From contig NZ_MSRR01000001.1 in the NCBI RefSeq assembly GCF_001956585.1, positions 1-64,000 on the forward strand: a DNA stretch of 64,000 bases. Direction: 5' to 3'. The DNA comes from Actinomyces naeslundii (GTDB lineage: Bacteria > Actinomycetota > Actinomycetes > Actinomycetales > Actinomycetaceae). The translations under genes were made by a program, and so were the position numbers. Under the pieces are notes generated by a model. That model was not told where the DNA came from and did not search any database. It worked only from the letters and a program-made list of their open reading frames with translations. Positions 1-64,000 of this stretch are shown here, piece after piece (the first letter of the stretch is position 1; each line of letters starts with the position of its first letter).

Positions 1-1
1 T

Positions 2-583
2 GATCACCTGCGGGTACTGGGGCCCGACCACCCCAACACTCTGGCGACTCGTCGTAATCTTGCTGTGGCGCTGCAGAGTGCGGGGCGGGTGAAGCAAGCC
101 ATTGAGGCCTATCGGGCGGTGCTGACCGATCAGTTCCGAGTGCAGGGCCCCAACCACCCCGACACATTGCTGTCTCGGGATAATCTTGTGGAGATGCTCA
201 ATGCTGTAGGCCGGTGTAATGAGGCTGTCTTGGTGTATCAATCGATCCTTGAAGCGCGGCTGTCGAGTGCTGATCCTGACGACCCGGATGTCCTTGATGC
301 ACGCGATGATCTCGCCTGGGCACTCGGGCGTGCCAGACGTTTTGATGAGGCTCTTGCTGGTTACATGAAGCTCATTGTCGACTACGAGCGCGTCATGGGA
401 GTCGATGATCCTGACACGCTCACGGCGCGCAACAACTACATCTGCACCCTGAAGAACTCAGGCAAGATCATGGAAGCCGTGGCTCTGTACCGTGAGCTGC
501 TCAGCGATGTTGAACGAATCCTGGGAGCGGACGACGAGTTCGCCCAGGAGATCGCACAGCGTTTGAGCGAGTGGGAGTCATAG
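2..583 (+). CDS. TPR repeat protein, C-terminal part (5' end outside window)
   Basis: The reading frame is open from the first bases of the window, so only the C-terminal 193 or so residues are seen. They hold about four 42-residue tetratricopeptide units of the TPR_10/TPR_12 (kinesin light chain-like) type, each marked by a DHPNTLATRRNLA-like helix (later HPDTLLSRDNL, DPDVLDARDDLA, DPDTLTARNNY). Such repeats bind other proteins. In actinobacteria they often form the C-terminal half of NB-ARC or effector-associated signalling proteins, but the N-terminal domain that would decide this is missing here. The protein ends in a short acidic tail. Family is clear; function is unknown. Confidence 0.85.
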   Translation, partial: DHLRVLGPDHPNTLATRRNLAVALQSAGRVKQAIEAYRAVLTDQFRVQGPNHPDTLLSRDNLVEMLNAVGRCNEAVLVYQSILEARLSSADPDDPDVLDARDDLAWALGRARRFDEALAGYMKLIVDYERVMGVDDPDTLTARNNYICTLKNSGKIMEAVALYRELLSDVERILGADDEFAQEIAQRLSEWES

Positions 584-585
584 TT

Positions 586-726
586 CTAGCTGCCTCGGCG
601 GATGCGGAACCTGTGGGCCTCGGTGTCGAGGACGTGCTTGCGTCGTCGGCCCCAGCGCCTGCCGCTCCAGGCGCCGAGCAGCATCACGGTGCCGACCAGC
701 ACACTCGTTGCCGTCAGTGCGGGCAT
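586..726 (-). CDS. Small single-span membrane protein, 46 aa
   Basis: A 46-codon frame starts at ATG 726 behind a good ribosome site (GGGAGAAGG, a few bases upstream) and stops with TAG two bases beyond the end of the convergent TPR gene. Residues 4-20 are hydrophobic (ALTATSVLVGTVMLLGAW) and are followed by a strongly basic stretch (GRRWGRRRK), the pattern of a one-pass membrane protein with a cytosolic positive tail. I do not recognise a family. The ribosome site, the tight fit against the neighbour and the TM-plus-basic pattern make it likely to be real. Confidence 0.55.
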   Translation of the reverse strand: MPALTATSVLVGTVMLLGAWSGRRWGRRRKHVLDTEAHRFRIRRGS

Positions 727-809
727 GACCTTCTCCCTTCGAGCTCCTTATCCCCGTGTCAATCCATGGTAATTCGCGTTCTGTGCCCGGCTCGTGCGCG
801 CAGCGCGGG

Positions 810-921
810 ATCGAGGACGTACTTCCGGATCGGGGACTGCGCTTTTCCGCAGACGACTGGGTTCTGCCCTCAGTCATCTATGGGAAGACGCAGTCCTCGC
901 GGGGAAAGTACGTCCTCGACG
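810..921. repeat. Palindromic intergenic repeat, copy 1
   Basis: An imperfect inverted repeat of about 110 bp. The left arm (about 811-860) contains GAGGACGTACTT, GGGGACTGCGCTTTTCC and CGCAGACGACTG. The right arm (about 871-919) contains CAGTCAT, GACGCAGTCCTC and AAAGTACGTCCTCGA. The same words occur in the elements at 4567-4679 and 50654-50767. It lies in the divergent gap between the 46-aa membrane protein and sucC. No protein-coding role is apparent. Confidence 0.75.
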
Positions 922-1097
922 GCGCTCCCCGCCCCGCCGTGAGACGCCGCGACCGTTCCCCGTGAGACGCGGCCGCTTCGTCCCCGTGTCAGACCTCCCC
1001 GAGCGGCACCGGGACGTTAGGCTCAATACCGGTGCCCGCCCGGCCGACGTCGGCCCGCGCCCTCAAGCCATCCACATGCCCCGAGAGGATCAGCTGC

Positions 1098-2303
1098 ATG
1101 GATCTCTACGAGTACCAGGCCAGGAACCTGTTCCGCCAGCACGGCGTCCCCGTGCTCGACGGCGCCGTGGCCACGACCCCCGAGGAGGCGCGCAGCGCCG
1201 CGCAGTCCCTCCTGGAGGCGGGTAGCGAGCTGGTGGTCGTCAAGGCCCAGGTCAAGACCGGCGGCCGCGGCAAGGCCGGCGGCGTCAAGCTCGCCCGCAC
1301 CGTCGAGGAGGCCGAGGCCCGCGCCCGCGACATCCTGGGCATGGACATCAAGGGCCACACCGTGCGCGCCGTCCTCATCTCCGACGGCGTCGACATCGAT
1401 GCCGAGTACTACTTCTCCATCCTCCTGGACCGCGCCGAGCGTCAGTACCTGGCCATGTGCTCGCGCGAGGGCGGTGTGGACATCGAGACCCTCGCGGCCG
1501 AGCGCCCCGAGGCCCTGGCCCGCGTCGGTATCGACCCGCTCGAGGGCATTACCCCCGCCGTCGCCCACCGGATCGTTCAGGCCGCCGGCTTCGAGGCCGG
1601 CCCTCTGGCCGACGACGTCGCCGCCGTTATCGAGCGCCTCTGGGCGGTCTTCACCGCCGAGGACGCCACCCTCGTGGAGGTCAACCCCCTGGTCAAGGCC
1701 GCCGACGGCCGCATCATCGCCCTGGACGGCAAGGTCACCCTCGACGACAACTCCCGCTTCCGCCACCCCGCCCACGCCGAGCTCGTCGACTCCGCCGCCA
1801 CCGACCCCCTGGAGGCCCGCGCCCGTGAGGCCGGCCTCAACTACGTGCGCCTCGAGGGCCAGGTCGGGGTCCTGGGCAACGGCGCCGGCCTGGTCATGTC
1901 CACCCTCGACGTCGTCGCCGGTGCCGGCGAGCGTCACGGCGGCATGAAGCCCGCCAACTTCCTTGACCTGGGAGGCGGGTCATCGGCCGAGGTCATGGCC
2001 ACCGGCCTGGAGGTCGTCGCCTCCGACCCCCAGGTGCGCACCATCCTCGTCAACGTCTTCGGCGGCATCACCTCCTGCGACACCGTCGCCCAGGGCATCG
2101 TGGCCGCCGTTGAGTCCCTGGGAGGGCTGCCCAAGCCCGTCGTCGTGCGCCTGGACGGCAACAATGCCGACACCGGTCGCGCCATCCTGGCCGAGGCCGC
2201 TATCGAGGGCGTCACCGTCGTCGACACCATGGACGGGGCCGCCGACGTCGTCACCGCCATCGCCGAGCAGATCAGCGGTCAGCCCGCTGCCAAGGAGGCC
2301 TGA
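1098..2303 (+). CDS. sucC: Succinyl-CoA synthetase (ADP-forming), beta subunit
   Basis: With SucD it interconverts succinyl-CoA and succinate in the TCA cycle, making ATP or GTP. The 401-residue length is usual for SucC. The protein opens with the family signature [12 protein letters not shown]; an ATP-grasp domain follows ([18 protein letters not shown] near residues 48-65), with the nucleotide-site motifs EVNPL and [11 protein letters not shown] and a C-terminal ligase domain (NIFGGI-like [11 protein letters not shown]). The start at 1098 is chosen because it gives the conserved N-terminus and follows a GAGAGGAT ribosome site; a longer frame from 1032 would add unrelated residues. sucD begins 3 bp after the stop. 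Confidence 0.97.
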
Positions 2304-2306
2304 GAC

Positions 2307-3248
2307 ATGAGCATCTTCCTGACCGAGACCGACCGCGTCATCGTCCAGGGCATGACCGGCTCGGAGGGCCGCAAGCACACCAACCGCATGCTCTCGGCCG
2401 GCACGAAGGTCGTCGCCGGCGTCAACCCCCGCAAGGCCGGCACCGCCGTCGCCTTCGACGTCGCCCCCATCGGTCCTGGAGCCGGTGAGGTTCAGGCCGG
2501 AACCGTTGAGGTCCCCGTCTACGGCACCGTCGCCGAGGCCAAGGAGCTCACCGGCGCCGAGGTGAGCGTCGTCTTCGTCCCACCCGCCTTCGCCAAGGGC
2601 GCCGTCGTCGAGGCGGTCGACGCCGGCGTGCGCCTCGTCGTCGTCATCACCGAGGGCATCCCGGTGGCCGACGCGACCTGGATGCGCGCCTATGCGGCCG
2701 AGCACGGCGTCCAGATCATCGGCCCCAACTGCCCGGGCATCATCTCCCCGGCCCGCTCCAACGTGGGCATCACCCCGCCCGACATCACCGGCCCCGGCCC
2801 CCTGGGACTGGTCTCCAAGTCCGGAACCCTGACCTACCAGCTCATGCACGAGCTGTCCGACCTGGGCTTCACCACCTGCATCGGCATCGGCGGGGACCCG
2901 GTGGTCGGCACCACCCACATCGACGCCCTGGCTGCCTTCGAGGCCGACCCCGACACCCGCCTGGTGGTCATGATCGGTGAGATCGGGGGCGACGCCGAGG
3001 AGCGCGCCGCCGCCTACATCCGCGAGCACATGACCAAGCCGGTGGTCGCCTACGTCGCCGGCTTCACCGCCCCCGAGGGGCGCACCATGGGGCATGCCGG
3101 GGCCATCGTCTCCGGCTCCTCCGGTACTGCCGAGGCCAAGAAGACCGCTTTGGAGGCCGCCGGCGTCCGGGTGGGGCACACCCCCAGCCAGACCGCCGAG
3201 ATCGCCCGCGAGCTCTACCGCGCCCTGTCCGATGAGGTGAGCGCTTGA
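2307..3248 (+). CDS. sucD: Succinyl-CoA synthetase, alpha subunit
   Basis: The alpha subunit carries the CoA site and the phosphohistidine intermediate. The 313-residue protein shows the CoA-binding Rossmann motif ([15 protein letters not shown], then AGVNPRKAG), the cap [12 protein letters not shown] and the active-site segment [18 protein letters not shown], in which His263 is the residue phosphorylated in this family. It follows sucC by 3 bp with the ribosome site AAGGAGG inside the end of sucC, so the two subunits are made from one message. Its stop overlaps the TTG start of the next gene. Confidence 0.97.
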
Positions 3249-4501
3249 GCCTGGAGCGGTCGCGAGTCACCAGCCTGACGTCCTGGACCCTGTGGTCCCT
3301 GCGTGTGGGGGTCGAGTCCGTCGGTGTGGTCTGGCTGGTGGTGGTGCTGTTGACGGTCGCCGTGTCCATGGCGTCCTCCAGCCTCAGTGCCGCAGCCGCC
3401 CTGAGCGCAGGTGAGGCCCTGCGTGCCGGAACCGCGCTGTGGAGCCTCGGCTTCGGGGGAATGGTCACCTCGTCCTCCGAGGACCAGGGCACCCTCAGCC
3501 TGCCGTTGCTGGGACTGACCCTGGCTCAGGCGGGCTGGACCTGGATCTGCGTGCGGCGTGCCCGCCCCACCCGCCCGGCGGCCGGGGCGGCCATCATCCT
3601 CGCCGCGACCGCCGTCGCAGTCCTGGCCTGCCTGACCGGCCCCGCAGGACTGGAGACCTGGCCGGCCGTCGGCGGTATCACCGTCATCACGGGCGTCGTC
3701 GTCGCCGTTCAGCTCCAGCGTGCCGGCAAAGGCTGGGCGGACCTGAACCGCTGGTGGGACCGCCGCCCGCACTGGGTAGAGCCGGCTCTGTCACTGGCCT
3801 ACGGCGCCGCGCGCGCCCTGGCGCTGCTGAGCCTCCTGGTGGTGGTCGCTGCCGTCCTCGTGGGGGCCGGCCGGGTCTCGGTCCTGCACGACTCCCTGGC
3901 CAGGGGCGGATTCGTCTCCATAGCCGGCCTGGTTCTGCTTCAGGTCGGCTGGGTGCCGACCCTGCTCATCTGGGCATGCTCCTGGCTCATCGGTGCCGGC
4001 TTCAGCGTCGGCACCGGGACTGTCTTCGCGCCCGACCGTGTGGTGGCCGGTAACGTTCCCACCCTGCCACTGCTGGGACTGCTGCCGGCGACGCCTCTGA
4101 GCACCGTGGGCCTGTGGCTTCCGCTCGTGGTGACGGCCGGCGCCATGGTGGCCGCCTGGCGACGTCGAGCGGTTCTCAACGCCCTGCGGGTGCGTTACGC
4201 CGTCAGCGCCGCTGGCCTGGCCGCCCTCGTCGTGGCCGGCGGCGTGGGCCTGCTGTGCGTGGCCGCCTCCGGCTCCGTGGGGCCGGGCCGGATGACCGAC
4301 GTCGGCCCGCAGGTCCTCTACACCGTGATCCTTGTCTTCGTCGAGGTCGGGGTCGGCCTGGCGGCCATGGCGGTCCTCGCCCACCCCTATACGCGCGCCT
4401 GGGCCCGGGGCACCCTGCCCGAGTCGGTCCTGCCTGCGGCCTACCGCCGTCGAGATGCCGCTGCGGACGAGGACGTCGACGAGCAGGACGACCGGGCGTA
4501 G
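3245..4501 (+). CDS. DUF6350-family polytopic membrane protein
   Basis: A 418-residue protein with about ten hydrophobic segments and a charged C-terminal tail (residues about 398-418). The segment [19 protein letters not shown] followed by [12 protein letters not shown] matches the conserved core I know from actinobacterial DUF6350 proteins, which often follow sucD. The TTG start at 3245 shares four bases with the sucD stop (TTGA), so translation is probably coupled. No biochemical function is established for the family; the TCA link may be only positional. Confidence 0.8.
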
Positions 4502-4566
4502 CGCCGGTGCTCCCCTCGAGGGCTGTTACGGTCCACGCGGAGCGGGGGGCGGCAGTGCACTGCGCT

Positions 4567-4679
4567 GATCGGGAACGTACCTTTTGATCGAGGACTGAGT
4601 TCTCCCGCAGACGACTGAGGGGGGACGTCAGTGGTTTGCGGGATGGGTACGTTCTGGATCGAGAACGCAGTTCCCGATC
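4567..4679. repeat. Palindromic intergenic repeat, copy 2
   Basis: Left arm 4567-4619 begins GATCGGGAACGTACCTTTTG and ends CCCGCAGACGACTGA. Right arm 4628-4679 begins TCAGTGGTTTGCGGGA and ends GCAGTTCCCGATC. The arms pair over their outer 10-12 bases and around the loop, while the middle words (GTACGTTC, GATCGAG, CTGCGTT) appear in swapped order between arms. It lies between two convergent genes and could act as a terminator-like structure, but its internal organisation is shared with the copies at 810 and 50654. Confidence 0.85.
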
Positions 4680-4755
4680 CGCTTGGCCGTCTACCTTGCT
4701 CTGCGGCCGAGGCCGGCCAGGGATCACCACGGTCCCTGTCAGCCTCTGCGGGCTC

Positions 4756-4776
4756 GCGCCACAAACCTCGTGGCGC
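4756..4776. terminator. Short hairpin in convergent gap
   Basis: GCGCCAC and GTGGCGC form a 7-bp stem with a 7-nt loop, 46 bp downstream of the stop of the leftward membrane-protein gene (4822). No T-run follows, so its action as a terminator is uncertain. Confidence 0.3.
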
Positions 4777-4821
4777 CCACAGCGCCTGCTGGTGCGAACT
4801 CTGAGGATGCCCGTCTGGAAT

Positions 4822-7317
4822 CTAGCGGGCCGGAGCGTCCGCGCCGCTCAGGGCGCTGATCGCCGTGTCCATGGACTCGACGAGCTCGGGCGTCACCGCA
4901 AGGACCGCCGACCCCGCCCGGTAGGTCATTCCGGGAATGGGGGTGTAGAGGACATTCGCCTCCAGGCTCGTGCGCCCCTCCTTGAGGGACTGCCACAACT
5001 CGGGCGTCTCACGGAAGAACCGGGTGACGCGCTCGTCGGAGGCCAGGTGCTCCAGGACGTTGTCGGCCGACTTGTGCGCGGCCCGGCCCGGCAGCCGGCG
5101 AGGAGGAATGTCGGTCTCGTCGTCGTCATCGATGGTCGGGGCGGCCCCCTGATACTCGATGACGACCAGCTGGGCCCCGCTGGGGGAGAGTGCCAGAGCG
5201 TGGACCGGGCTGTCGACCGGCCGCTGGTCGATGGCGCCGCCGCGGAAGGCGTCGGTGATCCGGAATCCCTCCAGGATGGCGAACTGCTCGCCGTTGCTGG
5301 TGTTCAGTCGGCGCGAGATCTCCAGGATCTCGGCCTGCTGCTCGGCCACGGAGGCGGCCAGGTCGCGCATCTCGCCGACCACGCGTGAGTCCGCCCCGGA
5401 GGCGGCCAGGTCGGCGACGGTCTCATCGATCCGGCTGGGTTCGAGAGCATCGACGCCGACGACGCCCAGGGACTCGGCGAGCTTCTGGAGACGGGCGATG
5501 TCGGCCTCGACCGCCACCTGCCGCTTGGTGCGTGCCGTGAACAGATCCTGGCTCTCGGAGAAGCTCTCGGCGGCCCTGATCCGCCGGTTGACCGAGAGCT
5601 CGGCGGCCAGGTCCGTGCCGCCGCCCGCCGGGCTCGCGCTCAGGGCGGAGCGCGGCATGTAGGTCATGGCGAAGTCCAGCAGGGCCAGGGCCACCTGTCC
5701 GGGCGTGAGGGTGATCAGGTAGCTCATGAGGCCGGTGGACGAGGGTGCGGTGCTGATACGGCGCCTCGGCGACCCCAGAGTCAGGATCAGTGAGAGGCTC
5801 ATGGCCGCAGCGGCCAGCACACCGATCGCGCACAGCAGCCCCTGGGTGCCGTTCAGGGAGCTCCACCACTGGGAGAACATCCGTGGCAGGGCCGAGAGGA
5901 ACAGGTCGTCCTCGGTGTCCTTGAGCTCGGGGGCGAGCTGCCAGACGGTGCGCACCTCATATATGCAGCACAGGAGGAACAGCACGACGCTGACCACCAG
6001 GATCCCCAGACGGAAGCCCTGACGGGCATTCGGCTCGGCGCCCGGCGTCGTGGCCTCCATGGCGTCGGCCCGCACGCCGCGCACCTGCTCGGCGGTGGCC
6101 CGCCCGGCCCGCATGGCGTAGAGACGCCCCTGGCGCAGGTCCCCGTAAGCACCCCAGGTGACGGCCAGGTCGCCCCAGGTAAAGTTCGCCAGTGCTACCA
6201 CCGAGACGATGAGAGCCCGTACGAACGGCGGCGCCTCGGTGAGGTTGGGATAGCGGGGAGCCGGCGCCCCGGCCACCGTCCAGCCGTGCACGCCCGCGTA
6301 GGCGCGGCGGTGGGCGTCCAGGAGCAGGCAGGCGGCCATGAGGATGACGGACAGGGGGATGGCGCTCAGGCCTCCGCCATTGACCCGCCACAGGAACATG
6401 AGCAGTGCCGGGAAACCGCCGCCGGAGTCGCTCTGGCCCAGATGCTGGGCGATCCTGGCGATGTAGGTGGCGTGGTCGCTCACTGACTGCAGGATGACCA
6501 AGGCCGGCAGGATCCAGGCCACGACCCGCAGCCACACGAGGTTCTTGGCACCCTCGAAGGCCGGTGAGTCCTTGAGCCGCCACAGCGTGATGGCCACGGC
6601 CACCGCCATCGTGATGCTCGCGGTGCTCACCTGGTTGCTGACCGCCAGGACGTTGCTTCCCTCCTGGGTCATCGACCCCGAGGTCCACGGGTTGAAGGAG
6701 AACGGCAGACGTCCGTTGCCCAGGACCGAGGAGAGCAGGCCGTTCTCCTCAAGAGCCCGGATGCCGTCCTTGACGGCCGTCAGGCCGGCACCGGCGGCGA
6801 AACCCAGCAGGGCCCAGTCGGAGGCCGCCAGGCGGCGCATCCTTCCCGGGGCCAGGAACACTACGAGGACCAGGGGTACCAGGGGACTGAGCACATCGAG
6901 GGCAATGGTCAGGGCGATGCTCATCCCGTTGCCCATGACGGACAGCCCTGCACGGGTGCGTACCGCGCTCATGATCATGGCCACGATGAGCGACCAGGCG
7001 GCGCCGACGCCGTACATGAGGATCACGGAGCGCCAGCCGATGGTCCTCGTGCGGGCCAGCAGGGCCACCACCATGAGGCACACGGTCATGAACGCCGCCG
7101 GCACGACTGCGTAGGCCAGCCGCGGCACCGTCATCAGGGCGGCGATGAGCAGCAGGATCATGAGGGCGTAGGCTCCGCGCACCACCAGGTTCAGAGCGCT
7201 GGACAGACCCGAGTGGCGGCTCCACCAGCGCCGGTAGGCGGAGGCGGCCTCCTGCCACCGCTCGGGAGGAACCCCGCGGTATACCGGTGTTGCTGCGATG
7301 TTAATGGGCGCAGTCAT
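4822..7317 (-). CDS. Large PrsW-like membrane protein with soluble C-terminal region
   Basis: An 831-residue protein. Residues about 45-560 hold a dozen or more hydrophobic spans; residues about 575-831 are soluble, charged and partly helical (600-690). Residues 141-190 (DVLSPLVPLVLVVFLAPGR, then SDWALLGFAAGAGLTAVKDG) resemble the PrsW intramembrane protease core, and H282 in SDHATYIA sits where PrsW has its late His. The glutamates expected in the EE..K and A-E-D/N positions are absent, so proteolytic activity is doubtful. The tail has a compact last domain (about 745-831, FFRETPELWQSLKEGRTSLE) that I do not recognise. The gene stands alone, divergent from purH. Envelope function is likely; the precise role is unknown. 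Confidence 0.55.
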   Translation of the reverse strand: MTAPINIAATPVYRGVPPERWQEAASAYRRWWSRHSGLSSALNLVVRGAYALMILLLIAALMTVPRLAYAVVPAAFMTVCLMVVALLARTRTIGWRSVILMYGVGAAWSLIVAMIMSAVRTRAGLSVMGNGMSIALTIALDVLSPLVPLVLVVFLAPGRMRRLAASDWALLGFAAGAGLTAVKDGIRALEENGLLSSVLGNGRLPFSFNPWTSGSMTQEGSNVLAVSNQVSTASITMAVAVAITLWRLKDSPAFEGAKNLVWLRVVAWILPALVILQSVSDHATYIARIAQHLGQSDSGGGFPALLMFLWRVNGGGLSAIPLSVILMAACLLLDAHRRAYAGVHGWTVAGAPAPRYPNLTEAPPFVRALIVSVVALANFTWGDLAVTWGAYGDLRQGRLYAMRAGRATAEQVRGVRADAMEATTPGAEPNARQGFRLGILVVSVVLFLLCCIYEVRTVWQLAPELKDTEDDLFLSALPRMFSQWWSSLNGTQGLLCAIGVLAAAAMSLSLILTLGSPRRRISTAPSSTGLMSYLITLTPGQVALALLDFAMTYMPRSALSASPAGGGTDLAAELSVNRRIRAAESFSESQDLFTARTKRQVAVEADIARLQKLAESLGVVGVDALEPSRIDETVADLAASGADSRVVGEMRDLAASVAEQQAEILEISRRLNTSNGEQFAILEGFRITDAFRGGAIDQRPVDSPVHALALSPSGAQLVVIEYQGAAPTIDDDDETDIPPRRLPGRAAHKSADNVLEHLASDERVTRFFRETPELWQSLKEGRTSLEANVLYTPIPGMTYRAGSAVLAVTPELVESMDTAISALSGADAPAR

Positions 7318-7576
7318 GTTGTGGACTGTATGACGTATCTAAAGGCGCCCGCAAGGAAACAGGCCGATCGGTAGGCGGATTCACCGGTAGCGACATTGCG
7401 CGGGTCAGGGGCGGGCTGCGCTCGGTTCTGGTGGCTTGGCGGACACCAGCCGATAGGATGGGGGCGGCCGCAACTGGCGAGGGTGGGGCACCACCGGGGA
7501 GTGGCCGAGGCCGTCCATGAACGGGACGTCGTCCGCCTGGGCGTCCCGTACCTCCTCATGCCGAACCAGGAGCGCC

Positions 7577-9394
7577 ATGTCCCCGTCGTCGTCCCAGTCC
7601 TCGCAGTCCACGAACCAGACGGTTCCCACCGCCCACGTCCCCACCGAGGGGCTCGTCAGCCCGGACCGCGTGCCCGTGCGCCGCGCCCTCGTCTCCGTCT
7701 ACGACAAGACCGGTCTCGTCCCCCTGGCTCAGGCCCTGTCCGACGCCGGCGTCGAGATCGTCTCCACCGGCTCCACCGCCGCCACCATCGCCGCCGCGGG
7801 CCTGGCTGTCACCCCGGTGGAGGAGGTCACCGGCTTCCCCGAGTGTCTCGAGGGCCGCGTCAAGACCCTCCACCCGGCCGTCCACGCCGGCATCCTCGCC
7901 GATCGCCGCAAGCCCGACCACCTCGACCAGTTGGGGACCCTGGACGTGACCCCCATCGACCTGGTCGTCGTCAACCTCTACCCCTTCTCCGACACCGTCG
8001 CCTCCGGAGCCCCCTTCGACGCCTGTGTCGAGCAGATCGACATCGGCGGGCCCACCATGGTGCGCGCCGCGGCCAAGAACCACCCCGCTGTCGCTGTCGT
8101 CACCAGCCCTGATCACTACAGCGATGTCACCGCCGCCGTGCGCGAGGGCGGATTCACCCTGGCGGCCCGCCGCCGGCTGGCCGCCGAGGCCTTCGCCCAC
8201 ACCGCCGCCTACGACGCCGCCGTGTCCACCTGGTTGGCCGCGCAGGTCGAGGCCGACGGTGCTGCGAACACTGCCGACGCCGCAGACAGAACCGATTCGG
8301 GGGAGCCTGCGGCGCTGCCCGCCTACGTCGGCGTCGGCTACGAGCGCCTGGCGGGCCTGCGATACGGGGAGAACCCGCACCAGCGCGCCGCCGTCTACCG
8401 CACCGCCGGGGCGAGCGGGGGAGTGGCCGGGGCCCGCCAGCTCCACGGCAAGGCCATGAGCTACAACAACTACACTGACACCGACGCCGCCGTGCGCGCC
8501 GCCTACGACCACGGCCAGGCCGTCACGGTCGCCGTCGTCAAGCACGCCAACCCCTGCGGCATCGCCGTCTCGGCTGCCGGAGACGTCGCCGAGGCCCACC
8601 GCAAGGCTCACGCCTGCGACCCGGTCTCCGCCTACGGCGGCGTCATCGCCACCAATGCCACCGTCACCGCCGAGATGGCCCGCCAGATCAAGCCGATCTT
8701 CACCGAGGTCGTCGCCGCCCCCGCCTTCGACGAGGAGGCCGTGGAGATCCTGTCCACCAAGAAGAACCTCCGTCTGCTCGTCGTCGAGGCCCCCCAGCGC
8801 GAGGGCTACGAGATCAAGCAGGTCTCAGGCGGCGCCGTCATCCAGGAGCGCGACGTGCTCAGCGCCGACGGCGATGACCCTGCGACCTGGACCCTGGCCG
8901 CAGGGCCCGTCGCGGACGACGCGCTCCTGGCCGAGCTCGCCTTCGCCTGGCGCTCGGTGCGCGCCGTGCGCTCCAACGCGGTCCTCCTGGCCCACGACGG
9001 CGCCACCGTCGGCGTGGGGATGGGACAGGTCAACCGCGTCGACTCCTGCAAGCTGGCCGTCGAACGCGCCAACACCCTGGGTGCCCGCTCCACCGGTGAC
9101 GCCGCAGTCAACGGCGCCCCGAAGGAGAAGGGGGCCGTCGGCGGGGCCGACGCCTCCGAGGTCCTGGGGGACTCGTCCGGTGACGCGGCTGCCGCACCGG
9201 AGCGCGCTCGTGGGGCCGTGGCCGCCTCCGACGCCTTCTTCCCCTTCGCCGACGGCCTCCAGGTCCTCATCGACGCCGGGGTCCGCGCCGTCGTCCAGCC
9301 AGGCGGATCCATCCGCGATCAGGAGGTCATCGACGCCGCTCAGGCAGCCGGAGTCACCATGTACCTCACCGGCACCCGGCACTTCGCCCACTGA
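7577..9394 (+). CDS. purH: Bifunctional AICAR formyltransferase / IMP cyclohydrolase
   Basis: Catalyses the last two steps of purine synthesis, AICAR to FAICAR to IMP. The MGS-like cyclohydrolase domain begins [20 protein letters not shown] and includes EGRVKTLHP. The AICARFT domain has [25 protein letters not shown] and [11 protein letters not shown]. The 605 residues exceed the usual roughly 520 because of a Ser/Pro-rich N-terminal tail and two low-complexity inserts (about 222-245 and about 503-545). The start at 7577 has an AGGAG ribosome site; an upstream ATG at 7517 lacks one. The 259-bp gap to the divergent membrane gene should hold both promoters, but I see no clear element. Confidence 0.95.
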
Positions 9395-9403
9395 CCGCTT
9401 CGG

Positions 9404-9438
9404 CCCCGCGCCCGTCTGGTCCTGCGACGGGCGCGGGG
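9404..9438 (+). terminator. Hairpin after purH
   Basis: CCCCGCGCCCGTC (9404-9416) pairs perfectly with GACGGGCGCGGGG (9426-9438) around a 9-nt loop, 10 bp after the purH stop. There is no T-run, which is common for terminators in high-GC actinobacteria. Confidence 0.6.
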
Positions 9439-9494
9439 CGCCCCGTGAAGAAGGTCGTGGACCGACGCCCCCGCGCGCCGATAGGCTCGCCACC

Positions 9495-9794
9495 GTGACT
9501 CACGACCCGCATCCCCAGCAGGCCGAGCACAAGGAGCCCTACCGCACCATCTGCGTCGTCCTCGTGGCCCTCGGCCTGGCGGCAGTCCCCGCCTTCGCGC
9601 TGCTGGGACACCGCCGCATCGCCGTCCTGTGGGCGGCCACCGGGATCCTGGCGCTGGCCATTGTCAGGATCCAGCGACCCGACGGCACCTGGCTGGCGGC
9701 ACGCAGCCGCCTGTTCGACGTCATCCTCGGCATCGGGCTGGCCGCCGTCCTGTTCCTCCTGTCCCCGTACGCCAATCTGCCCCGTGTCCTGTAA
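9495..9794 (+). CDS. DUF3017-family small membrane protein
   Basis: A 99-residue protein from a GTG start. Three hydrophobic spans (about 20-38, 42-58, 76-93) and the linker RPDGTWLAARSRLFDVILGIG match the actinobacterial DUF3017 family of three-helix membrane proteins. The family is usually found close to purine or folate genes such as purH and folD, which fits its place 100 bp after purH. No activity is known. The preceding purH hairpin suggests partly separate transcription. Confidence 0.75.
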   Translation: MTHDPHPQQAEHKEPYRTICVVLVALGLAAVPAFALLGHRRIAVLWAATGILALAIVRIQRPDGTWLAARSRLFDVILGIGLAAVLFLLSPYANLPRVL

Positions 9795-9974
9795 GGGGCG
9801 ACGCGAGCCGTGCACCGCATGAGCTCTCCTGCCGACGGTGCGCGTCGCTCCCTGTGATCTGGGTCCACGGAGCGCTCATTCCTCGGTCCGGTGCGACGCC
9901 GCGACCGAGCGGTATGGCACGCTGGCCCCATTCAAGACGTCTTGTCATCTCGTTTCACACCCTGAAGGTCCCGT

Positions 9975-11327
9975 ATGTCACGCAATCCCTCGACCCGACC
10001 ATCCCTGGGCCACCGCCTCAGCCACAGCATCCTGACCTGGGTCATCGGTGCGATCCTGTTGGCCCTCATCGTGGGGTCGCTCCGAATCGGCGGTCACCCG
10101 ATCATTCCTAAGCCCGTCGGCAACGTCTTCGCGACCTTCTCCGACCTGTTCAGCCAGTTCCTCAGCTTCTCCATCCCGCTCATCATCATCGGCCTGGTGA
10201 CCCCCGCCATCGCCGATCTGGGACGCGGGGCCGGCAAGTGGCTCGGGATCACCACGGCCCTGGCCTACGCCTCGACCCTCTTCGCAGGCTTCCTCACCTT
10301 CGTGGTGTGCGCCGCTACCTTCCCCCGGCTGCTCGCCGGAACCTCTCTGGCCGACGTCTCCAAGCCGGAGGGGGCTCTGAGCAGCTACTTCACGGTGGAG
10401 ATGCCGCCGGCCGTCGAGGTCATGACCGCCCTGCTGCTGTCCTTCGTCCTGGGCATCGGCCTGTCCATGGTGCCCCGGGGCGTGCTGCGCAAGGGATTCA
10501 TCGAGTTCCGAGCCATCATCACCCGCCTCATCGAGCGGCTCATCATCCCGCTGCTGCCCCTGCACATCTTCGGTATCTTCCTCAACCTCACCTACACCGG
10601 GGCGGCCGGAGCGGTGATGAAGGCGCTCCTGCGGGTCGTCGTCGTGGTCCTCATCCTCGAGGTCGTCATCCTGGGTATCCAGTTCCTCACCGCGGGACTC
10701 ATCGGCCGCCGCAACCCGCTCAAGGCCCTGATCACCATGCTGCCGGCCTACCTGACGGCCCTGGGCACCTCCTCGTCCGCGGCCACGATCCCGGTCACCC
10801 TGCGTCAGACGAAGAAGAACGGCGTCTCCGACGCGGTGGCCTCCTTCACCATTCCCCTGTGCGCCACGATCCACCTGGCGGGGTCGACCTCGAAGATCTT
10901 CTCCTTCGCTTTCGCAATCGTCCTCACCCAGGACCTGCACGTGAGCACCACCCAGTGGATCGGCTTCATCTTCATGCTCGGCATCACGATGGTGGCCGCG
11001 CCGGGTGTCCCCGGCGGCGCCATCATGGCGGCCACCGGTCTGCTGTCCTCCATGCTCGGCTTCAACGACCAGCAGGTGGCCCTCATGATCGCCACCTACA
11101 TCGCCCTGGACTCCTTCGGTACCGCCACGAACGTCACCGGTGACGGCGCCATCGCCATCATCGTGGACCGCATGGCGGGCGGATCCGTCAATGACGAGGG
11201 CGACCCGGAGAACGTCCGTGAGCTCTCCTTCGACGGCATGGCCTACCTCCACGCCGTCAGTGTCGAAGGGGTCGTCAGCCCCGAGGAGCTCGAGGCCTCG
11301 GCCGCAGCCACTCGCTCCGGCGAGTAG
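9975..11327 (+). CDS. Dicarboxylate/amino acid:cation symporter (DAACS/SDF family)
   Basis: A 450-residue secondary transporter of the GltPh/GltP fold, importing acidic or neutral amino acids or C4-dicarboxylates with Na+ or H+. It shows eight or so hydrophobic spans and the two re-entrant hairpin signatures: TSSSAATIP near residue 265 (HP1 serine-rich tip) and VPGGAIMAATGLL (HP2). TM8 has DSFGTATNVTGDGAIAIIV near residue 378, where the Asp and Asn bind substrate and cation in this family. The Ser-rich tip with DSFGT..N resembles SstT-like Ser/Thr or glutamate carriers; the substrate cannot be fixed. The 180-bp gap upstream probably carries its promoter. Confidence 0.9.
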   Translation: MSRNPSTRPSLGHRLSHSILTWVIGAILLALIVGSLRIGGHPIIPKPVGNVFATFSDLFSQFLSFSIPLIIIGLVTPAIADLGRGAGKWLGITTALAYASTLFAGFLTFVVCAATFPRLLAGTSLADVSKPEGALSSYFTVEMPPAVEVMTALLLSFVLGIGLSMVPRGVLRKGFIEFRAIITRLIERLIIPLLPLHIFGIFLNLTYTGAAGAVMKALLRVVVVVLILEVVILGIQFLTAGLIGRRNPLKALITMLPAYLTALGTSSSAATIPVTLRQTKKNGVSDAVASFTIPLCATIHLAGSTSKIFSFAFAIVLTQDLHVSTTQWIGFIFMLGITMVAAPGVPGGAIMAATGLLSSMLGFNDQQVALMIATYIALDSFGTATNVTGDGAIAIIVDRMAGGSVNDEGDPENVRELSFDGMAYLHAVSVEGVVSPEELEASAAATRSGE

Positions 11328-11346
11328 AGCCGAGCAGAGCATCACC

Positions 11347-11389
11347 CGATCGGGCGCCGGGAGTCACAGCGACTCTCGGCGCCCGATCG
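11347..11389. terminator. Bidirectional terminator between symporter and ABC exporter genes
   Basis: A 19-bp stem with one G-T wobble (11347-11365 against 11371-11389) and a 5-nt loop sits between the convergent symporter and ABC genes. Confidence 0.8.
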
Positions 11390-11426
11390 TCGTATCCGCC
11401 TGAGTCTCCAGTACCTGCCGCTACTC

Positions 11427-13274
11427 TCAGCGACCGCGGGCGGTCAGCGTGCGCAGCGGCCCGGGCTCGGCCAGGAGCTTGGCCGGCGGACCGGCCTGAA
11501 CGACCGTCCCGGCATCCATGACGACGACGTGATCGGCCTGCTCGGACCACTGGAGGCGGTGAGTGATCTCGATGATTGTGGCCTGTGGCAGATAGGTGCG
11601 CACCCCGATGCGCACCCGCTCATCCAGGTCGGGGTCCAGATGGGAGGTGAACTCATCGAGGATGAGCACTCCGGGGCGAGCGAGCAGGGCCCGTGCCAGT
11701 GCCAGCCTTTGTCGCTGACCTCCGGACAGGGACTGGCCCCGCTCACCGACGAGGGTGTCGTAGCCGTCCTCGAGAGCCTCGATGTCCTCGTCGATGCAGG
11801 CCGCCCGGCAGGCCCGGACCACCTGGGCGTCACTGGCCGACGGCGCCGTCAGACGCACGTTGTCGGCGATGGTGGCTCGCATGAGGTGGACTCGCTGATC
11901 CACCATGCCGATCTCCTGATAGAGGCTGATGGCGCTCAGGTCGGCCACGTCCTGGCCATCGATGAGGATGCGGCCCGAGTCCGGCTCGTCGAAGCGCACC
12001 GCCAGCTGGGCAAGTGTGGACTTGCCCGAGCCGGAGGCTCCCACGATGCAGGTCCACTTGCCGGCCCTGGCCCTGACGCTCACCCCGCGGACGGCCTGCG
12101 CGGCGGTACTGGGGTAGGAGTAGGTGACGCCCTGCCACAGGACCTCGTGGGAGATACCACCGGTCAGTTCCTGATCGCCGTCGTGCACCTCCACAGGGGC
12201 GTTGACGACCTCCCACACCCTCTCTGCCGAGGCGAAGGAGGCGTTGAGCGCGCCGGCGAGCTCCTCGACGCCGCGCACGGTCTCGGTCATCCGCAGTACC
12301 GCCGCCGCTGCGGCAGCCAGAAGGGGGATGCCCGCACCGGAGCTGGTGGCCGGAAGCATCGCCCCCACCATGATGACGACGATCGGCGCGGTCAGGCTCG
12401 CCAGCTGGTTGATGCCCCGGCGCACGGAGGCCCACTGGCCGGTTGGTCGTGCGGCACCGGCGATCTCGGCGTCGATCCTGGCCATCTCATCAAGACGCTC
12501 CTGGCTGCGTCCGTATCCGACGACCTCGCTCATGCCCTGGACGGTGTCGGTGACGTGCTGGGTGAGGTCCGCCCGCGCCGCGGAGGCTGACCGGGAGGCG
12601 TCCAGGGAGGCGGTGAAGCCCAGGCGGGGCACGATGAGCAGCTGGAGCACCGCGAAGGGGAGCGCCGCCAGGGCCACCGGCCAGGACACCTTGAGACCGA
12701 TGACCGTGAGCACCACGATCGGGGTGACGGCGGCGGAGACCGCCGGAGCGAAGGTGTGGGCGAAGAAGACCTCGATGCGGTCCACGTCCTTGGTGGCGCG
12801 AGACAACAGGTCGCCCGAGCGTGACGTTGCACTGACCCGGGGCGAGCGGGGGATGAGGGAGCGGAAGATCTGCCCGCGCAGCAGCTCGAGGGCCTTGAAG
12901 GCCACCAGATGGCCGAGGAACTGCTCGGCGTAGCGCAGAGCCGCCTTGAGCAGCGACAGCCCCGCCATGACGGCCAGTATTGGCCAGATGGCGGGTGCCG
13001 GCGCGCCGGTCGCCATCGCCAGCCCCGTCTGGGCCACGGCATAGGCCCCCAAGGAGAACAGGGCGACGCCGCTGAGCACGTCAGTGATGCGGCACAGCGT
13101 GGAACCCAGCAGTGGTGACAGAACCGGGCGGGTGACCTGAAGCAGCCAGCGCACCAGCGTCGCCCGCGAGGGGAGTCGCTGCGTGGAGGAGCTGGCCCGG
13201 CCGGTGGTGCTGCGCCGATCCGATCCGCCGTCCTCGTGCGGTCGTGACCCAGATGGGCGCTTGGACGCAGTCAT
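11427..13274 (-). CDS. ABC exporter half-transporter, CydC-like
   Basis: A 615-residue fusion of a six-helix membrane domain (about 40-340) and an ATPase domain (about 370-610). The ATPase has Walker A GASGSGKST, signature LSGGQRQRLALARALL, Walker B VLILDEFTSHLD and a switch His (ITHRL). The membrane part (RYAEQFLGHLVAFKALELLR, RSGDLLSRATKDVDRIEVFF) resembles CydC, whose partner exports cysteine and glutathione for cytochrome bd assembly. No cydAB is nearby, so the substrate is open; a drug, peptide or siderophore exporter is possible. It shares 4 bp (ATGA) with the preceding partner gene. Confidence 0.85.
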   Translation of the reverse strand: MTASKRPSGSRPHEDGGSDRRSTTGRASSSTQRLPSRATLVRWLLQVTRPVLSPLLGSTLCRITDVLSGVALFSLGAYAVAQTGLAMATGAPAPAIWPILAVMAGLSLLKAALRYAEQFLGHLVAFKALELLRGQIFRSLIPRSPRVSATSRSGDLLSRATKDVDRIEVFFAHTFAPAVSAAVTPIVVLTVIGLKVSWPVALAALPFAVLQLLIVPRLGFTASLDASRSASAARADLTQHVTDTVQGMSEVVGYGRSQERLDEMARIDAEIAGAARPTGQWASVRRGINQLASLTAPIVVIMVGAMLPATSSGAGIPLLAAAAAAVLRMTETVRGVEELAGALNASFASAERVWEVVNAPVEVHDGDQELTGGISHEVLWQGVTYSYPSTAAQAVRGVSVRARAGKWTCIVGASGSGKSTLAQLAVRFDEPDSGRILIDGQDVADLSAISLYQEIGMVDQRVHLMRATIADNVRLTAPSASDAQVVRACRAACIDEDIEALEDGYDTLVGERGQSLSGGQRQRLALARALLARPGVLILDEFTSHLDPDLDERVRIGVRTYLPQATIIEITHRLQWSEQADHVVVMDAGTVVQAGPPAKLLAEPGPLRTLTARGR

Positions 13275-15100
13275 GCCCGCTCCTCCCCGTGGTCGCCCGC
13301 CGCTGCCTCCGGGGCGGTGTCTCCGGCCTCGTGGGGTTCGGTCCCGGTACCTGCCCGACCACTTGACGCGTGGGCGGGCCCGGGATCCTGGGCCGGGCTC
13401 ACCTCATGGACTCCGCGGGCCTCGACCCTCACCGCCCGGTCCGCAGTGGTCAGCGCCCCCGCACGGTGTGAGACAGTGATGACGGTGCGGCCCCGGGCCA
13501 GCTGCTCGATGGACTCGACGATGGCCGCCTCGCTGGCCAGGTCCACCTGGCTGGTGGGCTCGTCCAGCAGCAGCACGGGGCGGTCGGCCAGGAACGCGCG
13601 CGCCAGGGACAGGCGCTGGGCCTGCCCGCCCGACAGCCCCAGCCCGGCCTCACCGACCTGCGTCTCCAGTCCCTCGGGCATGAGTGCCACCTCCTTGTCC
13701 AGACGGGCCACCTCCAGGGCGTGCCACATCTGCGACGGCGTCGCATAGGGCTGAGCCAGGCGCAGGTTGTCCGCGATCGTTCCGGTGAAGAGCCACGTCG
13801 TCTGCGCCACCAGCGCGGAGGCCGAACGCACCTGGTCCTGGGTGGCGGCGCTCAGCTCGGTGCCCTCGACACGCAAGGACCCGTCACTAGGCAGCAGGTT
13901 CCCGGCGAGCATCGCCATGAGCGTCGACTTTCCTGCTCCCGAGGGGCCCACGACCGCCAGGTGCTCGCCGCGACGCACGGTCAGGTTCACGCCCTCCAGC
14001 ACCGGGTCCTCGCCCCAGGCGGCCTCGACGTCGTCGAGCACGACGCAGGCCTGCGCGGCGGCTGAGGGCTGAGTCCTGGCCCCGGTTCTCGCGGTGGAGC
14101 GGGGCAGGGGCCGCGACAGGATCTTGCGAATGGCGCGCTGGTTGGCCATACCGCCCATGCCCACGTAGAAGAAGGCGCCCACGTGGTCCAGCGGCTCCAG
14201 GAGCACGTAGGAGGTCAGGGCAACCGCCAGTGCGTCACCGACGTCGATCGCTCCGGTGCTCAGACGTACCAGGGCCAGTCCCGCGGCGGCGGTGATGAGG
14301 AAGAGCGAGAAGAGGCCGTCAGTGAGCAGGATGACGAGCTGGTTGCCCGCCAGTAGGTCCATGACAGCGCGTCGGTTCGTCTCTCCCTCCAGGCGCAGAC
14401 GGGCGCTGGTGCGCTCCGCGGCCCGGGCCAGGGTGAGGGTGCGCAGCCCCTGGATGGCATCGAGGTACTCGGCGGCCAGCCGTGTGCGCGCCCGCCGAGA
14501 GCCCGACGACGACGCCCGCAGCCGTGAGTGGGCGAAGACGATGAAGGCCGGCACCACGACTATGGCCACGCCCAGCACCAGGGCGGGGAGGACGTCGACG
14601 GCGGCCCCCAGCTCGATGAGCACCAGCAGGGGCGCGGCGGCCGCAGCCAGGGTGGGGGCCAGGAAGGTCTGTCGGTAGAGGGCCACGCGCTCGGCGCCGT
14701 CGGTCAGCAAGGAGGCGGTGGCGCCGCTGCGGATGTCGGCGGCGCGCGCGGGCCCCAGGCCCAGCAGGTGGGCCAGGGTGAGGCGGCGCAGATGAGCCTC
14801 CTCGCTCAGCGCGCTGGAGCGGGAGACCCGTTGGGCGAGCAGTTGGCAGGTGGCACTCAGGACGGCCGCGGCCAGCGCCTGGGCGAGCAGGCCCGCAACC
14901 GACGAGGAGCTCAGGAGCGCACCCAGGGCACGTCCGGTGGAGATGAGGCACCAGCCCGATCCCAGGGCGCCCAGCAGCGTCAGACCGAAGGAGATAGCCC
15001 CCGCACGGCGCCCCGCAGGCGAGGAGACCGCGGGGCGGGACGGAAGGCCGCGGCGCAGTGGCGCAGGAATGGGCGCGGGGGATCGGCGTGAGCTCATCAC
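13271..15100 (-). CDS. ABC exporter half-transporter, CydD-like
   Basis: A 609-residue partner of the next gene, first in a two-gene leftward operon. Membrane domain about 25-330, with CydD-like features (SLLTDGAERVALYRQTFLAP; AVALTSYVLLEPLDHVG). ATPase domain about 355-570 with Walker A GPSGAGKST, signature LSGGQAQRLSLARAFL, Walker B VLLLDEPTSQVD and VSHRAG at the switch His. The C-terminus is a hydrophilic Ala/Pro/Gly tail of about 40 residues. The two proteins very likely form a heterodimer. The 250-bp divergent gap to mdh should contain both promoters. Confidence 0.85.
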   Translation of the reverse strand: MMSSRRSPAPIPAPLRRGLPSRPAVSSPAGRRAGAISFGLTLLGALGSGWCLISTGRALGALLSSSSVAGLLAQALAAAVLSATCQLLAQRVSRSSALSEEAHLRRLTLAHLLGLGPARAADIRSGATASLLTDGAERVALYRQTFLAPTLAAAAAPLLVLIELGAAVDVLPALVLGVAIVVVPAFIVFAHSRLRASSSGSRRARTRLAAEYLDAIQGLRTLTLARAAERTSARLRLEGETNRRAVMDLLAGNQLVILLTDGLFSLFLITAAAGLALVRLSTGAIDVGDALAVALTSYVLLEPLDHVGAFFYVGMGGMANQRAIRKILSRPLPRSTARTGARTQPSAAAQACVVLDDVEAAWGEDPVLEGVNLTVRRGEHLAVVGPSGAGKSTLMAMLAGNLLPSDGSLRVEGTELSAATQDQVRSASALVAQTTWLFTGTIADNLRLAQPYATPSQMWHALEVARLDKEVALMPEGLETQVGEAGLGLSGGQAQRLSLARAFLADRPVLLLDEPTSQVDLASEAAIVESIEQLARGRTVITVSHRAGALTTADRAVRVEARGVHEVSPAQDPGPAHASSGRAGTGTEPHEAGDTAPEAAAGDHGEERA

Positions 15101-15239
15101 GGTCCTGGAGGCGAGAAACGGGCTGGGGGAGGCCCCCAGCGTATCGATCGGGACGGGCGTTGTCAGGGGCGGTGACTATCTCGTTGAGATCACTGGGGAC
15201 CAGGAGGATCTTCGCCTCTACGACCCAGGGGAGTGGTGA

Positions 15240-16337
<1,098 letters not shown>

Positions 16338-16452
16338 GCGCTCTCAGCCAGCCGGCTCAGAGCACGGGCTCAGCCTGAGGGTCTGCTGGGGCCGCCTCGT
16401 CCGCGGTCTGGTATGGACCACTCGGAGCCGTTGAGTCTGTTCAGCGCTCACC

Positions 16453-16489
16453 AGGTCCTCGCCGCTCAGTGAGCGGCGAGGACCTTTTT
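16453..16489 (+). terminator. Strong intrinsic terminator
   Basis: A perfect 15-bp stem (AGGTCCTCGCCGCTC, 16453-16467, with 16471-16485) with a 3-nt loop, followed by TTTT. It is one of the few hairpins in the core part of the window with a T-run, and it isolates mdh from the sugar importer operon. Confidence 0.9.
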
Positions 16490-16530
16490 CATGCTCGCGT
16501 GCACATCTCGGTCGGTGAATCATTGACATC

Positions 16531-16546
16531 ACTGGTATAGACCTGC
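16531..16546. promoter_or_regulatory. DasR/GntR-like operator upstream of sugar importer
   Basis: ACTGGTATAGACCTGC resembles the Streptomyces DasR responsive element ACTGGTCTAGACCACT (13 of 16 positions by eye). DasR is the GntR-family repressor of amino-sugar uptake. The site is 168 bp before the importer's first gene and overlaps a TTGACA-like word. The factor and ligand are inferred. Confidence 0.45.
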
Positions 16547-16630
16547 GACAGTCGACCAGATTAATGATTGTTTGCGCAATATACGTTTGAGTTCCGCTCA
16601 ACTTAGGTCTAATCTCTCCTGCTGAGGTCA

Positions 16631-16682
16631 GATGACTAGACGTCATCTCTTCCCGCTGACCACGGCAATGGTGCCGTGGTCA
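16631..16682. promoter_or_regulatory. Two palindromes in the leader of the sugar importer
   Basis: GATGACTAGACGTCATC (16631-16647) is an odd-centred palindrome of operator size. A second inverted repeat, 16657-16682, pairs 11 bp (TGACCACGGCA with TGCCGTGGTCA) around ATGG and ends 32 bp before the gene start. The first looks like a protein-binding site; the second could be an operator or an RNA hairpin near the ribosome site AAGGAG. Confidence 0.45.
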
Positions 16683-16713
16683 TGAGACACCGTCGTTTCT
16701 AAGGAGCAGTCCC

Positions 16714-18030
16714 ATGCGTTCCACCCACTACCTCTCCCGCCGCTCGGTACTGGCGGGGCTGGGAACCACAGCAGTCGTCGCGACCCTGGCCGCCTGCGCG
16801 ACCTCAGGTAGCTCCGGATCGAAGTCGGGCGGAGCCGCCGGTGAGGGGGACGCCAGTCAGGTCGACGTCGTCACCTGGTGGTCGGCCGGCTCGGAGAAGC
16901 TCGGCCTGGACGCCCTGGTCAAGGTCTTCAACGAGCAGTTCCCCAAGACGAGGTTCGAGAACAAGGCCGTCTCCGGTGGCGCCGGCAGCCAGGCCAAGCA
17001 GAAGCTCGCCGCGGACCTGGCTGCCAAGAACCCGCCGGACACCTACCAGGCCCACGCCGGCGCCGAGATCAAGGACCACATCGAGGCCGGCTACCTGCTG
17101 GACGTCGCCAGCCTCTACGAGGAGTTCAAGCTCAACGAGGCATTCCCCGCCACACTCATGGACCGCCTCAAGGACTCCGACGGCAAGATCTACTCGGTGC
17201 CCTCCAACATCCACCGGGCCAACGTCGTGTGGGCTTCGGTGCCCGCGCTCAAGGCCGCCGGGCTCGACCCGAACAAGCCGGCCACCACCATCGACGCCTG
17301 GATCGCCGACATGGAGAAGGTCAAGGCCGCCGGCCTGACCCCCATCACCATGGGCATGGCCTGGACCCAGCTCGAGCTGCTCGAGACCATCCTCATCGCA
17401 GACCTCGGGGTGGACGCCTACAACGGGCTCTTCGACGGCAAGACCGACTGGGGCGGCGCTGAGGTCACCAAGGCGCTGGGGCACTACAAGACGATCGTGG
17501 GCTTCACTGACTCCTCCCTCTACACCGAGGACTGGGAGCCCGCCATGAAGCCCATCATGGACGGCAAGGCCGCCTTCAACGTCATGGGCGACTGGGCCGT
17601 GGCCGGCTTCGACGCCGCCGGGAAGAAGGCCGGTCAGGACTACGTCTACTTCCCGGTGCCGGGCACCGACGGCGTCTTCGACTTCCTGGCCGACTCCTTC
17701 ACCCTGCCCGACGGCGCCAAGCACCCCGGTGGCGCCAAGAACTGGCTCAACGCGATCTCCTCCAAGGACGGCCAGATCGCCTTCAACACCGTCAAGGGCT
17801 CCATCCCCGCCCGCACGGACCTCAGCGATGAGGAGAAGGGCAAGTTCTCCGAGTACCAGCGCTCGGCCATGGAGTCCTTCGCCAAGGACAAGATCGTCTC
17901 CTCCATCGCCCATGGTGCAGCCCTGCCCGCCAAGGCCACCAACGCGATGAACGACGCCCTGACCAAGTTCGCCCAGGGCGCCTCCGACGTCACCGCCCTC
18001 CAGTCCGACCTCAAGGCCGCCGTCTCCTGA
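16714..18030 (+). CDS. Sugar ABC transporter substrate-binding lipoprotein
   Basis: A 438-residue cluster-B solute-binding protein for a CUT1-type importer, tethered outside the membrane. The signal is a twin-arginine-type lipoprotein leader: SRRSVLAG, then a hydrophobic run and lipobox TLAAC (Cys about 28). The mature part (VVTWWSAGSEKLGLDALVKV; AVSGGAGSQAKQKL; PPDTYQAHAGAEI) resembles the glucose/mannose-binding GtsA-like branch, whereas the upstream DasR-like site would suggest an amino sugar, so the substrate is unsettled. First gene of a three-gene operon with no ATPase gene; a shared MsiK/MsmK-type ATPase encoded elsewhere probably energises it. Confidence 0.88.
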   Translation: MRSTHYLSRRSVLAGLGTTAVVATLAACATSGSSGSKSGGAAGEGDASQVDVVTWWSAGSEKLGLDALVKVFNEQFPKTRFENKAVSGGAGSQAKQKLAADLAAKNPPDTYQAHAGAEIKDHIEAGYLLDVASLYEEFKLNEAFPATLMDRLKDSDGKIYSVPSNIHRANVVWASVPALKAAGLDPNKPATTIDAWIADMEKVKAAGLTPITMGMAWTQLELLETILIADLGVDAYNGLFDGKTDWGGAEVTKALGHYKTIVGFTDSSLYTEDWEPAMKPIMDGKAAFNVMGDWAVAGFDAAGKKAGQDYVYFPVPGTDGVFDFLADSFTLPDGAKHPGGAKNWLNAISSKDGQIAFNTVKGSIPARTDLSDEEKGKFSEYQRSAMESFAKDKIVSSIAHGAALPAKATNAMNDALTKFAQGASDVTALQSDLKAAVS

Positions 18031-18170
18031 CCGGAGCCCCGGGAGTGGGGTGGGCCGTGCGTCCGCTCCGGCCTGCTCCCGCTCCCGGGTCCGACCTCTC
18101 GCGATCATCCGGCCGTGGTCGTCGCCACCACGGGCGGATCCCTCCATCACCTATGCATCAGGAGAACCTT

Positions 18171-19100
18171 GTGAGCACCAAGAGCGTCCCCGTGCGGCGC
18201 CGTCGGGCGAGCTGGAAGCAGTGGGGGCCCGGCCTCCTTCTCATCTCGCCCTCGATCATCCTCGTCAGCGTCTTCGTCTACGGGATGATCGGGATCAACA
18301 TCAATACCTCCCTGCTGGACATGCACACCGCGGGCCAGGTCTCCGGGCGCAGGGGGACCACCGTCGTCGGACTGAGCAACTTCACGGCCCTGTTCGGCAG
18401 CCCCGACTTCCGGCACTCCTTCGTCAACCTCATCCTGTTCACCGTCACCTTCCTGGCCGGGACCCTCGTGGTCGGCTTCCTGTGGGCCTGGCTCCTGGAC
18501 CGCCCCATCAAGGGGGAGGGGATCTTCCGCTCCATCTTCCTGTTCCCCATGGCCGTGTCCTTCGTGGCCTCCGGTGTGGTGTGGCGGTGGCTGCTCAACT
18601 CCGCCCAGGGCGAGCAGGCCTCGGGACTCAACCGCCTCTTCGAGATGGTGGGTCTGAGGTTCCTGGAGAACTCATGGACCCAGAACACCACCTGGGGGAT
18701 CCTGGCCATCGCGCTGCCGGCCGTGTGGCAGCTGGCCGGATACGTCATGGCTCTCTTCCTGGCGGGCTTCCGCGGCATCCCCGACGACCTGCGCGAGGCC
18801 GCCCGGGTCGACGGCGCCAGCGAGTGGCAGCTCTACAAGTCGATCATCTTCCCCCAGCTGACGCCGATCGCCCTGAGCGCCGTCATCATCATCGGGCACA
18901 TGTCCCTGAAGTCCTTCGACCTCATCATGTCGATCACCGACCAGCGGACCTACTCCACCAAGGTCCCGGCCATCGACATGTTCAACTTCATGACGGACAA
19001 CGACTACTCCAACGCCGCCGCCGTCGGCACGATCCTGCTGGTCCTGGTCGCGATCGCCGTCATCCCCTACCTCATCCATGACGCCAAGGGCAGGAGGTGA
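18171..19100 (+). CDS. Sugar ABC transporter permease (MalF type)
   Basis: A 309-residue inner-membrane permease with six predicted spans. The ATPase-coupling EAA loop reads EAARVDGASEWQLYKSIIFP, near residues 205-225. GTG 18171 is chosen as start because AGGAG lies 6 bp upstream; a longer frame from 18045 would add a hydrophilic run with no ribosome site. It lies 140 bp after the binding-protein gene and 6 bp before the second permease. It forms the channel with the next protein. Confidence 0.9.
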   Translation: MSTKSVPVRRRRASWKQWGPGLLLISPSIILVSVFVYGMIGININTSLLDMHTAGQVSGRRGTTVVGLSNFTALFGSPDFRHSFVNLILFTVTFLAGTLVVGFLWAWLLDRPIKGEGIFRSIFLFPMAVSFVASGVVWRWLLNSAQGEQASGLNRLFEMVGLRFLENSWTQNTTWGILAIALPAVWQLAGYVMALFLAGFRGIPDDLREAARVDGASEWQLYKSIIFPQLTPIALSAVIIIGHMSLKSFDLIMSITDQRTYSTKVPAIDMFNFMTDNDYSNAAAVGTILLVLVAIAVIPYLIHDAKGRR

Positions 19101-19106
19101 GCGGCC

Positions 19107-19961
19107 ATGACACAGAATCTTCCGATGCGAGCTTCGCGCCGTCCCGGCTGGGGCCAGACAGTCCGGTTCATCCTGCTGCTGGCCTCAGTGGCCCTGGTCC
19201 TCATCCCCGTCTACGTCCTGCTGGTCACCTCCTTCAAGGGATCCGCCGACGCCGACCCCTCCCGCACCTGGTTCCTGCCCGAGGTCTGGGTCACCAAGAA
19301 CTGGTCCAACGCCTGGAACCAGCTCAGCGGCGGGCTGCTGCGCTCGCTGGCCCTTGTCATCCCCTCCTCGATCATCTCGGCGATGCTGGGAAGTGCCAAT
19401 GGCTTCGTGCTGTCCAAGTGGCGGTTCCCCGGGGCCAACGTGGTCTTCACCCTCATCCTGTTCGGCATGTTCATCCCCTACCAGGCCGTCATGATCCCGC
19501 TCATGAGGCTGGTGACCAGCGCCGACCTGGGCTTCGGGATCCCTACGCTGATCCTCATGCACGTGGTCTACGGCATCCCGATCACGACACTCATCTTCCG
19601 CAACTACTACGAGACCATCCCGAACGAGCTCATCGAGGCCGCCCGGGTCGACGGTGCCGGCATGCTGCGCACCTACGCGTCGGTGGTCCTGCCGATCTCG
19701 GTGCCCAGCTTCGTCGTCGTCCTCATCTGGCAGTTCACCTCCGCCTGGAACGACTTCCTGTTCGCATTGTTCTTCGGTGGAGGGGCGCAGTCCGGGCCGG
19801 TGACGCTGGCACTCAACAACCTGGCCCACGGATCGATCCTGGCCGACTACGGGGCCTCCATGTCCGGCGCCCTCATCGCCTCGGTCCCCACCCTGGCGGT
19901 CTACATCCTGCTGGGCAAGTACTTCGTCGGCGGACTCATGGCCGGTTCGGTCAAGGGGTGA
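19107..19961 (+). CDS. Sugar ABC transporter permease (MalG type)
   Basis: A 284-residue second permease of the importer, with six spans and EAA loop EAARVDGAGMLRTYASVVLP near residues 175-195. The N-terminal VYVLLVTSFKG and the C-terminal KYFVGGLMAGSVKG are typical of CUT1 MalG-like subunits. Last gene of the operon. An inverted repeat about 60 bp downstream (GGCTCCCG 20023-20030 with CGGGAGCC 20046-20053) may end transcription. Confidence 0.9.
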   Translation: MTQNLPMRASRRPGWGQTVRFILLLASVALVLIPVYVLLVTSFKGSADADPSRTWFLPEVWVTKNWSNAWNQLSGGLLRSLALVIPSSIISAMLGSANGFVLSKWRFPGANVVFTLILFGMFIPYQAVMIPLMRLVTSADLGFGIPTLILMHVVYGIPITTLIFRNYYETIPNELIEAARVDGAGMLRTYASVVLPISVPSFVVVLIWQFTSAWNDFLFALFFGGGAQSGPVTLALNNLAHGSILADYGASMSGALIASVPTLAVYILLGKYFVGGLMAGSVKG

Positions 19962-20022
19962 GTCCGGTCCGGTCTCCCGCTCCAGCTCTCGCGGGGGCCC
20001 GCAGACCTCCGCCATCGCATCC

Positions 20023-20053
20023 GGCTCCCGTTCCCGGCTTGGGGGCGGGAGCC
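20023..20053 (+). terminator. Possible terminator after sugar importer operon
   Basis: An 8-bp GC-rich stem around a 15-nt loop, without a T-run, between the second permease and the small Cys/His protein. Confidence 0.35.
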
Positions 20054-20073
20054 AGATGTGATGAGATCGGGGT

Positions 20074-20364
20074 ATGGCACGCCGCAGATCCAAGCGTCCC
20101 TACGGGCAGGGGCACATCCCCTTGAGCATGGACCGTCTCGCCTCCGTGCCGCGCACCCAGACCGGTCCCGGCGGGGCCGACTTCACCGTGCGCTACCTGC
20201 GCGGTGGGAACAAGCCCTACACCTGCCCCGGCTGCCACCGTGTCATTCCAGCCGGTAGCGCGCACGTGGTGGCCTGGAGCAACGAGTCGCTCTTCGGAGC
20301 GGATCGGGGCCTGGAGGAACGGCGCCACTGGCACACCTCCTGCTGGGAGCGCCGCCTCTGGTAG
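20074..20364 (+). CDS. Small conserved actinobacterial protein with putative zinc site
   Basis: A 96-residue protein with a basic N-terminus (MARRRSKRPYGQG) and a central TCPGCHRVIPAGSAHVVAW followed by RRHWHTSCW near the end. The CPGC pair with the His/Cys of HWHTSC could bind one zinc. This arrangement is found in a short actinobacterial family often labelled 'ATP/GTP-binding protein' without evidence. Function unknown. It converges on the next gene. Confidence 0.7.
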   Translation: MARRRSKRPYGQGHIPLSMDRLASVPRTQTGPGGADFTVRYLRGGNKPYTCPGCHRVIPAGSAHVVAWSNESLFGADRGLEERRHWHTSCWERRLW

Positions 20365-20390
20365 CCGGAGGGCGGGAGGAACGCCGGCAG

Positions 20391-20891
20391 TCATACCAGT
20401 GGCTCGGCAGAGCGCTCCTCCCAGCCCGGCAGCAGACGGTCCAGCGCGAAGCGCAGCGGCACGATGTCGCCGTCGCGTCCGCCCTCACCGATGGTCATCG
20501 GCACCGGCTGGCTCTCCGGCCTGACCCCGCGCAGCCGCTGGGACAGGTTCAGTGGCATCGACAGGATGTAGAAGCGACCCAGGGTGTCGATGCCGACGGT
20601 CTCGTCTGCCCTCAGGTACCAGCCGCGCAGCGGAGTGCGGGCGCTTCCGCCGCCGTACCCTCGCACCCGCAGCGGAACATCCTCAAGTCCCTCGTCGCGG
20701 GCGACCCTGAGGAAGAGCTCGACGATGCGCGCTGCCCGGGCGTGCTCGGCATTCTGACGCTCCTGGAGCATACGGGCCCGCTGGGCGGCCGCCCGACGAC
20801 GCGACGCCGCCCAGTCGGAGTTCGCTGAGTCACCAGAGCCGGAGCTGCTTGATGACTCCTCCCCGAGCCGGGCGGCGTCGTCGGCTGTCAC
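20391..20891 (-). CDS. Conserved actinobacterial hypothetical protein
   Basis: A 166-residue protein. The first 45 residues are Ser/Ala-rich and basic, probably disordered. The C-terminal part (TPLRGWYLRADETVGIDTLGRFYIL, followed by PVPMTIGEGGRDGD) matches a conserved actinobacterial protein of unknown role that I recall but cannot name. It begins 9 bp after the coiled-coil gene's stop on the same strand and probably forms an operon with it. Confidence 0.65.
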   Translation of the reverse strand: MTADDAARLGEESSSSSGSGDSANSDWAASRRRAAAQRARMLQERQNAEHARAARIVELFLRVARDEGLEDVPLRVRGYGGGSARTPLRGWYLRADETVGIDTLGRFYILSMPLNLSQRLRGVRPESQPVPMTIGEGGRDGDIVPLRFALDRLLPGWEERSAEPLV

Positions 20892-20900
20892 GAGTGCGCC

Positions 20901-22559
20901 TCAGCGGCGTCCCTTGCCCTGCCGGGGGTGGCGGTTGCCGGCGTTGCCGGATCCGCCCGAGCTCTTGCCGGGAGGCGGCACGTTCTCGATGCGGCCGGTG
21001 CCGCCCTTCTGGGCGTTCTTCGGGGATGACTGCGCGCCGTCCTGCTTGCGGCCGCCCGAGGCCGCAGCAGCCGTATTGCCAGCTGGTGCGGGAGCCGAGG
21101 TGGCTGACGGTGCCGAGGAGCTGCTGGAACCCGAGGCGTGAGTGCTGCTGGCGCTGGCTGCACCGGCTGCATTGGCAGCATTGGCACTGTTGGCGCTGCT
21201 GCCGCTGGCCGCTGGTTCCGCTGATGCGGCGGAGGTCTGCTGCTGAGCTGGCTCCTGAGCCTCCTGGGGCAGGGCCGCGACGTGGTCGCTGAAGGTAGGC
21301 GCCTGAGGCAGGACGCCGCCCAGGACACCGCGCATCTCGGTGAGGTAGGCGGAGACCGAGTCGCGCTGGCGCTCGAGCTCCTGGAGCTGACGGGCGGCCA
21401 CCTGAGCGGTGACATCGGCGTCGGCGCGGGCGTCGCTGACGATCTGCTCAGCCTCGATCCGGGCCTGGGCCAGGGTCTCCTCGGCCTGGGCGACCGCCTC
21501 TTCCTGACGCTTGCGGGCCTCGGCGTCGGTGCGGGAGCGGACCTCCTCGGCGCGGGAGAGCGCCTCCTGCAGGCGCTCCTCGGCCTCCTGGGCCTGGATC
21601 TGGGCCTGTTCCTGCATCTCCCGGATGCGTTCGCGGGTTGCCTCATGGGCGTCGGAGTCCTCCTGGGCGGCCTGCTCGTGCGCCGCGGCGATCTCCAAAG
21701 TCGCCTGCTGGCGCAGTTCGGTGGCCTCGGAGCGGGCGGCGGCGGCCTCGTCGGTGGCTGAGCGTCGCAGCGTCTCCGACTCGTTGCGTGCGGAGGTGAG
21801 GATCTCCTCGGCCTCACGCTGGGCCTTGCCGACGGTGAGCTCGGCCTCCTGCTTGGCGGCCGAGAGGATCTCGTCAGCCTTCGCCGTCGAGGTCTTGTGC
21901 AGCTCGTCGGCCTCGGCCGCGGCGGCCTCGCGGTTGGCGGTGGCGTCACGCTCGGAGGTGATTGCGATCTCGGCGGCCTGCTTGCGGGCCTGGGACAGGA
22001 CCAGGGCGGCCTCGCGCTCGGCAGTGGCTCGCATCTCGGTGACGGCCGCCTCGGAGTCGGCGGCGATCTGTGCGGCCTTGCGCGAGGCGGAGGAGACGAG
22101 CTCTTGGGCGCGGGCCTCGGCATTGGCGAGAGCAGTAGAGGCCTCCCCCTGGGAACGGGAGCGCAGCTCACTGGCCTCGCGGCGGGCGTCGGCCAGGAGG
22201 GTCGCCGCTTCCGAGGCGCTGCGCTCGGAGAGGTTCTTGGCATTGGTCCGCGTGCGGGTCAGCAGGGCATCGGCCTCGGCGTTGGCCTTGGACAGCACGG
22301 AGGCGCTCTGCTCCTCGGCGCTGCGCAGCAGCTGCTCGATCCGCGAGCCCAGGCCGGCGTAGGTCGGCTTGTCGGCCTCCCGCAGGCGACGCTGAGCATC
22401 AGCCAGCTCGCCGGCCAGCGTCATGGCGCGTTGGTCAAGGCTGGCGACCTCACGACGCGCGTCGGCCAGCTGGCGCGAGAGCTGCTCCAGTTTCCGATCA
22501 ACCTGAGCGCGGTCGTAGCCGCGCATCGTGATGGCAAATTCGCTGTATTCCTCAGCCAC
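20901..22559 (-). CDS. DivIVA-domain long coiled-coil protein (Scy/FilP-like)
   Basis: A 552-residue protein. Residues 5-35 (EFAITMRGYDRAQVDRKLEQL) match the DivIVA N-terminal membrane-binding module. Residues about 30-400 are an almost unbroken heptad-rich, Ala/Glu/Arg-rich coiled coil with recurring A-E-A-EI-A segments. Residues about 410-510 are Ala/Ser-rich low complexity and the end is basic (RHPRQGKGRR). Similar Streptomyces proteins organise polar growth and cytoskeleton-like filaments. The GTG start has a strong GGAGGAGGAA site. Role at poles or septum is inference. Confidence 0.75.
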   Translation of the reverse strand: MAEEYSEFAITMRGYDRAQVDRKLEQLSRQLADARREVASLDQRAMTLAGELADAQRRLREADKPTYAGLGSRIEQLLRSAEEQSASVLSKANAEADALLTRTRTNAKNLSERSASEAATLLADARREASELRSRSQGEASTALANAEARAQELVSSASRKAAQIAADSEAAVTEMRATAEREAALVLSQARKQAAEIAITSERDATANREAAAAEADELHKTSTAKADEILSAAKQEAELTVGKAQREAEEILTSARNESETLRRSATDEAAAARSEATELRQQATLEIAAAHEQAAQEDSDAHEATRERIREMQEQAQIQAQEAEERLQEALSRAEEVRSRTDAEARKRQEEAVAQAEETLAQARIEAEQIVSDARADADVTAQVAARQLQELERQRDSVSAYLTEMRGVLGGVLPQAPTFSDHVAALPQEAQEPAQQQTSAASAEPAASGSSANSANAANAAGAASASSTHASGSSSSSAPSATSAPAPAGNTAAAASGGRKQDGAQSSPKNAQKGGTGRIENVPPPGKSSGGSGNAGNRHPRQGKGRR

Positions 22560-23024
22560 GTCGGGTTCCTCCTCCTGGCGAGCCGGGGACGCTCACCACC
22601 AGCCCAAGCGTAACGATTGGACGTGATCGGGACGGTGGTCACTAAAGCGTGACGATACGCACAATCCAGTAGGTGAGGTCTCGGTTTCGAGTGGTGTGAG
22701 CAGCATGTTTGAGAGATCGATGACCGGTGTGTGGGGACTCGACCCGTTCAAGGAGTGCCGCCTCTCGGAGCGTTCCTCCGGCCCGTCCCCGAGAAGGGGG
22801 CACGGGTTGGTGGGCGAACGGGGCGTTTTCTGCCGGTTGGACCTCGAGTCGGTTCGCTTCGCTCAGCGCGTGCACCGTTGTGATTTTGCGCCGAGGTCGG
22901 TGCATTCGTGGGGTCCGCCATGCGATTCTGGTGCCTGACGGGCGCATGGTGAGCGCTCGTAGCGATGTCCGGCTCTGTAGCCAGCCGTCGTCAACCGTGT
23001 CCGCGAGCATAGGAGACCCGCGTC
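22560..23024. other. Divergent intergenic region, 465 bp
   Basis: Separates the leftward coiled-coil gene from the rightward envelope operon and must carry both promoters. I see no tRNA, no convincing coding frame (a frame from 22696 lacks a ribosome site and recognisable content) and no T-tailed hairpin. Confidence 0.6.
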
Positions 23025-24836
23025 GTGAGTCGACGTATCTTGAGCGTGGTGGTGACCGTCCTCGGGCTGGTCCTCATCGCCCTGGCCGTTTGCTCGGCCA
23101 CCATCTGGAAACCCAGCTCCAAGGTCGAGGCGAAGCTCGCCTCCGGTCCTTCCCAGCCCTACGTCATGACGGCGCCCGGAGTCCTCAGCGGCACGGAGTC
23201 GGATATTGCCGTGACCGCGAAGTCCTCCGACGGCAAGGACGTCCACCTGTTCATAGCGCGCGCGGCCGACGTCGACGCCTGGCTGAGCCCCGACGCCGAC
23301 AACGCGCTTCCCTACACGGCGGTTACCGGGATCGACGCCGATGCCGGCACCCTGTCCTCCAAGGACGAGACCCAGTACTGCCCCCCTGCCAACGCCACCC
23401 CTGCTCCTTCTCCTTCCGCGGCGGCTTCCTCTCAGCCCTCTGCTCAGCCCTCCGCCTCCGCGCAGGCCGGTTCCTCGCAGTGCTCGGCGCGCAAGGCCAG
23501 CGCGGTGAACGCCTCGGGCTCTGACCTCTGGCTCGGGGAGAAGACCGGCGGCTCGTCGGTCACCTTCAACACCGCGGAGTCGGCCGACCGCGCGCTACTG
23601 CCGCGCAAGACCGTCGATGAGCAGATCGTCGTCATGGCCATGACCGACGGTAAGGCCGCAGCGCCCAGCCTGACCATCAGCTGGTCGCGGCAGGTGGAGA
23701 CGCCCTGGTACTTCTACGGCGGTCTGGTTCTGGGCGGCCTGTTCGTGCTGGCGGGTGCCTTCCTGTTCTTCATCGACCTCCAGTTGCGTCGCGCCGACGT
23801 CGAGCGGCGAACCCTTTCGGCCGAGCGTGCCGCCCGTATCGCCAATGCGGACTCCGTCTCCACCGAGGGCATCCCCCAGGTGACTGATCCCGACCGTCGG
23901 CTCACGCGCCGAGAGCTGAGGGAGAAGGAGCGTGCTGAGGCCGCCGGCGAGGCCTGGACCGACCCGCGCACTGGTCGTGTCTACCTCGACGGCATCGAGG
24001 CTCCTGCGGTGCCCCAAGCGCCTGACATGTCTTCTGACACCGGCTACGCAGAGGGCGTCAGCGGCGAATCAGGCGGTGGAATCAGAGATGCCTACGGTGA
24101 GAGCAGCGTCGGCCAGGAGGGCCTGGCGGACGCGGGGTTCACCCGGGGCTCATCAGTTGTTCCCGGTCTTGATGAGGCCGCCACTCAGCAGCACCGTGCC
24201 GCCCGTGAGCCGGAGGGCCTCGCGGGTGGTGAGGCTCTGGCGATCGTCCCGGATCCTGTCGACTCAACCGGTGAGTCGGGACTCACCGGAGGGCAGGAGC
24301 TCACCGAGGCTCCCGCTCACTTCAGCCACGTGAGCCATCACAGCCATGCGGCTCCGAGCGCGCAGCCGCAGCCCGAGCAACGCGATGAGGTCCAGGACCA
24401 CTCGCGCTTCGCCCCCAAGGACCACCACACCAGTCACGTCGCCGGCCAGCCGGACATCGAGCGGGCCTTTGAGAGTGATACTGCCGAGATCGAGGGGATG
24501 ACGGTCTCGGCGCCCTCGCAGGACCCGAGTCTCCAGATGCCGACCGGTTTTGCCCAGCCGGAGGCACAGCCCTGGCCCGTGGCCGACCAGCCGGAGGCAA
24601 CCGACGCGACGCAGGGCCAGAGCGTCGAGGCGATCGAGCAGGCTCGGGGAACCTCCTTCTCCGCGCCCAGTGCTGCGGATGCGCCTGCGACGTCGACCAC
24701 TGTGTCGTGGCCCTCCTACTCCGACGGCGTCGAGCTGCCTCCTGCGGCAGACCCCGCCGTCATCCAGGCCGCCGACGCCGAGCCTCTCGGCGAGCCAGAC
24801 CCGACCGCGGACCCCGACAACCAGGAGCACGCATGA
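23025..24836 (+). CDS. Membrane-anchored envelope protein with long cytosolic tail
   Basis: A 603-residue protein from GTG with AGGAG upstream. An N-terminal hydrophobic segment (ILSVVVTVLGLVLIALAVCSA, about 5-25) and a second span (YFYGGLVLGGLFVLAGAFLFFI, about 228-250) enclose an extracytoplasmic domain with three Cys and a Pro/Ser/Ala linker (about 125-150). The C-terminal 350 residues are hydrophilic; their start (RRLTRRELREKERAEAAGEAWTDPRTGR) is the most conserved-looking part. I recall this layout beside a lipoprotein and a YbbN-like gene in Actinomycetaceae, but no function. Coupled to the next gene by a 4-bp overlap. Confidence 0.6.
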   Translation: MSRRILSVVVTVLGLVLIALAVCSATIWKPSSKVEAKLASGPSQPYVMTAPGVLSGTESDIAVTAKSSDGKDVHLFIARAADVDAWLSPDADNALPYTAVTGIDADAGTLSSKDETQYCPPANATPAPSPSAAASSQPSAQPSASAQAGSSQCSARKASAVNASGSDLWLGEKTGGSSVTFNTAESADRALLPRKTVDEQIVVMAMTDGKAAAPSLTISWSRQVETPWYFYGGLVLGGLFVLAGAFLFFIDLQLRRADVERRTLSAERAARIANADSVSTEGIPQVTDPDRRLTRRELREKERAEAAGEAWTDPRTGRVYLDGIEAPAVPQAPDMSSDTGYAEGVSGESGGGIRDAYGESSVGQEGLADAGFTRGSSVVPGLDEAATQQHRAAREPEGLAGGEALAIVPDPVDSTGESGLTGGQELTEAPAHFSHVSHHSHAAPSAQPQPEQRDEVQDHSRFAPKDHHTSHVAGQPDIERAFESDTAEIEGMTVSAPSQDPSLQMPTGFAQPEAQPWPVADQPEATDATQGQSVEAIEQARGTSFSAPSAADAPATSTTVSWPSYSDGVELPPAADPAVIQAADAEPLGEPDPTADPDNQEHA

Positions 24837-25879
24837 AGCCCACCCGTCGAGCCTTGCTGAGCGCAGGCGGCGCCTCCGCCCTCGCCCTGAGCCTGGCCGC
24901 CTGCTCGAAGTCTCAGCCCAAGACCGCCCAGACCCAGGCCTCCGGCACCCCGATCGCCGAGCCGGTCCTCAACGACAAGCAGCTCTCGGAGATCCTCCAG
25001 CGCGTCCAGACCGGTTTGGCGACTGCGGACAAGGAGAAGAACGCGGACAAGCTCAAGGAGGTCATGACCGGCCCCGCGGCTCGGATCCGCGCGGCTGAGT
25101 ACGCCACAGCCTCCGCCAGCGGGAACAACGACTTCATCCACCCCATGACCACCACGATCCAGGGTGGGGGAGTGGGCCAGACCGTCGGCTTCCCCCGTAA
25201 CGCCGCGGCGGCCTCGGAAGGGGCCAGTCCCTCACTCATCTCCCTGGAGCAGAACTCGGCCCGTGACCAGTTCAAGGTCTGGGCCTGGGTGCAGGGGTTC
25301 TCAGAGAAGAAGAACATTCCTGTTCTGACCAAGCAGTCGGCCCAGCGTGCCAAGCAGGTGACTGCCGATTCCACGGGACTGGTCTCCACCCCCAAGGCGG
25401 CCCTCGACGCCTACGTCGACGCACTCAACCACCCCGACGGCGAGAACGGCAAGGCCTTCCCCGATGACCTGCTGCGTCAGAAGGTCCAGGCCGCCCGAAC
25501 CACCAATCTCAGTTCCCTGGGCGAGGTCACCGTCACGGCGACCGCCGGTAAGGACGGCTTCCAGGGGCTCCAGATGGAGGAGGGCGATGGCGGGGCACTG
25601 GTCTTCACCACCCTGACCTACACGGTGGTCTACAAGCGCACAGTTGATGGCTCCGACCTCACCTTGCAGGGTGATGTCGCCGCCCTCATGGGTGGCAACC
25701 AGAAGATCGTCGGCACCGTGACCGCCACCTACGACTCCATGGTCGCCTTCTCCATCCCCAAGGAGGGAAGCAAGGACAAGGTGGCCGTTCTGGGCGCCGA
25801 GACCGCGCTGATGAAGGTGGATCGGGATGACTCCAAGACGCCGGCCCCCACGGCGTCGGCGACGGCCAAACCGTCCTGA
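24833..25879 (+). CDS. Putative lipoprotein
   Basis: A 348-residue protein. The signal has a twin-Arg start (TRRALLSAGGASAL) and lipobox SLAAC (Cys about 24). The mature part is hydrophilic and begins with a Lys/Thr/Gln-rich linker; no family is recognised. ATG 24833 overlaps the stop of the previous gene (ATGA), and the two products probably act together at the outer face of the membrane. The hairpin at 25894-25927 ends the pair. Confidence 0.7.
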   Translation: MKPTRRALLSAGGASALALSLAACSKSQPKTAQTQASGTPIAEPVLNDKQLSEILQRVQTGLATADKEKNADKLKEVMTGPAARIRAAEYATASASGNNDFIHPMTTTIQGGGVGQTVGFPRNAAAASEGASPSLISLEQNSARDQFKVWAWVQGFSEKKNIPVLTKQSAQRAKQVTADSTGLVSTPKAALDAYVDALNHPDGENGKAFPDDLLRQKVQAARTTNLSSLGEVTVTATAGKDGFQGLQMEEGDGGALVFTTLTYTVVYKRTVDGSDLTLQGDVAALMGGNQKIVGTVTATYDSMVAFSIPKEGSKDKVAVLGAETALMKVDRDDSKTPAPTASATAKPS

Positions 25880-25893
25880 GCGCCTCCGGTTCC

Positions 25894-25927
25894 CGGCCCG
25901 GCTCCGTGATCACTCGGAGCCGGGCCG
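25894..25927 (+). terminator. Terminator after the lipoprotein gene
   Basis: A perfect 13-bp stem, CGGCCCGGCTCCG (25894-25906) with CGGAGCCGGGCCG (25915-25927), and an 8-nt loop, starting 15 bp after the stop. Confidence 0.65.
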
Positions 25928-26046
25928 CTGGCGCGCTCGGGCCTCTGACCAGTGGCTGGGCCTGTTCGCCGCGCCGGCGCTCCAAGACACCGAAAGATCC
26001 AGACCAATGAAGCAACCGGGCTACGGCCCGAGGAAGGCAGCTGCTC

Positions 26047-26988
26047 ATGAGCATGTTCGGCGCCGTCGACCTGTCCAGTTTCGCCCCCGCCACCAAGCCG
26101 GCCGGCTCGGCCGGAGGCACCCCGACTCCCACGTCCGGTGCTGCCGGAGGTGCAGGTGGCGGCCTGCCTGTGCCGCTGGTGGTCGACGTCGACGCCTCCA
26201 GCCTGCGTGACGTCGCCGAGGTCTCCACCCAGGTCCCCATCATCGTCGTCCTCCACAGTCCGCGCAGCCAGGCCAGTGCCGAGCTGGCCTCCCTCCTGGA
26301 GCAGCTCGCCGGGCAGTACGCCGGACGTTTCCAGGTAGCGCGCGTCGACGTCGACGCCGCCCCGGAGGTTGCCCAGGCCCTCCAGGCCCAGGCCGTCCCC
26401 ACGGTCGTGGCCCTCATCTCCGGGCAGCCAGTGCCCATGTTCCAGGGTCCTGTCGCGGAGGATCAGCTGCGCGCGGTCATCGACCAGCTGCTGGAGGTCG
26501 CCGCCGCCAACGGCGTCAGTGGCACTATCGCCGTCGACGCCGCCGCGAGCACCGATGCCCAGGCCGAGCCCGAGGAGACGGAGGTCGAGCGGGCTGCTCG
26601 GGAGGCCATCGAGGCCGGAGACTTCGCCGCCGCCGAGGAGGTCTACACCCATGCCATCGCCCAGAACCCGGGCGACGACGATCTTAAGGTGGCCCGCAAC
26701 CAGGTGCGCCTCATGGCCCGCATGGACGGTCAGGACCCTCACCAGCTCCTCGCCGCGGCCGACGCCGCGCCCGCCGACCTCGAGGCGGCCCTGGCCGGGG
26801 CCGACGCCGCCCTGGCCCTGGGCGACGTCAACGCCGCGCTGGGCCGGGCCCTGGAGGCCGTGCGCACCCATCAGGGGGAGGAGCGTGAGAGCGCCCGCCT
26901 GCGTCTGCTCGAGCTCTTCGAGATCATCGGAGCCACCTCCCCGGAGGTGGCCCAGGCCCGCCGCCGCCTGGCCTCCCTGCTCTACTGA
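26047..26988 (+). CDS. YbbN/CnoX-like thioredoxin-TPR protein
   Basis: A 313-residue protein. After a Gly/Pro/Thr-rich linker (about 15-40) comes a thioredoxin fold (about 50-155: VPIIVVLHSPRSQASAELAS, VDVDAAPEVAQALQAQAVPTVVAL) and then TPR-like helices (about 180-310, EAIEAGDFAAAEEVYTHAI). The place of the redox CXXC is occupied by SPRS, so it cannot act as a disulfide reductase; YbbN/CnoX proteins act instead as holdases or co-chaperones. It ends at a hairpin shared with the convergent glgP. Confidence 0.85.
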   Translation: MSMFGAVDLSSFAPATKPAGSAGGTPTPTSGAAGGAGGGLPVPLVVDVDASSLRDVAEVSTQVPIIVVLHSPRSQASAELASLLEQLAGQYAGRFQVARVDVDAAPEVAQALQAQAVPTVVALISGQPVPMFQGPVAEDQLRAVIDQLLEVAAANGVSGTIAVDAAASTDAQAEPEETEVERAAREAIEAGDFAAAEEVYTHAIAQNPGDDDLKVARNQVRLMARMDGQDPHQLLAAADAAPADLEAALAGADAALALGDVNAALGRALEAVRTHQGEERESARLRLLELFEIIGATSPEVAQARRRLASLLY

Positions 26989-27030
26989 GAGGCTCTACTG
27001 GGGGCCTGTACCGACGACGGCCCACAGACA

Positions 27031-27065
27031 CGAGTGCCCCTCACCGTACCGGTGAGGGGCACTCG
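27031..27065. terminator. Bidirectional hairpin between YbbN-like gene and glgP
   Basis: A perfect 16-bp stem (27031-27046 with 27050-27065) and a 3-nt loop between converging genes; no T-run on either side. Confidence 0.75.
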
Positions 27066-27085
27066 CCTATGCCGAGGGAGCGGAA

Positions 27086-29452
27086 TCAGGCGATCGGCTC
27101 GGGGTCGATCTTCCAGACCTCACGGGCGTAGTCGCTGATGGTGCGGTCGGAGGAGAAGCGGCCCGAGCGGGTGATGTTCACCCAGGCCTTGCGCTGCCAG
27201 GCGCGGGTGTCGGCGTAGCCGGCCGCCATGGCATCCTTGGTCTCGCGGTAGGAGGCGAAGTCGCCCAGGACGTAGTAGACGTCGGCCGGCTCGTAGGAGG
27301 GCTCCAGGAGGCTGCGGCGCAGGTCTGCGAACCAGCCCGAGCCGTTGTCGTCGAGGGTGCCGTCGGTGAAGGCGTCCAGGACGCGCTTGAGACCGGGGAC
27401 GTTCTCGTAGTGCCACACGGGGTCGTAGCTCTCGCGCAGGCCGGGCAGCTCGTCCTCGGTGGCGCCGAAGATGTAGGCGTTGTCGTCGCCCACCGCCTCG
27501 AGGATCTCCACGTTGGCGCCGTCGAGCGTGCCCAGGGTCAGGGCGCCGTTCATCATGAACTTCATGTTCGAGGTGCCCGAGGCCTCCTTACCGGCCATCG
27601 AGATCTGCTCGGAGATGTCGGCGGCCGGGATGATGTGCTCGGCCGGGGAGACGTTGTAGTTGTGGACGAAGACGACCTTGAGGGTCTTGGAGACGACCGG
27701 GTCGTTGTTGACCAGCTCGGCGATGGCGTTGATGAGCTTGATGACGCCCTTGGCCCGGATGTAGCCGGGAGCCGCCTTCGCCCCGAAGATGAAGACCCGC
27801 TTGGGGACCTCCAGGCTCGGGTCCTGCTTCATGCGGAAGTAGAGGTCCAGGATGTAGATGGCGTTGAGCAGCTGGCGCTTGTACTCGTGGAGGCGCTTGA
27901 TCTGCACGTCGAAGATCGCCTCGGGGTCGATCTCGACACCCTCGCGCTGGGCGATCCAGGCGGCGAAGTCGACCTTGTTGGCGTGCTTGATCTCTGCCAG
28001 GCGATCGTAGACGGAGTCGTCGACGGAGTCGGTGTGCTCGGCCAGGACGGTGAGGTCCTTGACCCAGGTGTCCGATCCGGTGACCTCGTCCAGGAGCGCG
28101 GACAGCCTGGGGTTGCACTGGCGCAGCCAGCGGCGGGGGGTGACGCCGTTGGTCTTGTTGTTGAAGCGCTCGGGCCAGATGGCGTGCCACTCGCCCAGGG
28201 TCTCGCGCTTGATGATCTCGGTGTGCAGCGCAGCCACACCGTTGATGGAGTAGGAGGCGTAGCAGGCGATCCACGCCATGCGCACCTTGTCGCCGGAGAC
28301 GGGGGCCATGTAGTCGATGGTGGCCTGGTCCAGGCCGCGCTCGGCCATCTCGAGGCGGAAGCGGCGGTCGATCTCCCGGACGATCTCGGTGATGCGCGGG
28401 AAGAGACGGTCGAAGATGGAGATCTCCCAGGTCTCCAGAGCCTCGGCCAGCACCGTGTGGTTGGTGTAGGCGAAGGTCTTGGTGACCACGTCCCAGGCCG
28501 CTTCCCAGCCCAGGTGGTGCTCGTCCATGAGGAGGCGCATGAGCTCGGGGATGGCGAGCACCGGGTGGGTGTCGTTGAGCTGGATGGCGTTGTAGTCGGC
28601 GAAGCCGGACAGGTCCTCGCCGTGGTGCTTCACGTAGTTCTCGACGATCTGCTGGAGGGAGGCCGAGCAGAAGAAGTACTGCTGGCGCACCCGCAGGACC
28701 TTGCCCTCGTAGGTGGTGTCGTTGGGGTAGAGGACGCGGGAGATGTCCGAGGTGCGCTCGCGCTCGACGATGGCCTCGGTGAAACGCTGGGAGTTGAAGG
28801 CGTCGTAGTCGAACTCCTCGAGCGGCTCGGCCTTCCACAGACGCAGGTTGCCCACGTTCTTGGTGCCGTAGCCGGTGATGGGCATGTCGTAGGGGATGGC
28901 GCGCACGGTCATGTCCCGGTAGCGCACCAGGCGCTGGGCCTCCTCGTGGCGGATGACGAAGGGGTAGCCCTCCTCCATCCACGGGTCGGGGTGCTCGGTC
29001 TGGAAGCCGTCCTCGAAGACCTGCTTGAACAGGCCGTAGCGGTAGAGGATGCCGAAACCGTTGACCGGCAGGTCCAGGGTGGCGCAGGAGTCCAGGAAGC
29101 AGGCGGCCAGGCGGCCCAGCCCGCCGTTGCCCAGGGCGGCGTCGGGCTCCTGCTCCAGGACGTCGGAGAGACTCACGCCGAAGGAGCCGACGGTCTCGCG
29201 AGCCTCATCGACCATGCCCAGGTTGGATAGGTTGTTGAGCAGGGCTCGGCCCATGAGGAACTCTGCGGAGAAGTAGTGCTCCTGGCGTCCGGCGCTGTAC
29301 TTCTGCTCAGTGGCGTACCAGTCGTCCGCGATAGTGTCGACGACGGCGGAGGACAGGCCCTGCCACACCTCCATAAGGGTGGCCGCGGTAGCGGGTCGAC
29401 CAGATACGGCGCGCACCTGCGCGGGGGCGCTCGTGACCAGCTTCTGTGTCAT
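27086..29452 (-). CDS. glgP: Glycogen/maltodextrin phosphorylase
   Basis: Releases glucose-1-phosphate from the ends of alpha-1,4-glucan using pyridoxal phosphate. The 788 residues carry the family hallmarks: ALGNGGLGRLAACFLDS, QLNDTHPVLAIPELMRLL, RIHEYKRQLLNA-like KRLHEYKRQLLNAIYIL, and the PLP site EASGTSNMKFMMNGALTLGT (Lys near residue 629). ATG 29452 with an AAGGGAAGAAG site is preferred to the upstream in-frame start at 29524. Single-gene unit facing away from glgB's terminator. Confidence 0.96.
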   Translation of the reverse strand: MTQKLVTSAPAQVRAVSGRPATAATLMEVWQGLSSAVVDTIADDWYATEQKYSAGRQEHYFSAEFLMGRALLNNLSNLGMVDEARETVGSFGVSLSDVLEQEPDAALGNGGLGRLAACFLDSCATLDLPVNGFGILYRYGLFKQVFEDGFQTEHPDPWMEEGYPFVIRHEEAQRLVRYRDMTVRAIPYDMPITGYGTKNVGNLRLWKAEPLEEFDYDAFNSQRFTEAIVERERTSDISRVLYPNDTTYEGKVLRVRQQYFFCSASLQQIVENYVKHHGEDLSGFADYNAIQLNDTHPVLAIPELMRLLMDEHHLGWEAAWDVVTKTFAYTNHTVLAEALETWEISIFDRLFPRITEIVREIDRRFRLEMAERGLDQATIDYMAPVSGDKVRMAWIACYASYSINGVAALHTEIIKRETLGEWHAIWPERFNNKTNGVTPRRWLRQCNPRLSALLDEVTGSDTWVKDLTVLAEHTDSVDDSVYDRLAEIKHANKVDFAAWIAQREGVEIDPEAIFDVQIKRLHEYKRQLLNAIYILDLYFRMKQDPSLEVPKRVFIFGAKAAPGYIRAKGVIKLINAIAELVNNDPVVSKTLKVVFVHNYNVSPAEHIIPAADISEQISMAGKEASGTSNMKFMMNGALTLGTLDGANVEILEAVGDDNAYIFGATEDELPGLRESYDPVWHYENVPGLKRVLDAFTDGTLDDNGSGWFADLRRSLLEPSYEPADVYYVLGDFASYRETKDAMAAGYADTRAWQRKAWVNITRSGRFSSDRTISDYAREVWKIDPEPIA

Positions 29453-29671
29453 TCTTCTTCCCTTGTCAGGCTTCGTGGTCGCCGACTGCAAGATTCTTGC
29501 AGCGGACTGAAAACAAGCGTACATCGACGAGGGTCGGGCCGCCCGGTCTGCGCAGAGAGCACAGGACGCCAGGGGCCGCGCTCCTGTGCGAGACAGTGCC
29601 CAGACTACCGGCTTATAGGTGATGGTGCGGGGTCGAGTTCAAGGTTCTGATCACGTTATGAGCAGCAGACC

Positions 29672-29711
29672 GCGGTGGGGCGAGAGCCACTCGAGCCTCT
29701 CGCCCCACCGC
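29672..29711 (-). terminator. Terminator after glgB
   Basis: A perfect 15-bp stem (GCGGTGGGGCGAGAG with CTCTCGCCCCACCGC) and a 10-nt loop, 22 bp past the glgB stop. It closes the glgE-treS-mak-glgB run. Confidence 0.75.
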
Positions 29712-29732
29712 AGTGCGTGGTTTCAGACTGGG

Positions 29733-31967
29733 TCAGTCCTTCGCCGGGCGCAGGAAGACCGCGCCCATAGGGGGAACCCGCAGACGCACCGAGGCCGGGC
29801 GTCCGTTCCAGGGCAGCTCCTCAGCCTCGACATGGCCCAGGTTGCCCACGCCGGAACCGCCGTACTCCTCGGAGTCGGTGTTGAGGACCTCCTCCCAGTC
29901 CCCGGCGAAGGGCAGGCCCACCCGGTAGCCCTCGTGCGGGGTGCCGGCGAAGTTGATGATGCAGACCATGAGGTCGCTCTTGCCGTTGGCGTCAGTGCCT
30001 TTGCGCAGGTAGGACAGGACGTTGTGGTCGCCGTCGCCGGCCTCGATCCACTCGAATCCCCGGTGGGAGAAGTCCTCCGACCACAGGGCCGGCGAGTCCA
30101 GGTAGAGCCGGTTGAGGTCGCCGACCAGTGCGAGCAGCCCCTGGTGTCCCGGGTCGTCCAGGATCCACCAGTCCAGGGAGTTGTCCGCGTTCCACTCGGT
30201 TCCCTGCCCGAACTCCTGGCCCATGAACAGCAGCTGCTTGCCGGGGTGGGACCACTGGTAGGCGTACAGGGCGCGCAGACCCGCCAGCTCCTGCCAGGGG
30301 TCTCCGGGCATCTTGGACAGCAGGGAGCCCTTGCCGTGGACGACCTCATCGTGGCTCAGCGGCAGGATGAACTGCTCGGAGAAGGCGTAGACGAGGGAGA
30401 AGGTCAGCTCCCCGTGGTGGTAGCGGCGGTTGACCGGGTCCTCGGCCAGGTAGCGCAGGGTGTCGTTCATCCACCCCATGTTCCACTTCAGTCCGAAGCC
30501 CAGGCCGCCGTACTCGGTGGGGGCGGTGACGCCGGGCCAGGCCGTGGACTCCTCGGCGGCCATGAGGATGCCGGGGTTCTTCCGGTAGGCGGTGGCGGTG
30601 GCCTCCTGCAGGAAGCTGATGGCCTCCAGGTGCTCGCGGCCGCCGAACTGGTTGGGGTGCCACTGGCCGTCCTGGCGGGAGTAGTCCAGGTAGAGCATGG
30701 AGGCCACGGCGTCGACGCGCAGGCCGTCGGCGTGGAACTCCTGGAGCCAGTACAGGGCGTTGGCGACCAGGAAGTTGCGCACCTCGTTGCGTCCGAAGTT
30801 GAACACGTAGGTGCCCCAGTCGGGGTGCTCACCGCGCTGCGGGTCGGGGTCCTCGTACAGCGGGGTGCCGTCGAAGCGGGCCAGAGCCCACTCGTCCTTG
30901 GGGAAGTGGGCGGGCACCCAGTCCAGGATAACGCCGATGCCGGCCTGGTGGAGCTGGTCCACCAGGTAGCGGAAGTCGTCCGGGGTGCCGAAGCGCGAGG
31001 TGGGCGCGTAGTAGCTGGTCACCTGGTAGCCCCAGGAGCCGCCGAAGGGGTGCTCGGCCACCGGGAGGAACTCGACGTGGGTGAAGCCCGCCTCCTTGAC
31101 GTAGGGGACCAGCTCCTCGGCCAGGCCGCGGAAACCCAGTCCCTGGCGCCATGAGCCGATGTGAACCTCGTAGATGCTCATCGGGCCGCTGTGGGGGTCG
31201 GTGGTGGCGCGCTTGTCCATCCAATCCTGGTCGCCCCACTCGTGGAACTGGTCGGTGACCACCGAGGCCGTGGCCGGAGGGACCTCGGTGGCACGGGCCA
31301 TCGGGTCGGCCTTCTGGTGCCAGGAGCCGTCGCCGAAGCAGATCTCGAACTTGTAGCGGGCGCCGACGCCGACGCCGGGCACGAACAGCTCCCACACGCC
31401 GGATGATCCCAGGGAGCGCATCGCCGTGGCGGTGCCGTCCCAGTAGTTGAAGTCGCCGACGACGCGCACGGCGCGGGCGTTGGGTGCCCACACGGCGAAG
31501 GCGGTTCCCTCGACCTCGCCCATGAGGCCGTCGTAGCGCTTGACGTGGGCTCCCAGGACCTCCCACAGCTCCTCGTGGCGGCCCTCGGAGATGAGGTAGG
31601 TGTCCATCTCGCCCAGAGTGGGCATGTAGCGGTAGGGGTCGTCCACGGTGGTGGTCTCGTCACCGTAGGTGACCTTGATGCGGTAGTCGGGGATCTCCTG
31701 GCCGGGCAGGACCGCCACCCACACGCCGTCCTGCTCGTGCACGGCCGGGAAGGTGCCGTCCTTGGTGACGACGACGACGTCGTCGGCCAGGTGGCGGACG
31801 GTGCGGATGGTGACTCCGTTCTCGCCGACGTGGGCGCCCAGGACCTCGTGCGGGTCGTGGTAGCGCGCGTAGGCGACGTCGGCCAGAACCCAGGGGTCCA
31901 CGGGGACGGGGGCGAGGTCGGCCGGAGTTTGGGATCTGGGGTCGTTCTCAGGGGTGTTGGCGCTCAT
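29733..31967 (-). CDS. glgB: 1,4-alpha-glucan branching enzyme
   Basis: Creates alpha-1,6 branches in glucan. The 744 residues have two N-terminal CBM48-like beta domains (about 25-225), a GH13 barrel with nucleophile Asp in [12 protein letters not shown] (about 418), acid Glu in [10 protein letters not shown] (about 471) and transition-state His-Asp in [14 protein letters not shown] (about 541), and a C-terminal beta domain. It lies about 90 bp after mak, in the same direction as treS and glgE, as expected for the enzyme that branches the GlgE product. Confidence 0.97.
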
Positions 31968-32056
31968 ACAGCAACTCTTCCATGCGTTCGGTGATTAGCG
32001 GGTGCTTTTGGACGTCGGACCGATGGGGATGAGGGGGATGGAGGATCGTCGCGTGC

Positions 32057-33664
32057 TCAGCCCTCCGCGTGCTTGGACAGGACCGACTCGATCCCCGCCA
32101 TGGGGATGCCCAGCCAGTCGGGACGGTTACGGGCCTCGTAGACGGCCTCGTAGAGGGCCTTGTCCAGCTCCAGGCAGGTCAGGACCGTCTGGTACGAGGC
32201 CTCGGCCTGCTCCTGGTCGCCGGATGCCGCTGGCGACGGGGCGAGAGAGCCGGTCTCCTGGCGTCCCAGGCGGTAGCCCTCCTCGAAGGCGGAGCGCACG
32301 GCGGGGAGCCAGTCGGGGTGGGGTGCCTTGCCCACGGCGGCGGCGTAGTCGAAGGAGCGCAGCATGCCGGCCACGTCCCGGGCCGGCAGGTCGGGGTCGG
32401 AGCGCTCGGCCAGGGGGCGCAGGGGCTCGCCCTCGAAGTCCAGGACGTACCAGCGCTGCTGGCCGCCGATCTCGTGAAGCACCTGCCCCAGGTGGTAGTC
32501 CCCGTGGATACGGGTGGTCGGTTCCAGGGCGGGGAGCTCCTCGAGACGTGCCAAGGCCTGCTCCACCTTGAGCTCCAGGGCGCGGATGTGGCCGGAGAGC
32601 TCGGGCACCTCCTCCAGCGCCCACCGGGCGCGCTTGCGCAGGGCGGCCGCGAGCTCGGCAGGTGAGGGCGGCCGGCTCGTGCCCAGGGAGGCGGCCAGGT
32701 GGTGGTGCATCTGCGCGGTCGTGCGTCCCAGATCCCGGGCCAGCTCCACGGCGCGGGCCCGCACCGGTCCGTCGACGTCGTCGGTGGAGGCCAGTGAGCA
32801 GAACAGCTCGAAGCCGTCGTCGGCGCGGGGGACGAAGCTGCAGGCCACGGCCGAGTCGGTGGACTCCTCCAGGGCGGGCTGGCCGCAGCCGCCCATGCGC
32901 GTCCAGGTCATGGTGGACCAGGCCACCGGCGTTGGCACCTGGTCCCAGCCGCTGCGGGCCAGGGCCACCGACAGCTCCACGTCGGGATTGCGCCCGTGCT
33001 CCAGGACCCGCAGGAGCTTGACGATGAGGTCACCGGTGGCGGCGTCCTGCTCCCCAAGAGCCTCGGCGGGGTCGGAAGGGGCCGGCAGGATGACGGAGGT
33101 GTTGGACTGCTCCCCGGTGGTCACCCGCAGCCTCGGCGCCCGCTGGGCGATGGCCAGGGCTCCGGCCTCGCTCAGGACGGTGCCCGCCTTCAGCGTGCTC
33201 AGGGCCCAGGCCCGCCAGAAGGCCGGGTGGTGGGCGCCGTCGACGAGCGCCACCTGCGTGGGTGACCCCTGAGAGCCGGTGGTCACCAGCAGGCCGTGGT
33301 TGCCGGGTGCCTCACCGGGGGTGGCGAAGGAGTCGAGCGCCTCGGCGGCCTCCAGGACCACCGGTACGTGCAGCAGCACCATCCCGTCGCGGTGACCGGT
33401 CTCGGCCTGGTTGCCCCGTAGGGCGGCGATGACGAGGTCTCGCACCCCCTCCTCCGGCTCCCAGGTTGCGATCACGCGCAGGGAGCCCAGGGGCGGTGCG
33501 GCGTCCCCCTTGAGCGGGAACCAGCGCCGTTGGAGCATCCACGGTCCCAGCGCAGCGAGGATCTCGGCATTGGTGGGCCAGGTCGACGGGGCCTGGGCGC
33601 TGCGCAGGGAGTGTGCCGGCACGGTGGCGGGCTGCGGTGCGGCGGAGATCGGCTCGTTTGGCAT
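32057..33664 (-). CDS. mak: Maltokinase
   Basis: Phosphorylates maltose with ATP to maltose-1-phosphate, the donor for GlgE. The 535-residue protein has the aminoglycoside-phosphotransferase-like fold: N-terminal WMLQRRWFPLKG, catalytic loop HGDYHLGQVLH near residue 388 and the metal-binding VLDFEGEPLRPLAERSDPDLPARDVAGML near residue 410, which are diagnostic of Mak/Pep2. ATG 33664 shares one base with the treS stop (TGATG), so TreS and Mak are coupled. In some relatives the two are fused. Confidence 0.93.
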   Translation of the reverse strand: MPNEPISAAPQPATVPAHSLRSAQAPSTWPTNAEILAALGPWMLQRRWFPLKGDAAPPLGSLRVIATWEPEEGVRDLVIAALRGNQAETGHRDGMVLLHVPVVLEAAEALDSFATPGEAPGNHGLLVTTGSQGSPTQVALVDGAHHPAFWRAWALSTLKAGTVLSEAGALAIAQRAPRLRVTTGEQSNTSVILPAPSDPAEALGEQDAATGDLIVKLLRVLEHGRNPDVELSVALARSGWDQVPTPVAWSTMTWTRMGGCGQPALEESTDSAVACSFVPRADDGFELFCSLASTDDVDGPVRARAVELARDLGRTTAQMHHHLAASLGTSRPPSPAELAAALRKRARWALEEVPELSGHIRALELKVEQALARLEELPALEPTTRIHGDYHLGQVLHEIGGQQRWYVLDFEGEPLRPLAERSDPDLPARDVAGMLRSFDYAAAVGKAPHPDWLPAVRSAFEEGYRLGRQETGSLAPSPAASGDQEQAEASYQTVLTCLELDKALYEAVYEARNRPDWLGIPMAGIESVLSKHAEG

Positions 33665-35616
33665 CAGACTTCCTCGGTCGGGTGGTTGTCGTGGTCGCCC
33701 TGGGGGGCGTCGTCGGGCTCAGTCCGGTCAACGGACAGCCAGTAGTATCCGCGCGCTCCCAGCGTCAGGGTGAGGCGGCCGCGCTCGTCAACGGGCGGGA
33801 AGGCGCAGCCCCCGAACAGATCCGTGGTGCCCCTGCCCGCCAGCTCAGGAACCTCGATCGTCACCGACCGGGGGGTGGCCGAGAGGTTGGAGACGCACAG
33901 AAGGGTCTCTGCCCCCTCCACCGGCGCCTCGTCGCAGCGCGTGTGCGCCAGGACGGCGTCATCGCTGGTGGGGCGCAGGAGGAAGTTCCCGCGACCCAGC
34001 ACGGGATGGGCGCGGCGCAGGTGCAGGATCCGCCGGGTGAACTGCAGCAGCGAGTCGGGCCGGGCCATCTCAGTGGCCACCGTCAGGTGCGCGTAGCCGG
34101 GGGCCTGGATGAGCGGAAGCGTCAGCGCACCGGGGTCGACGACGGTGGAGAAGCCCATGTTGGGGGAGTCGTCCCACTGCATGGGAGTGCGCACGGCGTC
34201 ACGGTCCTCCAGCCAGATGTTCTCGCCCATGCCGATCTCGTCGCCGTAGTAGAGGCAGGGACTGCCCGGCAGGGACAGGAGCAGGGCGTAGGCCAGCTCG
34301 ACCTCGGAGCGCGAGGCGTCCAGGAGCGGGGCCAGGCGCCGCCGGATCCCGATGTTGGCGCGCATGCGCTCCTCGGGGGCGTACCAGGCGTACATCTGGT
34401 CGCGCTCTGCGTCGGTGACCATCTCCAGGGTCAGCTCGTCGTGGTTGCGCAGGAAGGTCCCCCACTGCCCGTGGGCGGGAATGTCGGGGGTCTTCTCCAG
34501 CACCCAGCGGATGGCCTCGGCCGAGCCCTGGCGCAGCGCGTAGAAGATGCGTGGCATGACCGGGAAGTGGAAGCACATGGTGCACTCGGGCGCCTCCTCG
34601 GTGCCGAAGTACTCCACGACGTCGTCGGGCCACTGGTTGGCCTCGGCGAGCGTGATCGTCCCGGGGAACTCCCGATCGAGCATCTCGCGGATGCCGGCAA
34701 TGATCTCGTGGGTGCCTGGCAGGTTCTCGCAGTTGGTGCCCTCAGACTCGGTCAGATAGGGAATGGCGTCAAGGCGGAAGCCGTCGACCCCGGTGCGCGC
34801 CCAGAAGCGGATGACGTCGTGGATCGCCTCGATGACCGCCGGATTGCGGTAGTTGAGGTCGGGCTGGTGGGAGAAGAAGCGGTGCCAGTAGAACTGGCCT
34901 CGCTCGACGTCGTAGGCCCAGTTCGACTCCTCGGTGTCCACGAAGATGATGCGGGCGTCGTCGTAGCCGGAGTCGTCGTCGGCCCACACGTAGAAGTCCC
35001 CGTAGGGGCCCTCGGGGTCCGAGCGGGAGGCCTGGAACCAGGGGTGGGCGTCGGAGGTGTGGTTGACGACCATGTCGATGACGATGCGGATCCCGCGCTG
35101 ATGGGCCTGGTGGACCAGCTCGCGGAAGTCCTCCATCGTTCCGTAGCGCGGGTCGATGGCCGTGTAGTCGGAGATGTCGTAGCCGCCGTCACGGATGGGC
35201 GAGGGGTAGAAGGGCGGGATCCACACGCAGTCCACGCCCAGCCACGCCAGGTAGTCCAGGCGGGAGATGAGCCCGCGCAGGTCCCCGATGCCGTCGCCGT
35301 CGGAGTCGGCGAAGGAGCGCAGCAGCGCCTCGTAGAAGACGGCCGTGCGGAACCACTCGGGGTCCGCGCTGATACCGGGGCGGGCCTGGGCGGGCAGGAC
35401 CGGTACGCCGGGGATCTGCGGTGCCACCGTCATCGGCATGGGGATCCCGCCGCTGGGGGTGGGGAGCGCCGCCATGGCTCCGGTGCCGGCAGCGGCCATG
35501 GGGGCCGCTACGGGGACACTCCCCGGCACGGGCTGGCCGAAGGGGCTGGCCGGTACTGCGGCCGGTGGCTCGTTGCCGGCGGGCATCGGGCCGGTGCTCA
35601 TCGGGTCCGTGCTCAC
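33664..35616 (-). CDS. treS: Trehalose synthase / maltose isomerase
   Basis: Interconverts maltose and trehalose by a GH13 double-displacement mechanism. The 650 residues start with a Pro/Ala-rich, probably disordered region (about 1-70), then WFRTAVFYEALLRSFADSDG, the region I DMVVNHTSDAHPWF, nucleophile GFRLDAIPYL (about 282), acid ITLAEANQW (about 323) and RNHDELTLEM (about 392). The GTG start shares four bases with the glgE stop (GTGA); an in-frame ATG 15 bp later is an alternative. Confidence 0.95.
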   Translation of the reverse strand: MSTDPMSTGPMPAGNEPPAAVPASPFGQPVPGSVPVAAPMAAAGTGAMAALPTPSGGIPMPMTVAPQIPGVPVLPAQARPGISADPEWFRTAVFYEALLRSFADSDGDGIGDLRGLISRLDYLAWLGVDCVWIPPFYPSPIRDGGYDISDYTAIDPRYGTMEDFRELVHQAHQRGIRIVIDMVVNHTSDAHPWFQASRSDPEGPYGDFYVWADDDSGYDDARIIFVDTEESNWAYDVERGQFYWHRFFSHQPDLNYRNPAVIEAIHDVIRFWARTGVDGFRLDAIPYLTESEGTNCENLPGTHEIIAGIREMLDREFPGTITLAEANQWPDDVVEYFGTEEAPECTMCFHFPVMPRIFYALRQGSAEAIRWVLEKTPDIPAHGQWGTFLRNHDELTLEMVTDAERDQMYAWYAPEERMRANIGIRRRLAPLLDASRSEVELAYALLLSLPGSPCLYYGDEIGMGENIWLEDRDAVRTPMQWDDSPNMGFSTVVDPGALTLPLIQAPGYAHLTVATEMARPDSLLQFTRRILHLRRAHPVLGRGNFLLRPTSDDAVLAHTRCDEAPVEGAETLLCVSNLSATPRSVTIEVPELAGRGTTDLFGGCAFPPVDERGRLTLTLGARGYYWLSVDRTEPDDAPQGDHDNHPTEEV

Positions 35617-37820
35617 AGCGGCTCCACGGAGAAGACGTGGGCGACCTGCCCGGCGAAGGGGTCAAGGCGCACGTAGTTCTGACCGGACCAGTCGTAGGTG
35701 TCTCCGGTGAGTTCGTCAGTCACCTTGACCACCGGGCGTGAGGCGTCGACCCAGCCTGGAAGCCCCAGGGCCTCTAGGTTGAGGTAGACCTCGCCGGCGC
35801 GCGCCCCGTGCGGGTCGAGGTTGACGACGGTCAGGACGACGTCGTCCTTGCCGGTGGGGCTGTGGAAGGCATCCACCCGCTTGGAGTAGGCGATGATCTG
35901 GTCATCGCTGGTGGGGTGGAAGTAGATGTCTCGCAGCTGGCGCAGGGCCGGGTGAGAGGATCGGGCGGCATTGAGACGGGTGAGCAGGTCCTCGATCCCG
36001 TTGCGACGGGCAGTGGCGAAGTCGCGCGGCTTGTACTCGTACTTCTCGTTGTCGATCTGCTCCTCGTAGCCGGGGCGGGGCGTGGACTCGGCCAGCTCGT
36101 AGCCGGAGTAGATGCCCCAGGTCGGCGAGAGCGTGGCTGCCAGGACGGCGCGCAGCTTGAAGGCTGGCACCTTCCCGTTGGTCATGAAGGGCGTGAGGAT
36201 GTCGTGCGTGGTGGGCCAGAAGGCCGGGCGCAGCAGGTGGGCGGTGTCCTTGCTGAGCTCCAACGTGTACTCGATGAGCTCTTCCTTGGTGTTGCGCCAG
36301 GCGAAGTACGTGTAGGACTGATGGAAGCCGATCATGCCCAGGGTGCGCATCATGGCCGGACGGGTAAAGGCCTCGGCCAGGAACAGCACCTCGGGGGACT
36401 CGGTGTGGATCTCGGCGATGAGCCGCTGCCAGAAGGCCAGGGGCTTGGTGTGAGGGTTATCCACCCGGAAGATCGTCACCCCGTGCGCGATCCAGGTGCG
36501 CACGACCCCCAGGATCGCCTGGTAGATGCCCTCGGGGTCGTTGTCGAAGTTGAGCGGGTAGATGTCCTGGTACTTCTTGGGCGGGTTCTCGGCGTAGGCG
36601 ATGGAGCCGTCGGCCAGGACCGTGAACCACTCCGGGTGCTCGGCCACCCATGGGTGGTCCGGGGAGCACTGGAGCGCCAGGTCCAGGGCCACCTCCATGC
36701 CCAGCTCGCGCGAACGGGCCACCAGGGCGTCGAAGTCCTCGAAGGTGCCCAGGTCCGGGTGGATGGCGTCGTGGCCGCCGTCGGGCGAGCCGATGCCGTA
36801 GGGGGAGCCGGGGTCGCCGGGTCGGGCCGTCAGAGTGTTGTTGCGGCCCTTGCGGTTGGTCAGGCCGATCGGGGAGATGGGCGTGAGGTAGAGGACGTCG
36901 AAGCCCATGGCCGCGATGCGGTCCAGGCGCTCGGCGGCGGTGCGCAGCGTCCCCGAGTGCCAGGTGCCGTCCTCGCTGACCCCCGAGCCCAGCGAGCGCG
37001 GGAAGATCTCGTACCAGGAGCCGATCAGGGCGCGCTCGCGGTCCACCTGGAGGGGGTACTCGGCGGTGGGGGAGACGTGGTCGCGCAGCGGCAGGCGGTC
37101 CAGGGCGGCCTTGACCGAGTCCGCCAGGCCGGCCGCCAGGCGGTCGTCCACGGGGTTGGAGGGGTCGCGCATGATCCACACGGCGTCGTTGAGGGCCTTG
37201 ACGCCCTCCTCGTCACGGCCCTCGATGGCCGCTGCCCGGTCCAGGACGCGGGCGCCCTCCTCAAGCATGAGCTCGACGTCGATCCCGGCCGGCACCTTGA
37301 TACCGGCGTCGTGGCTCCAGGTGGCGTACGGGTCCGACCAGCCCTCGACGCGGAAGCGCCAGTCCCCGGGGGCGTCGGGCGCCAAGGACGCCTCGTAGCG
37401 GTCCAGCCCCGGGGCGATGTCGTGCATGCGGGCGCTCGGGCCGTTGCTGCCGTCGGGGCGCACCAGGACCGCGGTGGCTCCGTATCGGTCGTGCCCCTCG
37501 CGGAAGACGGTGGCGCGGATCGGGATGACCTCCCCGACGACCGCCTTGGCCGGCCAGCGCCCGTCCTCGACGACCGGGAAGACCTCGGTGACCGGGATCC
37601 GGCCGATCAGCGAGCGCTGGGCCGGCTGCGGCGTGCTCGCCGCAGCGGTCTGATCCTCTGCCTGCCCTGAGGACGCCGAGGACTCCGCCTCAGGCGCCCG
37701 GGGCGTGTCGGTCGGGGCGGCAGCGGACTTGGAGGGGCGGGGGGACTGCTTCTTGCCGGCCTTGGGCGTCGTGTTTGGAGTCACAGGAGCAAGACTACGG
37801 TGAGAAACGATCTGAGTCAC
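35613..37820 (-). CDS. glgE: Alpha-1,4-glucan:maltose-1-phosphate maltosyltransferase
   Basis: Extends alpha-1,4-glucan by two glucoses using maltose-1-phosphate. The 735 residues include a Ser/Ala/Pro N-terminal tail (about 15-68), an N-terminal beta domain (GRWPAKAVVGEVIPIRATVF), an inserted helical region, GSWYEIFPRSLG, and the GlgE-specific GRNNTLTARPGDPGSPYGIG. Catalytic residues lie in TIFRVDNPHTKP (Asp about 451) and VLFLAEAFTRP (Glu about 480). The GTG start has GGAGG 8 bp upstream. First gene of a coupled glgE-treS-mak-glgB unit. Confidence 0.96.
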   Translation of the reverse strand: MTQIVSHRSLAPVTPNTTPKAGKKQSPRPSKSAAAPTDTPRAPEAESSASSGQAEDQTAAASTPQPAQRSLIGRIPVTEVFPVVEDGRWPAKAVVGEVIPIRATVFREGHDRYGATAVLVRPDGSNGPSARMHDIAPGLDRYEASLAPDAPGDWRFRVEGWSDPYATWSHDAGIKVPAGIDVELMLEEGARVLDRAAAIEGRDEEGVKALNDAVWIMRDPSNPVDDRLAAGLADSVKAALDRLPLRDHVSPTAEYPLQVDRERALIGSWYEIFPRSLGSGVSEDGTWHSGTLRTAAERLDRIAAMGFDVLYLTPISPIGLTNRKGRNNTLTARPGDPGSPYGIGSPDGGHDAIHPDLGTFEDFDALVARSRELGMEVALDLALQCSPDHPWVAEHPEWFTVLADGSIAYAENPPKKYQDIYPLNFDNDPEGIYQAILGVVRTWIAHGVTIFRVDNPHTKPLAFWQRLIAEIHTESPEVLFLAEAFTRPAMMRTLGMIGFHQSYTYFAWRNTKEELIEYTLELSKDTAHLLRPAFWPTTHDILTPFMTNGKVPAFKLRAVLAATLSPTWGIYSGYELAESTPRPGYEEQIDNEKYEYKPRDFATARRNGIEDLLTRLNAARSSHPALRQLRDIYFHPTSDDQIIAYSKRVDAFHSPTGKDDVVLTVVNLDPHGARAGEVYLNLEALGLPGWVDASRPVVKVTDELTGDTYDWSGQNYVRLDPFAGQVAHVFSVEPL

Positions 37821-37839
37821 ATATCCGACCTCCAGACGC

Positions 37840-37878
37840 CGATCGGCCCGGTACGCGCGTCGCGAACCGGGCCGATCG
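37840..37878 (-). terminator. Terminator between trpS and glgE
   Basis: A perfect 13-bp stem (CGATCGGCCCGGT, 37840-37852, with 37866-37878) 30 bp past the trpS stop. It implies that glgE has its own start of transcription in the very short gap that follows, or depends on read-through. Confidence 0.65.
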
Positions 37879-37908
37879 GGGCGGTTGAGCCGGAGGGCTC
37901 AGCGGCCG

Positions 37909-39021
37909 TCAGTAGTTCATGTGCATGGCGGCGCGGACGTCGTCGAGCGTCTTCGCGGCGACCTCATTGGCCCGGGCGTTTCCCTGCCCCAGGACCTCCA
38001 GGAGGTAGTCCTCGTTGGCGGCCAGCTCGGCGCGGCGGGCCCGGATGGGGGCGAAGAACTCGTTGACGGCCTCCGTGGTGACCTTCTTGAGGGTGCCTGC
38101 GCCGCCGTCGCCGATGCGCTCGGCGATCTCCTCCGGCGTGCCCGCCCCGCACAGGGAGGCCAGCATCAGCAGGTTGGAGACCTCCGGGCGCCCGGTGGGG
38201 TCGTAGGTGATGACGCGCTCGGAGTCCGTCTTGGCTTTCTTGAGGAGCTTGGCGGTCTCGTCGGCGCTCATGCCCAGTTCGATCGTGTTGCGGCGGGACT
38301 TGCTCATCTTCTCCCCGTCCAGTCCCAGCAGCATCGGGGCCTGGCTGAGCAGGGCCTCAGGACGGCGGAAGACCGGGTGGTCCTTGACGGCCCGTCCGTA
38401 GCGCTTGTCGAAGCGCTGGGCGATGAGACGGGCCTGCTCCAGGTGGGGGAGCTGGTCCTTCCCGACGGGGACGAGGTTGGCCTGGCAGAAGAGGATGTCG
38501 GTGGCCTGGTGGACCGGGTAGGTGAGCAGCAGGCCGCTCATGGCGCGTCCGTCGGTGGCCTCCAGCTCGGACTTCACCGTGGGATTGCGGTGGAGCTCGG
38601 ACTCGGTCACCAGGGACAGGAAGGGCAGCATCAGCTGGTTCTGGGCCGGGACCGCCGAGTGGGCGAAGATCGTTGAGCGCTGCGGGTCCACACCCACGGC
38701 CAGGGCGTCGGTGACCAGGGACAGGACGCGCTCGCGGATGGGGCCGACGCCGTCGCGGTCGGTGATGACCTGGTAGTCGGCCACGAGGATCCAGGTGTCC
38801 ACTCCGGCGTCCTGGATCGTCTTCCAGGAGTGCATGGTGCCGAAGTAGTGGCCCAGGTGCATGTTCCCGGTGGGACGCACCCCGGTGAACATCCGGTAGC
38901 GGCCGGGGTTAACGGCGATATCGGCCTCGATCTCGGCGGAACGGGCGATCGATCGGGCCAGGGAGGCGTCATTGGTGGCGTTGGCCAGGGCCTCCTCGGC
39001 CACGGTAGGGGTCTGAGTCAT
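37909..39021 (-). CDS. trpS: Tryptophanyl-tRNA synthetase
   Basis: Charges tRNA-Trp. The 370-residue class I enzyme has the HIGH-type motif GNMHLGHYFGT (His55-His58) and the KMSKS loop LDGEKMSKSRRN (about 237), plus PVGKDQLPHLEQAR and the conserved YPVHQATDILFC. The first 35 residues are an extra Ala/Ser-rich extension before the core. There is no visible functional link to the surrounding glucan genes. Confidence 0.97.
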   Translation of the reverse strand: MTQTPTVAEEALANATNDASLARSIARSAEIEADIAVNPGRYRMFTGVRPTGNMHLGHYFGTMHSWKTIQDAGVDTWILVADYQVITDRDGVGPIRERVLSLVTDALAVGVDPQRSTIFAHSAVPAQNQLMLPFLSLVTESELHRNPTVKSELEATDGRAMSGLLLTYPVHQATDILFCQANLVPVGKDQLPHLEQARLIAQRFDKRYGRAVKDHPVFRRPEALLSQAPMLLGLDGEKMSKSRRNTIELGMSADETAKLLKKAKTDSERVITYDPTGRPEVSNLLMLASLCGAGTPEEIAERIGDGGAGTLKKVTTEAVNEFFAPIRARRAELAANEDYLLEVLGQGNARANEVAAKTLDDVRAAMHMNY

Positions 39022-39084
39022 GGCCTCATCCTAGGGGGTACCGGTGCAGCGACGGATCGGGTCCGGTGTCGTCCAGGTCCGGGC

Positions 39085-40812
39085 TCAGTCGTCGGCGGGC
39101 TGGGTGGCCAGGGCGCGCTCCAGCTCCTGGCGGGCCTGAGCCACGCGCTCGGGAGTGAAGGAGCTGTCATGACTGACCAGGGCCAGTCCGTCGAGGATCT
39201 CGGCTCCGTAGCGGTGCCCGTGCCCGGCGGGCACATTCATCGCCCGCGGCAGGTCCGCACTCACTTGGAAGAAGGTGATGTAGGGCATCCAGTGCATGGT
39301 GGGGGAGCGGTCCGTTCCCGCCCGCTCCTGCAACCAGTCAGGCCTTTCACGGATCAGCCTCGGCGACCACCACACCACCGGGTCGCTCGCATGCTGGATG
39401 TAGAGAATCCTCTGGTCTCCCCAGGTGGTGTCGCCCGCGAAGGAGTCCATGTCCTCCTCGTCCTGGGCGAAGCGCACCGTCAAGCCGGCCGAGTAGGTGG
39501 GGTCCACCTCCCGCGTGCCCGGATCGCGTCGTGTCACCAGGTCTCGCCACAGCTGCGAGGAGTTGGGCGGCCCCACCCACAGGACTCCGTCGACCGACTT
39601 CAGGACGTCGGCCAGATCATCGAAGGCCGCCTCACCGGCCAGCACCCCCATCGACTCCCCGTACAGCAGGAGCCGGGGTCGATCGCCTTCCGGAAGCGTC
39701 TTCCACCAGGCCACGATGGCCGTCACCAGCGCCTTGCCCGAGGCCCGGGCCCTGTCCGTGTCGGCGATGAACTGCACACCCGAGGGCAGGTAGGAGTACT
39801 GAGCAGCCGCGATCGCCGTATCGCCGTCGTAGAGCACCTCCAGTGACAGAGCCGCTACCGGGTCCACCCAGCCGGTCCCCGTCGTCGGGGCGATCAAGAT
39901 CGCCGAGCGGGAGGCCGCCCCGGTGCGCCTCAGCTCCTCGACGACGAGCGCGGCCCGCGCCTCGTCGCTTCCCGCGCTCTCCAGCCCGGCGTAGACGCGG
40001 ATCGGCTCACTGGCCGGCCGGGAGGTCACCCTCTCAAGGCCCTGGGCGTTCAGGCCCCGGCCCACGAAACGCTTGCCGTAGGCCCCCAGGGACTCCCACG
40101 CCACGAGTGAGTCCGGCGACCCCGAGCGCTTGGACGACGTCGGCCGCGGTGCCGAGGGCGGATCCGCACTGTTGCGCACGGAGAAGGCCGACTCCGCGCC
40201 CCGGATGATGATGCCCGGGATCGCCTGGTTGACCAGCGCGAAGACCAGCACCAGCACGATGATCCAGGAGGACACCGAACGCACCGGCAGCGGAAGCCGC
40301 TGAGGCAGGTGCCGCTTCAGCCAGGCCTCCAGGCGTAGGAAGCCGCGCCCCACCATGACCAGGGCGGTCCAGATGCCGAAGCCCACCGGGAAGACCAGCA
40401 GGTACTGCGCAGGTGTGTAGGCGCGGTAGTCAGTCAGGGCGGCTACCTGCTGCTGCCAGCGGACCGCCTGAAGCAGGATCGCGTTGAGTCCCAGAACGAC
40501 GATGACGCTCAGTGCGATCTCCACCCGTCGCCTCCACCGAGGCACCCAGGACGGCAGGCTCCGGCCGCTGGCCTCCCACAGGACCCGCACCACCTTGCTC
40601 ACCCAGGTGCGCCAGTTCCACGACAACCAGACGTCTCCGAGGTAGCCGGTTGCCGCACACAGCCCGCAGGCCACCCCCTGAAAGAGGATGTCTCGGGGGA
40701 TGAGCGAGGGTGTCAGCGCCAGGACGAAGAACACTGAGCCCAGGACCAGTCCGGCCGGGTCCGGCCGTAGACGGTCCCAGGCACGTTCAACAGGGGGAGG
40801 AAGCGCCGGCAT
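39085..40812 (-). CDS. Membrane alpha/beta-hydrolase (PF10081 type)
   Basis: A 575-residue protein with four N-terminal spans (about 20-190) and an exposed alpha/beta-hydrolase domain. The nucleophile elbow is LLLYGESMGVLAGE (Ser about 385), preceded by the family's WESLGAYGKRFVGRG and IRVYAGLESA segments; candidate acid and His residues lie in ASDPVVWWSPRL and GHGHRYG. This matches the actinobacterial Abhydrolase_9 family, whose physiological substrate, perhaps an envelope lipid, is unknown. It stands alone between glgX and trpS. Confidence 0.85.
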   Translation of the reverse strand: MPALPPPVERAWDRLRPDPAGLVLGSVFFVLALTPSLIPRDILFQGVACGLCAATGYLGDVWLSWNWRTWVSKVVRVLWEASGRSLPSWVPRWRRRVEIALSVIVVLGLNAILLQAVRWQQQVAALTDYRAYTPAQYLLVFPVGFGIWTALVMVGRGFLRLEAWLKRHLPQRLPLPVRSVSSWIIVLVLVFALVNQAIPGIIIRGAESAFSVRNSADPPSAPRPTSSKRSGSPDSLVAWESLGAYGKRFVGRGLNAQGLERVTSRPASEPIRVYAGLESAGSDEARAALVVEELRRTGAASRSAILIAPTTGTGWVDPVAALSLEVLYDGDTAIAAAQYSYLPSGVQFIADTDRARASGKALVTAIVAWWKTLPEGDRPRLLLYGESMGVLAGEAAFDDLADVLKSVDGVLWVGPPNSSQLWRDLVTRRDPGTREVDPTYSAGLTVRFAQDEEDMDSFAGDTTWGDQRILYIQHASDPVVWWSPRLIRERPDWLQERAGTDRSPTMHWMPYITFFQVSADLPRAMNVPAGHGHRYGAEILDGLALVSHDSSFTPERVAQARQELERALATQPADD

Positions 40813-40856
40813 CGGGCACCACCCTATGCCGGAATCGACTGTCTGGTGCGGCTGCC

Positions 40857-43274
40857 CTATCGCTCGCCGACCGTTCCGACCTGTTCGGTCTGGCTGCCCG
40901 CCTTGAGGGTCTCCAACATCTCACCGGAGAAATAGACACGCAGGGACAGCGCCTCCAGCATCGTCGTGTCTCCCGGGCGGTCCTGGTGACAGTCCGTGAG
41001 ACTCTCGGCGGGCTGTCCGGTGGAGCCGTTGGCGACCGTCTTGACGTCCTTGACCTCGCCGGAGCCGTCGGTCTCCACAATGACGTCGGCGTCGGTGTCC
41101 TGCGGGCTTCGGCTCACACGGCGCGCCTGGGAGAAGGGAGCCGTGTGAGGCTGGGGAACCGCCCAGGTCGAGTCCCAGGCAAGGTGCCAGTCAGTGCCGC
41201 GGCCCTCGGGCAGAACGACGTCGACCTGATCCAGCGCGCCGTTGATGACCACGAGCATGTCGTCGTCGTTCCACGGCCTGCCCGAGCGCAGCATCTGGAC
41301 CACCCGGGTGTGCGGGTCGTGCCACGAGTCCCCGTCCATGGGGGCGGCGTCGCCCCGGTACCAGGCCAGGTCCGGGATCGTGTCGCCCTCGAGGACCTGA
41401 CCGGTCGCGAAGCGCGAGGGGCGTGCCACCGGGTGGGCCTGACGCAGGTGGATGAGGAAGCGCGTGGTGGCGACCAGGTCGCGCTGCCAGACCTCCAGGT
41501 TCCAGTCGACCCAGGAGAGCACCGAGTCCTGGCAGTAGCAGTTGTTGTTTCCCTGCTGGGTGCGGCCCATCTCGTCACCGGCCAGCAGCATGGGCGTCCC
41601 GGCGCTCAGCAGAACGGTGGCCAGCAGGTTGCGCATGGAACGACGACGCAGCACCTCGATCGGCCCGCCGTTGATGCCCTCGACGACGTCGCCCTCGAAG
41701 CCGTGGTTCCAGGAGCGGTTGTTGGAGGTGCCATCGCGGTTGTCCTCCTTGTTGGCCAGATTGTGCTTGTGGTCGTAGACCACCAGGTCACGCAGGGTGA
41801 AGCCGTCGTGCGCCGCCACGAAGTTGACCGAGCCCAGAGGACCGCGCCCGCCGGGGAACTCTCCGTGGCTGAACAGGTCCGCGCTGCCCGACAGGCGTGT
41901 GGCCAGGTCACGCAGGTCCGAGCCCAGGCGCCCCTTGGAGATCTCCGAGGCGTCGTGCAGCCAGAAGGAGCGCGTGGTGTCGCGGAAGTGGTCGTTCCAG
42001 TCCTGGAAGGGCTCGGGGAACTGGCCGGTGCGCCAGCCTCCGGGGCCCACGTCCCACGGCTCACTGATGAGCTTGACCGTGCTGAGCACCGGATCGGTGG
42101 CGATCGCCGTGAGCAGCGGGTGGCGCGGCGAGAACTCTGCGGCATGGCGCCCCAGCGTGGTCGCCAGGTCGAAGCGAAAGCCGTCCACTCCCACCTCGGA
42201 GACCCAGTAGCGCAGCGAGTCCAGAACCATCCGGATCGCACCCGTGGCCCGGAAGTCCAGCGTGTTGCCGGTACCGGTGACATCCATGTACTGGGCCGGC
42301 AGGTAGGGGGCGTGCAGGTAGTAGTCCAGGTTGTCCAGGCCACGCAGGCTCAAGGAGGGGCCGTCGACACCGCCCTCGCAGGTGTGGTTGTAGACGACGT
42401 CGAGCACGACCTCCAGGCCGGCCTCGTGAAGCATGGAGACCATGCCGCGTACCTCGTCCAGGACCGCCTGCGGGCCGGCTGCGCGCGCCGCGGCCGTGGC
42501 GTAGGAGGGCTCGGGCGCGAAGTAGCTCAGCGTGGAGTAGCCCCAGTAGTTGGTCAGCTCCCGCTTGGTCAGGAAGGGCTCGGTCACCGAGGCGTGGATC
42601 GGCAGCAGCTCGATCGTGGTGATCCCCAGTCCCTTGAGGTGCTCGACCGTCACCGAGTGGGCCAGTCCGGCGTAGGTGCCGCGCAGCTCCTTGGGCACGC
42701 CGGGCAGCTTGTAGGTCAGGCCCTTGACGTGGGCCTCGTAGATGACGGTGCGCTCGCGGGGGACGCGCGGTCCCGGAACCACCGGGAAGGTGTCACCGGT
42801 GACCACGCCGACGACGGTGCTGTCCGCCGAGTCCAGGTGCGAGGGGCGCCAGGGCTCGGCCGCAGGGACCAGGTCGTCGGTGACCTCGTGGGCGTAGACG
42901 GCCGGCACCAGGTCCACCTGTCCGTCCAGGGCGCGGGCATAGGGGTCCAGCAGCAGCTTGCGGGGGTTGTAGAGCAGCCCCTCATGCGGGTTCCAGGGGC
43001 CGTGAGCGCGGTAGCCGTAGCGCTGCCCAGCACCGATGCCGGGAACGTGCGCGCTCCAGACGCCGCGCTGAGGACCGTGCATCCCGATCCGGGTCTCCTC
43101 CGCCACGGTGCCGTCGGCGGCCATGGTCAGCAGGCACAGGTCCATCGCCGTGGCATGCGGAGCGTGGACGGCGAAGTCCGCACCGTCACCGCTGAGGGTA
43201 ACGCCCAGTCCGTGGGCGGGAGCTGCTGGCAGCTCAGCGCGCGGTGCTGGAGCGGGCTCTGGCGTCGAAGGCAT
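40857..43274 (-). CDS. glgX: Glycogen debranching enzyme
   Basis: Hydrolyses alpha-1,6 branches left by GlgP. With start 43274 it has 805 residues: N-terminal CBM48 domain (LGVTLSGDGADFAVHAPHA; GYRAHGPWNP), then a GH13 isoamylase-type barrel with GVDGFRFDLATTLGR (nucleophile about 370), KLISEPWDVGPGGW (acid about 405) and FVAAHDGFTLRDLV (about 490). The segment NKEDNRDGTSNNRSWNHG is typical of GlgX. A GTG at 43310 would add 12 residues but has no ribosome site. The last 100 or so residues extend beyond the usual C-terminus. Confidence 0.94.
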   Translation of the reverse strand: MPSTPEPAPAPRAELPAAPAHGLGVTLSGDGADFAVHAPHATAMDLCLLTMAADGTVAEETRIGMHGPQRGVWSAHVPGIGAGQRYGYRAHGPWNPHEGLLYNPRKLLLDPYARALDGQVDLVPAVYAHEVTDDLVPAAEPWRPSHLDSADSTVVGVVTGDTFPVVPGPRVPRERTVIYEAHVKGLTYKLPGVPKELRGTYAGLAHSVTVEHLKGLGITTIELLPIHASVTEPFLTKRELTNYWGYSTLSYFAPEPSYATAAARAAGPQAVLDEVRGMVSMLHEAGLEVVLDVVYNHTCEGGVDGPSLSLRGLDNLDYYLHAPYLPAQYMDVTGTGNTLDFRATGAIRMVLDSLRYWVSEVGVDGFRFDLATTLGRHAAEFSPRHPLLTAIATDPVLSTVKLISEPWDVGPGGWRTGQFPEPFQDWNDHFRDTTRSFWLHDASEISKGRLGSDLRDLATRLSGSADLFSHGEFPGGRGPLGSVNFVAAHDGFTLRDLVVYDHKHNLANKEDNRDGTSNNRSWNHGFEGDVVEGINGGPIEVLRRRSMRNLLATVLLSAGTPMLLAGDEMGRTQQGNNNCYCQDSVLSWVDWNLEVWQRDLVATTRFLIHLRQAHPVARPSRFATGQVLEGDTIPDLAWYRGDAAPMDGDSWHDPHTRVVQMLRSGRPWNDDDMLVVINGALDQVDVVLPEGRGTDWHLAWDSTWAVPQPHTAPFSQARRVSRSPQDTDADVIVETDGSGEVKDVKTVANGSTGQPAESLTDCHQDRPGDTTMLEALSLRVYFSGEMLETLKAGSQTEQVGTVGER

Positions 43275-43407
43275 GGGTCCATTGTCCTGGCGCTCGCTGG
43301 TCCCGACCACTTGAGGGGCAGTGAGGTCTCCCTCGTGAGAGTGCGCCGCGTCGCGTTTATGCGCCGAGATGCGACGGCGTCGTCATCGCCTCGTCACCCA
43401 GTCATCT

Positions 43408-43426
43408 CCCTGACACCGTGTCAGGG
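43408..43426. promoter_or_regulatory. Perfect palindrome between glgX and etfB
   Basis: CCCTGACAC-C-GTGTCAGGG, a 19-bp perfect inverted repeat in the divergent gap 51 bp before etfB. Size and symmetry fit a dimeric repressor site; no factor can be named. Confidence 0.5.
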
Positions 43427-43476
43427 TGACTCAGCGCTCAGTGGCGAGATGCTGCTGTTATGGCAACCTTGAGCCC

Positions 43477-44235
43477 ATGAGAATCGTGGTCTGCATCAAG
43501 CACGTTCCCGACGTGCAGTCCGAGCGCCGCCTTGAGGACGGCCGCCTCGTGCGCGGTGAGGAGGATGTCCTCAACGAGCTCGACGAGAACGCCGTCGAGG
43601 CCGCTGTCTGTCTGGCCGAGGAGGCCGACGGCGAGGTCGTCGCTCTGACCATGGGACCCGAGGACTCCGAGGACGGGGTGCGGCGCGCCCTCCAGATGGG
43701 GGCCGACTCCGGGGTTGTCGTCGCCGACGACGCCCTGGCCGGAGCCGACGTCGTCACCACCGCCCGGGTCCTGGCCGCGGCCATCGAGCGCATCGGCGAG
43801 GTGGACCTGGTCGTCACCGGCATGGCCTCCCTGGACGCCATGACCTCGATGCTGCCCGGCGCCCTCGCCGCCGCCCTGCGCCTGCCGGCCCTGACCCTGG
43901 CCAACCAGCTCGAGGTCGAGGGCGGCGCCGTGACCGTCACCCGCACCGTGGGCGCCGTTCGCGAGGTCGTCAGCGCCCCGCTGCCCGCCCTCGTCAGCGT
44001 CACCGACCAGGCCAACGAGCCCCGCTACCCCAACTTCGCCGCCATGCGGGCCGCGAAGAAGAAGCCCATCGACTTCTGGGAGGCCTCCGAGCTCGGCCTT
44101 GAGGTCGCCGACCCGGCCGTGAGAGTCGTCGACGACGAGGCCCGACCCGCCCGCGAGGCCGGCATCATCCGCACCGACGCCGGTGAGGCGGGCCGAGAGC
44201 TCGCCGCCTGGCTCGTGGAGAACAAGCTCGTCTGA
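43477..44235 (+). CDS. etfB: Electron transfer flavoprotein, beta subunit
   Basis: Pairs with EtfA to carry electrons from acyl-CoA or other dehydrogenases. The 252-residue protein has the family start MRIVVCIKHVPDVQSE, LNELDENAVEAAVCLAEE, the AMP-site region and the conserved TVTRTVGAVREVVSAPLPALVSVTDQ. ATG 43477 gives the standard N-terminus; the ribosome site is weak. etfA follows after 112 bp. Confidence 0.95.
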   Translation: MRIVVCIKHVPDVQSERRLEDGRLVRGEEDVLNELDENAVEAAVCLAEEADGEVVALTMGPEDSEDGVRRALQMGADSGVVVADDALAGADVVTTARVLAAAIERIGEVDLVVTGMASLDAMTSMLPGALAAALRLPALTLANQLEVEGGAVTVTRTVGAVREVVSAPLPALVSVTDQANEPRYPNFAAMRAAKKKPIDFWEASELGLEVADPAVRVVDDEARPAREAGIIRTDAGEAGRELAAWLVENKLV

Positions 44236-44347
44236 GGGTGAGCCGCAGCGCCCGCACACTCAGTTCGGCGCCGCCCTCAATCAGGGCGCACGAACCGGGA
44301 GCGCTGCCCCACCCGCCTCATACCACCTGCGAAAGAAGCTGATTCCC

Positions 44348-45340
44348 ATGCTCGATGCCCCCCTCCTCGTCCTCGTCGACCTCGAGACCGCCGAGTCCGC
44401 CCCCACCGGCCCCAGCCTGGAGCTGCTCACCGCCGCTCGGGGCCTGACCGGCGGCGACGTCATCGCCCTGGCACTTCAGCCCCTGGGTGAGCCGGCCCGT
44501 GCGGCCCTGGCCGGCGCCGGAGCCACCCGCCTGCTGACCGCCGACCTGGGCGAGTCCGCCCACCTGCCCGCCACCGCGGCCGACGCCGTTGTGGCGGCCG
44601 TCGGCACCGTCCAGCCCGCCGCGGTCCTGGTCGTCTCCGACTACCGCGGCAAGGAGCTGGCCGGGCGGGCCGCCGTCCTACTCGACTCGGCCTGCGTCTC
44701 CGACGCCACCGCCCTGGAGGCGGGCGGTGCGGGTGACGACTCCGTGCTGCGCGCCTCCAAGCTGGTCCTGTCCGGCTCCTGGTCCACCACCGTCTCCGTC
44801 GGCTCGGCCGGCAGCGCCCCGATCATCGCCGTGCGCCCCGGGATCGCCGAGGTCTCCGCCGCCGACGGCGCGCCACTGACCGCCGAGCCCCTCGAGGTGC
44901 CCGTCAGTGCCGAGGCCGCTGCCGTGCGCCTCGTCTCGCGCGAGGCGACCTCCGTCGCCTCCGGGCCGGCCCTGACCGAGGCCCGCACCGTCGTCGTGGG
45001 TGGCCGCGGCGTGGATGGTGACTTCGACCTGGTCCGTTCCCTGGCCGAGCCGCTCGGCGCCGCCGTCGGCGCCACCCGCGTGGCCTGCGACGAGGGCTGG
45101 ATCGAGCGCAGCGCCCAGATCGGCCAGACCGGCGAGACCATCTCCCCGCGTCTGTACATCGGCCTGGGCGTCTCCGGTGCCGTCCACCACACCAGCGGCA
45201 TCCAGGGCGCCGGCACCGTCGTCGCCATCTGCGACGACTCCGAGGCCCCCATCTTCGAGATGGCCGACTTCGGCGTCGTCGGCGACGTCACCGAGGTCGT
45301 GCCCCAGCTCGTCGAGGAGCTCGCCAAGCTGCGCGGCTGA
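44348..45340 (+). CDS. etfA: Electron transfer flavoprotein, alpha subunit
   Basis: FAD-binding subunit, 330 residues. The N-terminal domain starts PLLVLVDLE; the C-terminal FAD domain shows VVVGGRGV, EPLGAAVGATRVACDEGW, the hallmark QTGETISPRLYIGLGVSGAVHHTSGIQ split here by length, and a closing VVPQLVEELAKL. ATG 44348 gives the standard length. In this family the subunits form a heterodimer with one FAD and one AMP. A long terminator follows. Confidence 0.95.
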   Translation: MLDAPLLVLVDLETAESAPTGPSLELLTAARGLTGGDVIALALQPLGEPARAALAGAGATRLLTADLGESAHLPATAADAVVAAVGTVQPAAVLVVSDYRGKELAGRAAVLLDSACVSDATALEAGGAGDDSVLRASKLVLSGSWSTTVSVGSAGSAPIIAVRPGIAEVSAADGAPLTAEPLEVPVSAEAAAVRLVSREATSVASGPALTEARTVVVGGRGVDGDFDLVRSLAEPLGAAVGATRVACDEGWIERSAQIGQTGETISPRLYIGLGVSGAVHHTSGIQGAGTVVAICDDSEAPIFEMADFGVVGDVTEVVPQLVEELAKLRG

Positions 45341-45360
45341 GCAGTTCCTTCAACGACACT

Positions 45361-45397
45361 GTGGGGGTGCACCGTCTCATCGACGGTGCACCCCCAC
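45361..45397. terminator. Bidirectional terminator after etfA
   Basis: A perfect 16-bp stem (45361-45376 with 45382-45397) and a 5-nt loop between etfA and the convergent propeller-like gene. Confidence 0.85.
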
Positions 45398-45412
45398 AAC
45401 GCGTACGGGGCG

Positions 45413-47749
45413 TCAGCTGACCTTGTACTGCAGGTGAGTGATCCTGAACCGCTCCATGTCCGAGCTCAGCAGCAGCCAGGACCCGTACTGCTTCTGCTCA
45501 CTGTTACTCGTACTCGGCCTGGGAGTCATCCACGGCTTAGACGGATCGTCCAGGGCGATTGGACAGATGATCGTTCCCTGATCCAGGTCCATGGAGTTGG
45601 CGACCGAGGCGCCTGAGGAGTCCTTGGGGCCGGCCAGCAGACAGGCAACCACCTTGCCTCCCTCAGGCAGGAAGGCCGTTCGCATCGTGTCACCCGTCGC
45701 CACCCGCTCAGCGGGCTGATCCATGAAGGGCAGGATCGTGGGATCGATGTGCTCGGCCGCCTTGTCGTCCTGACCTGAGGCGAGCGCGTCATAGACTTTC
45801 TGCACCTCGGCCAGGGACGGGCGCCGGTGGTCCCCACTCATGGGCAGGCTACCCGGAATGTGGTAGACGACGTCGGCGAGCGTCAGGGCCTGACCGTCCC
45901 ACTGCGCGGTGACCGTCGCCGAGGCGCTGCCGCCGCAGGTCCGGCAGGACTCATCACCGTAGAGCCGCAGCTGCGGCTCGTCGAAGATGACGGTGCCGCC
46001 GACAACACGCAGGTTCTCCATGCGTGGGGTGGGCACGTAGCCGATCTCGTTGCTGCCCTCCATCATGAGGGAGCCGACCATCTCCTTGTCAGCGTTGTAG
46101 GCGACAAGGACATCGAAGCCGTAGTCGGGGAGGTCGGCGTTGCAGTCCAGGACGGCGACCATCACCGGTGAGGTGCCGAACAGACCCTGCTGGGTCGACT
46201 TCATGGCGATCGTGTTCGACGAGCCGCCCCCCACGCCGTTACCTCTGGCGGTGCCGGGGGCCTTGCCGTCGGAGAAGGTGACTTTCGTCTTCTCCGGAGC
46301 CTGCTCGACCATGTCGGCCCTCGTCATCCCCCGACCCCCTCGGGTGAAGGCCTCCGCGCAGATGCCGGGGACGTCGAGGCTGGCGTTCTCAAGATCCTTC
46401 GGGTCGGGGATGTCTGCGGAGGCCGGGGCCGAGGTCGGCAGCGCCGTGGCGCGAGTCGAGCTCGAACCGGAGTCGAAGGCCAGAACCGACGTCGTCGAGC
46501 CGTTGAAGACCACGACGTATCCGTCACCGGCCGCCCAGGAGGTCACCGGGGTGGTGACCTGCCAGATCGTGGTGCCCTCGACCGGGTCGAGAGCGCGCAG
46601 CGAGTCCGGGTGGGCCATGACGATGGCCCCCTTGCTCGTCTGCCAGCGGGGCGGTGTGTCGCTTCCCAGGCCGTTGAGGGCGCCCACGCCCTCGGGCAGC
46701 TTGCTCGACCACAGCACGGTGGTGCCGTCGAGGGCGGCCACAGTGGCGCCGTCGCTGACAACCCAGACCTCGCGGCTGGCCGGCAGGCTGACGCCGACGA
46801 TCTTGCGGGGCGCCTCGACCCGGGTCGCCCACACCGGCTTGGAGCCCTCGAGGGACAGCCCGGAGACCTTGGTCTTGTCGACGCTCACGGTGCCGTCTGA
46901 GCTGACGGACAGAGGCGTCCCGCCGGTGGGGGCATCGCCCAGCCGCACCGAGGTGGTCGACGGCGCCGACGTCGGGGCGTCGGATGCGGAGGGGGCTGCG
47001 GAGCCGGCAGAGGAGGGAGTCGCGGAGGCGTCGGAGGGCGGCGCGGCGGATGCCGAGGAGGAGGTCTCCGAGGAGGCCTCAGGAGCGGCAGAGGACGGTG
47101 CCGTCGATGAGGCCGGATCACCGGCCGACGTGCTGGACTCGGCCGGTTCCTGCGAGGGAGAGGTGGTTGGATCGGCGGCTGAGATCGTTGACGGCTTGGC
47201 GGGGCTGTTGACCCCGGAGGCCAGGTCGATGCTGACCCGCTCTCCGCAGTCGAGGGTCTTCGCACCCATCTTGCAGCTGAGGCTCTGCCCCGCCAGCTCA
47301 TCGGGGAGGGGGACCTGCCAGACGGCGTGGGAGGCCGAGGAGCTCAGCCCCAGGGCCACCAGAGTCTCACGGCGATCCGCGATCACCCGCAGGATCATCA
47401 GCTGATTGCTGACCAGGGCCGTGGCGCCGCTCGCGTCGAAGGACGCCGCCGTGGGCTCCTTGCCGAGGTTGGACAGGTCCTGCTGGACCTTGAGGATCGG
47501 CGCCTTGACCAGTGAGAGCGGGTCGGAGCTGCGTGTCAGCGCCCACATGCCTCCGCCGCCGAGCGCCAGGACCAGGGCGACGACGACGCCGAGGGTCATC
47601 AGGCGTCCTTTGCGACGTCGCACGGGAGGAGCTGGGGCGAGAGGGTTGGGAACGGGATCGGGCGCCGCCGCCGATGAGCTGGGCTCGGGAGACGGGGACG
47701 AAGACGGAGAGTCGGATGGGGATGAGGAAGATTCGGGAGACGGAGACAT
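45413..47749 (-). CDS. Membrane-anchored PQQ/propeller-like surface protein
   Basis: A 778-residue protein. The first 45 residues are Ser/Pro-rich, then a basic stop (RRRKGRL) precedes one span (LGVVVALVLALGGGGMWAL, about 52-72), so the bulk is outside. Residues about 165-250 are an extreme Ser/Ala/Pro/Thr linker. Beyond it, WSSKLPEG, ALDPVEGTTIWQVTTP and GDGYVVVFNGSTTSVLAFDS look like PQQ-type propeller blades; C-terminal Cys pairs (SCRTCGG) may form disulfides. ATG 47749 is chosen; the open frame runs on to 48277 but that part overlaps rightward genes. Family and function are not identified. Confidence 0.7.
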   Translation of the reverse strand: MSPSPESSSSPSDSPSSSPSPEPSSSAAAPDPVPNPLAPAPPVRRRKGRLMTLGVVVALVLALGGGGMWALTRSSDPLSLVKAPILKVQQDLSNLGKEPTAASFDASGATALVSNQLMILRVIADRRETLVALGLSSSASHAVWQVPLPDELAGQSLSCKMGAKTLDCGERVSIDLASGVNSPAKPSTISAADPTTSPSQEPAESSTSAGDPASSTAPSSAAPEASSETSSSASAAPPSDASATPSSAGSAAPSASDAPTSAPSTTSVRLGDAPTGGTPLSVSSDGTVSVDKTKVSGLSLEGSKPVWATRVEAPRKIVGVSLPASREVWVVSDGATVAALDGTTVLWSSKLPEGVGALNGLGSDTPPRWQTSKGAIVMAHPDSLRALDPVEGTTIWQVTTPVTSWAAGDGYVVVFNGSTTSVLAFDSGSSSTRATALPTSAPASADIPDPKDLENASLDVPGICAEAFTRGGRGMTRADMVEQAPEKTKVTFSDGKAPGTARGNGVGGGSSNTIAMKSTQQGLFGTSPVMVAVLDCNADLPDYGFDVLVAYNADKEMVGSLMMEGSNEIGYVPTPRMENLRVVGGTVIFDEPQLRLYGDESCRTCGGSASATVTAQWDGQALTLADVVYHIPGSLPMSGDHRRPSLAEVQKVYDALASGQDDKAAEHIDPTILPFMDQPAERVATGDTMRTAFLPEGGKVVACLLAGPKDSSGASVANSMDLDQGTIICPIALDDPSKPWMTPRPSTSNSEQKQYGSWLLLSSDMERFRITHLQYKVS

Positions 47750-47815
47750 GGGCACAGCGTAGAAGGAAACGAGCCGGCCGAGAGGCGAAATAGATGACCG
47801 ATCAACTGTTAGATA

Positions 47816-47944
47816 TTTGCTTCGGCTCATCGACTCCGTCGTCTTCCGCAAGGACGGCCGTCTGCTGCTGGCGGGCGCCGCCGATGATCTGCGCCAGGAC
47901 CGCGGTATGAGCCTGGACGCCCTGTTCAGGAAGGAGTACCGCTG
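47816..47944 (+). pseudogene. C-terminal remnant of an ABC-2 transporter ATPase
   Basis: The frame ending at TGA 47944 encodes LRLIDSVVFRKDGRLLL and MSLDALFRKEYR, which read like the C-terminal end of an ABC-2 exporter ATPase. No Walker or signature motif exists upstream; the frame instead runs into the opposite-strand gene's promoter region. The rest of the gene was probably lost. The following frame begins one base after it (TGATG). Confidence 0.6.
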
Positions 47945-48250
47945 ATGTTCGCCACACTGCTCATGGAGGAGGCCCGTACCCAGGCTTGCCGCAATGCGGG
48001 AGTCGTGGGGAGCATGGCGCTCGTGGCCATGCCCGCCGTCGTGAGCATCCAGATCGGCATCACGGTACTGACGTCGGCCGCAGTGGCCACACTCCTTGTT
48101 GCCGGCTGGTTCGCCAGTTTCGCGCACCTGCTCGGCGTCACGCTGGAACAGGTCCTCGAGCCGGTGCGTCAGATGGTCAGCCTGGTGGGAATCGGCTCCG
48201 TAGTGGTGGCGCCGATCCTGGCCGCGATCCTGGCCGCGATCCTGGTCTAG
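47945..48250 (+). CDS. Short membrane protein, probable ABC-2 permease remnant
   Basis: A 101-residue frame (MFATLLMEEARTQACRNAGV start) with three hydrophobic stretches and a very hydrophobic C-terminus (APILAAILAAILV). The N-terminus resembles that of small ABC-2 permeases encoded just after an ATPase, and its start is coupled to the ATPase remnant. At 101 residues it is far too short for a whole permease, so it is probably decayed, though a short functional membrane protein is possible. Confidence 0.45.
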   Translation: MFATLLMEEARTQACRNAGVVGSMALVAMPAVVSIQIGITVLTSAAVATLLVAGWFASFAHLLGVTLEQVLEPVRQMVSLVGIGSVVVAPILAAILAAILV

Positions 48251-48337
48251 TGGGCGGTGCGAGCCATCGAGCGGCACACCTGCCTGTGCTGAACGCGGCT
48301 GACAGATCCCGGTGCCCGGACGCTCAGGGCGTGGTGA

Positions 48338-48646
48338 CTACACCGTGGCCCTGGTCGTCACTGCGCCTCCGTTCTTGGGCGCGGCCGCGTCGAAGGCGGC
48401 GGCGACGACGTCGGCATAGTCGGTCGGGTTCACCAGGGCGATTCCCTGGGTGCGGTCGGCCAGGAGGAGCAGGTTGTCCCCTGGGGCGAGGTTGAAGATC
48501 TCCCGGACCTCCTTGGGGATGACGATCTGCGACTTGGGGCCGAGCTTGACGGTGGCGATGTAGCGTTCCGGGTCCTGGGCGGAGAGGTCAGGCGGGGTGC
48601 CGGGCTGTGTGTCCGACGGAGAATCGGCGGGCGTGTCGGCTGGCAT
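48338..48646 (-). CDS. AbrB/SpoVT-type DNA-binding protein
   Basis: A 102-residue protein with a disordered Pro/Asp-rich N-terminus (about 1-25) and a swapped-hairpin AbrB domain (YIATVKLGPKSQIVIPKEVRE, then IFNLAPGDNLLLLADR). Such proteins are dimeric regulators or antitoxins. In actinobacteria they often accompany ABC-2 exporter genes, whose remains lie next door on the other strand, so it may be the surviving regulator of that lost operon. No toxin gene is adjacent. Confidence 0.8.
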   Translation of the reverse strand: MPADTPADSPSDTQPGTPPDLSAQDPERYIATVKLGPKSQIVIPKEVREIFNLAPGDNLLLLADRTQGIALVNPTDYADVVAAAFDAAAPKNGGAVTTRATV

Positions 48647-48700
48647 GGTGGGAGGTCCCTTTCCTGCTGGTCCTGCTGGGCGCCGGGGGTTGTGTCAACC

Positions 48701-49942
48701 CTAGTCCTTCCGCGCGACGGCGGCGCGGTGGGAAATCGAGGACTGGAAGCTGGTCTCAGGCGAGGGCGCGGCCGGGGCCTGCGCGGCGGTGACGGTGGCC
48801 TGGGCAAGGACCTGGTCTCCGTCGGCCCCGCCGTAGATGACCAGGCTCTGTCCTGCGGCCACGCCGCGCAGGGGGGAGACCAGCTCGGCGTGCAGGAGGC
48901 CGGCGGCCTCATCGACGCGGACCCGGGCCGGAACCGGGCGGCCGTGGGCGCGAACCTGGACGCTGGCCTCCTGCCAGCCGACGGCCGGAGATCGGTCGAG
49001 ATCGGAGGTGTCGGCGGACGGGCTGCCCGCGAGCGGCTCGGGATCGGCGAGCAGAACGAGTCCGTCGCCATCGACCGCGCTGCGGCTGAGCAGCTCCTCG
49101 GGGCCGACGACGACCTCGTTGGTGGCCGGGCGCGTCTCGATGACGTAGCGGGGGCGGCCGTCGTCGGCCGGGCGGGACAGGCCCAGGCCCTTGCGCTGGC
49201 CGACGGTGAAGCCGAAGTAGCCCTGGTGGGTTCCCAGGACCTCGCCGTCGGGGGAGACCATGGCGCCCTGTCTGGCGCCGAGCGAGCGGGTCAGGAAGCC
49301 GCGGGTGTCGCCGTCGGCCACGAAGCAGATGTCGTAGGAGTCCGGCTTGGAGGCCACCGGAAGGCCGCGGTCCTCGGCCTCGGCGCGCACCTGCGCCTTG
49401 GAGAGCGCGTCGCCAAGCGGGAAGAGGGCCCGGGCCAGGCCCTCGCGGCCGGAGACCGCCAGGACGTAGGACTGGTCCTTGGCGGTGTCGACGGCGCGGC
49501 GCAGCGTCAGGCCCGTGGTGTCGCCGGGGCGGCCGGAGGAGGCGCCGCCGCTCAGGCGCGCGTAGTGGCCGGTGGCGACGGCGTCGAATCCCAGGGCAAG
49601 CCCGCGCTCGAGGAGGGCGTCGAACTTGACGCGCTCGTTGCAGCGCACGCACGGGTTGGGGGTGCGACCGGCACGGTACTCGTCGAGGAAGTCGGCCACG
49701 ACGCGCTCCTCGAACTCCTCGGACAGGTCCCACACGTAGAAGGGGATCCCCAGGATCTGGGCGGCCCAACGGGCGTCGGCGGAGTCCTCGATGGAGCAGC
49801 AGCCGCGCGAGCCCGAGCGGGTCTGGGCGCGGTTGCGGGTCAGGGCCATGTGGACGCCCACGACCTCGTGACCGGCGTCGACGGCGCGCGCGGCGGCCAC
49901 GGCGGAGTCGACTCCGCCGGACAGGGCGGCCAGGACGCGCAC
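48701..49942 (-). CDS. mnmA: tRNA-specific 2-thiouridylase
   Basis: Thiolates U34 of tRNAs for Glu, Gln and Lys. The 413-residue protein has the PP-loop [16 protein letters not shown] near the N-terminus, first catalytic Cys in [15 protein letters not shown] (about 99) and second in [11 protein letters not shown] (about 205), then [16 protein letters not shown]. The GTG start has AAGGAGAT just upstream. The cysteine desulfurase that normally supplies its sulfur is the next core gene on this strand, 1.3 kb upstream, with unrelated small genes between. Confidence 0.96.
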
Positions 49943-50080
49943 GAGGATCTCCTTCAGGCAAGCGGGTAGCCGTTGCTACGGCCGTGGCAGGCTACCGCAG
50001 GTCGACCGCGACGGGGCAACCGGAAGAACCCAGAGGACCTCGTGGCGCCCGGCATAGATGGCGCTGAGGGAGGAGATGTC

Positions 50081-50143
50081 ATGCCTGACGAGTACGCCGT
50101 CGGCGCCCGCGGTTTCTGCCAGCCCCTGCGCGATCAGTGCTGA
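50081..50143 (+). other. Possible 20-aa leader peptide frame
   Basis: An ATG directly behind a strong ribosome site (GGGAGGAGATGTC) opens a 20-codon frame (MPDEYAVGARGFCQPLRDQC) that stops at 50143. It could be a leader peptide, a broken gene start or chance. The remainder of 49943-50342 shows no recognisable gene. Confidence 0.25.
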
Positions 50144-50342
50144 TGCTCGGTGTTCTTCGTTTTCCGTCGGGGGAGTACAAGCGCGTTCTCAGCGTGGTGG
50201 GCGAGCATGCGACGGTTGCGCCTGAGCACGTTCCAGCAGCGTCTGGACAACGGCATCATGCCGGTCGTCGTGCTCGACTCGACAAGGGGGCGGCAGTCCA
50301 TGTCGGTGTGCTCATGTCTCATCGTTCACGAAAGGAGCCTCA

Positions 50343-50639
50343 ATGTCTGATGCGTGGTTGGCCTTCTTGGTTATTTTCGCCATGCTGCTGGCGATCTGGC
50401 GGATAGCAGACGGTCGAGAGCGTCCGATGACGAAGAGCGAGCAGGAACGAATGTTCTTCCGGCAGACCTACCACCTGTCGATCGATCGCATGCTCTCGGA
50501 GAGCCCGCTGGATCGTGCCGAGGTGCGGCGACTGCGTGACTCCGGGAGAAGAGACGGGCGTGTGCGAGCCATCAGGTACGTACGAGAATGGGACCCCGTT
50601 CCTCGGGAGATCGCCGCCCAGTTCGTCGATCGCGTGTGA
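50343..50639 (+). CDS. Small membrane-anchored protein, unknown
   Basis: A 98-residue protein with a strong ribosome site (AAAGGAGCC, 4 bp before ATG). One N-terminal span (WLAFLVIFAMLLAIWRI, about 5-21) is followed by a charged cytosolic part (MTKSEQERMFFRQTYHLSIDR). No family recognised. It lies in the 1.3 kb separating mnmA from its usual cysteine desulfurase partner, next to a palindromic repeat, so this interval may be an older insertion. Confidence 0.55.
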   Translation: MSDAWLAFLVIFAMLLAIWRIADGRERPMTKSEQERMFFRQTYHLSIDRMLSESPLDRAEVRRLRDSGRRDGRVRAIRYVREWDPVPREIAAQFVDRV

Positions 50640-50653
50640 GAGGCGGCGCTGGA

Positions 50654-50767
50654 GGATCGCGAACTGCGTTTTCCGTCCAGGACGTACTTTTCCCGCAAAC
50701 GACTGCTGGCGGGCACCAGTCGTTTGCGGGACAACGCAGTCCTCGATCGACAAGTACGTTCCCGATC
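50654..50767. repeat. Palindromic intergenic repeat, copy 3 (best preserved)
   Basis: Left arm 50654-50705 (GATCGCGAACTGCGTTTTCC ... CCCGCAAACGACTG) and right arm 50717-50767 (CAGTCGTTTGCGGGA ... AAGTACGTTCCCGATC) pair perfectly for 15 bp around the loop, and again at the ends. The right arm's complement gives the clearest consensus: GATCGGGAACGTACTT, TCGATCGAGGACTGCGTT, TCCCGCAAACGACTG. It lies between two convergent genes. Confidence 0.9.
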
Positions 50768-50835
50768 ACGAAGAGATCGGGCTCAAGAGCGGATAGTCGG
50801 GTGCAGAGCGCTGTTGCGCTGCTGTTGAGGACTGA

Positions 50836-51201
50836 TCAACGGGCAGCGAACTCGTGGCCGGCGCGAATGAGGTCCCTGAGCCAGTCGCTCTGCGCAGCCT
50901 CCATCGTCTTGACGACGACGTGGTGGTTCCACCTGTTCGCACTGACCTGATCGACGCGGTGGAAGCGCGGATCCTCCAGGGGACGGTCGAGCCTCACGTT
51001 CAGGAACAGTGTGCCGTCGCCCGTCTTCTCATAGGCCCAGACCCACAGGAACTTCCGGTTGACGGAGAAGCTCACCTGGGCCGTCAGGTGCTTCGTGACA
51101 GAGCCGAGCGAGAGGACAGAGGACTCGATTGCCGCGTACATGGCGGCCGTTGCCGGCTTGCCGCTGAAGTCGCCGATCATCTTGTTCGAGGCGGTTGGCA
51201 T
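50836..51201 (-). CDS. DUF5655-family protein
   Basis: A 121-residue protein. The pattern (GKPATAAMYAAIESSVLSLG, QVSFSVNRKFLWVWAY, NRWNHHVVVKTMEAAQSDWL) matches the small DUF5655 domain, which occurs alone or fused to other domains and has no known activity. It starts 37 bp downstream of the desulfurase stop and could be co-transcribed with it, within the insertion between the desulfurase and mnmA. Confidence 0.7.
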   Translation of the reverse strand: MPTASNKMIGDFSGKPATAAMYAAIESSVLSLGSVTKHLTAQVSFSVNRKFLWVWAYEKTGDGTLFLNVRLDRPLEDPRFHRVDQVSANRWNHHVVVKTMEAAQSDWLRDLIRAGHEFAAR

Positions 51202-51238
51202 GCGGTGCTCCTCGGTTGCTGTGTCGGACTAGATACTG

Positions 51239-52471
51239 CTAAATGCGCGTCCTTGCCGTCTTGTGCGTCACCTTCCAGGCCCGCCTGGCTCCCTCCAGGG
51301 CGGCGGGAAGAGCGGCGAGTAGGCGCTCGACGTCGTCGGGGCTCGTCTCCCGGCCCAGGGAGCAGCGCAGTGTGGAGCGGGCCGGCCCCTCCTGAAAGCC
51401 CATCGCCAGGAGCACATGGCTCGGCTGGGCGACCCCGGCGTGGCAGGCCGAGCCCGCGGACGCATCGATCCCGGCCAGGTCCAGGGCCATGAGCAGTGCC
51501 TCGACATCGGCCTCCTCGAACCACAGGTGCGCCGTAGAGGCCACATGATCGGCATCCTCGGGCAGCGTGGCGTGAACACCCGGAAGCGTCCCGGCACCCT
51601 CCAGAATCCGGCGCCGCAGCACCGCCAGCCGGGACTCCTGCTCCTGCTGCTCGGCGACCGCCAGCTCTACCGCCAGGGCCAGCGCCCGGGCCGCCACCAC
51701 GTCCTGCGTGCCCGAGCGAATCCCTCGCTCCTGACGGCCCCCGCCCGTAGCCGGCGTCAACGCCAGGTCGCGGCGAAGCACCAGCGCTCCCACTCCCACC
51801 GGCGCCCCCAGCTTGTGCCCTGTCAGGCTCATCGCGTCCAGCCCCCAGCCGTGGAAGTCCACGGGAACCTTCCCCAGGGCCGCGACGGCGTCGGAGTGGA
51901 CGGGTACGTAGCCGGCCTCGTCGGGGTGCCCGGTACCGCTCGCCCCCCGCACGCGCGCCACCAGCGCCGCCATGTCCTGAACCACGCCGGTCTCATTGTT
52001 CGCCGCCATGACCGAGACCAGGGACGCGGGGGAGCGGCCGGTATCGGCTGCCGGCGCCACCGCCCGGGCCAGAGAGTCGAGCTCGACTCTCCCCGCGCCG
52101 TCGACCTCCAGCAGGCTCAGCCCCGCGCCCAGCTCGGCCACGGCGGTGCGCGCCGAGTCCAAGACCGCCGGGTGCTCGATCGGAGAGACCACCAGACGCC
52201 CGCCCGGCAGCGCTCGTGCCCGGCCCGAGACCACCAGGGCATCGGCCTCCGTACCGCCGGAGGTCAGCAGCACCTCGTGCGCATCCACCCTCAGAGCGAC
52301 CGCCAGGCGGGCACGCGCCTCCGCCAGCAGCGCCCCCACCCGTCGGCCAGCGGTGTGCTGCGCGCTCGGATTCGCCCAGCCATCGAGCCCACTGGTCAGG
52401 TCCTCGGCGACCTGCCGGGCGACCTCGGGGCGGACCGGGGATGTGGCGGCGTGATCGAGATAGGTGCGCAC
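51239..52471 (-). CDS. Cysteine desulfurase (NifS/IscS family)
   Basis: Removes sulfur from cysteine as an enzyme persulfide for tRNA thiolation and Fe-S cluster assembly. The 410-residue PLP enzyme has TYLDHAATSPVRPEV at the start, NETGVVQDM, the PLP lysine in SLTGHKLGAPVG (about 219), RSGTQDV and the catalytic Cys in AGSACHAGVAQPSHVL (about 343), where most homologues have GSACSSG. GTG start. Its upstream region begins 15 bp away with the 141-bp direct repeat that opens the island, so its promoter may lie in or beyond that repeat. Confidence 0.93.
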   Translation of the reverse strand: MRTYLDHAATSPVRPEVARQVAEDLTSGLDGWANPSAQHTAGRRVGALLAEARARLAVALRVDAHEVLLTSGGTEADALVVSGRARALPGGRLVVSPIEHPAVLDSARTAVAELGAGLSLLEVDGAGRVELDSLARAVAPAADTGRSPASLVSVMAANNETGVVQDMAALVARVRGASGTGHPDEAGYVPVHSDAVAALGKVPVDFHGWGLDAMSLTGHKLGAPVGVGALVLRRDLALTPATGGGRQERGIRSGTQDVVAARALALAVELAVAEQQEQESRLAVLRRRILEGAGTLPGVHATLPEDADHVASTAHLWFEEADVEALLMALDLAGIDASAGSACHAGVAQPSHVLLAMGFQEGPARSTLRCSLGRETSPDDVERLLAALPAALEGARRAWKVTHKTARTRI

Positions 52472-52485
52472 ACCCCCAGCCTAGA

Positions 52486-52626
52486 CGGCGGCTCAGAAGA
52501 GCCGGACTTTGTCCACATGGGACGACTTTGAAACCGCTTTTCGCATGTGGAGCCGGCCCGTAACGCTCTGACCTGTATAGATGCCAATGGCTCTCGACCG
52601 GCTCGTCGCCAAAGCCGTCCCATACG
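52486..52626. repeat. 141-bp direct repeat, left copy
   Basis: Identical over 141 bp to 62261-62401 and in the same orientation. It includes an internal inverted repeat (TCCACATG ... CATGTGGA). It begins 15 bp upstream of the cysteine desulfurase start and is followed directly by CAGGGGGTCGGCAAAG, probably the end of the ISAs1-like element. Confidence 0.97.
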
Positions 52627-52659
52627 CAGGGGGTCGGCAAAGTCGGGTCAGGTGGTTGG

Positions 52660-53822
52660 TTGGGTGATGAGCTTGATGGCGCGTTTTGGTTGTCGTGACA
52701 GGGATCTGGTGGTGGAGGCGATAGCGGCTTGGGCGCCGTGGGCCAGACGGATGATGCCGGGTGGTCAGGTTGCGCAGGGCGGCCATGATCTCGGGGCCGT
52801 TGCGGGTGCGCAGCTGGTGGCGGTCCTCATCGAAGACGACGTCACGGACCGACGTGGAGCCGGTTCTCGATTCCCCAGTGCCCTTGGACCCAGGCGGCAA
52901 CCTGCTCAGGCTGGGCCTGCTCCATGGGCAGTGAGCAGATCAGGTATGCCACCTCAACGTGCTTCCTGCCCTTGATGGTCCTGGTACGTTGGACCTGGAG
53001 AACCTGAGCCGCTGCGGGGAAGTCCACCCACTTGGGTGCCTGGACGGCCTCGGGCGGAGCGCCGCACCCGCCGCCCATGGCCGGTGTCGACGCTCGAGAC
53101 GGACGGGACCTGCTTCCAGGGCAGGGCCTTGAGCGTCCTGCGCAGAGTCTTCTGGTTGCCTTTGACGGTGAGCACGTAGCGGCCGCCCTGATCGCGGATC
53201 CACTGGGCGGTGTCCACCTGTGTGTGCATGGCATCTGCGATGACCACTACCCCGTCGAGGTCGAGGGGCTCGAGAAGCTCTCTGATGGCGGGGACCTCTG
53301 GATGGACTTGTCCGCTACCCGGACCTGGCTCAGCACAGCGCCCATGGCGTGGTCCAGGGCCGACAGGAGGTGCGGCGCCGAGGCCTGCCCCAGGCGGGCC
53401 CCGCGCACGGTCTTGCCGTCCATCGCGATGACTGTTCTTCCCTCGACGGTGCCGGTACGAGTGCACAACCACGACCTCAGACGGGTATTGAGGTCGGTGG
53501 GGTCCAGGTCCTGCAGCACCCGCCGGATGGTCGACTCCGACGGCAGGGCCTGCCCCGCCTCCAAGCCCAGGGACCGCAGATCAGACGGGGTCAGGTCGGT
53601 GGTGTGCTCCCAGATGGCCGTCAGGCTCCGGCAGCCTGCGAGCACTCCCGTCACGGCCAGGGACAGGACCGTGAACAGGCTGTGGCGCACGCCCCGCCGA
53701 TCCCGGGGGGGGGGCGGTGATGTTCCTAAAGAACCTGGGCCAGGGGCTGGCGCGACAGGGCAGACGTGGTGGAGGATGACATCAGCGCGAGCTCCCAGGA
53801 CGAGGAGATGACTAGACACCAC
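52660..53822 (-). pseudogene. Broken ISAs1-family transposase
   Basis: Read leftward from 53822, successive frames give RHSLFTVLSLAVTGVLAG, TVIAMDGKTVRGARLGQ, HLLSALDHAMGAVLSQV, then after a frameshift DGVVVIADAMHTQVDTAQWI and YVLTVKGNQKTLRRTLKALP, and after another AWVQGHWGIENRLH and VVFDEDRHQLRTRNGPEIMA. These are the ordered DDE segments of ISAs1/H-repeat transposases, with at least three frameshifts, so it is not functional. A run of ten G (53705-53714) lies near the N-terminal end. It abuts the left direct repeat. Confidence 0.85.
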
Positions 53823-53963
53823 TCATCTCATCGTCCCTACGGGGCCCGCGCCCCCGTCCCAGCGACACACCACCCCCATCAAAACGGCTCACACACCCTC
53901 ACCCACCAACCTTGCCGATCCCCTGAGGCATGATCACCCTGAGGAGAAAACCCGTGAAACTGC

Positions 53964-54150
53964 CCCTTCACCCCCGACGACAAGAAATATAACCGAACCG
54001 TTAAGCAGATCAGATACGAGATCGAAAGGGTCATCGCGAACACCCAAGGACCTGGAGGATCCTGCATACCGGCCACAGAAGATCATCGGAAACTTTCCAG
54101 ATAACCGTTAGCAGTCCTCGAAATCATATTCGTCTAAACCCCATGAATAA
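53964..54150 (+). pseudogene. C-terminal fragment of an IS5-like (DDE_4) transposase
   Basis: PFTPDDKKYNRTVKQIRYEI and ERVIANTQ, then in another frame WRILHTGHRRSSETFQITVS, match the C-terminal part of DDE_4 transposases. One frameshift is present and nothing of the catalytic centre remains. The N-terminal type of fragment lies 1.9 kb further on at 55839. Confidence 0.6.
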
Positions 54151-54225
54151 AACTCCATATTAGACACGCCAAGACAACAAATTCCCTAAGAATATGGGCA
54201 AAACAGCGGCAGCAAGCGGAGGTCA

Positions 54226-54470
54226 GTGGAGGTGGTTCACCTGATCTGTTCCCTGCTTGTGATCGATGCTCAGCCCTAGCAGAGCGCAGTCTGGTCCGGT
54301 GCCACTGGCGAATAGAGAAATGGCCCCGCTGGGTCCGAGATGTCGTTTTACGAGGATCGACACCAACTGCGCACCGCAAACTATCCCGAGACTATGGCTG
54401 CGCTGTTTAACCTGGCTTTCAACCTCATCCGCCTCTGCCGCCGACCCTGCCTGTTCGCAATAGGTTCTAA
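54226..54470 (+). pseudogene. Second ISAs1-type C-terminal fragment
   Basis: VEVVHLICSLL, HWRIEKWPRWVRDVV and, one frame over, YEDRHQLRTANYPETMAALF repeat the order of the C-terminal segments seen in the element at 52660-53822, but on the opposite strand and far more diverged. It contains stops and frameshifts. Confidence 0.7.
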
Positions 54471-54559
54471 GAATGATGGTCGATCGGACCAGTTGACCGC
54501 CGCAATTGACAACCTTTCCCAGCTGGTCTGCGCCGAGGCCGTCGATGATGAGATGAGAA

Positions 54560-54960
54560 GGTTCCGATACAATCGTCCTTTCCCAGGTAACGCCCTCGCC
54601 TTCTTCATCGCCAGGCTCGTACATGCGCGTCGTCACCGGCAACGAGGCCAGTTACCGGGTCAAGGTTTCCACCGCGGTCGCTAGCTCCTTCACCTCGAAG
54701 TGTCGGAGGATCCTTCCCTTCTTAACCCGCCAAGATGGCGAAGACGAGCGCCGCAGTCGTATCCTAGTCAGGAAGCGCCTCTACGTCAGCACCTACTGCT
54801 CTCCAGCGACAGTGTCGTGACGATGCCGTCGCAGCACGGACCTCCTACTACAACTGCCATCGCTCCTACGCTTCTGCCTATCATGACCAAACACATGCCG
54901 CTCAACCCGCGTCACGAACACCATAGCCTCACGCAGTTATTAGACTCCTTAAATCAGTTA
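54560..54960 (+). pseudogene. Decayed IS481-family transposase fragment
   Basis: MRVVTGNEASYRVKV, RILVRKRLYVSTYCS and, after a frameshift, SYYNCHRSYASA and HAAQPASRTP parallel the better-preserved IS481 integrase fragment at 61879-62235 (RVVTDNGANYRAQS; RILAEECLYTRTYTS). Catalytic residues are lost (VVTDNG has become VVTGNE). Confidence 0.65.
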
Positions 54961-55079
54961 TCTACTGATTGAGGATCTAGTTAACTAGGTGGTGCAGATC
55001 TTGTCGGGAAAGTGGTTGATTCTCTTCCGGTAGATGTCGCTCCGTCGTTCAATAGTCTTCGCATCTTCGAGGTTTCTTT

Positions 55080-55697
55080 ATGTCTATAAAAAAGCAATTC
55101 AGTGTGACTGTAGTTCTGTTTGAAGATTTCGAACTGCTCGACGCCTGCTGTCCGGTCGGACTGATGTCGCGTTTCCCTGAACTTGGTATCACTATGGTGG
55201 GGGCGCACGTCGGTGGTGTGCGAAGTTATCGAGGTGTAAGTGTTGCGGCAACAAGAGCATATGATGATGTGATCGAAAGCGACATCATTCTCGTCCCTGG
55301 AGGGAGGGGGGCTCGGAGAATCGTTCATGACAAAGTATTCCTTTCCCGCCTCCGGAGATGGGGTGAGGGGGCCAGTGTCATCGCCTCCGTCTGTACTGGA
55401 GCGGCGATACTTGCATCGGCTGGCCTGCTCGACGGGTGTAGAGCTACATCAAATAAGCGGGCATTTTCCTGGGTTAAACAATTTGGTTATGATGTGACCT
55501 GGGTTTCTCGTGCTAGATGGGTACATGATGGAAATCGATGGACTTCATCTGGGGTGATGGCTGGCCTGGATATGACTGTGGCGTTGCTTGTGGAACTCTA
55601 CGGACAAGATCGGGTTAAGAAAGTCGTGGACGAGATTGAATACCTCCCATGTAATGACGCTGACGATGACCCATTCTCTTCGGTGTCGATTGTTTAA
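55080..55697 (+). CDS. DJ-1/PfpI-family protein
   Basis: A 205-residue intact protein of the glutamine amidotransferase-like DJ-1/PfpI superfamily. It begins FSVTVVLFEDFELLDACCPV, has the Glu-side IILVPGGRGARRI and the nucleophile elbow SVCTGAAILASAGLLDG with Cys105, then the TSNKRAF segment and DGNRWTSSGVMAGLDMTVALL, as in isonitrile hydratase-like and ThiJ proteins. The ribosome site is GAGG, 7 bp before ATG. GC is well below the core genome. It stands alone among IS wrecks; a link to the peptide cassette is possible but unproven. Confidence 0.85.
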   Translation: MSIKKQFSVTVVLFEDFELLDACCPVGLMSRFPELGITMVGAHVGGVRSYRGVSVAATRAYDDVIESDIILVPGGRGARRIVHDKVFLSRLRRWGEGASVIASVCTGAAILASAGLLDGCRATSNKRAFSWVKQFGYDVTWVSRARWVHDGNRWTSSGVMAGLDMTVALLVELYGQDRVKKVVDEIEYLPCNDADDDPFSSVSIV

Positions 55698-55838
55698 AAA
55701 TGCGCATGTCTTGAGAGATATTGAGTTTTAATTGTTGGGATGCTGAAAGTGGGGTAAAGGGGGTTTATTCATGGGGGTGTTTAGAATGTTTTAAAGGGGT
55801 GTGTCGCTAAGTAAGGTGGCGTTGCTCTTGGGAGAGTT

Positions 55839-56095
55839 TTGGTGTCTAAGTCGACTCAACGTAGTGGCACGAGGATCACTTGCAGCGAGGTTGTGGACCT
55901 GTGCGAGAGGATTTACACAGAGAACCCCGATTTGCCGGTGGTCGGGGCCCGGGTGCTGGGCCTGTTCCTGTGTGTGTCTGGCTCTGACCTAACTGGGGCA
56001 CAACCTGCCCCAGGCGTTGCTCGCCGTGGCCTACGACGTCTCGCAGGCCACCGCCTCACGCATCATCGCCGCCTACCTTGACTCATGATACCTTG
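55839..56095 (+). pseudogene. N-terminal fragment of an IS5-like (DDE_4) transposase
   Basis: RITCSEVVDLCERIYTENPD and LPVVGARVLGLFLCVSGSDL, then one frame over GHNLPQALLAVAYDVSQATA and SRIIAAYL, form the N-terminal helix-turn-helix region of a DDE_4-type transposase. It is cut at about 56085, and a different element starts soon after. Confidence 0.6.
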
Positions 56096-56184
56096 GTGGT
56101 TTTCGGGGAGGTCGGTGTGAGTTTTCGTTGGTATTGCGGTGTTGGGGGGGGGTGGAGCACTAAGAGGCCGTATGGTGTGCTGGT

Positions 56185-57010
56185 GTGAGCCCGTTTCTGC
56201 GCAAGGTCAGGACTGCTTCGGGGACCATGGCGATGCAAATCGCGGTCAAGGAGAACGGCGTACGCCGGATTGTGGAGCACCTGGGGCTCTGCCCACGACG
56301 AGGCCGGGCTGGCCGCCCTGATGGAGGCTGGGCGGCAGAAGATTGCTGCCTGGCAGGGCCAGGGGCTGCTGGACCTGGAGTCCCTAGAACCGTCACCGGA
56401 CGTACCGGCCTTGTGGGTACCACGTGGAGGCCAAGCGCTTGGCTCTGCTGTGGGAGGTCCTGCACGGGGCCTGCACCTACCTGGGGCTGGGCGAGGCGGT
56501 CGGGGTGATCGGGCTTTTGAGCAGATGGTGCTGGCGCGTTTGATTGAGCCGTCCTCCAGGGACCAGGTCCCCCGTGTCCTGGGTGATCTGGGCCTGGATG
56601 CGGTCAGCGTACGGACCTTTCCCTGGGACGTTGTGTCGAGCGGGGCTACCGGGAGGCGATCTCTCAGGCCCTGTTTGATCACGTCATTGCCACCAGGGTA
56701 CTGGCCCGATGCCTGCAGGAGTGACCACGCTCTACTTCGAGGCTGAGCGTGAGGACGACCTGCGGCAGGCGGGTTAGTCCAAGGAGAGGAGGGTCGATCC
56801 GCAGAGCATCGTGGGCCTGCTGGGCGACCGCCACGGGTTCCCCCTCCAGGTCGGCTGCTGGAAGAGCAACCGGGCCGAGACTACCGCGATCATCCCCGTC
56901 GTGGAGGCCTTCCAGGCTGGTCACGGCATGAGGAGCTCATCATTGTCGCCGACGCCGGCATGCTCTCAGCCTCTAACGAGCGTGTTCAATGGTTCGTGAG
57001 CCCTTGTGGA
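56185..57010 (+). pseudogene. Broken IS1634-family transposase
   Basis: From GTG 56185: SPFLRKVRTASGTMAMQIAV, VRRIVEHLGSAHDEAGLAAL (frame change), MVLARLIEPSSRDQVPRVLG, TTLYFEAEREDDLRQAG then a stop, SKERRVDPQSIVGLLGDRHG and IIVADAGMLSASNE. These occur in the order of IS1634 transposases, with a stop codon, several frameshifts and no C-terminal half. It also contains apparent deletions. Confidence 0.8.
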
Positions 57011-57429
57011 GGGACTGGCACTGATGGCTGCTACCGGTGATGACGACAGGGCTTCTGCTGGTGGGCGGGATGTGGTCTACCAGGTGCGCTCGGCTGGGGC
57101 TCAGGACGGCTTGTTCGAGCAGACCTGGTGCCGGGCAGGTGAGGATGATCGGGGCTGATGGCCTGCTGCCGGCCCTGCACCAAGGGAGACCCTGGAGAAG
57201 GACCTGGCCGCTTGGCTTGAGCGACCATCTGGGCTACGACAAGGGCGAGCCGATCACCTAAGCACACGGCAGTACTAGGAACGGGAACACGTCCAAGACG
57301 GTGAACCCGCCTGGATAGGCCCCTTTGAGGCCTGTGGTGCCTCGGGACCGGGCCGGGACCTTCACCCCGCACCCGGGTAGAGCTAAACAGGCAGTGTCCA
57401 AGAAAACTATAGCAGAGTTCGATGCAGTA
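57011..57429. other. Unassigned remnant DNA between IS1634 fragment and MFS gene
   Basis: A 419-bp GC-rich stretch with no intact frame. GRDVVYQVRSAGAQDG (about 57063) could be a further scrap of the IS1634 transposase. GC drops sharply from about 57395, where the MFS-side DNA begins. Confidence 0.5.
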
Positions 57430-58689
57430 CTAACTGACAGCCTTGCCGGTTCCCGGAATAAGTAAATGTGCTCTAATGAAATCGAAAGCAATCCCGGTCA
57501 CAAAGAATAAAACCGCTATCATGAGCCAGCCACTTGGATTGTTCATCCCAACTACAAAACCAAATACTGTCGAAGATGCAAACTGTCCCGCATCCTGTAA
57601 TGCATTAAAAACGCCTTGATATTCTCCAATTCTATTTTCGGACGCCATTTCGTACGAAAAGGACCATCCTGAGGCCGCTTGAAATAGTTCTGCAACGGTC
57701 TGAAGAGCGACAACTGCAAGTAACACGATCTGTGCGCACAGCGCTGGTAGAAATCCAGTTGGGGCAACTAAAATACATGCAAACGTGAGTAAAATTCCAG
57801 ACCATTTGGCAAGACGCAAAGATGCGCTAACATCAACTGCAATCGCTCCAATTTTCACTTGCAACAGCACCACGGCAATCGTATTAATTATAAGCAAAAC
57901 TGACGATGTCCAAAGAGGAATCGTCGTACAGGAAGCAATCCATAATGGAATTCCGAAAGTTAAAAAGCTCTCGCATAGAACTAGCACGGAGGAAAGTATC
58001 GACACCAAGAGAAATAGATGATTCTTAAAAGCCGGCGTTGTTTGAGAAGCAATGCTGTGAGTTAATGAAATTGTCTTTTCAATATCAACTTCATGGGTAA
58101 CAATTAGACCTACGAGTATGCTACTTACAATGAACGTTCCCGCATCACCCAAGATTGCAGCTACATATACCGATTCGGTATTGAAGGCCAAAACTATTCC
58201 TCCAATACCGGCTCCCAAAGCTGCCATTCCGTTTGCTACAGAACGTACTTGAGCTCTGAAACGGACACGATTACTCGGATCGACAAGTAGAGCCACCAAA
58301 GCTCCGCGTGCAGAGGCCGCTCCACTTTCAAAAACTCCAGCAGCAATAATGACCGCTCCGCATAAATAGTGTATTTTCAGGAAGGATAGAAGTAGCATTA
58401 CCAGTGCTTGCCCCAATAATAATACCGAGAAAATTAGTTTAGGTGAAAGACGATCAGAGAGCCAACCAAAACAAGCGGCCGACAACACTCCCGTTGCTGC
58501 AGCAGCGGACATCCATAACCCAAGACCTGCTGGATTTAAACCAACAATACGAACAAAGTACACAGCAAGTATCGAGAGAAAAACCCCGTTCCCTAGAGAA
58601 TTGATTCCAACCGCAACTATAAACTGCGCATTCGGCAATTGTCCTTTAAATCGAGGGATCGCGTTAATTATCTTCATAATGCGATTCAC
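57430..58689 (-). CDS. MFS transporter of the peptide cassette
   Basis: A 419-residue major facilitator with about twelve spans. The motif A loop between TM2 and TM3 reads FGWLSDRLSPK; the centre has a long cytosolic loop (HEVDIEKTISLTHSIASQTTP, about 200-220). Codon use and GC are unlike the core genes. The GTG start follows AAGGAACAC. It is the last gene of the leftward cassette, separated from the small peptide gene by a terminator and a new TATAAT box, so it can be expressed on its own. Export of the mature peptide product, or self-protection, is the natural inference. Confidence 0.8.
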   Translation of the reverse strand: MNRIMKIINAIPRFKGQLPNAQFIVAVGINSLGNGVFLSILAVYFVRIVGLNPAGLGLWMSAAAATGVLSAACFGWLSDRLSPKLIFSVLLLGQALVMLLLSFLKIHYLCGAVIIAAGVFESGAASARGALVALLVDPSNRVRFRAQVRSVANGMAALGAGIGGIVLAFNTESVYVAAILGDAGTFIVSSILVGLIVTHEVDIEKTISLTHSIASQTTPAFKNHLFLLVSILSSVLVLCESFLTFGIPLWIASCTTIPLWTSSVLLIINTIAVVLLQVKIGAIAVDVSASLRLAKWSGILLTFACILVAPTGFLPALCAQIVLLAVVALQTVAELFQAASGWSFSYEMASENRIGEYQGVFNALQDAGQFASSTVFGFVVGMNNPSGWLMIAVLFFVTGIAFDFIRAHLLIPGTGKAVS

Positions 58690-58759
58690 ATGTGTTCCTT
58701 AATTCAGAAAGTCCAGCAAGGCATTCCAGAATAGCTACGCTAATTAACTCGCTGTTTCC

Positions 58760-58765
58760 ATTATA
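58760..58765 (-). promoter_or_regulatory. TATAAT -10 box before the MFS gene
   Basis: A perfect leftward TATAAT about 70 bp upstream of the MFS start and about 40 bp downstream of the terminator hairpin. No convincing -35 element is visible at 16-18 bp. Confidence 0.45.
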
Positions 58766-58801
58766 GCGTTAGCGCATCTTTAAAATTCTGTTAAAAAGGA
58801 G

Positions 58802-58836
58802 TGGCGCTGACACCTTAAAAACAGGCGTCAGCGCCA
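58802..58836 (-). terminator. Intrinsic terminator after the small peptide gene
   Basis: TGGCGCTGAC pairs with GTCAGCGCCA (extended by a few more pairs) around an AT-rich loop. Read leftward it is followed by CTCCTTTTT. It lies 44 bp past the peptide stop and would give a short, abundant transcript for the peptide, with reduced read-through into the MFS gene. Confidence 0.85.
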
Positions 58837-58879
58837 ATCTCTGAAGGCAACCTGTTAGGATGGCCAACAGATAACGGAG

Positions 58880-58993
58880 TCAGGACTTGCTGAACACCGT
58901 AGCCGACTTGTCATCACCAGAACGAGGCTCTGGCATGATGATCATGCACGAAAACTCTAGTGCAAGATCTGACTGATCATTCTCTCGAATCAT
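58880..58993 (-). CDS. Candidate RiPP precursor peptide, 37 aa
   Basis: A 37-codon frame between the hydrolase and the MFS gene. N-terminal part MIRENDQSDLALEF, centre SCMIIMPEPRSGDD, end KSATVFSKS. It has one Cys (16), a hydrophobic patch CMIIM (16-20), PEPR and a Ser/Thr/Lys-rich C-terminus with Phe34. The ribosome site AAAGGAGGTGA (58999-59009) is a perfect 11-nt match to the 16S anti-SD, 5 nt before ATG, which is rare and indicates a highly translated gene. A TATAAT box and a T-tailed terminator frame it. Adjacent to a SPASM radical SAM enzyme, it is the obvious substrate. It lacks the FxSxx-COOH end, SCIFF cysteines and the mycofactocin tail. Confidence 0.75.
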   Translation of the reverse strand: MIRENDQSDLALEFSCMIIMPEPRSGDDKSATVFSKS

Positions 58994-58998
58994 TGTGC

Positions 58999-59033
58999 TC
59001 ACCTCCTTTCCAAAATAAACTAAAATCATTATA
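58999..59033 (-). promoter_or_regulatory. Promoter -10 box and extended Shine-Dalgarno of the peptide gene
   Basis: Leftward TATAAT at 59033-59028, just beyond the hydrolase stop (59037), followed 18 bp later by the 11-nt ribosome site AAAGGAGGTGA (59009-58999). The leader between them is AT-rich. The -35 region inside the hydrolase end is poor (CTCAAT-like), so the promoter assignment is moderate; the ribosome site is certain. Confidence 0.6.
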
Positions 59034-59036
59034 CTT

Positions 59037-59903
59037 CTAACCAATTGTAAATTGAGTCTTTAGAGCCACCCATCGTTGAATAGCTTCTGGCGCTGAGATC
59101 TCGTCAATTAAAAATACGAGAGATAATGAAATCTTGGGAGAAACATAAAAACCTACGTCATTGATGAGCCTTAATCGATTAGCGATTTCCACTTTTCCGA
59201 TCGAATGTCCTAAGTTGCGACGTTGAACAGAAGATAAGTACTTTGGAATATATTCGGCCGAAACCTGCTTTCGCAATACAGAAATCATAAAATTTTGACA
59301 ACTTTTCGACAATAATGTTCCGCCAATAGCCTGCCTTATCAAGTTAGAAATATCTCTAGGTGTCGAAGTGTTGTATTGACAGATACTTCTAAGAGTACTG
59401 TCAGAAGGTGTTTTGTGTGGCTGAGTCTGAACATGTTCGAATAACTCATCCCAATAACGTGGGCGTGGATTGTGGCGGCATCCCAATGCCATTAAGTTGA
59501 TATCGAGTATACTACTATTAATAGTAGTATTTGTCAGACCAGATCGTACGCAAAAGTTCTGAATTGTGTCAATGCCAAGCCGTCCCAGAAAATAGTCAGC
59601 AATAACACTGTTGTTCTGCGACGCCATGACACAAAGAAGTTCCGACATCTTCATGGTAGACGTATCGCGACGAAATAAAGTGTGGTCTGCGTCGTTGTGC
59701 AACTCAGCGACGGGAATCACTTCAGTCAACGACAACCGACCTTTGTCGACTTCAGCGAGCGCAGCTGCGAGAATAATTAACTTTATCACGCTTGCCATAT
59801 GGAACTGCAGGTTTGGATTCCTCTGGCCTATCACGTTGCCCGTTGAAAGATCCGCGACTATGTATCCGACTCTTGCATCTTTGATTTCATTCTGTGTCGT
59901 CAT
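59037..59903 (-). CDS. Cytoplasmic serine hydrolase of class A beta-lactamase fold
   Basis: A 288-residue protein with no signal peptide. The class A pattern is recognisable: Ser38-x-x-Lys41 in HMASVIKL, Ser95-Gln-Asn97 in the SDN position (VMASQNNSVIADYFLGRLG), the helix STPRDISNLIR (180-190) and RLRLINDVGFYV. The KTG triad is replaced by Ser234-Ile-Gly (GHSIGKVEI), and no E166-x-x-L-N loop is seen, so beta-lactam hydrolysis is unlikely. It begins 4 bp after the radical SAM stop with no ribosome site, implying coupled translation. Leader removal, an ester or amide step, or product-specific resistance are possible roles; all are inference. Confidence 0.8.
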   Translation of the reverse strand: MTTQNEIKDARVGYIVADLSTGNVIGQRNPNLQFHMASVIKLIILAAALAEVDKGRLSLTEVIPVAELHNDADHTLFRRDTSTMKMSELLCVMASQNNSVIADYFLGRLGIDTIQNFCVRSGLTNTTINSSILDINLMALGCRHNPRPRYWDELFEHVQTQPHKTPSDSTLRSICQYNTSTPRDISNLIRQAIGGTLLSKSCQNFMISVLRKQVSAEYIPKYLSSVQRRNLGHSIGKVEIANRLRLINDVGFYVSPKISLSLVFLIDEISAPEAIQRWVALKTQFTIG

Positions 59904-59907
59904 CAGT

Positions 59908-61329
59908 TTAGGAATCGCTTATCGATACTTTACTTGCCGCTCCCGAATGACTTAGAATGGATATAACATCTTGCTGCTCTGCAAAACAATTCTCTGGCTT
60001 ACTCGATAGATCATAGGTTCTGTAACGTGCCCATGTCATTGCTCGACATTCGCCTGCACAGGCAGCACGAAGACTGCAGGACTGGCACTGTTCTGCAACG
60101 TCGTCGTTCCTGTAATCTCTCATGAATTGGAGGAGCGGAGAATCTAACCAAATTTTGTCAGCTTTGTCTGTTTTTATAGTGTTTGGCCAGACTCTATTTT
60201 CTGGCTCTTGTAGGTTATTACATGGATATACGTTGCCTCGAAAATCGAAGTATAACCATAGTGTCCCTGCTCTGCAGAATAAAGATCTATCTTTTTCTAT
60301 ACGTTGGTCAATCGGACAGTCAATGATCAGGTTAGGTGCTTTTTTTCTCCCGTCAGCGACCATTCGTGCTACTTCGGCGTACTCATACGCAGACATAAGT
60401 ATGTTATTCTCCTTAGCCTGTCCGCATGGAACAGCGGGAATGATGCGAAGCATACGAACGTTGTGCTCTACCGCAAGCTGAATCATTTCAGGTATGTCAT
60501 ATAAATTGTCTGCTTCATGCGCTCCTTGTGGCTGAATTATCATATTTACTTCAGCCTGAAGTCCTCTATCAACCACGGCGTCTATAGCATTTAGCGCTGC
60601 TGCATGTGAATCGACGCGGCGCGGTGCTTTGCGTAAAAGATTTTCATGGACGGGGTCAGGAGAAGAAAGCGAAATTTGATACGAATTAATTCCCGCTTCT
60701 TCAAATCTATCAATATACTCAGGAATCCTAAATCCTGTTGTAAGCATATACATGCGATTTGGCCGACGCCCTAATCGATCCTCTGATTCGTTGCTTATCA
60801 TTCTAGCAATCTCGAGAGTTTCTTCAGGATTCACGGTGGGTTCACCGCCAGTAAGACACCATTCGACGGCGCCGAAGGTATTGATTAGGGGCGCTACAAC
60901 GTTATCCCGTAATTGCTCGACAGAATAAAATTCATTGCGAACTTTATTTCTGGGAGGAATATAACACCAACTACATCCGTAGTTGCAATATGGTGTTACT
61001 TCGATAATGGAGTTAGGTGGAGTTATGATACCGTCGTCGAACTGAGGTAGTTTATCGGCAAGGTAAACTGGATCGAAATTTCCATATTTCGGCATGTTTT
61101 CATTTTCGAACGATCTTGACATTTCGATGACGTAATTTTCATCAAGATTCATTCTTCTAGCTGATTTCAGTATTGATTTCTCGTCAACTGCGTTAGGCTT
61201 TAAGCGATCGAAGCCAGACATGTAGGCCAGATATGCTTTTAGTGCTTTTTCGTCGCAACGCCAACGTCCTTTATAGTATGCGTCGATAATTACATACTCT
61301 GCTGCTTCTTTGATAATTATGGCGTACAT
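59908..61329 (-). CDS. Radical SAM/SPASM peptide maturase
   Basis: A 473-residue enzyme. The radical SAM cluster motif is Cys115-x3-Cys119-x2-Cys122 (TPYCNYGCSWCY), followed by LTGGEPTVNP (161-164 GGEP). The C-terminal SPASM domain has the full seven-Cys pattern: Cys352, G365-x4-Cys370, Cys415-x2-Cys418-x5-Cys424-x3-Cys428, and Cys448, enough for two auxiliary 4Fe-4S clusters as in PqqE, AlbA or anSME. Residues 1-100 lie before the barrel and could form a PqqD-like peptide-binding domain. ATG 61329 is chosen because GAGGAG lies 8 bp upstream; 30 more codons upstream lack one. It probably cross-links or epimerises the 37-aa peptide. Confidence 0.92.
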   Translation of the reverse strand: MYAIIIKEAAEYVIIDAYYKGRWRCDEKALKAYLAYMSGFDRLKPNAVDEKSILKSARRMNLDENYVIEMSRSFENENMPKYGNFDPVYLADKLPQFDDGIITPPNSIIEVTPYCNYGCSWCYIPPRNKVRNEFYSVEQLRDNVVAPLINTFGAVEWCLTGGEPTVNPEETLEIARMISNESEDRLGRRPNRMYMLTTGFRIPEYIDRFEEAGINSYQISLSSPDPVHENLLRKAPRRVDSHAAALNAIDAVVDRGLQAEVNMIIQPQGAHEADNLYDIPEMIQLAVEHNVRMLRIIPAVPCGQAKENNILMSAYEYAEVARMVADGRKKAPNLIIDCPIDQRIEKDRSLFCRAGTLWLYFDFRGNVYPCNNLQEPENRVWPNTIKTDKADKIWLDSPLLQFMRDYRNDDVAEQCQSCSLRAACAGECRAMTWARYRTYDLSSKPENCFAEQQDVISILSHSGAASKVSISDS

Positions 61330-61878
61330 AGTTTGTCTCCTCTGCCAGGTCGGCGGTCGTGGAATCTGTTGATAGCTTTTGCTGATGGCTAGGATAGGTG
61401 CGAGAAACATTGGTGTCAATGATTTTTTCGTAATTCGACGCTATACGCGGCAATTTGTCAGACGTCCGACTTGATGTCGGTTGCGAATTTCGAATGAAGC
61501 TGTTTCTCTTGTTGAGTTTTGGCGGTCTACTCATTTGTAGATTACCCACAAGGCGTTATTTTATTCATCAACATTAAGTTAGGTGCGACATGAAGCGTTT
61601 ATATAATGACAAAGGTTAGTCAAACCTAAGTTCAGTTTCTCGTTGTTGGCTGACTGGGGTTGGATAGTGTTGGGGCCAGTGCTACGGGATGCCCCTATGT
61701 GCTGCGTCAAGTGGCAGTGGGGTAGTTTCGTGGCTGGTTGTGGGTCGTAGAGGGAGCCGTTGCAGATCACGCATGAAGGGTCAGGATGCGGCGTTGGTTG
61801 GAGCGAGTGCGACCTGGTTGTGACGCTTTTTTGGTTTCGTTTGCGCTGGTAGTACGTCCTCGATATCGGATTGGGGCA
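61330..61878. other. AT-rich upstream region of the peptide cassette, 549 bp
   Basis: Low GC up to about 61650, then a return to high GC. It should hold the cassette promoter, but I find no clear -35/-10 pair leftward of the radical SAM gene. No intact gene is seen; the right part (about 61780-61878) may be the start of the damaged IS481 element. Confidence 0.5.
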
Positions 61879-62235
61879 TATGGAGGCAAAGGAGCCAGGG
61901 CCGGCTACACCTACCTGCACACCGCCATCGACGGCTTCTCCCGCCTGGCCTACACCGAGGCCCTCGATGGATGAGAAGGCCTCCACCACGATCGGCTTCT
62001 TCTGCCGCGCTCGGGCCTCCATGGCGTCACCAGGCTCGTGCGGGTCGTCACCGACAACGGGGCGAACTACCGCGCCCAGAGCTTCATCGCGAACATCACG
62101 TCCCTGGCCTCACGCCATCAGAGGATCCGCCCCTACACCCCACGGCACAATGGCAAGGTCGAGCGCTACAACCGCATCCTGGCCGAGGAGTGCCTCTACA
62201 CCCGCACCTACACCTCACAGCAGCAGCGCCACGAC
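61879..62235 (+). pseudogene. Truncated IS481-family transposase
   Basis: AGYTYLHTAIDGFSRLAYTE (first Asp of the DDE triad), a frame break near 61970-62035, RVVTDNGANYRAQSFIANIT (second Asp) and RPYTPRHNGKVERYNRILAE (Glu). It ends abruptly after YTSQQQRHDA where the family normally continues with the HYNYHRPH tail. The break leads straight into the right 141-bp direct repeat. Confidence 0.8.
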
Positions 62236-62260
62236 GCCGTCGCAGCCCCCACCCGTCGGC

Positions 62261-62401
62261 CGGCGGCTCAGAAGAGCCGGACTTTGTCCACATGGGACGA
62301 CTTTGAAACCGCTTTTCGCATGTGGAGCCGGCCCGTAACGCTCTGACCTGTATAGATGCCAATGGCTCTCGACCGGCTCGTCGCCAAAGCCGTCCCATAC
62401 G
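62261..62401. repeat. 141-bp direct repeat, right copy
   Basis: Identical to 52486-52626. The 17 bases just before and into it (62245-62261, GCCCCCACCCGTCGGCC) are also identical to a piece inside the cysteine desulfurase gene (52332-52348), as if this copy were a rearranged duplicate of the desulfurase 5' region with about 138 bp missing. It marks the right border of the island. Confidence 0.95.
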
Positions 62402-62555
62402 GACACGTTCCCGCCGCCTCGCATCGCACCCGCGTGCCTCCGAGCCCCAGGCCGCGTCGTGCACGTCGCAGAGGATGCCGAGTTCCATACTCGTCGCCTA
62501 TTGGTGTAGGCGTGCCCATGTGCACTTCGCACTGCGGGGTGGGAGAGTGAGTCCC

Positions 62556-63671
62556 ATGCGTACCAACCAGCTAGCCCTGTCCCGCTCCGCCACCGACCGC
62601 GATGCCGAGCGGCGCAGCGAGCCAGGGCTACTGGAGCGCCTCGCCGCCGACCCCGAGACCCGGCTCCTGCTGGTCGACGCCCGCGGCCGCGTCGCCCTGA
62701 CCGGCCCCGCTATCCACCCCGACCTGCCCGACGACGGCCTCACCCCGCCCAGCCTCATCGGCAGCCCCGGCGCCACAGCCTGGGAGGGTCCCGGCACCCG
62801 CAGCGGCTGGGGCCTGCCCGATCTGCGCGCCGGCTACCTCGGCGGCTCCGCCCCCACCCGCTCACCGGATCTGACCGTGCTCTACCTGGGCCGCGAGCAC
62901 GCTGACGACGGCGCACCCGCCGGCCCCAGCTGGATCGCCGTCGTCGTGCCCCCGGCCCTGGAGGTCCCCGACGCCCCCGAGCCGCCCGCCACCGGCTCCG
63001 ACGCCGAGGGCACCGCCGTCGACCACCCCGACCTGCGCCGTCTGCTGGAGCGCTACCCGCTCTCCGCCCTGCGGGCCATGGGCGCCCAGATGACGGCCCG
63101 CGACGCCGGCCTGGCCACCACCGCCACCGCCTTGGCCGCCTGGCACGCCCGCTCCGCCTACTGCCCGGCCTGCGGCGGGCGCACTGAGGTCACCGAGGCC
63201 GGCTGGGCCCGCAGGTGCACCGACTGCGCCACCGTCCACTTCCCGCGCACCGACCCGGCCGTCATCATGACGGCGACCGACGAGTCCGACCGTCTCCTCC
63301 TCGTGCGCGGCGCCACCTGGGCGCCCCGGCGCTACTCGGTGGTGGCCGGCTTCGTCGAGGCCGGAGAGTCCGTCGAGGCCGCCGTGGCCCGCGAGGTGTG
63401 GGAGGAGACCGGGCTGCGCGTGGCCGAGGTCGAGTACGTCGCCTCCCAGCCCTGGCCCTTCCCCCGCTCCCTCATGCTCGGCTGCCGGGCGCGCCTGGCC
63501 CCAGGTAAGGACCAGCCCCGCCCCGACGGTCAGGAGGTCGTTGAGGCGCGCCTCGTCTCCCGTGACGAGCTCACCGCGGCCGCCGACGACGGCAGCATCC
63601 TCCTTCCCGGCCCCACCTCTATCGCCAGACTCCTCATCGAGGACTGGTACGGCGGTCCCATCGTCAGCTGA
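62556..63671 (+). CDS. nudC: NADH pyrophosphatase (Nudix)
   Basis: Cleaves NAD(H) and NAD-capped RNA to NMN(H) and AMP. The 371-residue protein has an N-terminal domain, a zinc ribbon (CPACGGRTEV ... CTDCATVHFPRTDP, about 205-230), the Nudix box GFVEAGESVEAAVAREVWEE followed by TGL, and the NudC signature SQPWPFPRSLMLG just after it. ATG 62556 has GGAGAG 8 bp upstream; a longer frame from 62322 starts inside the direct repeat. It begins 155 bp beyond the island border and pairs with uvrD2 as in Mycobacterium. Confidence 0.95.
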   Translation: MRTNQLALSRSATDRDAERRSEPGLLERLAADPETRLLLVDARGRVALTGPAIHPDLPDDGLTPPSLIGSPGATAWEGPGTRSGWGLPDLRAGYLGGSAPTRSPDLTVLYLGREHADDGAPAGPSWIAVVVPPALEVPDAPEPPATGSDAEGTAVDHPDLRRLLERYPLSALRAMGAQMTARDAGLATTATALAAWHARSAYCPACGGRTEVTEAGWARRCTDCATVHFPRTDPAVIMTATDESDRLLLVRGATWAPRRYSVVAGFVEAGESVEAAVAREVWEETGLRVAEVEYVASQPWPFPRSLMLGCRARLAPGKDQPRPDGQEVVEARLVSRDELTAAADDGSILLPGPTSIARLLIEDWYGGPIVS

Positions 63672-63768
63672 CTCCAGTGGCTCCAGCCATCCGGCGTCCG
63701 CCACCACCGCCTGACTGCCACCCGACGGCCGCCGATTCGTGTCGCCGACCCGTGGCAGGCTGGTCCCG

Positions 63769-64000
63769 ATGAGCCTGACCACCCCCCGCCCCGACCCGAT
63801 CGGCACGTCGAAGCGCTGGCCCAGCGCCCAGCTGGACGCCGCTGGCCTCCTGGCGGCCCTCGACCCCGACCAGCGCGAGGTCGCCGAGCACCTCGAAGGG
63901 CCCCTGTGCGTCCTGGCCGGGGCCGGCACCGGCAAGACCCGGGCCATCACCTACCGCATCGCCCACGGCGTGGCCACCGGCGCCTACCAGGCCACCCAGG
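63769..64000 (+). CDS. uvrD2: UvrD2-type DNA helicase, 5' part (runs off window)
   Basis: Only 77 residues are in the window. [15 protein letters not shown] (31-45) is the UvrD/Rep Q-motif region and [17 protein letters not shown] (49-65) contains Walker A. SF1A helicases unwind DNA in repair. The assignment to UvrD2 rather than PcrA/UvrD1 rests mainly on its position 97 bp after nudC, the conserved actinobacterial order. The end is cut by the window. Confidence 0.85.

Follow-up and report, generated by a model that had tools for sequence, protein, structure and literature searches.

A rare radical SAM/SPASM maturase with an adjoining short cysteine-containing peptide on an inserted segment of the Actinomyces naeslundii chromosome: a candidate RiPP cluster of an unnamed subfamily

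Gene content and insertion site of the cassette

The 64,000-nucleotide stretch of Actinomyces naeslundii DNA analysed here (the window) contains four genes read leftward, which encode a radical SAM (rSAM)/SPASM maturase, a beta-lactamase-like hydrolase, a short peptide and an MFS transporter (Table 1). An initial annotation had described these as a low-GC cassette inside a high-GC chromosome, and we found all four genes in place, with a GC content of 0.38-0.48 at about 57.4-61.6 kb as compared with about 0.70 elsewhere in the window. The strongly translated peptide mentioned there was likewise recovered as a 37-codon frame, whose ATG is preceded by the consensus ribosome site AAGGAGG (AAGGAGGTGAGCACAATG). 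Because the maturase and hydrolase genes are separated by 4 nt and the hydrolase and peptide genes by 43 nt, the three genes are likely to be read from a single transcript. Of the terminator-like hairpins in the region, the strongest starts 43 nt past the peptide stop codon, between the peptide and MFS genes; across the region, terminator-like sites are not more numerous than in shuffled sequences. A strong hairpin at this place fits a highly expressed small peptide.

Table 1. Features of the cassette and of the insertion carrying it
Feature	Position in window	Strand	Basis
Left 141-bp direct repeat, end of IS-type transposase gene, insertion boundary	52486..52626	.	100% identical to 62261-62401
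DJ-1/PfpI family protein, 205 aa, pathway membership uncertain	55080..55697	+	Pfam PF01965 1.3e-23
MFS transporter, 419 aa, presumed exporter	57430..58689	-	Pfam MFS_1
Terminator-like stem-loop, 14 pairs then T-rich tail, 3' of peptide gene	58802..58836	-	
Candidate precursor peptide, 37 aa, MIRENDQSDLALEFSCMIIMPEPRSGDDKSATVFSKS	58880..58993	-	Consensus SD; match to ORF beside L002 maturase
Signal-less class A beta-lactamase-like protein, 288 aa	59037..59903	-	Pfam PF13354; NCBIfam bla_class_A; PDB alignment; motifs
Radical SAM/SPASM maturase, 473 aa	59908..61329	-	Pfam PF04055, PF13186; family alignment; AF2 model
Sigma-70-like promoter candidate, TTGACA-17-TATCCT, upstream of maturase	61391..61419	-	Consensus match only
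Right 141-bp direct repeat, insertion boundary	62261..62401	.	100% identical to 52486-52626

The cassette sits on a 9.6-kb, partly low-GC insertion between perfect direct repeats, and related genomes lack this insertion at the site. The end of a transposase fragment of the integrase-core type (rve_3, 62038-62346) extends into the right repeat. The insertion is flanked by genes for a cysteine desulfurase (51239-52471) and for a NudC-like protein (62559-63671), the latter being 93-95% identical in eleven close congeners, and in related genomes these two genes are neighbours at a site free of the cassette. One repeat copy joins them in three congeners, and in two others they abut within about 100 bp; these junctions identify the whole 9.6-kb stretch as an insertion, and the whole cluster was inserted between the cysteine desulfurase and NudC genes. 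IS remnants are scattered inside the insertion, and given their presence throughout it, it is possible that the cluster is silent or in decay.

The maturase and its relatives

The complete SPASM motif noticed initially is present: seven SPASM-type cysteines (C352, C370, C415, C418, C424, C428 and C448) were found, together with the rSAM motif CX3CX2C (C115, C119 and C122), and all ten are invariant in an alignment of four family members. The rSAM core extends over residues 109-267 approximately (PF04055, 3.8e-21) and the SPASM domain over 352-448 (PF13186, 1.2e-4). Full-length relatives were found in only two other genomes, a Defluviitaleaceae MAG (L002) and a Clostridia genome (G330). A pattern scan over the genomes of 85,000 species gave a single relative, that of L002, which is 36% identical over the full length to the window maturase, and searching 391 Clostridia genomes by profile added G330, whose two tandem paralogues are 34% and 29% identical to it. 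The maturase thus occurs in three genomes among about 1,700 searched by profile, and order-level and phylum-level profile searches yielded no further members. It is absent from 48 congeners, 199 other members of the family and 395 other genomes of the phylum, and scans of viral contigs, phages and plasmids gave distant rSAM proteins only. We rejected candidates from three genomes, which scored 108-116 bits as compared with 685-753 bits for the members and whose rSAM loci lack the EFSCM-bearing peptide explained below, and also two other rSAM loci in which inspection revealed no such peptide.

The window maturase reaches no family cut-off in NCBIfam, its best scores being 55-66 bits where the cut-offs are 284-625, and its paralogues, with up to 84 bits, are also below the cut-offs. 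The initial annotation could name no RiPP class matching the combination with a signal-less beta-lactamase-fold hydrolase, and the maturase lies under the cut-off of every NCBIfam maturase family. Since the scores of the heme, PQQ and MoaA families equal those of the thioether families, no chemistry is singled out. A profile search of the PDB gave anSME, PqqE, SkfB, CteB, TigE and BlsE among the best matches, and in PADLOC the rSAM core matched only viperins, weakly. The AF2 model of the maturase is weak (mean pLDDT 50); structural comparison of its rSAM part (VIA) matched PqqE, SuiB, SkfB and BlsE. In this modest-confidence model, residues 1-76 are predicted to have the RRE-like order beta-beta-beta-helix-helix-helix, a topology that fits an RRE. 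The N-terminal domain has no Pfam PqqD match, and when searched alone it matched no RRE in the PDB; hhalign gave a probability of 6-23%.

The peptide and the neighbouring proteins

A check proposed in the initial annotation was to examine whether a short frame co-occurs with maturase homologues. In L002, a same-strand frame of 44-45 aa ending QTNQVVEFSCMGQCPDVGEE lies beside the maturase gene and aligns with the window peptide as IRE-NDQSDLALEFSCMIIMPE / IREISPQTNQVVEFSCMGQCPD, so that the two have IRE...EFSCMxxxP[DE] in common. It is the top match to the window peptide among 217 short ORFs there (score 39, the runner-up scoring 29), and shuffling the L002 peptide 20,000 times gave as good a score in only 9 cases. 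The single Cys of the window peptide is kept, with an acidic residue at Cys+6 in both. The L002 peptide ends 5 residues past the aligned Pro, and the window peptide has a 15-residue C-terminal tail, PRSGDDKSATVFSKS. In G330, a 22-aa ORF, MKVIKKQSKKKSVVSCKIIGIC, with a strong SD starts where the second maturase gene ends; this ORF is convincing by position only, with no significant similarity to the window peptide (1,327 of 20,000 shuffles as good) and no acidic residue. Because an IS3 element lies directly behind it, the natural end of this frame is uncertain.

At the sequence level, two bacterial phyla thus share a maturase paired with a short EFSCM peptide. This pair in L002, taken with the lack of any matching NCBIfam family, gives good support to a rare, unnamed rSAM/SPASM RiPP subfamily, and the cluster in the window is very likely a horizontally acquired representative of it. 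The subfamily is probably new and of a known general kind. The core claim of the initial annotation, a new rSAM/SPASM RiPP system having the peptide as substrate, is therefore supported with regard to the maturase and the L002 peptide, and less firmly at the third locus, where the peptide is assigned by position only. Such a precursor/maturase family is missed by current curated models, and it is so rare that similarity networks may leave its members as singletons.

A different reading is that the maturase acts on its own, as an rSAM/SPASM enzyme whose substrate is a protein or a small molecule, like a sulfatase maturase or BlsE, and that the short ORF arose by chance, as chance short ORFs are plentiful in any locus and anSME and BlsE rank among the best PDB matches. 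We regard this as highly improbable, because in each of two unrelated genomes the EFSCM peptide adjoins the maturase, and it outscores all other short ORFs, and because neither sulfatase nor sugar-nucleotide genes were seen in the cassette. For the anSME-type maturases, which the initial annotation had named as a refuting case, the window maturase scores 43.5 bits against a cut-off of 349 (TIGR03942), and no sulfatase is found among the insertion genes.

Transporter genes are present at all three loci: an MFS gene in the window (MFS_1, 3.4e-18; nearest plasmid homologues, Streptomyces MFS proteins of about 24-33% identity), two ABC genes in L002 and an MFS gene in G330, whose product is barely similar to that of the window. 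The exporter role given initially to the MFS protein gained no support beyond gene position, and the exporter type differs between the loci. This is how RiPP clusters are built, the exporters being exchangeable and the substrate-enzyme pair conserved. L002 carries a second rSAM protein, whose top NCBIfam score is to PapB (107 bits).

The hydrolase belongs to Beta-lactamase2 (PF13354, 2.3e-25) and has neither a signal peptide nor an N-terminal extension, the class A match starting at residue 7. The SxxK (S38) and SxN (S95) motifs are kept, and KTG is changed to SIG and SDN to SQN; with these alterations and 60 bits against the bla_class_A cut-off of 200, we did not assign it to class A beta-lactamases. 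Its catalysis is uncertain because of the altered KTG motif, and its AF2 model, made for the protein alone, is unusable (mean pLDDT 35). No relatives were found in plasmids or in 38 congeners, and in the available L002 and G330 sequence the gene is absent from both loci. One suggestive correlation was noticed, in that L002, having no hydrolase, has a peptide without the long C-terminal tail.

The initial annotation assigned the hydrolase to processing or protection on the strength of its position; since the gene is not common to the relatives, we leave its role open. We take it to be a locus-specific addition, for which tail trimming or self-protection are both conceivable. We consider it doubtful that it is a cytosolic serine peptidase cutting off the C-terminal tail after modification. 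The closeness of its gene to those of the maturase and the peptide, the kept SxxK and SxN motifs and the end of the L002 peptide soon after the aligned Pro are in accord with this idea, and its occurrence at one locus only, the changed KTG and the unusable model speak against it. A broader proposal, a new RiPP class in which an unprecedented SPASM modification on EFSCM...P[DE] is combined with a cytosolic beta-lactamase-fold protein trimming or guarding the product, also appears unlikely. If the beta-lactamase-fold partner does act on the peptide, it would represent new RiPP enzymology. In the literature on rSAM RiPP clusters that we searched, neither a beta-lactamase nor a DJ-1 protein is reported.

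The repeat-bounded insertion is a larger unit than the four genes annotated initially, as it also holds the DJ-1/PfpI gene, whose GC content is 0.51 as compared with 0.63-0.73 in congener homologues. The idea of a DJ-1 protein as a shared core enzyme arose from L002, where such a gene lies directly downstream of the maturases and the protein is 41% identical to that of the window; it was weakened by a phylogenetic tree and was not retained. In this tree, whose forks have supports of 80-93 with none of them starred, the window protein falls among the ordinary chromosomal DJ-1 proteins found in congeners, to which it is 47-53% identical, whereas the L002 protein groups with proteins of Paraclostridium, Moraxella and Sodalis, all without an rSAM neighbour. 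The separate placement leaves a shared inherited role unsupported. There is also no DJ-1 gene on the G330 contig, which is cut off 148 bp before the first maturase. A conserved tailoring function in the pathway is hence quite unlikely, and independent recruitment or coincidence remain as explanations for its presence at both loci.

Proposed pathway and comparison with known systems

In the pathway that we propose, the RRE-like N-terminal domain of the maturase would recognise the N-terminal part of the peptide, including the conserved IRE. The cluster bound by CX3CX2C would generate the 5'-deoxyadenosyl radical, and the enzyme, with its SPASM clusters, would modify the EFSCMxxxP[DE] segment. 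The most likely modification would be a Cys-centred thioether, in which the conserved Cys is linked to a residue close by, possibly the acidic one at Cys+6. The modified peptide would then be trimmed, no dedicated protease being evident in the cluster, and the product may be exported by the MFS protein.

One specific form of this proposal is a sactipeptide- or ranthipeptide-type thioether, with the maturase as a distant outlier around StsB, CteB and PapB, so that known chemistry would act on a new peptide. We give this form nearly an even chance. StsB (NF045574) is the best NCBIfam match of one paralogue over residues 108-422 (74.6 bits) and is in the top five for the window maturase, and the profile search of the PDB also retrieved CteB and SkfB. 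Against this, the window maturase has 59 bits and its best paralogue 75 bits for StsB, whose cut-off is 625, and the window maturase has 52 bits for PapB (NF047865), whose cut-off is 340; the heme, PQQ and MoaA families score alike, and an acidic residue is missing from the G330 peptide. The spacing of PapB is CX3D, which differs from the CX5[DE] of our system. A Cys-to-acidic cross-link as in PapB/freyrasin ranthipeptides would suit the conserved Cys and Asp/Glu of the window and L002 peptides, since PapB is reported to join Cys to Asp/Glu (PMC9413430).

With regard to other known systems, the hydrolase resembles class A beta-lactamases in fold family (PF13354), SxxK and SxN, and differs from them in lacking a signal peptide and KTG and in its score far below the equivalog cut-off. 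TigE (8vpo) is the only solved protein with which the maturase aligns from the N-terminus (profile residue 3 to chain residue 13), although the E-value is 6e-11 and no precursor similarity is known. The maturase also resembles CteB (SCIFF-type, 5wgg) and SkfB (6efn) in its RRE-length N-terminus, rSAM core and SPASM/twitch region at near-equal offset, with E-values of only 4e-12 and 7e-13. SCIFF peptides have six Cys, whereas the window peptide has one. Streptosactin biosynthesis has a dedicated protease, GggC, plus regulators (PMC8172795); neither a GggC-like protease nor regulators were seen in the window cluster, the maturases score 52-75 bits against the StsB cut-off, and the peptide sequences are unrelated. 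The likeness to streptosactin GggA/GggB lies in a SPASM maturase whose rSAM core is preceded by about 100 residues, in an adjoining short Cys peptide and in a thioether product, which is plausible for the window system (PMC8172795).

The insertion and its boundaries

The 9.6-kb insertion, which lies between the cysteine desulfurase gene and the NudC gene, is flanked by identical direct repeats of 141 bp (100% match), and the empty site is present in several congeners. Several insertion sequences are left as remnants within it.

Repeats and insertion-sequence remnants in the window
Feature	Position
Direct repeats	52486-52626; 62261-62401
Region of remnants	52900-57300
DDE_Tnp_1-type remnant, frameshifted	52954-53822
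Further fragments	near 54.2-54.8 kb and 56.0-57.3 kb

Codons of the shared EFSCM segment

In both phyla, EFSCM is encoded by the identical 15 nucleotides GAGTTTTCGTGCATG, at 58943-58957 (-) in the window and at about 4560-4574 in the Defluviitaleaceae locus L002.

Other loci encountered

Downstream of the Clostridia G330 cluster, LHSSVVLFE translations recur at L006 9900-13210, and these repeats look like a CRISPR array. Three small radical SAM genes stand in tandem in G1292 (L014 5858-9240). On Aureibacter tunicatorum plasmid pAT1 (L019 3607-7935), three consecutive DUF1843 small proteins neighbour a radical SAM protein as well as a methyltransferase and a ligase of the RimK type, making a possible RiPP cluster. 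A fecal scaffold filed as phage (L018, MT836237.1, 6930-11155) carries two radical SAM enzymes, an ABC transporter and a possible Cys-rich peptide of 39 aa, MMDSEKICNCDNSCETEPEEIIIDMPGCSANAANNYYSI, and looks like another RiPP locus.
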